Source: Paramecium tetraurelia (Eukaryota; Ciliophora; Oligohymenophorea; Peniculida; Parameciidae). From it: DNA of 64,000 nt. The stretch is taken from NCBI RefSeq assembly GCF_000165425.1, contig NW_001799499.1, positions 370,854-434,853 on the forward strand, in the 5' to 3' direction. This document shows positions 1 through 64,000 of the stretch, piece by piece; within the stretch, counting starts at the first letter, position 1, and every line of letters begins with the position of its first letter. The translations under genes and the position numbers were made by a program. The notes beneath the pieces were generated by a model. The model was not told where the DNA came from. It was given only the letters and a program-made list of their open reading frames with translations, and did not search any database.

Positions 1-1043
1 TAATATTGCTGGCTAGTAAAACATTTGTGTAAGTTGTGAAAAATATATTTTTGAAAAGAAAGTCACACTTAATTGCCAAAACAAATTTAATCATAATTAC
101 CATTCCACTTGTTTAGCTAATATAATGAAATAATAGTTGGCTAATTAGTGTATTAAATTCTAATGCTTGTGCAAAAGTTAAATCAACAATGGATAAATCT
201 CTAGATAAAAAATATTAGAATTAGATGTTTACATAAACAGGTTAATGTTAAATTAGTTATATTACTTAAAAACCCATTACCAAAATATTAAATAATGTGC
301 TAATAAGGATTGCGAATTTTTTTGGATCTATAAATAACAACAAAAATAAATTAAATCGCGTTCTAACTCTCCTTTGAAGACATATAAAATTACCTATGTT
401 AATTATTGTCCTGATTGTAGATTTTTATGATTTCATGTAATTAATTTATAATACTGAAATATTATTTTTTCAACAATTTTCAGCCATTATATATCTCCTT
501 ACCTTTTTTGAAAACATCTATTATTTAGTTATAGATTTATTTATTTTAAAAAAAAAATGACTGAGTAATATAATATTTAAATTTTGATTAACTTTAATAT
601 TTAACAATTAAATTGATGTATTATTTCAATATTTGCAGAATAATTATGCATTTTTCTGTCATATTCTTTGAAATAAAGAAAAGATAGTTTTGCTTTGAAA
701 AATCTATTCAATCAATTTGATTAATTTCAATAATTATTTTATTTTTTAGTGTTTTTGGGAAATTTCTATTTTTATAATTTAATTAAATAATATTAATTTT
801 TATAATCACAATCAACATATTATTTATATTTTTATTTTGTATTTATTTAAGCTATAGAATTTTATTTGATAAATTTATGCAAACCAGAGCATTATATAAA
901 TACAAATTACTTATAAGGATATTAAGTAATTCTAATGATTGAAAAACAAGATCACTTTTATATCACTCTATAGAATAGTAATAATATTAGATGTGCAATT
1001 ATTTAAAATAATGTTATGAATTTATTGTATACTTTATATAATA
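1..1043. other. AT-rich stretch without recognised gene
   Basis: I read both strands and found no frame free of TGA with protein-like composition over a useful length. There are A and T runs and no telomeric G-rich or C-rich repeat. It lies downstream of the minus-strand SLC44 gene. A stretch this long without a gene is unusual for a macronuclear genome this compact, so it may be subtelomeric, or it may hold a decayed gene I did not resolve. Confidence 0.4.
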
Positions 1044-3052
1044 TCATTGATCTTCCAAGAACTTCTCTAGTTTTGGTGGACAGCACAAAGCAACTCCTTT
1101 TCCATTTTATTTTTCCATTTCTTCATCCATTACAAAGACAATCAATATTGCATCACATGCAACTCCATAGATTGACATGAATAGTGATCCAACAACTAAA
1201 CCTATGGCACCACATAAAAGTGAAGGTGCTTCTGGATAAGTTACATTATATTTGAACTTTTCAGTTCTTGTTATCACAATATAACAAAATAGACCTGTTA
1301 ACAAGGCAATAAAACCTCTTCCTAAAGCTATAAATATTTCTCCAAATCCTCCCACTGTTGCAAATCTAAGTGGGTTTCTTGCAATCAAGAAAATTGCCTC
1401 TTTGGCTGAATGGAAGAAACCTTTGCCTGTCATATTACTAACGACATAAGCATTTTTGTTTATATATTAGACACATTTCTCGAAACACCACATACAACAC
1501 ATCAAGCATTTAAATAAGTATTCAAAGAACTTGTTTTTCTTAATTAATTCTTCTTGTTATTTATAAAGGAAGGCTAACCAAATTCTAATGAATTCAATGA
1601 TGGCTAAAATTAATGATCCAAAAGCAACTGTTCCTAAATGATATCTAAAGAATCTTCCAATAGCAGTTGGCAAAGGAATAGGACCTCCTTCTTAAGCTCT
1701 TGGTCCTTATTAGAAATACCAAATGCAGACAGAACCAGCAATAATAAATTCAACTGATGCTATGATAAATGAAGAGTTCCATAGTAAACCAAATAAGTGA
1801 ATGTTGGCGAATATTTTTTAATTTTAAGTAAATGAAAACTATCCAAAAGGCAATTGTTTAGGTTTGCTTGTAGTTTCCCCAGAACTGTATAAATACAATG
1901 CAACAACGAACCAATAGATGAAATAAAGAAGCATGATGAAAAAGGTTACAAATGGAAGGACAACAACTGTAAAATTGGCTTGAACATAATCGCAGGCTGT
2001 CTATTAAATAATATATATAAAATCTACCTCAAGTATGGCAATTGCAAGCCGAATTCTCGAATACATACAACACACAACAAGTAATATCAATCCTGCTAAA
2101 GAAAATAATGTAATTCCTATATATAGATAGTTTTTAGGATTAACGTTCTCTGCTTATGCTTGTTCTTAAAGAGTTTGGGCATCGATTTCAGCTTGAGCTG
2201 AAGCTGGCAATTTTGAAGGATCAGTCAATGCATAGTAGTACCCAGTGGTATAGATTCCTCCAGCTATTAACACACTGAATAACAATAAGAGCAGCGTCCA
2301 TATCACGCATCCAGCCAATGTTTCAATAAGGAACAAAAATATGAATCCAAGTACTAAAGATATACCAATGGAACCGAAAATAAGCCATTTAGTTGTGATC
2401 ATATCATTTGATACTTTTTCCATAGTTTCAACATCAATTTTATCTTTTACTGTTTCATAATATTATTTGGTGGTTGGTAAACACACAGTTTTCATAACTT
2501 AAATAAATTTTATTTATGTACATAATTCAGTATTGTAAATTACTACGACCTCTTCTGGATTAGTACTCAACATATTTTATTTACAACTCTTAACAATGGA
2601 ATTTGGTTAACACTTTAATTCACTTGGTAATTTTGAGTTTGTTTTGGCTTCTTCCAAATGAGATATTTTAGTATGTCTGGCTGATGGTGCAGGCTCACTC
2701 TCCTCTTCTACAGACTAGATTATAACAATTACATGGACATTCAGATACGCAGGTTGTCACATAAAGATACTTTGGATTAGTTGGGTTAGCAAAATAAATG
2801 TAGGGATAATCAGCTACATCCTCATCAACTCCACACGCCCGATCTTAATTATTATAAAATTTTACGATCTGGATCATAAGGTTAGGCAATTCTATGAGGA
2901 TCTCCATTTTTGAAAGCGTAACCACTTATGAAAAACATACCGAAAGTAAAGACAATAAAAAGCAATAGGCAAAAAATATCAGTGCATTCTCTATCGACGA
3001 CTGGTCCATTTCTTAATTTTGGATCTGTTCCTTCACCCTTTTCACTAGACAT
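1044..3052 (-). CDS. Choline transporter-like protein, SLC44/CTL family
   Basis: Multi-pass membrane protein of the SLC44 family, expected to carry choline or related solutes across plasma or organelle membranes. The N-terminus reads MSSEKGEGTDPKLRNGP, followed by a first membrane helix (CTDIFCLLLFIVFTFGM) and then a G-x-x-x-x-N-G-D-P element, as in CTL proteins. A Cys-rich loop follows (RACGVDED..., TTCVSECPCN). The C-terminal half carries the family signature CCMWCFEKCVQYINKNAYVV, then SAKEAIFLIARNP, then two more helices. The last residues before TGA are LEKFLEDQ. Several Q codons are TAA/TAG, and short introns interrupt the frame, one of them near 2500-2560. The start is the ATG at 3052; an upstream in-frame ATG at 3091 is less likely. 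Intron borders are only approximate. Confidence 0.85.
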
Positions 3053-3279
3053 TAAATAATTATTGGCAAATAAAAAATATATTAATATCAAATGAGTTTT
3101 TGAAATACTAAGTAGATAATATACTTGAATCTAATTATATGTCTGAATCAGACTATATGATTGAATTTAACTTTATGTCATAATATTCAAGCAATGAATA
3201 ATCAATCATCTTAACTTACAATATTTTCTAGAATGAATTTTAAATTTTTTGTTTTAAAACCTACTTTTTTTGATACTTC

Positions 3280-3990
3280 TGATAAACAGCAGTAAAGAAA
3301 AAAGAGACTTAAGGAGTTTTCTAATTCCTTAATCAGAAAATGATCCAAAGTATATTGCTGATAATTTAATTGCAAAATAAATAGTCTATGAACTAAAGAA
3401 TTTGGGACAATTTAAATTCTCATATTTAATAAATGGCCATAATCAAACTCAATTAGAATAACATATGATAAATATCTATAAAATTCTAGATATGATAAAT
3501 CAAATTAAAAACAAATTTTTCATCAATATAAATCCTATTGAAATTATTTTAAGACGGCCAGACTGAATTTAGAATAATTTTCCTCATTTATTTTATCTTG
3601 TTAGTTCCTACTAAATCAAAATTCAAAAGAGAATGACCACTATTTATTATATATTCTAATTTTGAATTGAGAATTTTGGATGCTTGTTTCATTAAAGATT
3701 TCAAAGGTGATAATCGATCATTATAAATATAAATTCAGAATATAGTATTACATCGATCTGAATGAGAAAAAAATATTCGAACTAAAAAACTAAAGAATTT
3801 TCAAAAGATGAAATTGAAAAATTCATAATAATATCCATATTTGAAGAAAGGGTTAGAAATAAAATCCAAAATTAAACCCATCCTCTTCATCTATAAATAA
3901 ATCAAAATCCTAGAAAAAGATGAACTATAGGATGAAAAACTTATAAAGGTTTTATTAAACATATAAAAAAATTGATAAATTATAAAAGGC
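3280..3990 (+). pseudogene. Broken coding fragments, unknown family
   Basis: Protein-like segments appear on the plus strand in different frames: a lysine/asparagine-rich piece containing ELKNLGQFKFSYLINGHNQ at about 3390-3460, a piece with ELRILDACFIKDFKGDNR at about 3665-3720, and a piece with TKEFSKDEIEKFIIISIFEE at about 3785-3850. I could not join them with GT...AG introns of normal size, and TGA codons lie between them. The best explanation is a decayed gene, but a real gene with unresolved introns is possible. I do not recognise the family. Confidence 0.35.
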
Positions 3991-4264
3991 TATTAATTAG
4001 AATAGATTCTTTCTCCTGTAGATTTTTCACCATAGAATTGATTTAATATTTTGATTTGATTGTGAAATTCTATGAATGATGAAAAAAAGATGTGAAAAGT
4101 TGAAACAAATAGTAAAAGATTAATAAAGGTGATGAAATTGAATTAGAATAATTATAAACTTATAATAATCATTTAAATATGTTAATATTTTTAGTTCTGA
4201 ATAATGTTATATATTGTGAATATATATATATATTATTATTATAATTATTATTATATATAATTGG

Positions 4265-4903
4265 ATGTTGGATTCTGTTTTAACAAGACATTTTAAATTT
4301 AATGATCATAAATATGATTCTAGGAAGGAGACAATGTATATTACAAAAAGAAGGAATTCTCATAATAATAGTTTTGATTTATAATCTAGTAGAGATTAAT
4401 CATATGGATATTTCAATCAATAATTAAACTACGTACATTATTTAGTATGCTAAGTGTGCAGTAGATTATTATGATGTTCCAATACCTAAATATACTCAAA
4501 AGGGATTTTCAAGTCCTGTTAAGAAACGTAAGTATATCTCCGAAAAAGAAGTAATTCATATCATTTCCATTCATAACCAAAACAAAATTGTTAAATACTT
4601 AAATTTGAAGGTTATATTTCAAGAGAATCACCTTTTAGGAATTGGATAGGAACTATGAATAAATCTTAAGCATCAAAAATATCACAAATTTAACGAATTC
4701 ATGTAATTTATATAAATATAATATAGAATTAAGTAAGAATTATAGAAAAGAACTAAAAAAGTGAATCATATCAACTTTAAGAATATTTAAATGCTGTTAA
4801 TCATAGAATACAATGGAATTCACTCCCTAAAGTATTCAATTATCAAAGATGTTAAACTCCAGATATTTTAAAAGGAGCAAGGGAAAGAATTAAAAAGTTC
4901 TGA
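4265..4903 (+). pseudogene. Unknown basic protein, frameshifted copy
   Basis: The paralogue at 12671-13307 is open throughout; this copy is not. It starts MLDSVLTRHFKFNDHKYDSR and follows the intact copy through a 22-nt intron near 4434 as far as SSPVKKRK. At about 4532-4545 it has two extra bases (an extra t, and a g before the A run) that throw it out of frame. The downstream part (YHFHSQPKQNCQILKFEGYI, then the ending ILRGARERIKKF) is still readable in the shifted frame, which suggests recent damage or a sequencing error. I do not recognise the protein; it is basic, without membrane segments or known motifs. Confidence 0.6.
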
Positions 4904-5076
4904 AATTAACTAATCACTCTATTTACATTGTATTTTATATAAGTACTTATTATATTTTCTAAATAATACAATTAAATATTACAAAACCTAATAGAAATTG
5001 TTTCTTATATTATTCTATTCAAAAACATATTAAGAACAATTATTTTTCTTATTAATTATCCCCATTATTTTATATA

Positions 5077-5694
5077 ATGTAGAAAATATTCAAAATAAAA
5101 GAGCCCTAAGTCAACCCTTAAGTAAAATTGTTTTATTAATAAATTATAGAGAGCCAATGAATTTCAAATCCTTTTTTTGAGAATATAATAAGAAATTGAT
5201 TAAAATAATGTTTTATATAATTTATCTCCTTTAATGGAAAATGAATAAGTAAATTACTAATTCTGGAGATTTGAATTTAGAGGCCAAGGAAATTTTGAAG
5301 GAAAATGCATTAGTGGTCTTAACTTTTTATTGATATTAATAGGTGTCTTAAAGTTGTAATCAGATCATCCAGTATCTGCTCCAGAGTTTTACTTTGATCC
5401 AATAACAACAGAATAGAGAAATGAAATCCTATAGCACTTAAATATTTATGGAGGTAATATAGTTTATAATCATATGAAGATCACACTTTATGCATTCCAT
5501 TATTCACTTATTGGAAGAAAACTACTTCTGAATATGAAATATTGTAAGCCATTGAACACATTTTTCACAATCCAAATTTTTAAGAAGGTGCTGCTCCTGC
5601 TAACCCGGGTTTCGAACACGAAACCGAAGAGAAAAAAAATTAGATTTAAAGAAGATAGGCAAAATATTTACCAGATTTTTAGAAGGAATAATGA
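5077..5694 (+). CDS. E2 ubiquitin-conjugating-like (UBC fold) protein, short copy
   Basis: Three introns (5122-5149, 5316-5342, 5454-5479) join four exons into an open frame of 178 residues. The order matches the UBC fold: N-terminal helix (RANEFQILFLRIQQEID), a W-containing strand (FWRFEFRGQGNFEGKC), the segment LKLQSDHPVSAPEFYFD corresponding to the E2 'YP..PP..F' stretch, then HLNIYGG (in place of HPN) and TLCIPLF holding the probable catalytic Cys, then a C-terminal helix ending KYLPDFQKEQ. It would pass ubiquitin or a ubiquitin-like protein from E1 to a target, but HPN is altered to HLN. Relative to the copy at 11725-12463 it lacks the first exon, so the start (MQKIFKIKEP) looks improvised. 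Confidence 0.6.
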
Positions 5695-5735
5695 GTAATA
5701 TTAAAAAGAATTATTAATAATTATTATTTTCATCG

Positions 5736-6039
5736 CTCCATAAGGAGCTAATTTTTAAATAAAGTACTTTTATAATATTTCTTAAATCAAATTAGGCTGA
5801 TGAAAATAAATATATAATTGTAGTTGCATCTAAATTAATAATTAATTTTTATTGCTTTGATTATTATTCTATTTCAAATCAGATATTATCTCAACTTACT
5901 TTATATATCAATTTAGATATCTTAATTGATAGCAATATTTTCTAAATAATTTTGAAGTTTAAGGCATTTATTTTTAAAGAGAATTTAATTAATATTTCAA
6001 ATTTTAATTCCAATTAAAAAATTTTAAACAAAAAAAAAC
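5736..6039. other. AT-rich spacer
   Basis: There is no gene that I can support here. The right end holds the A run at 6031-6038, which on the minus strand is the T-run terminator of the tRNA gene. Confidence 0.5.
6031..6038 (-). terminator. RNA polymerase III terminator of tRNA-Tyr
   Basis: Eight A's on the plus strand make eight T's on the minus strand, directly after the 3' end of the tRNA. This is the usual Pol III termination signal. Confidence 0.8.
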
Positions 6040-6125
6040 TCCGAAAAGGCGGATTTGAACCACCGACCTGGGGATAACTGGATTAACACTACAGTCCCTC
6101 GCTCTACCAACTGAGCTATTTTCGG
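6040..6125 (-). tRNA. tRNA-Tyr (GUA) with an intron of about 13 nt
   Basis: On the minus strand the acceptor halves CCGAAAA and TTTTCGG pair, followed by an A discriminator. An A box (TAGCTCAGTTGG) and a B box (GGTTCAAATCC) are present. The anticodon loop reads CTGTAG, giving anticodon GTA, and the anticodon stem pairs GGGA with TCCC once about 13 bases after position 37 are removed, the canonical intron position for eukaryotic tRNA-Tyr. The anticodon is not TTA or CTA, so this is not one of the ciliate glutamine suppressor tRNAs. One anticodon-stem pair (A-C) is mismatched. Confidence 0.92.
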
Positions 6126-6350
6126 ATGTTAGAAAATAGGAAGTTATTCCACATATATATACCTTAACAAAATGATGAGAGCAAAGACACTATAATATAC
6201 TTGAATTAAATAATGTTAAGATGGATGTTCAATCTTTATCTTTCATTTAATATAATTGAATTAATATAGAATTAACCTTCCTTTTTAACTTTTAGTAGAT
6301 TATTATAATTGAAGATTTTAATTATTTGAAGTTTGTTTCATATATTTTTA

Positions 6351-8148
6351 TCAATATCTTTTATAGATTTGAAGTATTTTTTTTTCTAATTCTCCATCAT
6401 CTTTCATCAATTATTCAAATTTCTCTTTTTCATATTTCCAAACTTCTTTTTAATTTTACCTGTCTTTAATTTTCTCTTCTTTAAGTTCCTTCTCTAGTTT
6501 AGATAATATCTAAAGAATAAAAATTCAAATACTGATTTTTCAGATATGCCCTCATATAATCGATCGTTTCTTTGTTTTTATATTTTTTGTTTTAAAAATA
6601 CTATTTAATCATCATAAGAACTTTCAACTGAATCTAAGATATTCCTTGTTAGAATATTTTACTGCCTTCTGGCTTACCTGTGATCATATTTTTCATCAAT
6701 TATTTATCTTTTCTCTAACTCAAAAACTATTCGGTGACTAACAACAAAATAGAATATACATTTTTTTTAGATAATTCAATTTTTCATCTCTTAATTTATG
6801 TTGCATAAACAAATGAACATTCTCAAACTAATCTTTAATTAAATCATTCTATTTTATTTTAGTACTTGTTCTTGAGTTAACATCTTATTTTTATACATTT
6901 TGAATTTATTTAATTTATTGAAAATTTTTCAATTAATCTTTTAAGAAATTCCTATATTAATTTTTTTGTTCATTGATATTTTCCATATTCTCAGTAGAAG
7001 GTTTTGGTTTCATTTTTTTAAAAGATTCTTTAATATTTTTCATTTAAATGTCTATTTATTCATCAGAAGCAGGGAAATTTTAATGATTTTCTTCATGTAA
7101 TATTTTTTCTTATAGAACTTTTAAGATCTCCTCTTTTTATTTTTCTAGAACATATTTTATTTTAATCGGATCATTATCATCCAATTGCTTGATATCTTTT
7201 TCATCAAATTATTATAAAAATTCATAATCTACTTCATCTTTATTTTAAGTTTCAAAATCCAAAGAATATTATGAATCTTATGAAGACTTTGTATTTTCTG
7301 AGTATTTTTCTTTTTATTTTGTAAATGACTATTATTTTTTTGGTTAAGACCTTGGTTCGTAAGGTAATTTTTTTTGAAACTTTGGGTCTTAATCTGTTGG
7401 CTTTTTTAATGAATGAGATCTAATAGGTCTTTTTTATCTTTATTGATTACTTCCTTATTAGTTTTTCAATTAAGATGACTTTCTATCATCTTTTTTTTTA
7501 GATTATTGCTCACATGATTGATTATTTCGTTATTTTGCATTTTTATTAATTTAAAATTAATTTGATTAGATACTCGACTTTTATAAGTGATCATTATCTT
7601 CTTCTTAATAGGTTTATTTTTCATCTTGAGAATTATAGAAATACTCTAAACATCTAAGTTAATTTTTATGAATTTTACTCAGAGGGTGTAGAATTTTAAC
7701 TATTTACTAAATAATCTTGTTAACTGCTGATACCGGAATTTAATGCTCTATCCTTAAAAAGTTTTGATAACTCATGCAATATTTATAAAAAATTTGATAA
7801 ATGCTATAAGTCTCCTTTAACTATTTATGAACCGCGTATATGTGCTAAATTACAATTCAAAACTTAATTCGACTATGAGTAATATTTATATTTATACTAA
7901 AAACTCAATAAGCGCTTATATTTTTTTTCCTGATGAAATTGTTTCATTTTTAATATTCTCTATTTCATCTTCTAAGGATGGAAAAAGAATTTAAAAAATA
8001 GTGCAATAATTTTCCTCATTTATAAGCTATTATCTAATAGTATGAACCTAATTATAATTTACATATTAATTTCATTTTGAGGTTCCAAATTTAAGTTGTA
8101 AACAATTTCTTTGTATATATCAATCATTTATGAAACCTTATGCTTCAT
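6351..8148 (-). CDS. CEP95-like coiled-coil protein
   Basis: About 550 residues in roughly seven exons. The N-terminus (MKHKVSQMIDIYKEIVYNLN) begins a helical domain that includes FQILFPSLEDEIENI and then NLAHIRGSQIVKGDLQHLSN. The 'L.HI.G..IV.GD....NLL' pattern is what I recall from the N-terminal calponin-homology-like domain of the centrosomal protein CEP95. A low-complexity Lys/Gln/Ser stretch follows, then a coiled coil (HKLRDEKLNYLKK, FLKQKIQKQRNDRLYEG) ending QIYKRY. The role is probably at the basal body or centrosome, by analogy only. Introns of 20-29 nt were placed by frame; the boundaries do not sum to an exact multiple of three, so at least one is off. Confidence 0.6.
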
Positions 8149-8431
8149 TTATTGTAAGTTTTGAATATCAACTAGATTTTAAAATAATTATTAATAAGAA
8201 TAAAGGGCTAGATGTAGTAATATTAATGTATCTTTTCAAACTTCAATTAAAGATCACAAAGAATTGGAAGTATTAGAGCTAATTGCTTACTTATTCTTCA
8301 AAGCCTTTCTTTTTTACATAATTTTGATGGAACTTGAAGATATTGAAAAGCAAAACTCTCAAAAGAAAAAACAAACAAAGATTGTTAACAAAATTGTTCT
8401 ATTGAGATTATAACCCTTTCAAAATATTATT
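8149..8431. other. Spacer between two minus-strand genes
   Basis: The spacer lies between the Snu13 stop and the CEP95-like start. A plus-strand frame containing KDHKELEVLELIAYLFFKAF stays open for about 90 codons, but it has no clear start or stop and runs into the antisense of Snu13. I do not call it a gene. Confidence 0.4.
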
Positions 8432-8867
8432 TCAAATAAATAATTAATCAATTAGGTCTTTCATTTCAATAATCTATGTTCTCAATTAAGAGCCTTCACT
8501 TTATACAATAGAGGCTGCAACAACTGGTCTGCTGATACCACAAGCTCTACCTAAACTTGCTTAGGTGGACACAAAACAATATGAAACATTCTAATTTAAA
8601 TTCCTTTAATTACTTTCTCTTCGCATTTAATCGGTATGTTTGCTACTATTTCTATAGGATCACAATCAGCTGCCAAAATCACTAATTCGCAAATGCCTTT
8701 ATCAAGACTAATTTAGATGCTTAATCATACTTTTTTAAGACTTCATTAGCTCCTTTTTTTAATTGTTTATAATTTAAAGCCTAACGAAGAAGGTCTAATA
8801 TTTTGGTCTATAGTTTTGCATCTGCAATTGGAGAAGGTTTAATTCTTGGGGCTTCTACTTTCTACAT
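8432..8867 (-). CDS. SNU13: Snu13 / NHP2L1 (15.5K), L7Ae-family RNA-binding protein
   Basis: This protein binds kink-turns in U4 snRNA and box C/D snoRNAs, nucleating tri-snRNP and snoRNP assembly in the nucleus and nucleolus. Two 23-nt introns are removed, giving 129 residues, matching the family length (128 in human). Signature stretches are ALNYKQLKKGANEVLK, ELVILAADCDPIEIVANIP, NVSYCFVSTQASLGRACGIS and RPVVAAS. The ending (EMKDLIDQLFI) fits the family. The start is MQKVEAPRIKPS at 8867. The neighbour downstream on the same strand is the CEP95-like gene, 283 bases away. This is one of the surest calls in the window. Confidence 0.95.
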
Positions 8868-8892
8868 ATAAATAATTTAGTATTAAAATAAT

Positions 8893-11184
8893 TCATAATT
8901 AAAATAATTCAAATTAGTGAATTTCAGAAAGTTTAGAATGTTCACTAAATTTAGAAGTAAACCTTAGTAAATATTCTAATGTCCATTAATCAAATCTTTA
9001 TTTTAAGTAGTTAATAGAGGATGGCATTAAAATTATCTAACATGTGGAAGCACCCTGATCTATACTTTCTAAATCCTTAAAAAATAGTGATTCTTATTAT
9101 ATAGAGCTTTGTTGGTCGGATATTATTTCACATTTTTAGAAATAATCTTAAACAATTTGGATAAGTATTTCTTATATCGAATAATCGCTCATCTAATTGA
9201 CTGTATTAATCTAGAAATTCAATTTGAGTAAAATAATCAAAATTTCCTCCTTTTTTGATAAATTATCATTTAATATATATTCACTTTTAATTGATTATGA
9301 TTATATAAATACTTGTAATAAGCTGCTGCCATTTATCTAATTTTTGAATTACCTTTATGGGTTTCTTTTTCGGTTACAACAGTATTTGATTCAATGAATA
9401 ACTTAGGAGCATTCATTTCATTGTTGCAGTCATATCGACTCCAATTAACAGGTAGTAACCCTTTTGTTTCCTCATGCGAATCAATCGAACTGTCTGAATA
9501 TTCGATATGATCATTATCTCCTTCCTTTAATAAAGGAGCATCTTATGTTTTAAAATAATAATTCGGCGATTTGCTCATTGTAAAGTAATTAGGTTAATTA
9601 ATTTTCATAAATGAAGCATTCAATTATTTAGTTAAATTGAAGCAACAAGTATATAAGTTTTCAGGTTTATATATTTATTTACGATATTAATATAACTTAT
9701 TTCTGGATTTTTGAAAATATTCAGACAAAATGTCCTTATTATTTTTCAGTATAAGTTTCCATAAACAACCATAAGATTTAGGTTTGCAACTAATGTAAAA
9801 CTAGCTATATTCCAACAACAAAAAACACATTTAGATTTGATTTTATTGCATGCAAATATCAAAAACGCTTAAATTATCTATTCCTGTAACTTAAGTAATT
9901 TCAAAAGGGTGCGAGCATCTGTCATATATATCAAGTTATCCTTTATACTACAATGCAAATTAAACTGCAGAGATAAATCCACGTTTAACTCCAATATGAA
10001 ATGAACTAAAACCTTAAGCGTTTAGCATCAGAGGACAAGCACTAATTATCTTTTGAAGACTTTACCCATAATATAAAAGAAGAGCAGCATATTTTTCTGG
10101 AAATTAAAAGCTTGGCCACTTGTTCATTAAGTAATGTAAACCTGTATTCCCATCTTTATCCATTTCATTTGGATCAGTTCCATGTTATAAGAAGCCTTGC
10201 ATCAAGTTTATCTGTTATTTAATTAATGATATTATAACTAGATTTTACTAGAATAAAGTTATTTTTACTTAATTTAGATTAACATTTAAAGATAATAAAC
10301 ATTTAACACTTTAAAATTTATCCGAAAACAATGCTACTTAGATAGGAGTCTATTTCTGATAATTTTATGAATTTTTATCAACAACGTTACTGCAACCCAA
10401 AATAACCCCTAAATGCTATTTTAAAGCAGCTTGATGTATAATAGTATTTCCATTCTCATCAGTATTTTAATAATTAAAATAATCCCCCAGAAAATGTTTT
10501 ATCATATTTTAGAATGTTGCTTAATGCTCTTTCTATAGCCAATTCTAAAATTATTCCAACTATTGTCCATTTATCCTATCGTTCCAACCCAAATAAATAA
10601 CCCAATCAATACTGAACTCTTTTAATTAAGAGTAGTATTTTAATTCATATATTGGATTTCCTGTAAGCAACAAAATTTAAATTGAATGTTTCAGTAGCTA
10701 AGGAAATAGGTGTACCTGATTATATTCAATATTCAATTAAATTAATTCATCTGGCATTTATGGCAAAATACTGAGATAATTATTTGAAATATCTAAATTC
10801 TATAATTGGGGATGAAATTTATTAAACTAAAAATCACATCAGAAACATTACATTAAATGGTAAAATTTTAAGATAATTATTTGATATATCTAATATTCTT
10901 AAATTTTATAATATCTTAAATTCATCACCATATTATCGAATGCAATTATGCGACAAATCTAATTTAATGATCCATATATTATTCAACTTTTCTTTATTAA
11001 TCTCACTTAAACCCTAGTTACTTAAATCAAGTTATTCAATCCGTTTACAAAATACAATCTGCTTTTTATTTAATTAAGGAGAGCTTAATATCACCTCTAA
11101 ATCTTTATTTTTTTAATTCAAGTGCTATTTTTTTAATGGGTTTTCATTAAAAATTGCTAGCTTAGTGCAATTCATTTCACTCAT
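8893..11184 (-). CDS. Leucine-rich-repeat and ankyrin-repeat protein with novel C-terminus
   Basis: It starts MSEMNCTKLAIFNENPLK. LRR units follow: IEQLDLSNQGLSEIN, IIKLDLSHNCIRQY, LRILDISNNYLKILP and LQNLDISNNYLSILP, with an LRR cap (LLLTGNPIYELKYYSQLKEF). Then come ankyrin-like units: TDENGNTIIHQAALKQH, TPIQVALFSDKFQSVKCLLS and DPNEMDKDGNTGLHYLMNKW. The rest, about 350 residues, matches no family I know; it includes LPVNWSRYDCNNEMNAPKLF and ends SEIHQFELFQL. A 25-nt intron (GTAATG...TTTTTAG) falls between two LRRs. Such proteins are scaffolds; no enzymatic motif is seen. Exon joins after about 9300 are uncertain, except for a 25-nt intron near 9100-9125 that restores the frame. Confidence 0.75.
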
Positions 11185-11687
11185 AAATATTATATTTTAT
11201 ATTATTAATTAAAATCTCATCTTTCTCAACTATAATCTATAATCAGTTGGCAATTTAATTAGAAACTGCATTTAAAATAATTAGATGATGTTCTTAAAGA
11301 AGACAATTGAAAATATAATGACTAAATAAGGTTATAAAAATAAACATATAATTAATCTAACTTCTAAAAATAGTATATCGCAAAATATCCGCCCCATATA
11401 TACTTTCAAAAATAATATGGATATTAAGTGCTAAATATAAAACAATATATTATAAAAACCCTTAATAAATTAATTTAATAATTTGTTAACTTATTCATAA
11501 ATACTAAGGTATAAGACTTTAATCAAGATATACTATGGCTGAAATATGTATAAAAAACTTTTGGCAATATAAATACACTTGATATAATGATTATTAATAT
11601 CATAATTTTTTTGAAAAAATGTTTAAAAGTTCATCAAAATAGCTGCAATCTAAAGTTCGATTACCTATTAGTTTCTTAAAGTGTGAA
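11185..11687. other. AT-rich intergenic region
   Basis: This spacer separates the start of the LRR/ankyrin gene from the end of the right duplication arm. No RNA gene or coding segment is recognised. Confidence 0.45.
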
Positions 11688-11724
11688 GAAAATAATAATT
11701 ATTAATAATTCTTTTTAATATTAC

Positions 11725-12463
11725 TCATTATGCCTTCTAAAAATCTGGTAAATATTTTGCCTATCTTCTTTAAATCTAATTTTTTTGCTCTTCGGTTTAG
11801 GATGCGAAATTTGGGTTAGCAGGAGCATCACCTTCTTAAAAATTTGGATTGTGAAAAATGTGTTCAATGGCTTACAATATTTCATATTCAGAAGTAGTTT
11901 TCTTCCAATAACTGAATAATGGAATGCATAAAGTGTGATCTTTATATGATTATAAACTATATTACCTCCATAAATATTTAAGTGCTATAGGACCTCATAT
12001 TTCTATTCTATGAATATTGAATCAAAGTAGAACACTGGAGGAGATACTGGATGATCTGATTACAACTTTAAGACACCTATTAATATCAATAAAAGTTAAG
12101 ACCACTAATGCATTTTCCTTCAAAATTTCCTTGGCCACTAAATTCAAATCTCCAGAATTAGTAATTTACTTATTCATTTTCCATTTAAGGAGATAAATTA
12201 TACAAAACATCATCTTATTCAATATCTTACTATACTCTCTAAAATAGGTTTTCAAATTCATTGGCTCTCTATAATTTATTAATAAAACAATTTTACTTAA
12301 GGGTTGACTTAGGGCTCTTGTTTGACTTTTATATTGCTATTTACGTTCTGCCTTTCATCTAATACAAATAGAATAGAATATTACTTGAGTTTTAAGAAGG
12401 GGGTTATTGGATTGTTGATATTATCTTAATCTTTGGATTGTTCTTTGGGAAATTAGGGTCCAT
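11725..12463 (-). CDS. E2 ubiquitin-conjugating-like (UBC fold) protein, full copy
   Basis: Four introns (26, 28, 26 and 26 nt; the first at 12359-12384) leave 633 coding bases, 210 residues and a TGA stop. The N-terminus, MDPNFPKNNPKIKIISTIQQ, is absent from the left-arm copy. The core has a helix (RANEFENLFQRVQQDIE), FWRFEFSGQGNFEGKC, the segment LKLQSDHPVSPPVFYFD, HLNIYGG and then TLCIPLF with the likely catalytic Cys, and a C-terminal helix (EYEILQAIEHIFHNPNF). The 'PP.F' element is better preserved here than in the left copy. The HLN-to-Cys spacing is close to that of ordinary E2s; HPN is changed to HLN, so it could be an active but divergent E2 or an inactive variant. Confidence 0.65.
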
Positions 12464-12670
12464 CCCTTATCTATCATTCAAAATAATATCTTTGATATGC
12501 AATAAATAGGGGGATTATTAATAAGAAAAATAATTGTTCTTAATATGTTTTTGAATAGAATAATATAAGAAACAATTTCTATTAGGTCCCGTAATAACAA
12601 ATTGTAACATTCAGAAAATATAATAAGTACTTATATATAAATACAATGTAAATAGAGTGATTAGTTAATT

Positions 12671-13307
12671 TCAGAACTTTTTAATTCTTTCCCTTGCTCC
12701 TCTTAAAATATCTGGAGTTTAACATTTTTGATAATTGAATACTTTAGGGAGTGAATTCCATTGGATTCTATGATTAACAGCATTTAAATATTCTTAAAGT
12801 TGATATGATTCACTTTTTTAATCCTTTTCTATAATTCTCACACAATTCTATATCACATTTATATAAATTACATGAATTCGTTAAATTTGTGATATTTTTG
12901 ATGCTTAAGATTTATTCATAGTTCCTATCCAATTCCTAAAAGGTGATTCTCTTGAAATATAACCTTCAAATTTAAGTATTTAACAATTTTGTTTTGGTTA
13001 TGAATGGAAATGATATGAATTACTTCTTTTTGGAGATTACTTACGTTTCTTAACAGGACTTGAAAATCTCTTTTGAGTATATTTAGGTATTGGAACATCA
13101 TAATAATCTACTGCACACTTAGCATACTAAATAATGTACGTAGTTTAATTATTGATTGAAATATCCATATGATTAATCTCTACTAGATTATAAATCAAAA
13201 CTATTATTATGAGAATTCCTTCTTTTTGTAATATACATTGTCTCCTTCCTAGAATCATATTTATGATCATTAAATTTAAAATGTCTTGTTAAAACAGAAT
13301 CCAACAT
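12671..13307 (-). CDS. Unknown basic protein, intact copy
   Basis: Two introns (13118-13139, 22 nt; one of 24 nt near 12850) leave 591 coding bases, 196 residues plus stop. It starts MLDSVLTRHFKFNDHKYDSR and contains YYDVPIPKYTQKRFSSPVKK and ISRESPFRNWIGTMNKS. It ends ILRGARERIKKF. It is rich in Lys, Arg, Ser and Gln, with no membrane segment or known motif. The proline-directed SP sites look like phosphorylation targets, an inference only. An ATT microsatellite lies just upstream of the start. An upstream in-frame ATG inside that repeat would add an Ile run and is less likely. Confidence 0.6.
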
Positions 13308-13312
13308 CCAAT

Positions 13313-13362
<50 letters not shown>

Positions 13363-13374
13363 TATATATATATA
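13313..13374. repeat. TAA/AT microsatellite
   Basis: About 15 tandem trinucleotide units (ata/aat) are followed by TA dinucleotides, directly upstream of the intact unknown gene. The left arm has a shorter, more degenerate version at about 4218-4258. Confidence 0.9.
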
Positions 13375-13530
13375 AACATACTTAAATGATTATTATAAGT
13401 TTATAATTACTCTAATCCAATTTCATCACTTTTATTCATCTTTACTATTTTTTTCAACTTTTCACTTTTTTTTTTCATCATTTATACAATTACACAATCA
13501 AATCAAAATATCAAATCAATTTTATGGTGA

Positions 13531-13949
13531 CAAATCTATATCAATATATAGGTCAGTCCATGAGCCCTAACTTTTTATTACCTTATCTAAATTATAGGAA
13601 GGATAATTTAATCTAAAAATAATTTTCATTTTCTGTTCTTCATCTATAAAAGAGAGTTAAAAAGTAATATTTGTGGATTGGTTGAATGTTTGATGAATCT
13701 TAAAACCTAATACACCTAAAACTACTCGTGCATTTCCCTACTAAACTTTTTATGAATCATAAGAATTAGTATTTTACAGAATTATTTTCTATAATGGAGA
13801 AATTATCACAATAGCTGTCATTCTACTCAATCTTCTTTAAATGTTAGAGCTAACTTTAATACATTATTTTCATTTTTTCATAAAAAATTAATAATAATTT
13901 AATTTGCTATTAATTTTAATAAGTGATTCATTTAAACTGAAAAAGAATT
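13531..13949. other. Spacer between TDP1 stop and right duplication arm
   Basis: The stretch is AT-rich and I recognise no gene in it on either strand. Confidence 0.4.
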
Positions 13950-15541
13950 TCATATTTATTGTTCATAGTAAACTTCGCTAATCCAAGGCTAATCAGTTTT
14001 CTCATATTTATCGGGAGGAAATTTAAAAGATAGTTATTCAATAATTGATTATTTTAATTTCGCTGAATCCTTTTTTGGAGGATATAAAACACCTAATTCA
14101 GTATTTGATATAAAAAGTTGAGTAGCATTCTTCTCTAACCTTCCCCAAGCAGCCTAACTTAAATTATGACTTCCAATATAAATTGATGTTTTATCATCTA
14201 TTTTTTCATCTATTCCAGTTATTATCATCACCTTTAGATGTGGAATATTGCCAGCATGCCAATAATAATAATTAGAACCTTGATATCTATGGAAAATATT
14301 TTTTGGAAATTTTGGGTTGTCATATTATTACTTTCTAAGAAATAAAGGATTTGCATACTCTGGCCCAGCAGAGGTTTAATTTTAAATATAATCAGAAGTT
14401 GGATATATTAATTTTAAGATAGATTTCTCTTCTTATTAATTAAATAGCATTTGAGCAATTGATTTATTATTTTATTCTATTTTTTAGGATTATTTAATTT
14501 ATTATCCAGAACAACATTGTTAAACAAAATCAACATAATTAACATCTAACTGGCCAATACTTGTAGTTTAGTATGCTATACTAACTTATTTAGGGATTTC
14601 AAAATCACTACTTTTAAGTTCTGAATTTATAACAGATTAAATTCTCATCATTCCATATTTATTCATCTGATTTCCAGTGAATCTTCCAGGAATTGATGTA
14701 ATCAACCTAATATTAATGTTTTGAAAGTCGTAATCATTATATTTTATCTTAAGAAGATCTTCAAACTTATGAGAACTTGGAAGAATATTATCTAAAAATT
14801 CCTTCAAACCTACCTTAAATTCTTTTGATACTTCATCTAATTCACTATTCCCTATTTAAAAATCTTATATCCACATTGCTTATGACCAAACTGTCCAATC
14901 TCCAACATGTAAATTTTAACTCCCAATTACAATTCTAATAAACTTTGGAAATTTCAATATCCAAATTTTTGGATGAAATGACCCTCCAAAAGTTATAGAA
15001 CTTAATTTCGAAGGTTTAATCACAGTCCAATTTGGGTGACCATTAAATTCTTCAATAATTTCTAGTTTTTTGTCATTATTATCATTATCATTAATAATAA
15101 ATAATTTGACTCCTGATAAAACTAAGGGTTTAAGCAGATGATCCTCAAAACCGTAGCAAGTCATCAAAGCAGCTTCTAAAGTAATTTTAGGCTTTTCTTT
15201 TTATACTAAATTTTATTAATCATTTTCATACCATCAGAGTAAGCATTCTCTTGTATAATATTTATGAATGATAATATATGCGATTATTTTTCTTCTTTAG
15301 GATATTAAGATAATTGATTTAAGCAAAACTTACCAACTGGAAAGCAAAGCTTAATTTTTTCATCAACTTATTTTACTTCATCTCCTTCATTTTTTTATTA
15401 TTCTTGCTTCTCTTATTTTACGTCCTCTAGTCTCTTTTAATTTTCTAAGTATAACTATTTTTAAAGAGAATTAACATTTATGTAAGAGGAATTAATTTCC
15501 TCTTATTCTTCGGATAGTTCCTATAGAGTTCTTTTTTTCAT
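13950..15541 (-). CDS. TDP1: Tyrosyl-DNA phosphodiesterase 1
   Basis: This nuclear repair enzyme removes topoisomerase I peptides from DNA 3' ends. One 26-nt intron leaves 1566 coding bases (521 residues). Both phospholipase-D-type motifs are present. The first is FHPKIWILKF followed by IVIGSQNLHVGDW, giving the first His-Lys pair and Asn. The second is HLKVMIITG followed by SIYIGSHNLSQAAWG, matching the family's NLS.AAWG ending. The N-terminal 110 residues are Gln/Glu/Lys-rich and probably disordered, as is usual for TDP1. It ends ISEVYYEQQI. The intron (GTATGAAAATG...ATTTAG) lies just before the catalytic domain. Start at the ATG at 15541. Confidence 0.93.
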
Positions 15542-15634
15542 AATTTTTTTATTTTATGAGAAAAGAATTGAATAAAAATAAATTCAATTAATTTTTATAT
15601 TCTTTGTAATAAAAATCTTTTTTCCCACTTTTCA

Positions 15635-16276
15635 TCAAGATATTGAATTCTTTCGTTTGGATGATCCTGAATCAGAGGGTGATCTTCTAGGACTAATGCT
15701 TCTCTTTTTTTATCTCGCATCTCTCCTTGGACTTCTGCTATGTCTTTTTCTTCTGTTTTGATATCTTCTTCTTCTAGATCTAGATGATGAATTTGAAGAG
15801 TATGATCTAGAAACAGATCTTCTATGACGCCTCCTAATTTAAATAGCTTTAAATACTTGGATCTTGAATTAGACCTCCTTCTGCTCCTTCTTGGTGATCT
15901 TCCATTAGGACAATTACGAGCCCTAAAGAATATACCATACTTATATACCAATGCCCACCTTTACTGCATTTGAAACATTTATCCTCATCATTTGGTCCAG
16001 TTTTTCTTCCCTTTTTGTTATCTACCACATCAACTTTCAATTTCTATCCATTATATGTTTGCCCATTTGTTGCCTTTAACGCATCTTGCGCCTCTTGTTC
16101 ATTACTAAAAGTCTTAATTTCAAATAACTTCATACTACAAATGAGTAAGATCCCTTATATGCCACATCCTTAATTGTTCCATACTTTTTAAAGATTTCCT
16201 TTATATCTTTGTCTCCAGATACTTTGCTACGACTGTAACCTGCAACAAAAAGTTGATTTGGGACGATATCTCCCAT
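15635..16276 (-). CDS. SR-type splicing factor: RRM, CCHC zinc knuckle, RS tail
   Basis: Three introns (23, 26 and 23 nt) leave 570 coding bases, 189 residues. The RRM opens MGDIVPNQLFVAGYSRSK, with RNP2-like LFVAGY and RNP1-like YSFVTFSNEQEAQDALKATN. A CX2CX4HX4C knuckle follows (CFKCSKGGHWARNC), then an Arg/Ser tail (RRRHRRSVSRSYSSNSSSRS). This layout is that of SRSF7-type and plant RSZ-type SR proteins, which bind exonic enhancers in the nucleus. The 26-nt intron sits exactly within the zinc-knuckle tryptophan codon, which supports the splice choice. It is divergent from the plus-strand gene starting at 17008. Confidence 0.88.
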
Positions 16277-17007
16277 TTAATTAAATTTATGAACTAAATA
16301 CACTTTTTCTATGAAAAATGAACTATAAAATTTGGTTAAAAACACAAACAAAAGTTTTGGAGACTAGATAGAAATAAATAAGACATTGGTTAATCAAATT
16401 TCGAAAATTCTTTAAAGCTAAAAAATTAGATCAAAATACAAGAAGAAACTTTTTAAAGTAAGAAAATAAGCTACAAATAACTCTAAACTTGATATAAATC
16501 TATTTTCGGGTGCAATATTAAAAGACAACCTTATAGCGAGCTCATCTAACTTCTGGTTATTATACCGAAGATTATAATGCTAAATATTAATAGATTGAGT
16601 TAATATATTTATTTTTTAATTATTATATCAAATTTTAGAATAAATTGAAAAGTCTTATTAGACAAAAAATAAAGTTGAGCAAGAAATAATGATTGATTTA
16701 ATTCAATATTTATTAACAAATTGTTTAATACAATCAATTAATATAAAATCAAAAACACAATTCAAAAAAGGACTTTATATTTCTATAATTCTTAAGTACT
16801 AATTCTGTTGATTTTATGAAAATACATTTAATTACAATAAACATTAATAAATTTGATAACATATTCTAAATTATAAAATGTATGGATTGATGGAGCTAAA
16901 AGGAAGTACTTTGATTTAGCTTTCCTTTTTATTTAGTTCATGACATTCACTTTAAGTACTTTTCTATGAATAAAAAAAGTCATTAAAATTTATATAATTT
17001 ATATTTT
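16277..17007. other. Divergent intergenic region
   Basis: This 730-base region separates two divergent starts and so holds both promoters. Most is AT-rich. A patch of higher GC at about 16501-16590 stands out, but no tRNA or spliceosomal RNA signature is recognised there. Confidence 0.5.
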
Positions 17008-17517
17008 ATGTCGGAAATAGAGGAAATAAATTTAGAGTAGACTACATCCAAGAATAGATAATAGAGACAGTAACCTTAATAAGGAAAAACTCGAAAACCA
17101 ATTAGAAAATTCAAAAGATAGAATAATTCCTTCTAATTCAAAGGTAGGGATAGAGAGAGAGATGCACCAAGATAAAAAGAATGGAAATAATAATAATAAA
17201 ACAGTGGAAATGCTCCAGAACTCTATGAAATTGATATATACAATTTTTTAGCAAAAAACTAGATCTCAGATCTCATTGTAATAGATTGGTTAATTTTAGA
17301 GCGATATAAAGACAAGATGTGGTGAATTAGTAAAACTTCATATCGTCGCAAACAACATTTAAGAAAATGAAGCTGAGACGAGAGTATGATTTAATAATAT
17401 AAGCAGGTTATTTTAAAAGCTTTTTTTAAGGATAAAAAATCAGCTGATGAATGTTATTTTTAATATAGTGATGCCACTCTAGATAAGTTGCTTTTAAGAA
17501 CAGAGCGTAAATATTGA
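17008..17517 (+). CDS. Basic, Gln/Arg-rich protein, possibly RNA-binding
   Basis: Two introns (22 and 23 nt) leave 465 coding bases (154 residues). The N-terminal half is disordered and basic (KPIRKFKRQNNSFQFKGRDR). The second half folds like a small alpha/beta domain: SDIKTRCGELVKLHIVANN, then RVILKAFFKDKKSADECYFQ and LDKLLLRTERKY. The 'G.L....I.......R..L..F.....A..C' pattern vaguely recalls an RRM or export-adaptor domain, but I cannot name the family. Start at the ATG at 17008. Confidence 0.6.
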
Positions 17518-17770
17518 TGTAAATTTAATATATATAAAAATAAGAGATTAATATGAATTATTCAAATCTATAAGTAAGCCCCTTATTCTTATATATAAAA
17601 CGATCCTCAAATTGATGTCTTTCAAATAATATTCCTAATGGAATGAAATGATTGCATCAAATTTTGATCTCTTTCATTAAAAATAGCACTCTTGTCAATC
17701 TAATAAAAATATTATGTAAAGTTTAACAACAGAATAAATCTCATTTTTACATTTAATATTTTTGAAAATT

Positions 17771-18913
17771 ATGGGAAATATTTGTTTTAAAGAAGAATTT
17801 GTTTAAAATGATTTTGTTAAACTAAAATTTGATGAAGATGATCTCTAAGCAACATCTATCTAAATAGAAGGCAGAGAAGCAAAGTAAAAGGTCAAATTAT
17901 CCGATTTTAAGAAATTAAAACCGCTTGGGTAGGGAGCCTATGGAAAAGTTATGTTAGTTGAATATTATAAAAATGGAATACAGAAGTTATATGCGATGAA
18001 GATATTAGAAAAAAAGAATATTAAGAAGGAATCTTAAATTAGGCATGTATTTGATGAAAGAAAAATATTAGAGAAGACAGATTCAAATTTTGTTGTGAAG
18101 TAATTCTCTTATTTAGGTTTATAGACTAAGGTATGCATTTTAAAATCATGCTCGTCTCTATTTTATTGTTGATTATATGGCAGGAGGAGATTTTTATTAT
18201 CATATTAAATCGTAGCCGAGCGTTCCTGATCACTTCATAAAATTTTATTCAGCAGAAATAATATTTGGATTATAACACTTACATTCTTTGAATGTAATAT
18301 ATAGGGATCTTAAACCGGAAAATATTCTTGTAAGTGAATCTAGACATATCAAATTATCTGATTTTGGTCTGTCTAAAATTCTTGAAAATGATAATGAAAA
18401 GGCTAAGACTTGCTGTGGAACAATAGATTATTTGGCTCCAGAAGTTTTAGTAAATGATGGATATACTTTTACTTGTGATTTTTACAGTCTTGGATGTCTA
18501 ATTTATGAGATGTACTTTGGAAAACCTCCTTTTTACAGTAAAGATAAAAAATAAATGATGGAGAATAGAATTATCAGATTAGTACCTTTTTTAGAATTGT
18601 GCTCTAAAGAAGCAAGAGATTTGCTTACAAAACTTCTCGAAGTTGATGTATGATATGTTTATGATTAGATAAGCCAAAGAAGAGATTAGGAAGAAAGGGG
18701 GCTCAGCAGATTTTAGATCATGCATTTTTTAAGGAATTAGATATAAAAAAGATGAAGGATTTATAAATTGAGCCACCTATTACACTTATTTAATCAAATA
18801 AGGTAGATTAAAAAATTTTTAAGGAAAAAATACCAAAGACTTAATCGAAAAAAGAAAATCTTAAAATTTTTGAAGGATTTACTTATTTCCAGAAGGAAAG
18901 TTAAGATAATTGA
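17771..18913 (+). CDS. AGC-type Ser/Thr protein kinase, predicted N-myristoylated
   Basis: Two introns (25 nt near 18099-18123; 26 nt near 18650-18675) leave 1092 coding bases, 363 residues. The N-terminus MGNICFKEEF has the Gly2 and Cys of a myristoyl/palmitoyl membrane anchor. Kinase motifs in order: glycine loop LGQGAYGKV, YAMKILEKKN (ATP Lys), FIVDYMAGGDFYYHI (hinge), IYRDLKPENIL (catalytic loop), DFGLSK, and an activation loop with CCGTIDYLAPEVL, matching the AGC 'FCGT.EY.APE' pattern. It ends LGRKGAQQILDHAFF plus a tail resembling a short AGC C-terminal extension (EGFTYF). No cyclic-nucleotide-binding domain is present, so it is a PKA-catalytic/S6K-like kinase. It lies 46 bases upstream of the next gene. 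Confidence 0.92.
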
Positions 18914-18959
18914 TAATTTATTTTCTCGGACATTTAATTATTAATGTATAATAATTATT

Positions 18960-21223
18960 ATGTTACCAAAATAAAATGCATCTTCTTATATTATGGTTCT
19001 TCCAAGTAGTAATTAATCTTACATATCCACTGAACAGCCATTTGTTTAAAAGTCTACTGTGTTGCCTGAGTCTAGGAGTAAAATGATAATTCCTTACAAT
19101 ATGACTCCATTAGTGAAGGTATAGTATTGATCTGAAATTAGTTGTTTGAACCAATTAAGACTAAATTCATTCCAAGAGATGCTGTGAATCAATCAATTCA
19201 GTACTTCAATGAACCTGCTGAATATTCCTAAGCAGAAATAGATTTGCTTGATTAATCTCTAGATAAATCAATTTAGTAGCATCATTAAGAAAACTACGAT
19301 CCTTTACAACCAGTTTAAATGCCTTAATAGCCAGACATTATCTCATACCCGTAGTTATTTGTTGAACCTCCTATCTTAATTCCATACTTTATGGATTATA
19401 TCAATTGGGATTTGAATAAAATGAAGAGCATAGTCAGAACGGAAGAAGATGAAACAACTCGGTATATGAATTTTTATAGATACTTTAAATTCATAACAAC
19501 TAAAATTTAGCATAAATATTACACAGCCAAAGGTTTAATCAAGTTGTTAATTGAAAAATATTAAATAGTGCAACGTTTGAATGAACTATAGATGGATTTA
19601 AAATATCATCTAGACAATCAGGTTGGAGATTTGGCCCATTAAAGTCTTGAGCAACTCAAGAAGCATGAATGGGTTCAACAGGAGTTAGATTTTGAAAAAT
19701 TAAGACAAAAAATATATCAAATCCGCAGAGAAAGCTTTGAAATATTAATGTTAACAGAACATGTTGAGGATTGTGTGTTATAAGAGACATCATTTACAGA
19801 TTAACTAAATTAATTAAGGGCAGAATTGGATCATTCTTATGACTTATTCGAAGAATAAATACTAATCTACATCTTTCATGATGTTGCTGGAGTGGAAGTA
19901 TGCATGAACTATTTAATTGATGATATAATGAATGAAGAAATCGAGGAATTGAAATTTTTTAATTCCATCCCAAACTTCATCAAAGATTTAGATAATTTTG
20001 GAGTAGAATTAAGACACTTAGTTAAACATCTGAGATTGATTATCAAATCTTTGACAGATAAAACTAATTAAAATCTAATAGATTTGAATAAAGCACATAG
20101 ATCTCTGGAAATAGAGGTTAAAAAGATAATTGAACTCTTTAATGAGATTCCAGCTATGGTTACAAAGATGCAACTCAGCATAAACTAAGCAAGAATTATA
20201 TTGTAAAAGATCAAACTCCCCCATAATAATTATAGAGCAGAAAACCAAGAAATCTATGATGAATATTTGAAATTGTAGGAGGAAAATACAAAACTTGAAT
20301 AGTTAATTTAAAGACGTATCAACAAAGCCGCAATCATTAGTCAAGTATGTGAAGAGTAGAAAAACATTTTACAATTTGAAATAACATAACTAAAAGAGGA
20401 CAATAAGAATGTGATTGAACTTTACCAGTTATTATAAGGAATACAAGAGAAGGAATTTTAATTGTCTAAAATTTAATCATAAAGAACAGAGATATGGTAT
20501 TAAATGAAATAGGTAAAATCAGAAGAAATTTAATAATTAAATCATATAGAGTTGAAGTAATTGGAATAAAAATGCATTAATATCATAGAATAGATCACAT
20601 CATATTTTGGTTAGAATAGGATGCCTCATTAATTTATAAGATTAAAATTATGGGCCGAATCGGAATTGATGGCTTTAAAAATAAAGTTTGATGTTCCGAA
20701 GGTAAACCTTAATGCTTTGGATTCCTCTCTAAAATAAAGAATCGAGAAACTAGTAAAATGGGAATATAGTGAGGAATAAAATGAGGAATAGAATGTTTCA
20801 TAATATATCTAATACTTCCACAATTTGAATCAAGATATAAGTGTATAGTAGCCTGACATTGAATTAGAGTTGGATAACTAATTTGAATTGCTTCAAGACG
20901 ATGAGGAATTACTTCAATTGAATGAGACGTATACGATTTGGAAGAATATGTAGACAGCTGCAATTTATTTAAATGACGATTATTTGTAAGGTCTGCTTTC
21001 GTCGCATGACTAAGATCGTCTGGTAAAGTTCAGGAAAAATGTGTCTCATTTGTTTATATTCTTTAAGCTGATGAAACAGGATTAGTATGTGGGGTATGTT
21101 GATGAAGTTGAATAATTGGCAGATCTGCTAATTCAAGGAAGAAAGTTGGATGCAAAATCTTTTATAAAGTCCTCTAGGTTTATTCCAAAAAATTACAGAG
21201 AGAATTTGCTGAGTGCATTTTGA
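18960..21223 (+). CDS. Long coiled-coil protein, family not recognised
   Basis: One 23-nt intron (19119-19141) leaves 2241 coding bases and about 746 residues with no frame break. The first 130 residues are Pro/Gln/Ser-rich; a mixed segment follows (FVEPPILIPYFMDYINWDLN), then several hundred residues of heptad-like helix (FEKLRQKIYQIRRESFEILM, EENTKLEQLIQRRINKAAII). A C-terminal globular-looking part contains WKNMQTAAIYLNDDYLQGLL and ends IPKNYRENLLSAF. No catalytic motif is seen. The stop is only 39 bases before the dynein heavy chain start. A cytoskeletal or ciliary role is an inference from shape only. Confidence 0.7.
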
Positions 21224-21262
21224 AATATTCAATGAATGACTTGATTTTTAATTAATTATTTT

Positions 21263-24200
21263 ATGAATTTCAGATAAGATCAAATTGATTATAAGGATCT
21301 GGTGCGAAGGAGAGAGGAGAAACGCCAGGTCGTTGGAAAGAAGAAGAATCAATTTGCTACAAGTATCAAGCTTATTTACAACTTAGATTCACTTTCAAAT
21401 AATGAAGAGGTGTACAAACAGTTATATCGCTTTGATCCAGAGGTATGGAAGTTTTAAAATAAAATAGAGAGAATTATAAGAATACAGTCTAGCTAAGAAT
21501 GAGGAATAGCCTATTTAGCAAGCTGGACCCATTGAATAATCGCAAGAGGAGCCAATCGAAGAGGAGGAGCAAGTAGTGATTAGAATAATAAAATTAGGCT
21601 TAGCCAGACAATGTTACATATACAGGAATGGTGAAGGGATTATTTAAAGAGAAGGTGCAAGTGTCTAAAATACAAAAAGCCAATTACATAGATGCTACTG
21701 TCTTCCATTAATATTAGAAATTAATTTAAACTGGGGAAGACGCCATCAAATTTTTTGCTAAGTATGGAAACACTACTCCAATTAAATTTATTAATTGTGT
21801 GAGCAAAGCTGGATTTATTGAACTCTAATGTGAAGCTTACAATAAGAAAGAGAAATTAAGGCGTCAAAGTAATACTGACAGCGCTGAACTTGAGTTGCCT
21901 ATGGAATTCAATAAAAGTAAAGAGCCCTTCCGACCTTATGATCTAATTGTTGTCAAAACAAGGGAGAATCAAAAGGAATAAACATTAAGAGAATATTATA
22001 CTATATCTGCCCATGGAATTGTCCATGTTTATACTGATAAAGGAAAGAAGAGAATGCAAGGGGATTCTAGCACTGAAGTCATCTCACTTTCTGATTGGAT
22101 GCATGAGAGTACTATGTTCAATATTATCACCAATATTTAATTTTTCAAAAATTATGCCATAAGTAATAACTTTATATTATTCTAGCCAAAATCTTTAATA
22201 TTTGGAAATCCAATGTCAGATACAATCTATTTAGTAAGACCAGAAAAAGGTTGATACATGAATCCTTTGTAGCTAAACCAGCCTTTGCTCAGCACTTGAT
22301 GGACATCAATCAAATGATGTATGAATTACAACTCCAGAAAACCCTAAGTAACAGTATTCAATAAGCCAATAAAACTTGGGAAGCTGATGACTTCTTCAAA
22401 GGAGATTAGAAGAAAGCCAGATCAGATGCCTCTAAGCATTATGATTCTGTGATTGATAAAGTCTTATAAAAATTAGACACTGTCTGTAAAGAAGTTATTG
22501 ATAGGACGAACCAAAACAATTAATAAGAAAATGAAGAAGCCAGATTTGGATAATAAGTCAAATAGAAACCTATGAATGAAGAGAGGAAGGAAAAGGAGGA
22601 AAACGCTTTGCTTTTACAATTGGCAGAAAAAGACAAAGGCAGATTACATTTGTTCATCAAATTGGTCGATTATATGACAGTTGAAACACTAGTGTCTATC
22701 AATCAGACATCTATGAGTATGTTATTAGAGGAAATGAAAAAGGAACGTAAAAATGGATTGTTCAATACAGCAGTTAATTTTGATGTTTAAATATTCACAC
22801 CTGACGAAAAAGAAATCTCAGAACATCTGAAATGCTTATTAGATGACATGATTGTGGTTATGAGAAATACTGCTAGAGTAATATCTCATTAAAGTATGAT
22901 TGGATACATAAAGAACACTAAACTAGGAGAATTGCTATCTGAGTAAAAAGAAAATAAGGATTGCATTGCTGATGTCCAAGGTATCATTACTGATAGCATT
23001 GAATATTAAAATATCAAAAATGAAATATTTGAAAAAGTAACTAATGATTTTCTAGCTGCAGAAGCCTATGTCACTACAAATTACATGAAATGTAAACCAA
23101 TTTATGAATTTTTAAATACTTGGAATTAAGGCGACTTTGAAAAAGAAGAACACACACTCGATATCATCAAATCTCATGTTATAGAACTGAAAAAATGGTT
23201 GTAGGATATCAATTTTTATATTAAAGATATCGCTAAAGGAATTCTTAATGTAGATGGCAAGAAAATTAAAAACAAACTCTAACCATAAGTTATTACCAAA
23301 TTAGAAAATTTTAAAGATTACTTATATAAATTGATGTAAAAGAAAGCAAATCAAACTTTAACCACTTTATAGACATACACATCAAATTTATCTAAGAATC
23401 CCTAAAATCTTAAAGAATATGCTGAATTTATAGAGGCAATTTAAGAAGCTGAATAAAATATCAAAGGACTAGAAATAGCGAAAATAGAAGTTGAAGCTAT
23501 GCATTCTTTGTTAAAATCGAAATTTGACTTGAATCCTTTGAAAAACTCTGATATTGTAATGATGGACGATATTCAAGCTGAATATTTAAGATTGACTTTG
23601 AAAATTAAAGAAGCGGAAGAGTTATGTAAAGAAAGAAAATAAGAAATGATGAAAAAGCATGAGGCGGAATTCGCCAAATTCATTACCAATATTCAAAATA
23701 CCACTTCATCAGTTAATAAAGGAAAATTAATATTAGAGGATACTTAACCTGCAGATGCACTACAATAATTAAATGAAATCAAACTCAGATCTTTAGACAG
23801 ATTCAAAGAGATGGATAAGAATTATTTGCACTATGCCAAATTAATGGGATTGAGTGTTTCAACAAATAGAGATTTACAAGAATTGGAAGCTACTTATAAT
23901 GATCGAAGGATGCTTTGGACTCACTCTGATAAATTCAACAAATTATATGAAGATTTGTAAAAAAACATATTTACCACATTGAATGTTGAGGAAATAGAAA
24001 AAGAAATGAAAAGCTATGAAATTGGAATTTTGAAGTTAAGATAAAACATCAATAATCTATCAAAGGAAGGAAGAGATAAAGTATTAGATCAGCATGCTAC
24101 TAGAGTCAGTAGTGTTTCAAATATTATGCCTGTGATATAAGCATTAGGAAATAAAGATCTAAGACCTAGACATTGGAAGAAAATATTTGAAGACTTAGGA

Positions 24201-27200
24201 TCATCTTGGTAACCAGGAAAAACATTTACACTCTAAGAGTTGCTAGCTGATGGTGTTATGAATAAGAAGGATAAGATAGAAGAAATATCAGCCAAGGCAT
24301 CAGGTGAAGCTAGTATTGAAGCATAAATTGAAGATATTAAATCAAAGTGGTCATAATTATCATTCATAGTCAATCATTATAGAGAAGCTAAGGATAAATT
24401 TATTATTGGTTCTTTAGATGATATTATTGCAGCATTAGATGATCATTAATTAAAAGTCTAAACTATGTTGGGTACTAGATTTGTTGCTGAAATCAGACCA
24501 GTTGTCGAGGAGTGGGAAAGAAAGTTAGTTCTCATTTCAGATATTATTGATGAATGGCTATCTTGTCAAAGATAATGGATGTATTTAGAAAACATTTTCA
24601 GTGCTGATGATATTTAAAAATAATTACCATTAAGAAACAACTAAATTTATGGGTGTTGATAAATTTTGGAGAGACATTATGATGAAAACATTCAAAAGAC
24701 CATTAGTATAAGATTGTTGTAATTACTGAAAGAATTATTAAAGAAGTTTTAGATTAATAATAAAATATTGGAAGATATTTAAAAGAGCTTAGATAATTAT
24801 CTAGAAACAAAGAGGTAAGCATTTCCAAGATTTTACTTTTTGTCAAATGATGAGTTATTGGAAATTTTATCATAAACTCGTAATCCTCATGCAGTTTAAG
24901 CTCATTTAAGAAAGTGTTTTGATAACATAAATAGAATAAAATTCTCTGATATAGAAGATTCAACTGAAATTATTGCAATGTAATCAGCAGAACCAGAGAC
25001 AATGCCTGACAATTAGTTCCAATTTTCAACAATAGTTATGGCTTAAGGTCCAGTAGAACATTGGCTATTAGAGAATTCAAAATATGATGGTTAAATCATT
25101 ATATGATATTACTAAGAAGGCATATTTAGCATATCCATAAAAGGAATTAGAGAGAGATGAGTGGTTATTCGACTACCCAGCATAACCAGTTTTGACAGTA
25201 GATTTGATAAAATGGACAGAAGGATGTACAACAGCAATTGAGAGAATGGGTATGGGTAGAAAGACATCATTATCATAATATTACGATTTTATGGTCTAAT
25301 TATTGAATAGGGAAGTATCAATTGTGAGAGGAGATCTGAATACACTTCAAAGAACATTGATGGGTGCTTTGATTGTGTTGGATGTACATGCTAGAGATGT
25401 TGTTGCAACTATGGTTGATAAGAATGTAGCATCTTTGAATGATTTTGAATGGGCTAAGCAATTGAGATATTATTGGGAGGCAGATGTAGACAATTGTGTA
25501 GTCAGATAAACCAATACAAGATTCATTTATGGTTATGAATACTTGGGTAATGGACCAAGATTAGTTATTACTCCACTTACTAGATAAATGTTATATGACA
25601 TTGACCGGAGCATTACATTTAAATTTTGGAGGTGCTCCTGCAGGACCTGCTGGTACTGGTAAAACTGAAACAACTAAGGATTTGGCTAAAGCATTAGCTG
25701 TTCAATGTGTGGTGTTTAATTGTTCTGATGGTTTGGATTTCAAAACAATGGGTAGATTCTTTTCAGGATTAGCATAATGTGGAGCTTGGGCATGTTTCGA
25801 TGAATTTAATCGTATAGATATTGAAGTCTTGTCAGTCATAGCCTAATAAATATTAACCATCTAATAGGCTATTAGGTAGAAAGTGGATCAATTTGATTTT
25901 GAATCTCGTACAATTCCTTTGAATAGAAGATTTGGAGTATTTATTACAATGAATCCAGGATATGCAGGTAGAACTGAATTACCAGATAATCTTAAGGCTT
26001 TATTCAGACCAGTAGCTATGATGATTCCCGATTATGCTATGATTGCAGAAATCATTCTATTTTCAGAAGGATTTGAAGGTGGTAGAATATTAGCTCGTAA
26101 GATGGTTAATTTATATTCATTATCATCTGAACAATTAAGTAAACAAGATCATTATGATTTTGGTATGAGAGCAGTCAAATCAGTATTGGTTATGGCAGGT
26201 GCCTTACGTAGAAAGAATGCAAATAAACCTGAGAATGAAGTGCTTATAAAAGCAATGAAGGATAGCAATGTACCAAAGTTTCTTGAGCATGATCTACCAT
26301 TATTCAATGGAATCATCAAAGATTTATTCCCAGAAGTGGATATGAAAGAAGAAATCGATAAATAATTAGTTGATGCTATTACAAATTAACTCAAATTAAT
26401 TCACTATGATGATCCAGCTGCATATAAAAAGAAGATCTGCTAATCTTGATGGAAACCATCTTAAGTGAGACACGGAGTCATGGTTGTTGGTCTAACTGGT
26501 ACTGGTAAGACTACATTAATACATACACTTGCAAGAGCTATGGAATAATTAAACAAAGAAGGATCTTAAGATTATTATCATAAAGTTGTGTAAAAGTAAA
26601 CATTGAATCCAAAATCAGTTACAATGAATGAATTGTTTGGCTATACTAATGTGTTAACAAATGAATGGACAGATGGTATTGTTGCTAGTATAGTAAGAAC
26701 TGCAGTTACAGATACAACTGATCAGAAGAAATGGATCATTTTTGATGGTCCTGTAGATGCACTTTGGATTGAAAATATGAATACAGTGTTGGATGATAAT
26801 AAGATGTTATGTTTAAACAATGGTCAGAGAATTAAGTTGCCTGCAACATTCACTATGATGTTTGAAGTATAAGATTTGGCAGTTGCATCTCCAGCTACAG
26901 TAAGTAGATGTGGTATGGTTTATATGGAACCACATCATCTAGGATGGGAACCATTAGTTAAGACTTGGGGGGTCTAATTGAGAGAATAATATATGAAAGA
27001 CGATAAGGTTCCAACTTATGTTGACACTCTAATTGATAAGATTGAGCATTTCTTTAAGGATAACTTGAAAGTTGTGAGAGAAGAATTCAAAGAGAAAATT
27101 CCAACTACTGTTAACAATATCTTGAAATCGCTACTAAATTTGGCTTAAATCAATCTGAAATTATTGACTGATACAGTTGTTCTAGAGAAGATGAACAAGT

Positions 27201-30200
27201 TTGATATGGAATCTCATATAGCTATGGTTTTGATTTTCAGTTACATCTGGAGTGCTGGAGCAAATTTACATGATTCTAGTAGATCTTAATTTAGTTAGTA
27301 TTTGAAAGGAAAGATCATTTCGCTATTTAGTGGATTCCCATTTGAAGGAGATGTCTACGATTATTATTGTGATTACACTACTAAGGAATTTAAACCTTGG
27401 ACTGAGAAAATTTAAGAGTTTAAGTATAATTCAAGCATACCTTATTTCAATATCCTTGTACCAACAAGTGACACAGTCAAATTCAAATACTTGATCACTC
27501 AATTGATTGAAGGAGGATTCAATATTCTTCTATCAGGGGAAACTGGTACTGGAAAAACAGTTATTATAAATGAATACTTGTATAGTTTAGAATCAGATAG
27601 GTTTGTCTTCTCTACACTTAACTTCTCTGCATAAACTAGTGCCAAGAACTTATAAGATCTATTTATGGATAAGGATAAGTTCATGAAAAAGAAGAAAGAT
27701 CTGTTAGGTCCACCAGCTGGTCGTAAAATGATCCTCTTTATTGATGATGTTAACATGCCTGCATTGGAAAAGTATGGTGCACAACCACCAAATGAATTGT
27801 TTAGATAAATCATCGATTAAGGTGGATTCTATGATCTCAAGAAATTGTATTTCATGTATGTTAAGGATTGTCAATTCATTACAGCCTGTGCACCTCCTGG
27901 GGGTGGACGTAATCCTGTTACTCCTCGTCTATTCAGGCATTTCAACCAAACCTGGTGTCCTGATCTCTCTTAAAGATCTATGGAAGTCATTTTCACTGCT
28001 ATTCTTAAAGGATTTCTTATGGAATAAAATAAAGGATTGGACAAATTTGCATCTTACATTGTCAAATCAAGTGTAGAAATCTACTTTAAAATTACCAAGG
28101 AGTTGTTACCTACTCCAACCAAGTCTCATTATACTTTCAATTTGAGAGATCTCAGCAAAGTTATCTAAGGAATATTATAAATTAGATATGACAATTTAAC
28201 TAATAAGGAAATGCTCATTTAATTGTGGGCACATGAATCACAAAGAGTATTCTAAGATAGATTGGTTGATGACAAAGATAGAGATTGGTTTTTGACTCTT
28301 TTAATGGGACATACTCAGAGAGTCTTTGAATTTGAATGGGAAAAACCTCAAGTTTAGAATCTACTCTTTGGTGATTATAGCAACGCTAATAAGGATTATA
28401 TTAGAATTGATAATCCATAAGAATTGCCACGTAAATTTTAGGACTTCTTAAATATGTATAATGCATCTCAAAAGCAAATGAATCTTGTGTTTTTCACTGA
28501 TGCCATCATGCATCTTAGTAGATTATGCAGAATTCTGAGATAACCTAGAGGAAATGCACTTCTGATTGGTGTTGGTGGTTCAGGAAGACAATCACTAACT
28601 AAATTATCTGCCTAAACAAGAGGGTAAACTGTATTTAGCATAGAAATTACTAAGAATTATAAAGAGTAATCATGGAAGGATGATCTTAAGAGATTATTAA
28701 AAACAGCAGGAGCTAAGGACTAACCTGTAGTATTCTTGTTCTCTGATACTTAAGTTGTTAGAGAATCATTTTTAGAAGATATCAACAACGTTCTTAATAC
28801 TGGTGAAGTGCCTAATTTATGGGCAACTGAAGACATTGAAGAAATTATCAATGATGTCAGACCATTGGCCAAGGAATAGGGATTATATGATTCCAGAGAT
28901 GTTTTACTTAAATTCTTTGTAAGTAAAATAAGAGAGAATTTGCACATTGTCTTAGCATTCTCACCTGTCGGAGAAAAGTTGAGAAACAGATGCAGATAAT
29001 TCCCTTCAATTATTAATTGTTGTACAATTGATTGGTTTGATAAATGGCCAGATGAGGCACTTAATAGTGTTGCAATGAAAGATTTGGGAGGTTAGGAACA
29101 TTTGGGCATTGGAGATTTTGTTGACAGCTTGGCTAGCATGTCTGTCATTATCCATTCAGACGTGAAAACATATAGTGAAAGATTTTATGATGAATTAAGA
29201 AGAAAGAACTATGTTACACCTACAAGTTATTTGGAACTATTGAAGTTGTACATTGACATGATGAAGGTGTAATCAAATATATTACCTTAAAAAATAAAGA
29301 AATATACTGTTGGTTTATAAACTTTGAAAGACACTAATGAGGAGGTTGGAAAGTTGCAAAAGAAAATTATTGAATTTTAACCTATTCTTGAACAAAGTGC
29401 AAAAGATAATGCTAAAATGATGGTTGAATTAGAAGGCAAATCAAAAGAAGCGAATGCCACTGAATAAACAGTTTCAAAAGAAGCAGCAGAGGCATAGAAG
29501 AAGAAAGATGAAGTCAATGAAATGAGAAATTCCTGCTAGGCTGAACTAGATTAAGCATTGCCTATCTTAGAATAAGCATAAAAGGCAGTCTAGAGTATTG
29601 ATAAAGCAGCTATTAATGAAATGAAAGCCTTAAAAACTCCACCAAATCTAGTGTAAATTGTCATGTGTGCAGTCAACTTACTCTTTGATGAAAAGGAAGA
29701 CTGGCCAACAGCTTAAAAAGTTCTTGGTCGTATGACATTTATTCAAGAAATGCTTGAATTCGATGTGACAAAGGTTCAAGAAAGAAGGTTACAGAAGTTG
29801 AAGTAAACTTATCTCAGCAATCCTGATTTCACTAAAGAAAAGATTATGAATGTGTCATAAGCAGCTACAACTTTATTGGTATGGGTGGTCGCAACTGAAA
29901 AGTTTGCATAGGTTAAAAAGGTTGTTGGTCCGAAGGAGAAGGCATTAAAAGAAGCTGAAGCATCCTTGAAGAAGGTTGAATAAGAATTGGCAGTAAAGAT
30001 GGGATAATTGAAGGAAGTGTAAGATATGGTTAATGAACTCAAGAGAAATCTTTAGACTTCTATCAACAAATCAGAAATGTTAAGATAACAGTAATAGACA
30101 GCTGAGATTTAATTAGTCAGAGCAGAGAAGTTAGTTTCAGGATTGGCTAGTGAAGCTGAGAGATGGAAAGTTAATGCAGCTCTATTAGAAGAAGATTTAA

Positions 30201-33200
30201 GGAATTTAGTAGGAAATATTATGTTGGCTGCTGGTTCAATAGCATATCTGGGACCATTTACATATAATTATAGATCTGAAATTATAGCCAAATGGATCAA
30301 CAATTGTAAAGAGCTGAGTATTCCTGTGAGTGATAATTTCACTCTCTAAAGGATTTTAGCAGAAGAAGTAACTATAAGAGAATGGTAAGAAGCAGGATTA
30401 CCTGCAGATAATTTATCAATTGATAATGGAATCTTTGTTTTCAACTGCAGAAGATGGCCCTTAATTATAGATCCCTAAGGTTAGGCTAATAAGTGGATTA
30501 AAGCACTAGGAAAGGAAACTAATTTACAAATTACAAAATTGAGTGAAAGTAATTTCTTGAAGACTCTTGAAAACTCCATTCGCTTTGGATAATAAGTTTT
30601 AATGGAAAATGTTGAAGAAGAACTAGATCCTTCTTTAGAACCTATATTATAAAAATAAATCTTCAAAAAAGGAGCTCAATATCTATTACGTTTAGGTGAC
30701 TAAGATATTCCATACAACAATGACTTCAAATTATATTTTACTACCAAATTACCAAATCCTCATTACATACCTGAAATCAGTATTAAAACTACTATCATCA
30801 ACTTTACAGTCACACCTTAAGGTTTAGAAGACTAATTATTGGTTGAAGTGGTGCGATAAGAAAGAATCGATTTGGAAGAGAAAAGAGTTAATTTGATTCT
30901 TTAAATATCCTAAGATAAGAGATAATTACAAGAATTGGAAGATAAGATATTGAAGTTGATATCTGAGGCATAGGGTAGAATATTGGAAGAAGAAGATTTG
31001 ATTACAACCTTGGATGCATCTAAAATTACATCTGATACAGTCAATTAACGTATGGCTTAGTCTAAGGTTACAGCTGAGGAAATCAATTAAGCAAGAGAAC
31101 AATATCGTATTATTGCTAGAAGAGGATCAGTCATTTACTTTGTAATTGCAGATCTTGCTTTGATAGATCCTATGTATCAATATTCTTTGGAGTTCTTTAT
31201 TAGATTATTTAAAAAGCGATTAGAAGTAGCACCCAATCCTCCATCATTAGAGGAAAGATTGGCAGTACTGATTGACGATATTACTAAAGCATTTTATATC
31301 AATATTTGCAGAGGATTGTTCGAAAAAGATAAATTGTTGTTTAGTTTTTTGATTGCTAGTAAAATCTAATTGTAGGCTCAATACATACATGCTAGAGAAT
31401 GGAACATCTTTTTAAGAGGAGGCACTGGCACAGTACCTCATGAAGAACACCCTTCATTTTTAAATGAGAAATCATGGAAGAATTGTATGATGCTAAGTAA
31501 ACAATCCCATGTCTTTGCATAATTGCCAATGTCCTTAAGGGATAGTAATGATGAATAATTATGGAGAGAAGTTATGGATGTTTAAGATCCATGGAAATGT
31601 GATTTACCCCTTGTGTTCCGTTCATTGGATCCATTTTAGAAGTTACTATTATTCAAAACACTTAGAGATGAAAAATTGGTTATCTTAATTAAAAATTATG
31701 TGTCAGACACCTTAACATCATTCTTTATTGAACCACCTGTTTTCAATTTGAAAGGTGCCTTCTAAGATTCATCTTGTACTACTCCAATAATATTCGTATT
31801 ATCTCCAGGTGCTGATCCAATTACATATTTATTGAACTTGGCTAAAGATATGGAAATGGAAACTAAACTAAAAATCATCTCATTAGGTCAAGGATAAGGT
31901 AATATTGCAAAGGAATTGATTAAGACTGGCAGAAGAACAGGAGATTGGGTATGTTTGTAGAATTGTCACTTGGCTATTACTTGGATGCCAGAATTAGAGA
32001 GAATTTAAGAATTGCAAGTAGAGGCAGACACTGATGCCAATTATAGATTATGGTTAACCAGTATGCCTACTGATAAATTCCCTGTTCCTGTGTTACAGAG
32101 TGGTATTAAATTAACAAACGAACCACCCAAAGGATTAAAGGCCAATATGATGAGAACTTATAATGATATATCTGGATATGATTCTTGCACTAAGTAGGAT
32201 GAATATAAGAAACTCTTATTCTCCTTGGCTTTCTTCCATGCAGTTATTTTGGAAAGGAGAAAGTTTGGACCCATTGGTTGGAATATTCCATATGAATGGA
32301 TGAATTCAGATTTTGAAACTTGTTAATTACAATTGAAGATGTACTTGGATGAATAACCAGAAGTACCATACCAAACACTTAATTATATAATTTCAGAAAT
32401 CAATTATGGTGGTAGAGTTACAGATGATAAGGATGTTAGATTGATTACTGATCTACTCAAATAGTATTTCTGTCCAGCCATTCTGAATGATCCAAACTAT
32501 ATATTCTCATCTAGTGGTGTTTATCATCCTCCTTAGATTGTAGATTTGCAATCAGTTATTTAATATATTAGTTCATTGCCTTTGGAAGATGATCCAGAAG
32601 TATTTGGATTACATGCCAATGCAAATATTACATTCTAATAAAAAACAGTGGCTGAATTTATGAGTACCTTACTATCAGTGCAACCTAGAATGGTAGCAGA
32701 AAAGGGAGTAGAAGAAACACCTGATTAAATTGTGTTTAAGGTGGCCAAAGAAATACTAGGAAAATTGCCTCCAGTTCTAGTTCAGAAGAAAGAAGTGGCC
32801 ATTGAATCATTAGCTATTTTTAGATCATAAGAAGTCGATCGTTTCATTAAATTGGTTCGGGTTATGAAAAACTCATTGGAATTATTATAGAAGGCCATTC
32901 AAGGATTAGTTGTTATGTCAATAGAATTAGAAAAAATGTTCAATTCCTTCTTGGATGCTAAGGTCCCTGAAAATTGGGAGAATGTGGCCTATCCATCTCT
33001 AAAACCCTTAGGTTCCTGGGTTACGGATCTCAACTAAAGACTGGTATTTATCAATGTATTATACTTTTAGGAATTCTTCAAATAGTGGCTCGAAAATGGA
33101 TCTATGAAGTCGTATTGGTTATCAGCTATGTTCTTCCCTCAAGGTTTCATGACTGCCACTAAACAGACATATGCTCGTAAAACCAAGACTCCTATTGATA

Positions 33201-33635
33201 CTTTGACATTCAGAACTTAAGTTAGGCCTTTCTACAAGGATAATATTTAAGATGTTCCCTAAGATGGTATTTAATGATCTCATATATTTAGGTGTCAATA
33301 TTGATGGTCTATATTTACAAGGATGCAAATGGGATGTAGGAACTAATCAATTGGAGGAATCTGATCCTTTAGTTTTGTTCCAAGAAATGCCAGTTGTTTG
33401 GTAATAATTTAAATTCTATTAGAATAGGCTTGAACCTGTAATAGCATCAACTTAGAATCAAAATTCTTAGAAATTCTATAAATGTCCTCTTTACAAGACT
33501 TCCACTAGAAGGGGAACTCTATCAACAACAGGTCATTCAACCAACTTTGTGTTATATTTGGAATTAACTACAGGTGTGGAACCAGCCGTTTGGACTAGAC
33601 GTGGAGTTGCTCTATTATGTCAACTCGATGATTGA
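21263..33635 (+). CDS. Axonemal dynein heavy chain, single-headed inner-arm type
   Basis: About 4,100 residues, the expected length. It is a motor ATPase that walks on doublet microtubules. In order: N-terminal tail ([13 protein letters not shown], then [13 protein letters not shown]); linker; AAA1 with P-loop [18 protein letters not shown] and the dynein-specific [17 protein letters not shown]2 P-loop [11 protein letters not shown]3 P-loop [11 protein letters not shown]4 P-loop GVGGSGRQS; stalk coiled coil with WPTAQKVLG; AAA5-6; and the C-terminal ending [17 protein letters not shown] and [10 protein letters not shown]. Introns near 21443, 21572, 22162 and 33263 are 23-25 nt. Between 24632 and 26466 the frame is broken several times by 1-2 base indels (see findings); the rest is open. 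It is single-headed-type by overall similarity; the exact paralogue is not assigned. Confidence 0.93.
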
Positions 33636-33758
33636 TTTTCATTTATCAATAATTATAAATTTAACTTAATAAGGTGTTATTGGTTATTATGCATTCTTCT
33701 CTTGGAAATTTGATACATAATTTGCTTTTAAAAACATAAATTTTATTTTTGTTTGTAA

Positions 33759-35322
33759 ATGTCGAATCGCTTAAACTACAAGTCATATTCATATAATCAT
33801 TCTAGTTTTGCTCTGGTCTTTCGTTGCAAAGTTCTTTTGACAAGAATCAAATCATCCTAAAAGGAAATTAATAGGATCCTGTTTCTTCATTGTAATAAGA
33901 AAACCTAATCAATTTTGGGAATACTGAATAAAAGCGAAGAAATAATTGTTCTGGAGATCGCTTTATTCCAACCATAAAAAAGAAATTTAGCATCCTCAGT
34001 GAAACCAAGGCACCTGCTCAAGACATAGCTTCATCTTAAGCAGCTCTTGAAATGCTCTATAAATAATAGATTTTAAATTAGGACCCTATTATGGAATCTG
34101 AGAGTGGTTCACTTAAATTTATTAATCAAAACAACTTTCAATACAAGAATGAGCATGTACATTACATCGATTCTATTGATCCCAAAAATTATAATAGGTA
34201 TTAATTTAAATAAATTAGTCCTCTTGTTGATCATAAATACTTTGCATTACCAGAAACCATATCCAGTTAATATGGAAAATACATAAGAAAAATTCCCAAA
34301 GCGCCATTTAAAGTTTTAGATGCTCCTTAATTATAAGATGATTTCTATTTAAACCTCATAGATTGGAGCAACTATAACACGTTATCAGTAGCTCTCAACA
34401 ACAGTGTTTATTTATGGTACCTTTTATATAATACAATCAAATTAGGAATGCTTAATCATAAAAAGTTACGAAACTGCTAGATCTTTGCAATGATGTAGTA
34501 ACGAGTGTTGGATGGTCATTAAGAGGACCATTGTTAGGAGTTGGAACTAACAATGGAGAAGTCTAAATATGGGATGTTTGTAAGTTACAAAAAGTGAGAA
34601 CGTTTAAAAGTCATACTGACAAGAGTTGGGACCCTTTGTTTTGCTGAAGGTATTCTAAGTAGTGGTTCAAGAGATAAATCAATAATTTAAAGAGATATAA
34701 GATAAAAAGAAGACTATATTTTCATATCTATCGCACATAAGTAAGAAGTTTGTGGATTAAAATGGTCTCCTGATAGCTAATTATTAGCTTCAGGTGGAAA
34801 TGACAATAAATTATACATTTGGAGTGCAGCTTAATATGATAAACCAATATTTAAATTTTAATGAACATCAAGCAGCTGTTAAAGCTATAGCTTGGAGTCC
34901 ACATTAACATGGGTTATTAGCAAGTGGTGGTGGAACTGCAGATAAAACTATTAGATTCTGGAATGCTTTAGAAGGCAGAATGTTACTCAAACAGATAGAT
35001 AGCTGGAAGTTAAGTCTGTAATTTAATGTTCAGCAAAATGGAAAATGAATTTATTTCAACACATGGCTATAGTCAAAATTAGATTATACTATGGAAATGC
35101 AATGGTATGAAAAGAATTGCCACTTTAGTTGGTCATACTAGTCGGTATATATATTTATTACAATTAAGTGTGTTATATCTGGCGATGTCTCCTGATGGTT
35201 ATACCATAGTGACCGGAGCTGGAGATGAGACTTTGAGATTTTGGAGTATCTATACATAATCAATGGGTAATTAATAAAATAGCAAATGCTAATTAGCACC
35301 GCACAATATCAGTATTCGTTGA
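33759..35322 (+). pseudogene. Cdc20/Cdh1-type APC/C activator with frameshifts
   Basis: It has all the hallmarks: the C-box-like DRFIPTIKKKF, then APFKVLDAPQLQDDFY, seven WD40 blades (VVTSVGWSLRGPLLGVGTNN, GLKWSPDSQLLASGGNDNKL, SPDGYTIVTGAGDETLRFWS) and a C-terminal Ile-Arg tail (ISIR) of the kind that docks activators on the APC/C. A 29-nt intron after VYLW and a 24-nt intron before VLYLAMSPDG are ordinary. However, single extra bases at about 34621 (gacaagag), 34860 (a T run) and 35002 (gatagctgg) each break the frame, and a fourth break seems needed before the C box. It is either a recently dead copy or mis-called sequence. Function if intact: substrate-recognition subunit of the cell-cycle ubiquitin ligase. 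Confidence 0.75.
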
Positions 35323-35432
35323 TATAAACTAATTTTATACTCATTTTTGTTATTAATAATCCTTTAAAATAATTTGATAGAAATTGAAGAGTCAATAGAT
35401 TTGGTTACTTTAATTTTATAGATATATATATA

Positions 35433-36436
35433 TCATTAAAGCCATGGAATTTATAGTATTTGCTATGCTGATGGTCTATCATTTGCATTTATTTGCAACA
35501 TACTCTTCACCAGTTTGAAAAGCTCTACTTCGTATTTATTCCAATGTGCTTTTGCAAATGATATCTTTGCTGGTTGATTCTAGTTTTAAGGCATCAGATT
35601 TGGTGAATATGCCATGATCATTTGATGAATCACTATGCCAAAACACCATATATCCATTTTAGGATCTGCTTAAGAGCCTATAGCTAATTCAGGTGGCATC
35701 ATAGGTTATCTTTTTTTGATGAACTCATAATGAAAGGCATCCAGAATGTCACCCTTTCTTTAGATATTCCCAAAATCTCCAATTTTGACCTCTATTTAAT
35801 TATTTAGATACTGTTCTAATTAGATCCTCCAGTCCTCTTGTACATTGCAAAGTCTCTATTCTAATATCCATATGAACATAATCTCACATATTTAGACAAA
35901 TTACTTAAATTATGCAAATAGTTGAGTCCTTCCGCTATATCTTATATATAAGATCTTAATTTAATCATATTCGTTATAGGACGAGCTTACTAAAAGTTTA
36001 AAAAACAATTGTACTTCTAGGATTGCTTTCTTAAAGTAGTTTGCTTCATTTAAGAATTCTAATACTATTTTCTTCTCCTCATAGTTCTGCTCTTTAACCT
36101 AAATGCTAGATTAAGCTAGTACTTTCACAATATTGGGGTGATCTAAAGTTGGATGTATCTCAAATTATTTGATGACTTAGGCTCTCCAAGTTGGATCCTA
36201 CAAGGCTTCAATTTAGAGTTATTTTACAAACACCTATGCATTTTAAACAAATATTCTACTTTATTAAAATCCCAATCTAATGCAACTATGTTCTTGTTGA
36301 ATTTCGATGGTTCAAATTCCTCTAGTTAACTGTAACTCTTTTTAGGAGGCATCCAGTTCTCATCATCTGAATCAATAATTTCTCCAAAATTTTACGGAAG
36401 TTGGTATTACTTTAATGAATCATCTGAATCACTCAT
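35433..36436 (-). CDS. Divergent protein kinase (HMD in place of HRD)
   Basis: Five short introns (20-28 nt) give a continuous kinase-like chain starting MSDSDDSLKQYQLPQNFGEI. Recognisable pieces: VFVKQLQIEALQDPTWRAQ (possible ATP Lys), HPNIVKVLAQSS, IVLEFLNEANYF (hinge), DIAEGLNYLHN, YVHMDIRIETLQ (HRD.K..N replaced by HMD.R..T), VKIGDFGNI (DFG kept), MMPPELAIGSQADPKMDIWC (APE/F-helix region) and NDRPSAQQILQIPWLQ. The catalytic-loop Arg, Lys and Asn are changed, so activity is doubtful. No glycine-rich loop is evident. It may be a regulatory pseudokinase. Confidence 0.75.
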
Positions 36437-36482
36437 CACAATTTTTATAATATATTAAAAAATAAGTGCGAAAATTTTGAAT

Positions 36483-36752
36483 TCAAAACCCATCTGGCAA
36501 TAAGTCAATCAGAGTCTTAATTCTTGTATGTATTCTTAAATCCTTTTCATCTCTCCTTGTTTGTGATCCATTTTTTTTCCCCTTCCTTTCAGATTTCAAA
36601 GCCTACATACTTTCCTAAACTTTCTTCTCTAATAATTGCACTATCAAAGCATCTTTCTATTTTGCTTAAGATTTCAGTAAATGATTCTCATTCATCAAAG
36701 TTTTAAGAATTTAGGTTTAGAAAACTCTTTAAGAATCACTCCTAATAGCCAT
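36483..36752 (-). CDS. Small helical hypothetical protein
   Basis: An 89-residue open frame without introns, MAIRSDSQRVFQTQILKT... to LIDLLPDGF. It is strongly helical (SQAKQKDALIVQLLEKKVQE) and basic. I know no family. It lies 46 bases from the start of the divergent kinase, on the same strand. Confidence 0.55.
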
Positions 36753-36817
36753 TTCAAATGTTAATATTTTGTGATTTTATAAAAATTATCATTTTATTAG
36801 AAAATGTGTAAAATATC

Positions 36818-37084
36818 TCACTAATTTTCTCTTATAAAACTATTAAAAACCTAATCTCCCTCTCCGTAACTTGTATTAATTGACTCAGTTTAGTCTAAAT
36901 AATAATTAGGATTAAAATTATCAATGTTTTCATCTATATAAGGAATCAGGCATGGTATTCAAAGAGTTAACTAAATATGTAGTTTGATTTTGTTTGGTTG
37001 TGTAATTCCTAATGCTTTTAATTTAGTAATTTGACTTTCATCAAGATCTCTATACAATTTTTCAATAATTTTGTTCATATTCAT
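36818..37084 (-). CDS. Small hypothetical protein with an in-frame TGA
   Basis: It starts MNMNKIIEKLYRDLDESQIT and continues GITQPNKIKLHIQLTL, then meets TGA at 36959-36961. The same frame goes on without a break as IPCLIPYIDENIDNFNPNYY to IRENQ and a second TGA. Both halves look coding. No GT...AG intron of normal size removes the TGA without breaking the frame. It could be a mutated or misread TGG, a nonsense allele, or two unrelated pieces. Family unknown. Confidence 0.4.
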
Positions 37085-37293
37085 CAAGGAATAAGAGATT
37101 CTGAATTTATTAAGTATTTTTCCTTGTCAATTCTTGGATAATTTTGCATGGAAATGTTTGGACTAATGATTTACTAATTTTCTATTCTTATTATAATATA
37201 TCTATATTTATTAAGTTTCTTAGCCCGCTATAATTAAATTTTTTTTTAATGTTGTAAGAAAATTAAAGGGAAAATGAGAAAAAGTAGTATTCA

Positions 37294-37725
37294 ATGTTCT
37301 ATCAAGAGGATGAAAGATCAAAGAGCCATTTCTTAAATTAATAATACCTCACTAATTTCTTTGAATTTACTAATCATTTCAAGGATGCTGATTTACCAAA
37401 TTAAGGAAAATAGGAAGAAAAAAACCAACCTAAATTCCCCATAATTATATAATATGAGCAAGAACCTAGATATGTAAATCAGAAATAGTAATTTAATATA
37501 TTAATTCTTAGATATAGACGAATCATGATTCGAAGAATTAAAAGAGCTTAATAAGCATTAAAACTCGAGGAATTAAGAAAAGAATAAGCAACAAAGGTTT
37601 TGGATAAATCCAATTAAAAATATATATATGAATCAAGGCATTAGCATGCACTAAAAAGAGAAAGAGGACCAGATGGAAAATTTTTAAAAAAGCAGAATTC
37701 TGCCGAGTCTCCACCAAAACTATGA
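37294..37725 (+). CDS. NFYA: NF-YA / HAP2, CCAAT-binding subunit
   Basis: One 24-nt intron (37488-37511) leaves 408 coding bases, 135 residues. The C-terminal core fits NF-YA: YVNQKQYRRIMIRRIKRAQQ (subunit-association helix, family YVNAKQY.RIL.RR..RA) and, after a linker, YIYESRHQHALKRERGPDGK with the DNA-contacting family element ESRH.HA..R.RG..GRF, here ending GPDGKF. The N-terminal part (MFYQEDERSKSHFLNQQYLT) is not conserved. It would bind CCAAT boxes together with NF-YB and NF-YC. The start is the first in-frame ATG. Compact size is normal for protists. Confidence 0.92.
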
Positions 37726-37794
37726 GTTCATTCTTTGTGTATTTGCTTTTTCTTTTGTTAATTATTATAATAATCTAATAAAAAGGAATAATTT

Positions 37795-38200
37795 TCACAA
37801 CTTGAAAAATATGTTTTTTAAATTAATTGAAAAATAGCATAACACTAAAAAAGAATAGTAAATTTCTGTTTTTGTATCTTAAATTCTCTTCAATAATTGC
37901 ATAAATAGATTTTATTTCAAAATCTACAATTTGAATAGCTTCATTCTCTACAGATTGATTGCTGTATATCTATAAAATTTAAATTAAGAACATTGATGAT
38001 GTCAAATCTAAATTAAAAAAGGTTGTCCTCAGAAAATCAAGAAAAAGCTGTATGTAGTATTCAACACAAAGAATTGAAATACAATAATCATTTCCTACGT
38101 ATTGTAATGATCCAAAGCAATAATAAATTCTATAATATATATTTGAAATTGAGTTTATATTTTAAGTCTCGATAGATATGATGTAAGAATAATCTATCAT
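37795..38200 (-). CDS. Small protein, possibly longin-like; structure uncertain
   Basis: Starting MIDYSYIISIETQNINSISN, an open frame runs through YCFGSLQYVGNDYCISILCV and LFLDFLRTTFFNLDL to VDFEIKSIYAIIEENLRY. The pattern weakly recalls adaptor sigma or zeta-COP longin chains, but the key motifs are not convincing and introns are unresolved. The stop is assumed at the TGA near 37795. Treat the product as hypothetical. Confidence 0.35.
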
Positions 38201-38229
38201 AATTTATATATCAAATAGATGATCAAAAA

Positions 38230-40160
38230 TCATAATGATATCTAAATTCCAAATTTTTTAAGTTCGTCTATCTTTTTTTTTGCCTTGGCAGCTGTAAAAT
38301 TGTTTTAATTCACATATATGCTTTTCAATTATGTTTGACCATTTTATCTCAAATGAGTTAAAATATTATCAAGACATTTTTCTGTCAATATGTTTTGTTA
38401 TAGATGTAATGTATTAATTCTATTAATATAAAAATAACAATTACTTGGTTTGAGTGATATTCAAAACCAACTTATAGAGCAGATCATCTGTCAATTTGCA
38501 TTTACTTAATTTTAAGACCTTTACAGTTTGAGTTCCCTTTAAGTAATCTCCCAAGATTTGTATAATCTAGTCATTAAAATCTAGGTAAAAATATTATTAT
38601 TACCAATAGAACTTAGATCAATAATTTCACTTTTGTCTTAATGAATAATACTAAAAGTATTTGATAGTTTATCATTCATTTTTTGATTGTTAGTAAATTT
38701 CTTCTATGATTTTGAATTGCTATTTTAATTATTATTGCTAATTTTAGATTGTTTCTAAACAAGAATTTAAGAAACATCCAACAATTCGTGATGTGACAAA
38801 GTCATACTTCTTTCTTTAAACTTTATTGGTTGGTTTTGATTTGATGTAAAATTGGTTGATTTTGTCATATCTTGAGAAGGTGAAGTAGGTTGGGTAGGTT
38901 ATTATGATTAAGAAAATATACCAGAATATCTTTTTCCTTTTGCTACATCTATTTACAATGGTTTATGCTATTCATATTGTTAGAATATTTCTTCTTACAG
39001 TTACCTATCATCTAATAAAAAGTCCGATTGATCAATCTTTTTTATAGGATCTTTCTCCTCTAGAATGGATTCTAGAGGTTGAATAAATTCCTATTTAATC
39101 ACTTCGGATTTTGTTTTGTTCAATCCCATCATTTTGGTGATGTAATTTATGATAATCTAAATAGGAACTTGGACATCTAGTTAATTGTAAGTTTATTCAA
39201 TTTTGATCTTGATTTGTTCTTTAATCTTATCAAATTGGGATATCAAAATCTCACCTTATTTAACTATTTGATCATCAAATTTGAGGTTTTTTTATTCTTA
39301 AGAATCTTCCAATAATAGACTTAATTAGATATTTGCCTAATTTAGCCATTTATCAGCTTCAATCTATAAGGAAATGAATTCTGAATCAAGTTTATTAGAG
39401 TGGTGTTCAATGGAATTTTAGTAATTAAGTTCAACCTTATGCAATACTTGTAATTTAATGTCTCCAATAGATTTAATAAGGTCATCAAATTATAATTCTA
39501 TAAGAGATTTTAAACAATTTTATTATTAATTAAGTCCAAGAACCAGTAATTGCTTAAATTATTCTTAACTATTTCTTTCAATCTGTATTTGTTTGTACAC
39601 ATTTGATATTTGTTGGACTGCCAATTCTATCTATTTGAGATATTATTCAATGGGAAGATAATTATGAAATTTATGTGGACCAAATAATGCACAATTTACA
39701 CAAATATACTAGCCATCTTCTTGACAGACTAATTCTAGTTCCTTTTAATGCAATTTGCATAGACTAGTTTTAGGCAATGCTTCCTACGATTAAGAATGAG
39801 AAAGGCCCTTTTCGCTTGAAAAATCACTAACATCCTTCGTTTAATTGTGAATCTGTTGTTATTGTTCATCAGGTGTTTGAATGGTTGTAATACATCTACC
39901 TGATGATCGTCGTTTCTTGAGTAATGCAATAATGCTTTGATTATGGGGGAAACATTTGATATCTCTTGGGACATTGCATTATATTCTTAAATAAATCTAA
40001 TAGATGTGTACCCGTCTTCTTTGCAAACCAAGGATTACTCTCCAGATGTATATTAATTGACACAAGACAAACAAATGGAATGACCACAGCTTGGCAAGAC
40101 AAGAGGCGAATGATCAGTCTGATTGAACTCTATCGAACATTAACAACACTAAAATTCCAT
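38230..40160 (-). CDS. RING / B-box / coiled-coil protein with C-terminal LRR
   Basis: A probable E3 ubiquitin ligase of the tripartite (TRIM-like) type. The N-terminal RING reads MEFQCCQCSIEF ... LPSCGHSICLSCVNQ ... CKEDG with the expected Cys/His spacing. A 26-nt intron separates it from IQCNVPRDIKCFPHNQSIIA, the usual post-RING strand. The B-box follows (CKLHQKELELVC...YICVNCALFGPHKFHN). A long Gln/Glu/Ile-rich coiled coil spans about 250 residues, then a low-complexity part (SQQPTQPTSPSQDMTKSTNF). The C-terminus folds as leucine-rich repeats (VKVLKLSKCKLTDDLLYKL, NTLHLQQNILTEKCLDNIL) split by 23-25-nt introns and ends KKFGIQISL. RING/B-box plus LRR is unusual outside protists. Confidence 0.82.
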
Positions 40161-40200
40161 TAATATTTTATATTTTTTAATGTACTATGATATAAAATTT

Positions 40201-40697
40201 TCATCTGTAACTCTTTTATCTTCTGGCTCTAGCACCCTTACCACCATACTTTCTTGGCTCACATCTTCTTGGATCAGCAACCAAAAGTGATCTATCATAT
40301 TATAACAATAGATCTTTGATTTCTCTCTTTTAAGTTTCATCAATGTATTTTTGATAGTAAGCAACGATGCCTTTGCTGATGGCCTAAATAATATTTAAGA
40401 TTGCTAATTCTACCTATCTAATGGCATAAATTTAAGCAGTGCTTCCTCCACCTCTAACTGTGACTCTGATATCCAATCTGCCTGTTCTGACTTAACCAAG
40501 AAGTAATAATGGTTCGAGAGCCTTTTATCTCAATGGGGCTGGATTGACTAATTCAATTGGAGCTCCATTCACTCTTACCAAACCTTATTTTATTGTATTA
40601 CAGTACCCTTTCCTTCTCTAACACTTGCACTGGCGACAGCATTCTTCTTTCTTCCAAAGGTTTGAACCAATTTTGATTTTATTTGAGGAGTTGACAT
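40201..40697 (-). CDS. RPS16: Ribosomal protein uS9 (S16e), small subunit
   Basis: One 23-nt intron leaves 474 coding bases (157 residues, near the family length). Starts MSTPQIKSKLVQTFGRKKNA, then LVRVNGAPIELVNPAPLRQK, TVRGGGSTAQIYAIRQ and the invariant C-terminal tail ending SYR, with RSLLVADPRRCEPRKYGGKG before it. It sits at the decoding site of the 40S subunit, its tail touching P-site tRNA. The splice junction at REGKG/LVRVNG is unambiguous. Confidence 0.96.
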
Positions 40698-40868
40698 ATC
40701 CAAGAATTAAATAATTTAATTTAATCAATTTTTCATTATATTTATAAACCTATGAGAATTTCAATTAAAAGCAGCCTCAACCACTCATCTGCTTATCTAA
40801 TTAAAGGGTGCTCTAAATACATTAATAAAGAGATTGTTTTAAATAATATTTGAATTGATTCTAATAAT

Positions 40869-42451
40869 TCAATATGGTCGTTGTTTTCTGAGTTCATCGA
40901 GCAAAGCACGGCCTTTAGCCTTTTCTAACTCTATTTTTTTATCATATTCCTCTTTTTATTTTCGAAGTGCCTCCTTCCTCCTGTTGTTTCTTATCTCTTA
41001 ATAATTATTATCTTTGTTTCTTCTCATCCATTTAATTTATTAAATTGTGTTTTGTTTACATTATTTTCTAAACAATTTATACATGTATAATTTACTTCCT
41101 ATTCTAATCTTTACTTTTCCTCTAATTCCTTTTGATACAGTTCCATTTAACGATGTAGTTCCATCTTATCCAATTACTTAACATTCTTCTCATCCTCAAT
41201 TATTTTCTTTTTTATTTCCACATTCTCTGCTCTTTGAGCATAAACTTCATACATTAATTTGACTCTTGCATCCTTACAATAAGAATAAGTATTACATCTT
41301 CCGCCTTCCATTTAGCCTCTTTTGTTTCCCATTGTCTATTGTTCTCCTCATTAATTAATCTTTCCTTTAATTGATCATTTACACTATATTCATTAGTCCT
41401 ATTCTTAAAATTAAGTAAAAATTATCTGGTTTCTTCTTTCTACCTTTATTTCTCTGCTTATTCCATCTTGCTAATGGCCTCTTCTCTTGCAAGCACTTAA
41501 GAAATCATATCTTTGTCCTCAATCTTCTCTTGCTGTTTAATTTGTTTTTTATATTCCTTTTGTTTTTCATTATTTAATGCAATTTCTGAATTAATTTCCT
41601 TCTTATAATGCATATATTGATTTTCCCTTTAATTGTGTCTTTCCTCCTCTCCTTTCCATTCTTCTTTCTATCCTTGTCCGCAAGTGATTTTGCCAAAAAA
41701 AATTTTTCCGATTTGATTTCTTCCTTTGTTTTTTAATGTTTAACTTCATTCATTTTTGTTTGTACAGCCAACACCTTATTGCGTTCATCTACTTTTGCCT
41801 TTTGTTCCAACACCTTCTCCTTTTCCAACCTCTCCTTTTTAAGTATTTCCCTTCTATACAATTCTGCATATATCATTTCCTCTATAAAGATAATTCTTCA
41901 ATTATATACCCTCATATTGATCCTCCAACTGTTTTTATTTATCCATCATCTGCATATTTCTATATGCCACTGCTTATAATTCATTAAATTGCTAATTGAC
42001 CTTTCTGAGTTCATCAGCATTTTCTCTAAATCTACGATCATATGCAGCATCTGCTTATCTAGCTCTTTCAGCCTCCTTCCTTTGTTTTAATTCAGCAACT
42101 TCTTTCATCATTCTTTCCTTGACCTATTCTGGAGTTTCAACCATTGCTTTTATCTCTTATTGATATTGCTCGTGCTCTGCATTAAGTAAAAACGCTAGTT
42201 TTTCTCTCCTTTAATTCTTATTGGCTTCAGCTTCAGAACGAATTTATTGAAGTCTAAGATAAACGACTACACAACCTATTCTTTGTATACTACCAATTGG
42301 CAATATCTTTTCCTTTATTTTCCCAGGCTGCAAATGTTTTCTCGTAATGTTCCTATCGAAGCTTCGTGTTCAATTTGCCCACATACTGTTCCTATTATCG
42401 TCTTTAGTATATTAATTGTTCAGAACGGTTACGAGTAGAATTTTATATCAT
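40869..42451 (-). CDS. CFAP53: CFAP53 (CCDC11), cilia and flagella protein
   Basis: Starts MIQNSTRNRSEQLIYQRRQQ, then WENKGKDIANW, a 22-nt intron, and RSEAEANKNQRREKLAFLLN. The diagnostic region is ETPEQVKERMMKEVAELKQR followed by RFRENADELR, matching the trichoplein-like coiled coil of CFAP53 ('RFRENCDELR'). The remainder is uninterrupted coiled coil rich in Glu, Lys, Gln and Arg, ending LLDELRKQRPY. CFAP53 is an inner-lumen protein of axonemal doublets and basal bodies that helps dynein attachment. Some introns in the middle are not resolved. It lies 17 bases from the HD-domain gene. Confidence 0.82.
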
Positions 42452-42468
42452 ATTTAAATTAATAATAA

Positions 42469-43017
42469 TCATTAAGACAAGAATTATTCCCTCTACTTTA
42501 GCAACTCATCCAATAATGGTCTAACATATTTAGTCTTGATTCTGCCCTCACAAGAATAGAATTCATCTAATCTGACATTGTATTTCTGTTCATAATCGAA
42601 TGCCTAGAATAGCATTTCCAATTTGTCCAATTCTCTAACGACTTCTGCTTCAATACTTTCGCCATTCTCATACTCTTTGTGTATACTGTATAATTCATTT
42701 TTAATGTCTTCATCCAAATCCTAAACCATCATTCGCATGGCATTATCTTCCTTCTATTTCTTCTCATTTGCTGGCATATTTTCACTTGGAATGATGTCAC
42801 CGACAATCACTTCTGCTAGATCATGCAATAAAGCAATCTTAATGCATTTATCTTTATTTAACTCATTGGTAGGTAAAGATAAAGCGATCATTTAAATCAT
42901 CCAACTGTGATCAGCAACGGATTCAACTTCCTTAATTGGTGGGAATCTAGTCCATCCTTTCCTCTTCACAAACTTGAGTTGTTAAGCGATATTAAAGAAT
43001 TTCACGTATTTTTACAT
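42469..43017 (-). CDS. HD-domain 5'-deoxynucleotidase, HDDC2/YfbR type
   Basis: Without introns, 182 residues. The metal-binding HD signature is present: VADHSWMIQMIAL (first His), then IALLHDLAEVIVGDIIPSE (His-Asp, Glu and Asp). Then EKKQKEDNAMRMMVQDL and a C-terminal helix (LDKLEMLFQAFDYEQKYNVR) ending RPLLDELLKQREQFLSQ. The family removes phosphate from deoxynucleoside monophosphates, controlling dNTP pools. Spacing of the His-Asp pair matches HDDC2/YGK1. Confidence 0.9.
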
Positions 43018-43060
43018 TTGTTTAATTAAAAATTAAAAAGTATAATTACTATTTAAATTA

Positions 43061-43532
43061 ATGAATACAGACTTAGATCAGAAAACTATAGTATAAAAAT
43101 ATGTTATTGATATAGGATTAAATAGTTGACAAGAAGTTGGCTTTGATGGAAGCTGAGTACGAGATGTTCAAAAAATATGATAATCCAAATTACAAAGGGG
43201 CTGACTATCCTGTTGATCAAATTAATAATTTAAACAATGACAATCAATAATAAGAGAACTAAGATGAAAAAGGAAAGGAGGAAAACTTGAATTTAGAGGA
43301 GGAAGACGAATTTTAAGAATATCAAGGATATGAAAAAATGGAAGAGAACTCCGATAAAGAAGAGGAAGATGAAATAAATTACGATCAAGTAGAACATGTC
43401 GATCCTTTTGCCAAACCGTTGGATGTGGATCTGATTAAGAAATGCATGGCAGAAATCCAATTGCCCACTCCTGCATGGGCTTAAAGTTTTTAAGGATGGG
43501 AATAAAAATTGAGTTAAATGAAATCGCTATGA
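43061..43532 (+). CDS. Acidic hypothetical protein
   Basis: A 25-nt intron (43091-43115) joins MNTDLDQKTI to DQIVDKKLALMEAEYEMFKK; 148 residues in total. The middle is Glu/Asp-rich (NLEEEDEFQEYQGYEKMEEN), and the C-terminus is more conserved-looking (DVDLIKKCMAEIQLPTPAWA, SFQGWEQKLSQ). It is divergent from the HD-domain gene, 43 bases apart. I do not recognise a family. Confidence 0.7.
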
Positions 43533-43556
43533 TAAGTTTTTAGAAAACAACAAAAA

Positions 43557-45985
43557 TCAGTAACCAATAGTTGCTAATGTCACTAACAATGTAGCACATG
43601 TTTCAGCCTTATTTTCATCCAATTCTAGATTATCCAATATAGCCATTTTTATATGCTGCTTTCCCAAGTCCTCTTGATGGGAACACAGTTTTGCTAATTT
43701 ATATAATTATTCAAAATGTTATCCTAACTTAGATGTTAGTTTATCCTTCAAACTTTTTGAACCACTTTGGTATTTTCCTCTAGGTTCTGGTTATGATTTT
43801 GAAGTGTTTACTTTTTGTATTTAATCTGAGTTGCTTTGCATCCATGTATTAATTTGTGTTTTAGGAGGTAAGGTGTCAGCATTTTCTCTAAAATCTTCAC
43901 TTGAATCCTCTGAATATATTCTGGAGCCTTCGGAATCATTTTATCCTTATAAAGGAAGTTCTTCAACTTTTTTAGGTTGTTCAGACTAAGAAATAGAAAA
44001 TATTGATTATTACAAGCACATTTTTTAGTTCATTTATCATCTCTTTCATGTCCTCCTCACTATTTCTTTATTACATTACTTTAGCTTTTTTTTAAAATGG
44101 ATCTTTATAGATGATTTTATAAATTTTTTTTTTATTTTTCTCTTCATCTGTTTTAGAATTCTATGGTTTATTTGGTTTAGTGGGTTTTTTCTAGGTGACA
44201 TCAAAAACTTAAAACTGAAATTGAGGTTAAAAATCAAATGCTGCAGTTTCAACAGTTTGCTTATTATTTTAAATTAATTATTGTTCTTCTGGACTTTAAA
44301 AGTCGCTGATAGTAGTTTTGTCTAGTAATTTTTATTCTGGAGTCTCTGATATTTTTTCTAGTTGTTATTATTAACACTCTTCCTATCTCTATTGAGTTGT
44401 TGTTATTTCTTCAGATATCTTCCTGTCCCTTTGTTTCTTTATGAATTATTCTACTAGTTTTGGTTAGGCATGAACCCTGTAAATAGGTTTTTTAGCCTCA
44501 TCTTCTGATTTCTATACTAATTTAATTTTTTATATCTAATCTAATTTAGATAGTCCTTTGATATTTTTGATATGAGGCTTATCAAGAATATTCTAAAAAA
44601 ACTTAGGACTTCCTTACTCGCTGTTTTTGGTTACTTCCTCTAAAACTTGATCAGAACCTTGAAAAGAGTCAGGACTTTCCTTTGTTATAAATCGAGAATT
44701 CTTATATTTGTGTCCCATTCCTAAATCTGGAGTTGATGGTTATACACGTTGACTAGGCAACTAATGCAATTATTGACGGCTTGTTTGTTGCCTTGAAATT
44801 GGAGGCCTTTCAGGTTTAGGGAGTTTAATTTCTGGTAATTTCCTGAGGTCACTATTCTTTCTTTTTTTTTCTTGACCAATAGGGGGACTCTTGATGCCTG
44901 GCAATTGTTGTTAGATTTGGTTTCTACTCTTTGGAGTCTACTCAGCTTGATCTCCTTTCGGATCTTAATCATCTATTAATGGAATTGTAGTATCAGTCAA
45001 TTGAATCTATTGATTGTGAAGAATGGTATGATCAAATTCACTTCTCTTAATGGTTTCAGATAGAAAGTTCTTTATTCTATTAGTGATTATCGGCATTTTT
45101 AATATCTGATGCACATCTGGTCTTTTTTCAGGATTCACTGTCAGAAGTTAATTCACAAGGCTACCTTTGTTTAATTATGAGTTTAGATTTACGTTCTTAA
45201 TTGCGACGAGTAGTTATTTGAAATGGCTTAGTACTGTCCACGGATTATTTTCAAAGCCAGTGATGCCAACGAATCTGCATTAAATGGAGGAGTCTTTGCA
45301 CACATCTAAGTTATAATTCTCTTGAATACTTCGTATAAGATCACTCCCAATGACCACACATCGCCTTTAAAACTATAAGGCTTGTTTTCTAGCAATTCTG
45401 GAGCCAAATAATATGGTGTACCCACCATTGTATGTGCTTTGTCACGAGTGTTATCTAGCAATCTTGCTATACCAAAATCTCCCAGTCTGATTCTCATATC
45501 CTTTGTAAGGAACATGTTTTATGTTTTAATATCTCGGTGAATGATTTTACGATCATGACAATGCTTTATTGCTAAACACATTTAAGTAAACCAATCCAAA
45601 ATTCTGGATTCCGGGAAATAGCCATCATGATTTTTTATCAATTGTGCCAGATCGCCTCCTATTATGAATCAATTAATCATTATTTATACCCTCAGCATAA
45701 TCCATTACAATACATAATTTTCCTTTTACAGTTTTGTAAACTTCTCTAAAGTTGATTATGTTGGGATGCTTCAATTAAGCCATGATTCTAAACTCTGAAT
45801 AGGTTTCCTAAATATTTTTAAATTCTCTTTACTTTTTTTTCCTCCTCACTTAAATATCTCATATCTATTTGCTTAATCACACAAAGAGAATGATCTTTCA
45901 AAGACTCACATTAGTAAGCCTTTCCAAACGATCCTTGTCCCAACAATCGAATTCTCTTGTAAAAGTCTGATTCCTTAGGTCTCAT
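43557..45985 (-). CDS. NEK-family Ser/Thr kinase
   Basis: Starts [20 protein letters not shown] with the glycine loop [11 protein letters not shown] 25-nt and a 31-nt intron lie within the N-lobe and before GGDLAQLIK. Then [13 protein letters not shown] (catalytic loop), [26 protein letters not shown] (NEK-type GTP.Y..PE), and WSLGVILYE. The C-terminal tail of several hundred residues is disordered and Lys/Pro/Gln/Ser-rich ([15 protein letters not shown]), ending in a conserved-looking helix ([13 protein letters not shown]). NIMA-related kinases act in ciliary length control and cell-cycle/basal-body linkage; ciliates have many. Confidence 0.9.
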
Positions 45986-46010
45986 TTAATAAATTAACTT
46001 AATATTATTA

Positions 46011-46577
46011 TCAAGAAGTTACACTAAATTATATGTAGCAAACAAAAATGTTCATATACAACCAATCACTATATTAAGCGAATTAATTAATTGCTGTAAA
46101 TAAAATTGTTAATATAATGTATTCATTATTTATTTTGATTGGTTCTTTGCAATTTATTTATATAAGTTAAAATCTTAGACAATAGAATAACCTTTTGGTT
46201 GTGAAGCAGTCAATTAAAAGTGAAGAGTTTTATATTATTTCCTGAATAGTTTGAGACTATAAGGAAATCAACAAAAAAATTTTGGAGAAATTGGATAAAT
46301 TTTTTTAGAAAAAATTAAAAGTTAGACTTTGGATAATCATAATTTCAAATAATTCATAGGGTACAAAAAGAAACCAAGAAAAAATCAAAAGCATATAAGA
46401 GAAGATTGAAAAAACTAAATGAATGGGATAATGAAAAATACAATATGGATTAAGTAAATCCTTTAACTCATCCTGGATAATATCAACAAAGGTTTGCCAT
46501 AAATTATTTCGAATGCACAAAGCCTTAAATACAATTAGCTACTTTGACAATACTATTATGTAAGGATAACCTTACAT
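46011..46577 (-). CDS. Predicted membrane protein, unknown
   Basis: An intron-free frame of 188 residues from ATG at 46577: MQGYPYIIVLSKQLIVFKAL ... to TGA at 46011. A strongly hydrophobic stretch (LVFSIFSYMLLIFSWFLFV) supports one or two membrane helices. No known domain is seen. It lies between Sec24 (downstream end at 46652) and NEK (start 45985), all on the same strand. The open frame is long, but such AT-rich DNA makes chance frames possible. Confidence 0.4.
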
Positions 46578-46651
46578 CAAAAGAATGATATTCATGCTTC
46601 TTATAATATATAGACCATAAATTTAATTATTTTTTAACATATAACATTATC

Positions 46652-49360
46652 TCACACACCTCCTTTATTTTAGATAGCTCCATGCAATTCACATAGATAA
46701 TCCGCATATGATTTTTCAAGTTGCTATTCATCCTCAACTAATTTTTATTATACTAAAGAAGCCTATGGAGAACTATCCATATATTTTAATTGAATACTTT
46801 TAGCGAACAACTCTTACAGGAACATAAGTTCCACCTCGGGTCTGCTATAATGACTCAATGATATTTTAGACCTTGGTACTGTAATCAGTCTCTATTTTTG
46901 TAAACAATTCGATCGAGCTTAGTTCTGCAAAAGAATTCACTCCAAAAAGCTATATAATTAAGAAGATGAAATTACATTCTATAATAATTACTAATCTGCA
47001 TTCTATCCTACATAAATATATATAAATTAGCTTGTATCTAAAAGGTAAATACCATCTGGTTTAATTTTATCAATTGTGGTTGCAATATTATGAGGCAAAA
47101 CTGTCTTTTCGTCATCAGTCAGAGTACCAACATAATATTTATCAGCCACAAGTTAATTATTAATATCATGAATTGGGAATAGTTTTGGATAAAAGAAGTT
47201 AGTCAGGAAATGCATTGATTGAGTCAACACTAAATGAATTTCAAAGATTCTATTGTCTATCCTAACATTTCCATATTTGAGTAAATCGCGTTTTGCCAAA
47301 GTTTATAAATATAGAGGTAAGATTTTAATAGCTTCTGGCAAAATCAACTACCCCGCAGGACTATTACTTGAACACTAGATTAAATATGAATAATACATAT
47401 TTTCTATAAGCATGTAAGATATTAACAACTGACTCGAATAGAGTTTGTCTAATTTGCCTAATTTATTGAACCATAATGTTCGGTAGATTCTTTCTGCTTA
47501 ATAAAGAGGCTATGCAATCGACATCCCCAGTTTTGAAAATGTTATGCCATGCATTGTTTCCACTATTCTTATTAACAACTTATAATTGTAAATTAAACAC
47601 TCTTATTACTCTCTATCCTTATTGATTAGTATACAACAAAGCATATTAGATGTAAGCTTCAGGATCCAATATCTTTTCCTCTTACTTCAACATAATTGCA
47701 ATGGATTGATCTGAATTTAGAGTAGACAATTCCAAATCTCTTACAGATATCTTTCCACTACCTGTAAAATAATCAAACAATATGATTCCTGGAGAAGTTC
47801 TAACAGTCATGATGAGATCATATGCATAAGACCTTGTAAGATTTCTATATAAGGCATAATGCAATTCTGTTCCATTAATTTATTAATTATAATGCGGGTA
47901 AAAATAAATGCTTCCCCCTGTGATGTTTGACACAGGTGAAACTGTGGCTAATTCAAAGTTCTCGTCATTTGCTATAAACAGGTCAACTGAGATATGATTT
48001 TTAAGACATGATTACCCTAATTTGACATAAGCTTGATCATTAGGTTAATAAAACAACTTCTCTTAATCAGTTCCAAATAATTTAGTGTCAGTTGGTTTTT
48101 ATGGTAGTTTGCCTATTCCATATCTTGGTGCTGAACATCCAAAATACAATATACGTCCACTTCTGGGTTACATCAATTAGACTGCATTTGATAACACTGT
48201 TCCAACAGAAACAAGTTAATTTGCCTATTGAGTAATAGTTTCCCCAAACTTACTGAGTTTCTCTAGCATATAGTCGATTTTATCTCTGTCATTCTCTATG
48301 TTTAGGAATAACTTCTCAGGTGGAAGTGGCACATTAGCTTCATCGATTTCACTCACAACGATTATTTGAGGTTCCCCAGTTAAGGTTTAGGGAATGTTGT
48401 AAAATTAAATCTTTGAATCGAATGTTATAAAGGCAATGTCTGTTTTATCTGGATATGGAATTGTATCCAATATGGATTGAAGAGAAGATATCACTTAAGA
48501 ATACACACCTTTAGCTACTGATATCTGTGTCAACTCTATACAGAGTAGTATTAAGGTATTCTTTATTTCCTTTTTAATATAACTAGTAGGAGCTATTATT
48601 TCATAACAACCTTTATGTAATTCATCTCTTTAAAATTTATCTCCTCTTTAATTTCCCTAACCCAAAACACAATAATAATCAGGTGGCACTTAATTCTTCA
48701 TTTTACAAATGTTACACACATAACTATTACCCCCATCGCAAAATTAAAAGTAAGGACTGACATAGGCTTTACATCTCTAGCAACGCAATGGCTCATTCGT
48801 GAATTCAACTTATGGGATTTCTTATTCAAACAGAGATGGCTCCATTAGAGGTTGAACCACTATACCAAATGGAATCTCTGTTTATTATAGAATGGATGGT
48901 TCATTTCCTATTGCATAGACTGAACTTCTCATATATCTTGGTCCACAATTTCCCTCATCAAAGGTTTAATAAAATTAATGAACAGATGGAGGATGATACA
49001 AAGGTGCAGGAGCTGTGGAGAACCTCTTATAAATATGAACAATTACTATTAATAAGTAATAGATTCTTCTGCTTTTATGTATGGTCTAGGAATTTGGTCA
49101 ACATCAATTTTTGATGGTTTTCTCTATTACTCAGTCTATTATGCAGGAAAATTTTATTATGGTTGATATTGCTATTATTATGGGTATTATTATTGGCCTG
49201 CATATTATTATTATTAAGGATTTTCATGCTATGGTTATTAGTATGCATTTGCTTATCTTTGCTGCACTGGAGGTTATTACACAGGTTTTTCAGGTTCTCG
49301 ATTGATTGGCTATTACTATTGAGTTCTTCTTAGATGAGGTGGCAATCTTCGTTCTTCCAT
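46652..49360 (-). CDS. SEC24: COPII coat subunit Sec24
   Basis: The N-terminus is Gln/Pro/Tyr-rich (PPVQQRQANAYQQPQHENPQ), as in Sec24. After a 23-nt intron come STAPAPLYHPPSVHQFYQTF and a zinc finger (RCQRCKAYVSPYFQFC ... VCNICK, CX2C...CX2C). The trunk contains TDIAFITFDSKIQFYNI and SVDLFIANDENFELATVSPV, and the beta-sandwich the stretch TELHYALYRNLTRSYAYDLI followed by FDYFTGSGKISVRDLE. The C-terminal helical/gelsolin part ends LCELHGAIQNKGGV. Sec24 selects cargo at ER exit sites with Sec23. The 3' end is only 75 bases from the next gene. The start at 49360 is the first ATG in frame. Confidence 0.93.
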
Positions 49361-49428
49361 TATTGAACACGTAAAAATTATTAATTAAATTTAATTATTT
49401 CATAAGTTATTTATAAGCTCATTCCTTG

Positions 49429-52400
49429 AACTCTTCAGATTTCTACTTTTACACTTTAGCAGAATTAATGGCTTAATTATTAACAATATATATACATAAT
49501 GCCTTATTCCCTTTCTTATCAATGTCTTGATGTTATTTTGGATCATAGGGCCATCTATCGATTAGTTCTAATGGATTTTCCAAATAGCTTCCTTCTCCGA
49601 AATTGACTTTCAATCCATAGATTTTACCCTAAAATTGATATATGTCAATATGTTACCCAGAATGCAGGATGGCCTATATCATTGACAATGTGTAGATAGA
49701 ATTAATTAGGAATTATGTGATTTACAAGAAGTACTTTATCTTGAGGTCCTTCTGGCAACAAAATGTAGGTTCTGGCCTGACCTTTTTCGTATCCAAAGTA
49801 AACAAAGGTCCATAGATGCTTTTTGATATCAAATGTATGAGAAACTGGTTCGAAAGAAGGGTCCTTTATAGTATATGTACTAGCCAATAATTGATCAGTC
49901 TTAGTGAAAACAGCAAGAGTACGATCTCCAATGAATTTTTCATCTCCAGCCGTATCTGGACCATTAGTAGTTAATCTGACTAAGCCTCTAAAATCATTTT
50001 CCATCTCAGGCAACAAAACAGCATTTTAATACCAAAATCCGAAAGAGTATGACTATATCTAAGCCTTATCAGTGAATTCATAATTAAGTTTGTCCTTTTT
50101 GGTATCCAAGTCCTCCCAATTGGTTGTGTCCATCATTGTAACTGGCCATTTGAAATCTTCAGCTTATTGTGGAGAGACAGGCAATTTACGATGTAATTTA
50201 TGTATCATCTCAACAACTTTTTGGGAATCATTGATGAAGCTTCCTGAACCCAAGAAAATTCTTGGATCGAAAAACCATCCATGGAAGGCTTTGTAACCGA
50301 ACTCACTTGCTCCCAATACAAAGTGTGCATATCCAGTAAGCACCTAATGAGTTACATCTAAGGTTAGATGAACAGCCTTCTATTGTTCCTTAAACAATAT
50401 CATTCCATAGAACTATTTATTTTTATAGGCTGCATAAACATAAGTCCATTCTCCTTCAATACTGTCATATGGCAATTACCCATCAACTGCATTGGCTGGT
50501 TTAGATGCATCATAAGTACTGAATTCATAATTACCTTTTGTAAGGAATGCTGATAACATTCTATTTCCCAATTCACTTTTATCTTAGTATTATCGTGTGC
50601 TTGAGAATCTAAATATAGTATGCACATCTGCTCTATCAACTAAAGTAGTCGGGAAAGCAGTAAGCCATCTTGTCCAAACCCCTACAGCATATTCATCTAC
50701 TGATTCTGTTTCTTATGTAAATGTTACTTCCACTTTTTCTGGAGTTTGAATTACACGATCCTCTTTCTCATACCATAGATATTTTTGATTGATCTAAATG
50801 TGTCTAAAGTTAGGTAAGTTGTCTTCGTATCCCTTCTTCAAAACATCAACAAATGCACCTTATCCATATTGAGCAACCCATTTTTAAAGTTCTCCTTAAA
50901 ATCTCCTTGAATGTGGATCTTTTCCTACATAAATACCAACAAAATGAGGCACGAAATGCTAGATTCCTTTAAAGATGACAGGTTTATCCTCAGCAAATAA
51001 ATGTAACAATGTATGAACCTCATTGACATTTTCATTATAAGCCATATAGATGTAAGACCAAGCCTTTTTTGAGACACTCAATTCTACCTTCTCCTCCAAG
51101 AATTTAGCCTCATTCCAATCTTTAAGTCCTTTGAGAGTATATGTACTCAACTTAATTGTATCACTTGTGCATATTTAGGCATGTAATGTTCTATCTCCTT
51201 AGATTTTGCGATCCCCTAAATGTTCTTTATCATTTATTAGTTATTCTAAACAATATTTGACATGGCGAATTAATCTCTCCTTCTTTTTTTACCTAAGTCT
51301 CTGCAATCTTAAACCATCCAGAGATGGCATATTCACCCACTCCACTCCAAGTGTCTCCAGTGCTTTCACTACCTTCATTATTATCACCTTCTCCAATCAA
51401 CTATTATTAACCATGTTTCTGTTTGTGAATGTATTCTACTGTCAATTCTTAAGGTAATGCAAAACTAGTGTCTATCGATTTTAAGAGTTCCTCCCCATTA
51501 TTAATGAAGGATCCAACTCCGAAATGAGCTGCGACTTCTGTCAACAAACCCTGGAAAGGAGATATATCTTTTTCTCCTCCCAAAATCAAATGAACATAAT
51601 CTCCAAGAGGTTTGTGTAGTAATTTCTCATTTGTAGCATGCTTGATCTCTTCTCCATCAAACACGAAATAATTGGCCTATTACAATTATCTCTTATAACC
51701 AACATAGATGTAGTGCCATTTACCTTCCAAATGGGTATAAGGTATTGTGCTAATTTCATTTGGAGCATCATCATTTAAATCGTAAGTGCCAAACAAGTAA
51801 TTCTCTAATATAACAAAAGCACTTAAAATTCTGTCTCCCACTGCGATTTTACCACTTTCTCTTTCATCATTGTATGTGAGTCTGAAAATTTGCATTTCAG
51901 ATGGTGTATGCCACTATCTCTCGGGCCAAGCTTATAAGTATCTTGCCCATAATCCAACAGAGTATTCTTAAACACTCTCTATCTTTCTGTCTGGTTCAGC
52001 AAATGTAATTTTTGATCCCCACTTATCAGAGTCACTTGATACCAAAGTTATCGTATCCTCTGCTTCCCAATCAAATTTACTGTCAGAACTGAATAATTTA
52101 GGTGCTGCCAAATACACTTAAAGAGTGTTGAAATTGTCTTCTCTGTAACTGCCATCGCCAATATTTAAGATCACTTAAGCAAGTCTACTATCAAAGGGTT
52201 TTACTAAAGCATCCTTTGTCAGAAATAGCCAATAGTTTGATGAAACTGCATGTAATGCTGCTTCTAAACCCTTATGTTCATCCTCATCAGCCAATAAATA
52301 ATAACTGACTTTCTGATGATTCTTTGAGTATCCAAAATATACAAATGTCCATACCTCCAATTATTGGGAGGGAATCTTAGCTTCATATGAATTTGATAAC

Positions 52401-55400
52401 GATAATGGATTCAAACTGTAAGTGCTGAACTCTATGCCATCAGTATGGAAGAGAGCTAATGTTCTATCTCCGATTTTTTGAGCATCGCCCAGACTGTCAG
52501 GATTTGTGGATGTGAATCTATATATCAATTATTATGTCTTGACTGGCTACTTGAACCATCTGAACCACAATTAGATGCTGTACTCTCTAGCCTCTTCAGT
52601 TATGTGAGTGATATGTTGTTCTTCTTCTATTTTAGCTACATCATGCTTTCCGATCAGAACATCGAATTTCTTTGATGGTGATAAAGTATCTGGAATAGTA
52701 TCCTTATTTTTAATTCTCTATAATAAACCTTATTTTGTGTCAATATAAGATCCTGGTCCCAAATTGAAACGAATTGTAGTAATCTATCCATTGAATGATG
52801 AGTAATACTTACCTGCATTACCTACTGTCAATTACAAATAATCATTCAATAATGAATGCATAACATCCATCTAAATTCCTGAAGTGTTTTCTTGATAATG
52901 AGTGAATGCCATAGCATGTCCTTATGTCTATGAAATACGTTTAAAACTGAAATACACATAAGTCCACTCACTTTCAGAATCAATTTAATATGGAATGTCT
53001 CCAGCAACATTATTTGATTTAGTGATAACATCATATGTTCCGAAATGATATGAGCTTTTGCCTAATAACACTAAAAGTACCCTATCTCCTGGTGCATCAA
53101 AGTCCCTATAGTCTCTGTTACTAGTTAATCTACTTAACCCCATCAATGGAGGTTTGCTGTAGATAGTATTTTTATTAGCAAAGTATTAGAATTTGACCCA
53201 ATATCCATAACCATATTCACTAACACCATGTAAATGTAGTTTATCACTTTGTTAAAATTCAATTTATAAGGGAATATCTTTGCTTTGAGATGAGCATTCT
53301 AAAATGGTTTCTTCATGGTGAGCTTCTTATCCGGCCTATTATAACTTGATATGATCTGTTCCACTAATGAATCCAAAATGAACCTTAATGTTTTCATTTT
53401 CATCAAATCCTCCTTCTCTAAAGGCACCATCTCCGACATTTATGACCCATGTCTTTATTTGGCCAATGAATTATGTAAATTATTGTTTCTCTTAAATTAG
53501 GACTGAAAAAACTGCTAAATAGAAATGATTAACTTCTTCCTGTCTGAATTCACTCTCTGTAAAGGTGTACTTCAAAAAGCCATAAGTTTTTCTTAATTAT
53601 TGAGAGAATCCATAATAAATATATGTCCATTGATCTGCATACTCTCCATATGATTCGTCATGAGAGACTAATTTGTATTCCTCTTTATTTTGATTGTAAG
53701 TGATAAAAGTAAATGCTTGATCTCCCCTTGTAATTTGTAATGTTTCCTCATTTTTGCCATTTAAATCATCTAATCTTTTTTATGCCATAGTAATAAGATG
53801 AGCCACTTTTCCAGTCACTTAAGGTCCGCTCCATTTCACCCATCCTGATAATGCATATTCTTCTGCACCTTGATATTTTTCGAATTCAAATTGAATTGGT
53901 TCTTCTTTAATTTATTGAGGTGCCCCCACTAATTGTAGTGTCTATCTGGACACTGGATGAATGTAAGCCTTCTCTGGAAGAGTATTTTAGGTAAACAGCT
54001 TCAATGTTTCAGCTGTAGGCACAAATGATCCTGGTCCAAATGAAAAAGTAATTCTTGCCATTTCTCCATTGAACAATGGAGCAGCAGTCTTGCCAACGAT
54101 GAATTCCACATACTCAAGTAAGAAATCATGATAAATATCGAAGTTTACTTCCTCTACCTCTCCATCAACTCCAAATTACACGTATCCTTTAGCCAACCCT
54201 TTATCTCCATGTCTCTTGTATCCAAAGTAAACATAATGCCATCTGCCCTCCAATTAAGTAAACGGAAGCTCATCCTTTAATTTTAAGGTTTAAAACTCAT
54301 ATGAATCTGTTGTGAGAGCAATGGATAAAGTTGTATCTTTAGGAGTTTAGGCTCTATTAGCATTTGATCTAACAAGTCTTCCATCTATTGATTCAATCAC
54401 ATAACCTTGAGTTCCTAATCTAGCTATGTTGTGAATTGGAGCTCTTTTACTCAAATATTTTGGCAAAGTGCTCAACCATCTAGTCCACATTCCAAATGCA
54501 TATTCACTTTATCCATTAATTTTCATCCCTTCATCATTGTGAATTACAATCTTATCAACAATATTTTCAACTGAATCATATTCCACATATCTTGCTGAAT
54601 TTATGTCTCCTCCAGCATAGGTCACTGGCTTACCAACTTAATACACAGCCATAACTCCATCACCATAATTAAAGGTCATTCCAAAGTCTAATCCCTCTCT
54701 GTAAGCTCCTGTTCCCAAATAAATGCCTACATATCCAATCATACCGTTGAATGGTGATATAACTTCATCTCCTCCAAGTGTTACCATTAAATTATTCACT
54801 AATTTATGTTGGATACCTTCAAATTGAATTTCACCTACGTGTCCTGGTTTAATTAGAGCACCATAGGCTCTTCCACCATCATTGTCATAACCAAAGTACA
54901 CATAAGTCCATAAAAATTCTGAGCTTTCAACAGTCTTTGATAAATATGGTTATCCTTTTGCTCTGTTTCCCTTGATTGTGTAAGTGTTAAAATACACTGT
55001 GCTCTTTGCACCTCCTCCGAAAGTATGGTGTAATTCTAATGCTCTATCTCCCAATACTCCTTTTCCAGCTGCCTTATGCTTGTTTGATCTTAAATTCACT
55101 ATTTAAAATGTATTTGGCTCATCTACTTTAAGATCGTCAATCCATCTAAACCATAATCCAATGGCATATTCCTCGATAACCAATTGTGATTCTTATGGAT
55201 CAAAATGAAATGATTCACCCTTGTCATTTCCATTGAAGTGTTTTGGCTTAGTCAATATATTTTCATCTATTACTGCAGGTACATTCTAAGGTGGATTACT
55301 CAATGTTTTGAGCACTTCATCTAAAGCATCATCTCCATCAACAAATGCTGGAGAATCAATATCATAAAATATATTAGCAAACTGACCATTTAATCCATAA

Positions 55401-57264
55401 TAATTCATATGTTTACCTCCAAATATTATTTTGATATACGCAGGAGGAATGTGAGTGGCATCAATCTCCACTCTGTAAATTCCGTTTCCTTCTCCATAAC
55501 TAACAACATAACCTACAGCTTTTCTTAATGGACTGCTATACGAGAACATCACAAAATACCACATTCCATCCATATTCTCATTTAATACTACAGCCTTATC
55601 CTTAGTCTTAAGTTTATCACTTGTGTCATAAGTACTGAATACAAATGAATTATCGAATAGAAAAACAGCAAGAGCTCTGTCTCCATAAAATGAAAAATCT
55701 TCATATTCTTCATTGATCGTCATTCTAGAAAGGAAATAGTACTCTCCTTCTTCTCTAGCATGCTCTTTAGCACTATGTTCAGCATATCTCACCCAATAAC
55801 CATAACCATATTCAGAGGAATCCTATAATAATGCTCTATCAGTAAACTCTAACTACTCAGTTGTTTCTCCGTCAAATTCTGAATTTTAATATTTTGTATT
55901 AACTGCCACAATTTTTCTCTCTTAAACTCTTCCTATATTGGCTTTATGTTTTGGTGGTTAAAATGATGTTGGCTCGTTTGTATCAAGATCTTCTCTTAAG
56001 GATTAAATTTTCAAAGACCTCTCTTCATCAATTTATTTCTATTGTACTGTTTAAGAATTGTCTTATTCATTTTTTATTGGCAGATCTAATGGTTTGCTAT
56101 CATTTTCAGCCTAAGTTTCAGTTTTCTAAACTTTTGTCGATTCTACCTAATGCACTTCTTCATTATTCTAGCTCTCCTCCTGCACAGAAATGCTTTCTTG
56201 TTATTCTGTCACACTTTATTCTTCCAAGTTATCATTTTAATTAGTAACATCAGTTATGTGAGATTCTTCATTATTTAAATCCTCAATTTTGCTAACTTTC
56301 ACAGCTTAAACAACATTTTCAACTTCTTAAGTTTCATCAATATTTTGATTGTCTTCATCCGAATTCTTAATTTCTCCTTCGATTTCATGTCCCAAAGCAA
56401 TATATCTTTAATTTCTCCTCATTTCCTAATTCTTATCATTCTTGATTAAGTGTTTATGTTAACCATCCTTCTACTTTGAATGAGGATAATGCTAAGGTTC
56501 ATGATATACATCGTGCAAAGGTGTTTCTAGATCTTCTTCTTCAAAATAATAATATATAGTATCTCCAGGGATTTCGTTATAATAAATATACTCGTCCTCT
56601 GAATCCCAATCGCTTTCATAAATGACTCTTGCCTTTCTAATGTCTTATTCGCATTCCCTTTTTAATGTTCTAAGTTAGGCTACCTTTTATCTCAAATTTA
56701 TTGTTTTCTTAGCATATTAACATTGATTCAAATATAGATATATTTCTTCTTAAGTCCTCCTCAAATGAGCAATAATTTAATTTGCCAACGCTATTTTCTC
56801 CTCATTTGCTACGATATATTTCAATAATACTTTATGTAGAATTTAACTAGCCCACATATTCTAGGGCATCTTCCACTCTGTAGGCTGCCCACTTATTTTG
56901 AATAAAAATATTTTAAAGAGACTTTTCTATTTTTTATTATATTTCCACCAACATAGTTGAATGAATTACATGTATTGTACCCTTTGCTTTCTCAACAATA
57001 TTTATGATCTAATTGATTATTGCTAAGTCCTTTATCAATTATTCTCGATTATCAATGATATCAATCCATCGCTCTAATTCACCAATTATGAATTCGAAAT
57101 CATTATTACAATACAAGCGAGAAACATCTAGATTATACGCTTCAGTATAACTCATTCCTACCAATTAGTACAAGATTACCTCGAGTTCGTAGCTCTGATG
57201 CCTCTAACTTCGATGAAATGGCTACAACCATCAGCAACATAAAAGTTATGAAGGTTTTCTTCAT
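49429..57264 (-). CDS. Giant secreted protein with about ten LamG-like repeats
   Basis: Roughly 2,550 residues. MKKTFITFMLLMVVAISSKL is a good signal peptide, followed by a 22-nt intron. The first 250 residues are helical, then a long acidic region (GEIKNSDEDNQNIDETQEVE). From about 55,900 down to 49,450 come about ten repeats of about 210 residues, each with a jelly-roll core marked by W-x-Y-V-Y-F-G-Y (for example MWTRWYFVMFSYSS-like, WTFVYFGYEKGQ) and the preceding pattern G-D-R-x-L-A-V-F. Other per-repeat landmarks are a Y-G-F-W/W-V-R-W element and G-x-G-x-F/Y. This layout is that of LamG/concanavalin-like domains in surface or matrix proteins. No transmembrane segment is obvious at the C-terminus (KSEEFKE), so it is probably secreted or peripheral. 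Repeat introns were not all placed. Confidence 0.8.
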
Positions 57265-58545
57265 TTTTTATAAAAATAAAAATATATATATATAAACCGT
57301 TTTTTATATCGGGTATTAATATTCATATCAAATCCTCAAATTCAGTTATCTCCTATCATTTATATGACTATTTTCCCTTGTAAATTTAATTATAAATGGT
57401 AGACTTTCATACGAGTTCCTCTCAATCCCTCCTTCAAAATTAACTTATTTTTTAGAATTATTTTGTTATTATAAATATCTGAAATAATAATATAGCATAA
57501 TATATCACTTAAACTCAATATGAATTTTTAGAAATAAAATATTTAACTAGTTTTATCATAGATAAGAAGTATATGTCTATAATTTAAGCTAATGCTCCGT
57601 TTTTGTCTAGATTTATATAACAGTTCTTTTTCATTTTTCATTAATTAATAGGTTTTTAAATCCTAAATTAAGATGCGTGTTAAAATAGTTTAATAGTTGT
57701 TAAATCTATCAAATTTAACATCTGAAGAATCAAGAACTCTTTGAAATACAATCTTACCTGCTTTCACATATAAACGAAAATTAAAATATATTAACAAAAA
57801 AGTTTCTTGTAGAGAAGATAGAAGTGGTTAAAATGAAAATCATAATTTTCAGAGTTATTATAATCCTTTTTTTTGTATTAAGTTTATTTTTATAATTAAT
57901 AAGCTTAGAAAATTAATTTAGCTAATTGCTAGTATATAGGAGAGAGAAATATGTCATGTTTATTTTATTTGTAGATTATCTATAAGGATTGAATATTTAC
58001 ATATTTCTTAGAATAAAATTATGTTTCGAATTAATATAAGATTTTTCTTTAAGAAACTTCAAATTTAGAATCATGCTTCGGATATATTTATTAAACATTA
58101 GTAACACTCATTATGTTTATTTCAGAAATGGGGAGAAAGGAAAACAAAAGTATAAAAAGGAATTGACAAAAAAAATAAATGTTAGAAAAAACATTTTATC
58201 AGACCCTCCTTCCCCTTAGAGATGTAAAAGTAGTTAGAAAAATACATATAGTTAGTGATAACAAAAAAGACCCTCAAAAATAAAAATTTGAAGTTTACTA
58301 AATAAAACAGATAAGTTAAGGAGGAGACTTTATAAATTGAACTAAATATAATTAGTCATAAAACTATCCGAATTACAATGCAGTTAAAGCCATAAAATGC
58401 TATTAAGTATTTATTATTTTGTAGTATAAAAAATAAATTATCACTCTCACAAACAATTCTAAGTAAATAGAATTGTTAGGAAATTCTTATATAAAATGTT
58501 CATATGATTGAATTAATAATATGAACTTAATTATTTATTAATATT
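57265..58545. other. Long intergenic region without recognised gene
   Basis: Nearly 1.3 kb without a convincing frame, separating the divergent starts of the LamG-repeat gene and the zinc-finger gene. It must hold both promoters but is longer than needed in this genome. It has homopolymer runs but no tRNA, and no other RNA signature that I recognise. Confidence 0.5.
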
Positions 58546-59331
58546 ATGGAATCTATACTTTGTAAAAATTGTAATACAGAAATATTACAATCAAATATTA
58601 CTATGCATGAGCTTTATTGTGCTTAAAATATCAAAAAATGCAGTATATGCGAAATAAACTTCGATTCCAATGATCAAGAAGAGCATTTAAATTATCATTT
58701 AATAAATACATGTTAAAACTGCAATGTCTTTTAAAGTAAAATTGTCATCTATTGTAACTCAATTAGAAGACCTTTTTAATCATAAATGTTAATAATGCCA
58801 ATACTGTTCGCAATTTTATTCACCTTAAGAACTTGAAGATCATTTAGAATAATGTAAACTTATTATAACAAAATGTTTATTTTGCGGGGAAGCAATTTAA
58901 AATAAGCTTTTGGAATTGCATAGACCTTATTGTTAGCAGTAATACGAGAAAGGAAAATTCAAATGTGAATATTGTAAAGAATACTTTAATAGTAACATTT
59001 TGCTTATCATATAGGCTAGTAAAATTTGAAATATCATCAAAAAATGTGTGAAAAAGATCAATAGCTATGTCCATATTGTAATTTGGACTTGATGGCTGAT
59101 TTTAAGGAGGAACATATCAAAATTTGTGAGAGTAGAACTGAACCCTGTTCATTTTGTGGCTAAAGGATTTTATTAAAGAATAAACCAAATCATGAGTTAA
59201 ATTGCTTTTAATAATAATAAAATTATGTCTAAGATAAAATAGAAATTTATCAACCAACACAAATATAATATGAGTAAATTACAGATGAATACTTAGAAGA
59301 ATACCTAAAATTAAATGATTCTGATTATTGA
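58546..59331 (+). CDS. Multi-zinc-finger protein (TRAF-type/XAF1-like)
   Basis: Two introns (31 nt near 58739; 23 nt near 58990) give a chain packed with Cys/His fingers: CKNCNTEI...HELYC, CSICEINF...HLNYH, CQNCNVFQKDLFNHKCQQC, CQYCSQFYSPQELEDHLEQC, CLFCGEAI...HRPYC, CEYCKEYF...YHQKMC, CPYCNLDL...HIKIC and CSFCGQRI...HELNC. The spacing C-x2-C-x(10-12)-H-x(3-4)-C is that of TRAF-type or XAF1/TRAFD1 fingers. The tail is acidic, ending LKLNDSDY. Role unknown; a protein-binding scaffold is likely. Confidence 0.8.
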
Positions 59332-59372
59332 AAAATAATTTAGGAATTTATAATAAATTGTATTTTAATTGT

Positions 59373-62300
59373 TCATTTCTTTGATTTTTGAGAATAAGAT
59401 CCCATTTTTTTAAATTATTATGAAATCTTTTCTTTTTGCTACAAAGCCACTGATTAAGGTTTAGGATTTTAAATTGATACTTATGAAGCATTTTAACTTT
59501 GATTTACCTAAATTATTATGAATAAATTTTACAGAAGATGCTTCTAATTATCTATTACTCTTTTGAGTGCTATAGCTTGTATTTTAACCACTTTTTTTTT
59601 TATCGTCGCTTTATTAGGAAAATTTTTATTAAGCAGCGCTAAAAATTTATTTTAATTATTACTATTTGGTTTATTGTGGTTAAGGTTATGGGCTAGCAAC
59701 GGTTTTAATGGTAGAGCTACGAGAATTTGAAGTCCTAGTTAATTATTAAGTTGGAGGAGGTGTAGATATAATAATTGAAGTCGATGGAGCCAATGCAGAT
59801 CTAACAGGCTATCCAGATTTCAATTTATTTTATGATTGTTGTTATTATTCTTTTTAGGGAGTAGTAGTGAATGAATTTCTAAAATTTAATTATTTTGGTA
59901 AAATCTATGATTGAGACTTCACTAATACTCTTGATCCTTTTTCATCCGGGCTTAATTCTATAGGTTCAGCTTATTAACCCTATTCTGGGATGTGCTCCAT
60001 AGCTTAGATTTTATTTTCAGTAAGCATTTAATTGTATTTTATGATATCATCTTCGTTGAATTCTATAATAGTTTTGAGCCTATGCTCGTTTAAAGAAGAG
60101 AATGCATATTTAGTTCCAAACTTTTTAATTAATAAAAATGCCTTTTATATTCTTCTATATCTTTCACTAGAAAATATATATATATTTTACTTTATCAAAT
60201 TTATTTCATCAAATCCAATCCTAATTTTTTGTTAAATCATTTTTTGTAAAAGTCTTTTTATTGTTTTGATACCAATTTAGAAGTTAGAACTCATATTATA
60301 GTCTTAGTCGGAAAATGGACTCGATGAACTTCTGTTATTCTTATCTGATCCGATTCTATTTCTTAAGATATCTTATTAAGAATATTTTTTGCTATGATCT
60401 TTTCTCTCTAATTGTTTTAAAAACATTTTATCTGTTTCTGAGATGTCAGAAATATTTGTTCTATTAATTATAGCTTGATCATCCATAAATTGCTCATTCG
60501 TTTAACCTCTGTTAATTCCTTAGGTTTTATTTTAGGATTCATTAACATTCATTAATGACTTAGATTTTGTTAACTAAGTTTATTCTATTGCTTAAATTAA
60601 TGATAGTTATGAACAATTAGATTTACTTTTTTTAAGATTTGGTTCTTAATATTTAGGAATTTTTAATTAAATATTAGGGTTGTCATTACCTTACATTACT
60701 TTTACGTAAGATCCATCTCTATTTTTGATAAAATCGTTAGTTTTATAAAATGCTAAAGATCTATTTGAAACTTTAGTTCTTCTAACTAAAATTGAATCTT
60801 AACCCAGCTATTCTTTCAAATTTTCTCCAAAAACTAATTCTTCATCTTTATATTATTTTCTTGTAATAAGTATTTTTTATTTATTTCCTTTTCCTTCTTT
60901 GACCACTTCTTCAATCATTTAAAATGATTCATTTTTGCTCAAAATTCGTTACCAAATTTTATCATTTTATTCATACCATCCTTTTTTCATCAAATCTTAT
61001 GGTGAAAGCGACTCTACTTGTTGCCTACTTAAAATTACAACATCTTCTTCCTATTCATATAAATCCTCTCCAATCTCTGGATCTTATTCTTCTTACATCT
61101 GTTTTCTTTGCAGACGACGCTCTATCTTTTTAGTTTAAGGGTTTTAAATTAAAATTTCTTCTTCTAAAGTCTTCATTAATAATTGCCTTCTTTTATCGCT
61201 TGAATTTACAAGAAATTTATCAATTCTTGAGCCATCAAAATCAGATACTCTAATTCCTTGACTATTTAATTCTTCATTGGATCGATATTATGAGTCTCTT
61301 TGTTCCTGGCTGTCTTCATCTATTTGATACATTGATCGTTTAATATTAATATTTGGATGCTATTTAAAATACTCTTTAGGAGCATCAGTAACCTTTTTCC
61401 AACTTTGCAAGCTATCTATCTAAAATTAATTTATAACTTTTCTTTATCGAATTATAAACCCATTAGGTTGCTTTTCATTTAGATTTTTACTTATTGAAAC
61501 TTCTGTAATATTGACTTATTTTTACATAGCAAACAATTCTGTTTATCCAGATTTTTGATTAGTAATTTCAACAATTTCTTCTACAAATTAATATGGGTTA
61601 TAATCTATATCAAGATTTGTTACGATTCTTCTACTAATAATTTGGTTTCCATCAGAATCTTACTCTTTTAATCTCTTACCAATTTATTTACTAGAATTGT
61701 AAGGAAACTTTAATAAAATTATCTCCATTTCATTTGTTTTTGGATTTAATATTTAATGTTCTTCTTCAAAATATTATGAATCTTAATTAATTAGTTATTA
61801 AGATAATGTTGTGTTAGCTGTAGGCTGATCTACTATCTTTTTTAATATTCCTTTATTATCTTTAACCCAGCCATCTTATTTCAGAGCAGTTAAAGTTTGA
61901 TTATTTTAAACTACTTTTCTGGATAAAACAAAACCTCCATCCGTTCTTTCAACCTTACCTTCTCCATATATAAAAGGCCTCCTTTCAAGTAATATCTTTT
62001 ATTGTCCATCTTTATCTGTTAGAAGTATTTCCTCTTCTATGTATTATTCAGGTTCTTGTTCTGATAGCTACATTACTAAAGTTCCATTTTTTTATTTAAC
62101 CCATCCTTTGCTAGAATTATTATCAACTATTTTTCTTGACAAAATGGTATTTCCTAAAGGATCTACCTCTTAAATAGAATCTCCCATAACAAGATTATCT
62201 TAGATTTGCCTTCTCATAAGTTTTCTTTCTAAAAGGCCTGTTTCCTAATTAAAACTCAATATCTCCTCTTCAATATATTTTGAAGGCTCAGAGGATGCAA

Positions 62301-64000
62301 TTACTTTTTCCATTTAACCTTACTTATTAGTTATCCAACCTTCCTTCTTTTTTGCTTCAGATGAAATATTATTTTGAACAAGCTTTCTTGAAATTACTTT
62401 ACATCCTTACTATTATTCATTTATTTCATCTCCAAATATCATTTATTTATCTTAAATATAAGGCTTTCTGATTAATTTTCGCTCTTATTTTCCTGTATTT
62501 TCATTTATAATAAGAACTTCCTCCTCTATAAATTATTCTGGTTCAGAAAAACTCACCAATCTAGTTAATTTACCTTTCTCAACTTTCCACCCTTCCTTTT
62601 ATTATGATTAAATTGGGGAGACATTATCTATTATTCTTCTTGATAACACTTACTTTCCCTCACTATCAATTTCCTATAAATTGTCACCGAACTTAAGATT
62701 TTTTTAATTTGGAGACAAGGGACGTCGTATTATTTTTCTTTCAAGTTATTTGGTTTCCTTATTCATAACTAATATTTCTTCTTCTATGTATTTAGATGGC
62801 TCTGCATCAGAAATTACTTATTCTAATTGACCATCTTATTTTTACTACCAACCTTATTAACTTAGGATATCTGAAGAAAACTAATTTTAAATAATTCTTC
62901 TGGCAATAATTTTGTTACCATCCTTTCCTAATTCGTTTAAGCATTCTCCATAATTTACTTCTTCATCAATTTGATAAACTGGTTTCCGAATTAATTTACG
63001 CTCTTGTTTGCCTGTTTTTGGGTTTTATTATTATTATTTCTTCTTCAACATATTGCTCAGGCTCTTCTTATGAAATTATCTTTTCTAAAGTACCATTTTA
63101 TCCTTTTTGCCAATCCTTTTAGACTTAATTAAATGATTAAGAATTATCAACTATTTTTCTAGATAAAATTCTATTTCCATCCTTATCAACTTCATTTAAG
63201 TTATTACCCATTTATTAATTTTCTTTTGTCAAAGGTCTCCTAACTAATTTTCTTTGTATTCCATTTTCTCCATAACAAAGAACTTCCTCCTCAACATATT
63301 TAGTAGGTTCATTCTAAGCTAATTAAATTTCCATCTGTCCTTATTTTGATTACCAATCTTTCATTTAATCCATAGATTATTCATTAGAAACTATCCTTCT
63401 AGCAACCACTTTTCTAGTGCCATCACCTTCTTGAAGATTTTCTCCAATTTCACCTACTTCTGATTGAGTCAAAGGTCTTCTGATTAATTTCCTTTCTTGT
63501 TTCTAAGTTTTCGGATTTATTATGATAATTTCTTCTTCAATATATGCTTCAGGTTCTTCCTGTGAAACTATTTTCTCTAATTATCCATTATTCAATTAAA
63601 CCCAGGTTGAATCAACTGGTTTATTATTTGATACAATCTTTCTTGAGACTACTTTATTTCCATTTAAATCTTATTCTATCACAGCTCCTGTTTATAATTT
63701 ATTATCTTAAGGTAAGAAAGGTCTTCTAATTAGTTTTCTTTAAACAACTCCATCTTCACCTTAAACTAATATCTCTTCTTCAACATATTTAACAGGTTCT
63801 GGTTGAAATTTGATTTCCATATTTCCTTCATTATTTTTGATCCAACCTTGTTATTTCAAGGCTTAATTTGATTGATCATTTTAAACAATTTTCCTTGAAA
63901 TTACTTATTTACCATTTCCTAAATCTTCTTCTAAGTTTTATCCCATCTATAAATTATCTATTTCTTCATTATTTAAGGTTTTCTTACAGAATTCAAATTT
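59373..64000 (-). CDS. Very large repeat protein, cut by window edge
   Basis: The 3' end is in the window: a 28-nt intron (GTAAATC...CATAAG) leads to SVALQQKEKISQQFKKMGSY and TGA at 59373; upstream lie Pro/Gln/Ser-rich stretches. From about 61,950 to the window edge the protein is a ladder of about 80-residue units, about eight or more visible, e.g. YVEEEILVQGEDGVVQRKLI followed by RRP, then KVVSRKIVSNNK and a W-containing turn. Consensus: EP-x-x-Y-(V/I)-EEE-(I/V), R-K-L-(I/V)-RRP, G-x-K-V-V-(S/A)-R-(K/R)-IV. More degenerate copies continue to about 61,100 (LEEEILIQNPQTKKIERRLQ). At least 1,500 residues are in the window. I know no named family; a cortical or cytoskeletal structural protein is a guess from the repetition only. 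Confidence 0.75.

Follow-up and report, generated by a model that had tools for sequence, protein, structure and literature searches.

An inverted duplication of a two-gene module in Paramecium tetraurelia whose lesioned arm lies at the ancestral position

For small-scale duplicates in yeast, the ancestral copy has been told from the derived one by synteny, and in the portion of that study drawn on here the derived copy is the faster evolving of the two (PMC3190396). Inverted duplications are described at Drosophila inversion breakpoints, where the excerpts cited here invoke a staggered-break model (PMC7584159, PMC3355041), and long inverted gene pairs are reported from C. elegans, again as represented in an excerpt (PMC1803023). 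Among the titles listed by a literature search, none was of a paper on the locus described below, which does not imply its absence from print.

We analyzed a window of 64,000 nucleotides (C188:370854-434853), reading its genes under genetic code 6, and searched a genome of 69 Mb in 231 contigs. Near the contig end, the window carries a short direct repeat (62981-63088 and 63474-63580, 78% identical).

Self-comparison of the window returned one long inverted pair, 4019-5752 against 11667-13538, which is 93-94% identical and consists of two blocks: 4019-5070 against 13538-12504 (94.2% over 1053, E=0) and 5099-5752 against 12319-11667 (93.1% over 654, E=0). This bears out the inverted duplication of a two-gene module proposed in a sequence-only reading of the same DNA, the limits of which (4036-5735 and 11688-13530) were roughly right, the true ones being slightly wider. 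The arms are separated by 5.9 kb with other genes inside. The arms mismatch at 109 of 1716 aligned sites and have different flanks, so a simple assembly duplicate is improbable. Introns and spacers are common to both arms, which upholds the view that the event was a DNA-level copy and rejects a retrocopy; as for the microsatellite, also said to be shared, its region is present in both arms but the repeat make-up differs. The main features are given below; models of genes 1 and 2, with introns of 22-28 bases, were built from sequence alone by comparison with a single copy of the module on contig C3.

4019-5752, plus strand: left arm, at the ancestral position, with neighbors as for the single C3 copy
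11667-13538, minus strand: right arm, the derived inverted copy, between an ankyrin-repeat gene and a Tdp1-like gene
3270-4093, plus strand: upstream gene (extent of the C3 match), its tail entering the left arm and copied in the right arm
4265-4658, plus strand: left gene 1, with ATG at 4265, intron 4433-4454 and premature TGA at 4656-4658
12671-13307, minus strand: right gene 1, of 204 codons plus stop, with intron 13139-13118
5077-5694, plus strand: left gene 2, with UBC domain complete, exon 1 lost, and introns 5122-5149, 5316-5342 and 5454-5479
11725-12463, minus strand: right gene 2, E2-like, of five exons, with introns 12384-12359, 12296-12269, 12102-12077 and 11965-11940
6039-6126, minus strand: tRNA gene used as synteny anchor, adjoining the left arm and also the C3 module

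Searching the genome with the module yielded at least five matches, those listed corresponding to the two arms and the one C3 copy (about C3:476374-478009). This copy resides in a block of about 20 kb (C3:470080-489800) that is collinear with the window, and it is flanked by the same upstream gene and the same tRNA gene as the left arm. The collinear features comprise a gene at 1006-3092, the upstream gene, gene 1, gene 2 and the tRNA gene, as well as the genes at 8421-11215 and those from 15525 onward. Within the genes at 8421-11215 there are ankyrin repeats (E 3e-12), along with a putative Snu13-like gene and putative leucine-rich repeats. The C3 block contains no match to gene A (6339-8229), to the right-arm site, or to the Tdp1-like gene (Tyr-DNA_phospho, E 1.3e-59). 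Because the C3 module lies at the place of the left arm, this arm is the ancestral one and the other is derived; the ancestral position of the module is thus that of the arm with the lesions. In view of the divergence and of the history of Paramecium genomes, we read the C3 block as the probable partner left by the last whole-genome duplication, and blocks on C177 and C69 as probable partners from an older one. For the tRNA gene, ARAGORN gives no amino acid and an anticodon 'gtag'; besides the copy next to the C3 module, stretches 94-97% identical to it occur on C215 (two), C228 and C158.

The duplication seems to be more recent than the split from C3. The upstream gene, a single long open frame on C3, has lost its frame in the window through frameshifts and stops, and its tail in the left arm differs from C3 by six gaps (1, 3, 26, 22, 7 and 12 bases), all six of which recur in the right arm, where there is one extra. 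As these gaps are common to both arms and the C3 frame is open, the copying postdates the breakage of the gene, and hence the split from C3, provided that the tail was not rewritten by conversion. Consistently, arm-to-arm dS is low (0.03 for gene 1 and 0.10 for gene 2) compared with dS to C3 (1.2-1.5).

The two copies of gene 1 have changed at different rates. With C3 as outgroup, over 199 codons, the lesioned stretch being masked and codons past the left TGA being counted, the arms differ in gene 1 at 11 sites, of which 10 changed in the right arm, none in the left and one is undecided (10:0, two-sided p 0.002); seven of the right-arm substitutions alter an amino acid and three are silent. 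The asymmetry sets gene 1 apart from gene 2 (Fisher p 0.003), in which 13 changes fall to the right arm, 15 to the left and 11 are undecided, with one left change (codon 2, to be set aside) and two undecided ones lying in the unalignable start of the protein. In both arms, dN/dS of gene 1 to C3 is 0.07, pointing to strong long-term constraint on the predicted protein. Taking spacer and introns as the reference rate (11 of 263 sites changed), about 10 amino-acid changes would be expected in left gene 1 without selection (15 and 20 with two other noncoding rates), against none observed (P about 4e-5, taking the lowest of the three rates), which indicates that left gene 1 was constrained for most of the time since the duplication. 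Silent sites alone do not show constraint (2.4 changes expected in the left arm, P 0.09), and the difference of three silent changes in the right arm to none in the left is within chance; there are few changes in all, so the counts are small. Thus, the sequence-only reading, which called the right arm intact and saw the damaged copy in the left one, is right about the left lesions, but the left arm is the ancestral locus and all 10 polarized changes in gene 1 are on the right. No Pfam family was recognized in gene 1 (best E 0.084, for the C3 protein), nor in the unspliced right frame 12671-13435, and the genome search found relatives of gene 1 only in the arms and on C3.

The two-base insertion reported in left gene 1 is present as a net +2 in a block starting at 4524 and is most simply explained by two single-base insertions within about 8 bases. 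The broken frame fits poorly with the absence of changes in left gene 1 if the lesion is old, real and not bypassed; most simply, it would be recent, and it may be an assembly error.

The second gene is E2-like, as had been suggested. Its spliced products match UQ_con with 39.6 bits in the right arm and 33.7 in the left, above the cut-off of 27, and with 16.1 on C3, below it (E 4.9e-10, 3.2e-8 and 0.0084, respectively), and the best PDB matches of the right and C3 products are both E2s (E 6.7e-4 and 4.2e-4). A Cys of the right product is aligned with the ICL cysteine of 2aak, which we take to be the catalytic one, and the left and C3 products have Cys in the same column; all three would thereby possess the putative catalytic Cys expected of an E2. 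HPN is an E2 motif; at its place the alignment has HLN in both arms and HPC on C3. When the right arm was searched in Pfam as unspliced single frames, no E2 was recognized, and one of these frames, 13098-13502, gave 11 weak Pfam matches, all below cut-offs (the best two at E about 0.0006). The reported loss of exon 1 from left gene 2 is confirmed and extends to the adjoining intron; the lost exon encodes a tail outside the UBC domain, and an alternative in-frame ATG lies at 5077. In both arms, one gene 2 intron begins with GTC (or GTG) and another ends with AAG, and the claim of an intact right arm depends on these non-consensus splice sites in models built against C3. Arm-to-arm dN/dS of gene 2 is 0.91, and the amino-acid changes number 10 on the right and 13 on the left, where about 9, 13 or 18 would be expected without selection, depending on the rate. 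No clear purifying selection is visible in gene 2 of either arm, though weak selection may act on it. Statements on the function of these genes, here and below, are predictions.

The absence of derived substitutions from left gene 1, downstream of the lesion included, would also be expected if this gene were undamaged, the inserted bases being spliced out within a new intron. A 20-base GTA..AG stretch at 4532 indeed covers both inserted bases and has a length that keeps the frame; among 4000 simulated lesions, 245 yield a comparable stretch of 18-34 bases. However, when any GT..AG is allowed, 823 of 4000 offer one; the candidate ends with AAG behind a purine run, and there are no GTA..TAG or GT..TAG solutions. 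According to the part of a Paramecium intron study considered here, 77.4% and 69.8% of introns in two classes match GTA..TAG (PMC5663052), so that other intron ends occur, as a minority. We regard a new intron as unlikely; if it were real, intronization would be in progress in the ancestral copy, with the derived and C3 copies serving as exonic references. A different doubt concerns the age of the arms, which could date from before the split from C3 and have been kept alike by gene conversion, C3 having lost the right arm and the Tdp1-like gene. Identity between the arms is very uneven: the longest identical run, of 259 bases and ending at left 4502, was reached in none of 5000 shuffles (longest run 175), and just upstream of it the arms differ by 12%. 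Furthermore, both the Tdp1-like gene and gene A are absent from C3, and among 12 local alignments designed to detect remnants, each with 60 shuffles, some scores were borderline. Aligned with the right arm, the C3 interval that matches its site shows no clear remnant (score 38, equalled or exceeded in 4 of 60 shuffles), and the same interval aligned with the C3 module scored 30 (38 of 60 as high); the C3 gap scored 38 against the Tdp1 region (1 of 60), possibly a faint Tdp1 remnant. For the region upstream of gene 1, compared between C3 and the left arm, 5 of 60 shuffles scored as high, for a gene A remnant on C3, 29 of 60, and for junctions on C177 and C69, from 11 to 59 of 60. Against such an old duplication stand the tail gaps shared six of six by the arms, with the frame open on C3, and the content of the identical run, which is mostly gene 1 coding sequence (exon 1, the intron and part of exon 2, with about 20 bases upstream) and is partly explicable by selection. 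Local gene conversion may account for the remainder, and, given the patchy identity, may have blurred both age and polarity; an origin of the arms before the split nonetheless seems improbable to us.

That the arms bound a segment and run in opposite directions recalls an inversion with staggered breaks, whose ends, when filled in, would have left one module at each breakpoint. The arrangement of two genes fits this: the Tdp1-like gene and gene A stand tail to tail on C177 (gap about 0.2 kb) and C69 (gap about 2.0 kb), whereas in the window gene A adjoins the left arm, its orientation to the Tdp1-like gene being flipped. The C3 genes matching 8421-11215, however, keep the window orientation relative to both flanks, so no inversion of this segment took place in the window lineage once it had split from C3; as the arms appear younger than that split, such an inversion is contradicted as their origin, and we give it slightly less weight still than an old duplication. 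Gene A alone may have been inverted. It lies about 6 kb from the Tdp1-like gene (13959-15540) in the window, where the two are neighbors at C177:205-209k and C69:114-120k, and this arrangement in the window is a separate small rearrangement. Inverted arms could also yield hairpin transcripts, as the sequence-only reading suggested by way of speculation, or antisense ones, and either might supply a small-RNA pathway; in one P. tetraurelia sample of serotype 51A, as far as the cited portion of the report goes, 117 small-RNA clusters (about 5% of 2435) lie in pseudogenes (PMC6735861). But both copies are read in gene sense, double-stranded RNA would need read-through or antisense transcription, and a read-through hairpin is unlikely because the arms lie 5.9 kb apart with several genes between them. 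A role of the locus in small-RNA production is, in our estimate, the least probable of these alternatives.

Collectively, we favor, with a probability of roughly 0.8, a small-scale segmental duplication that postdates the split from C3, in which the left arm is ancestral and the copies subsequently evolved asymmetrically. The paralogous blocks of the window and C3 would have diverged, and the upstream gene would have broken in the window lineage. An inverted copy of about 1.8 kb, comprising the tail of the broken gene, gene 1 and gene 2, would then have arisen some 6 kb downstream, where the ankyrin-repeat gene and the Tdp1-like gene flank it; inverted template switching in the course of break repair is the likeliest route. 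Left gene 1 would have stayed under purifying selection, acquiring its net +2 lesion recently, while right gene 1 would have drifted under weaker constraint; gene 2 would have been near-neutral in both arms, with the left one losing exon 1. A mobile element was rejected, as the matches listed by the genome search placed the module in the arms and on C3 alone; a target-site duplication is not evident by eye at the arm flanks, viewed without an empty site for comparison. A gene cut by insertion of the right arm was likewise rejected: the 117-codon frame 13516-13869 (minus strand), which lies between the Tdp1-like gene and the right arm and enters the latter, matched only itself in the genome, and had no Pfam match at E 1 and no PDB match better than E 0.56.

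The locus is an ordinary small-scale duplication that has undergone ordinary duplicate-gene evolution. Its value is that the ancestral position, the relative age and the rate of each copy can be read from a paralogous block in the same genome, and that the copy which looks broken appears to have been maintained by selection over most of its history. A damaged arm should therefore not be equated with the copy.

As in the parts of the yeast study available here (PMC3190396), changes in gene 1 accrue in the derived copy; unlike the duplicates described there, the slow, ancestral copy is the one with a frame lesion, a difference resting on one locus and small counts. The products of gene 2 resemble ubiquitin-conjugating enzymes in that both arms score above the UQ_con cut-off and that a Cys corresponds to the one of 2aak, but differ in the replacement of HPN by HLN (arms) or HPC (C3) and in the C3 copy falling below the cut-off. 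With the C. elegans pairs, as excerpted (PMC1803023), the locus shares a long inverted repeat containing genes and intergenic DNA; in contrast to those pairs, its arms differ at 109 of 1716 sites, are 5.9 kb apart and show no visible upkeep over their whole length. Finally, as at the Drosophila breakpoints in the excerpts cited (PMC7584159, PMC3355041), single-copy DNA has come to lie, as inverted duplicates, at both ends of a segment and one copy is lesioned, but here the intervening genes have the same orientation as on C3.
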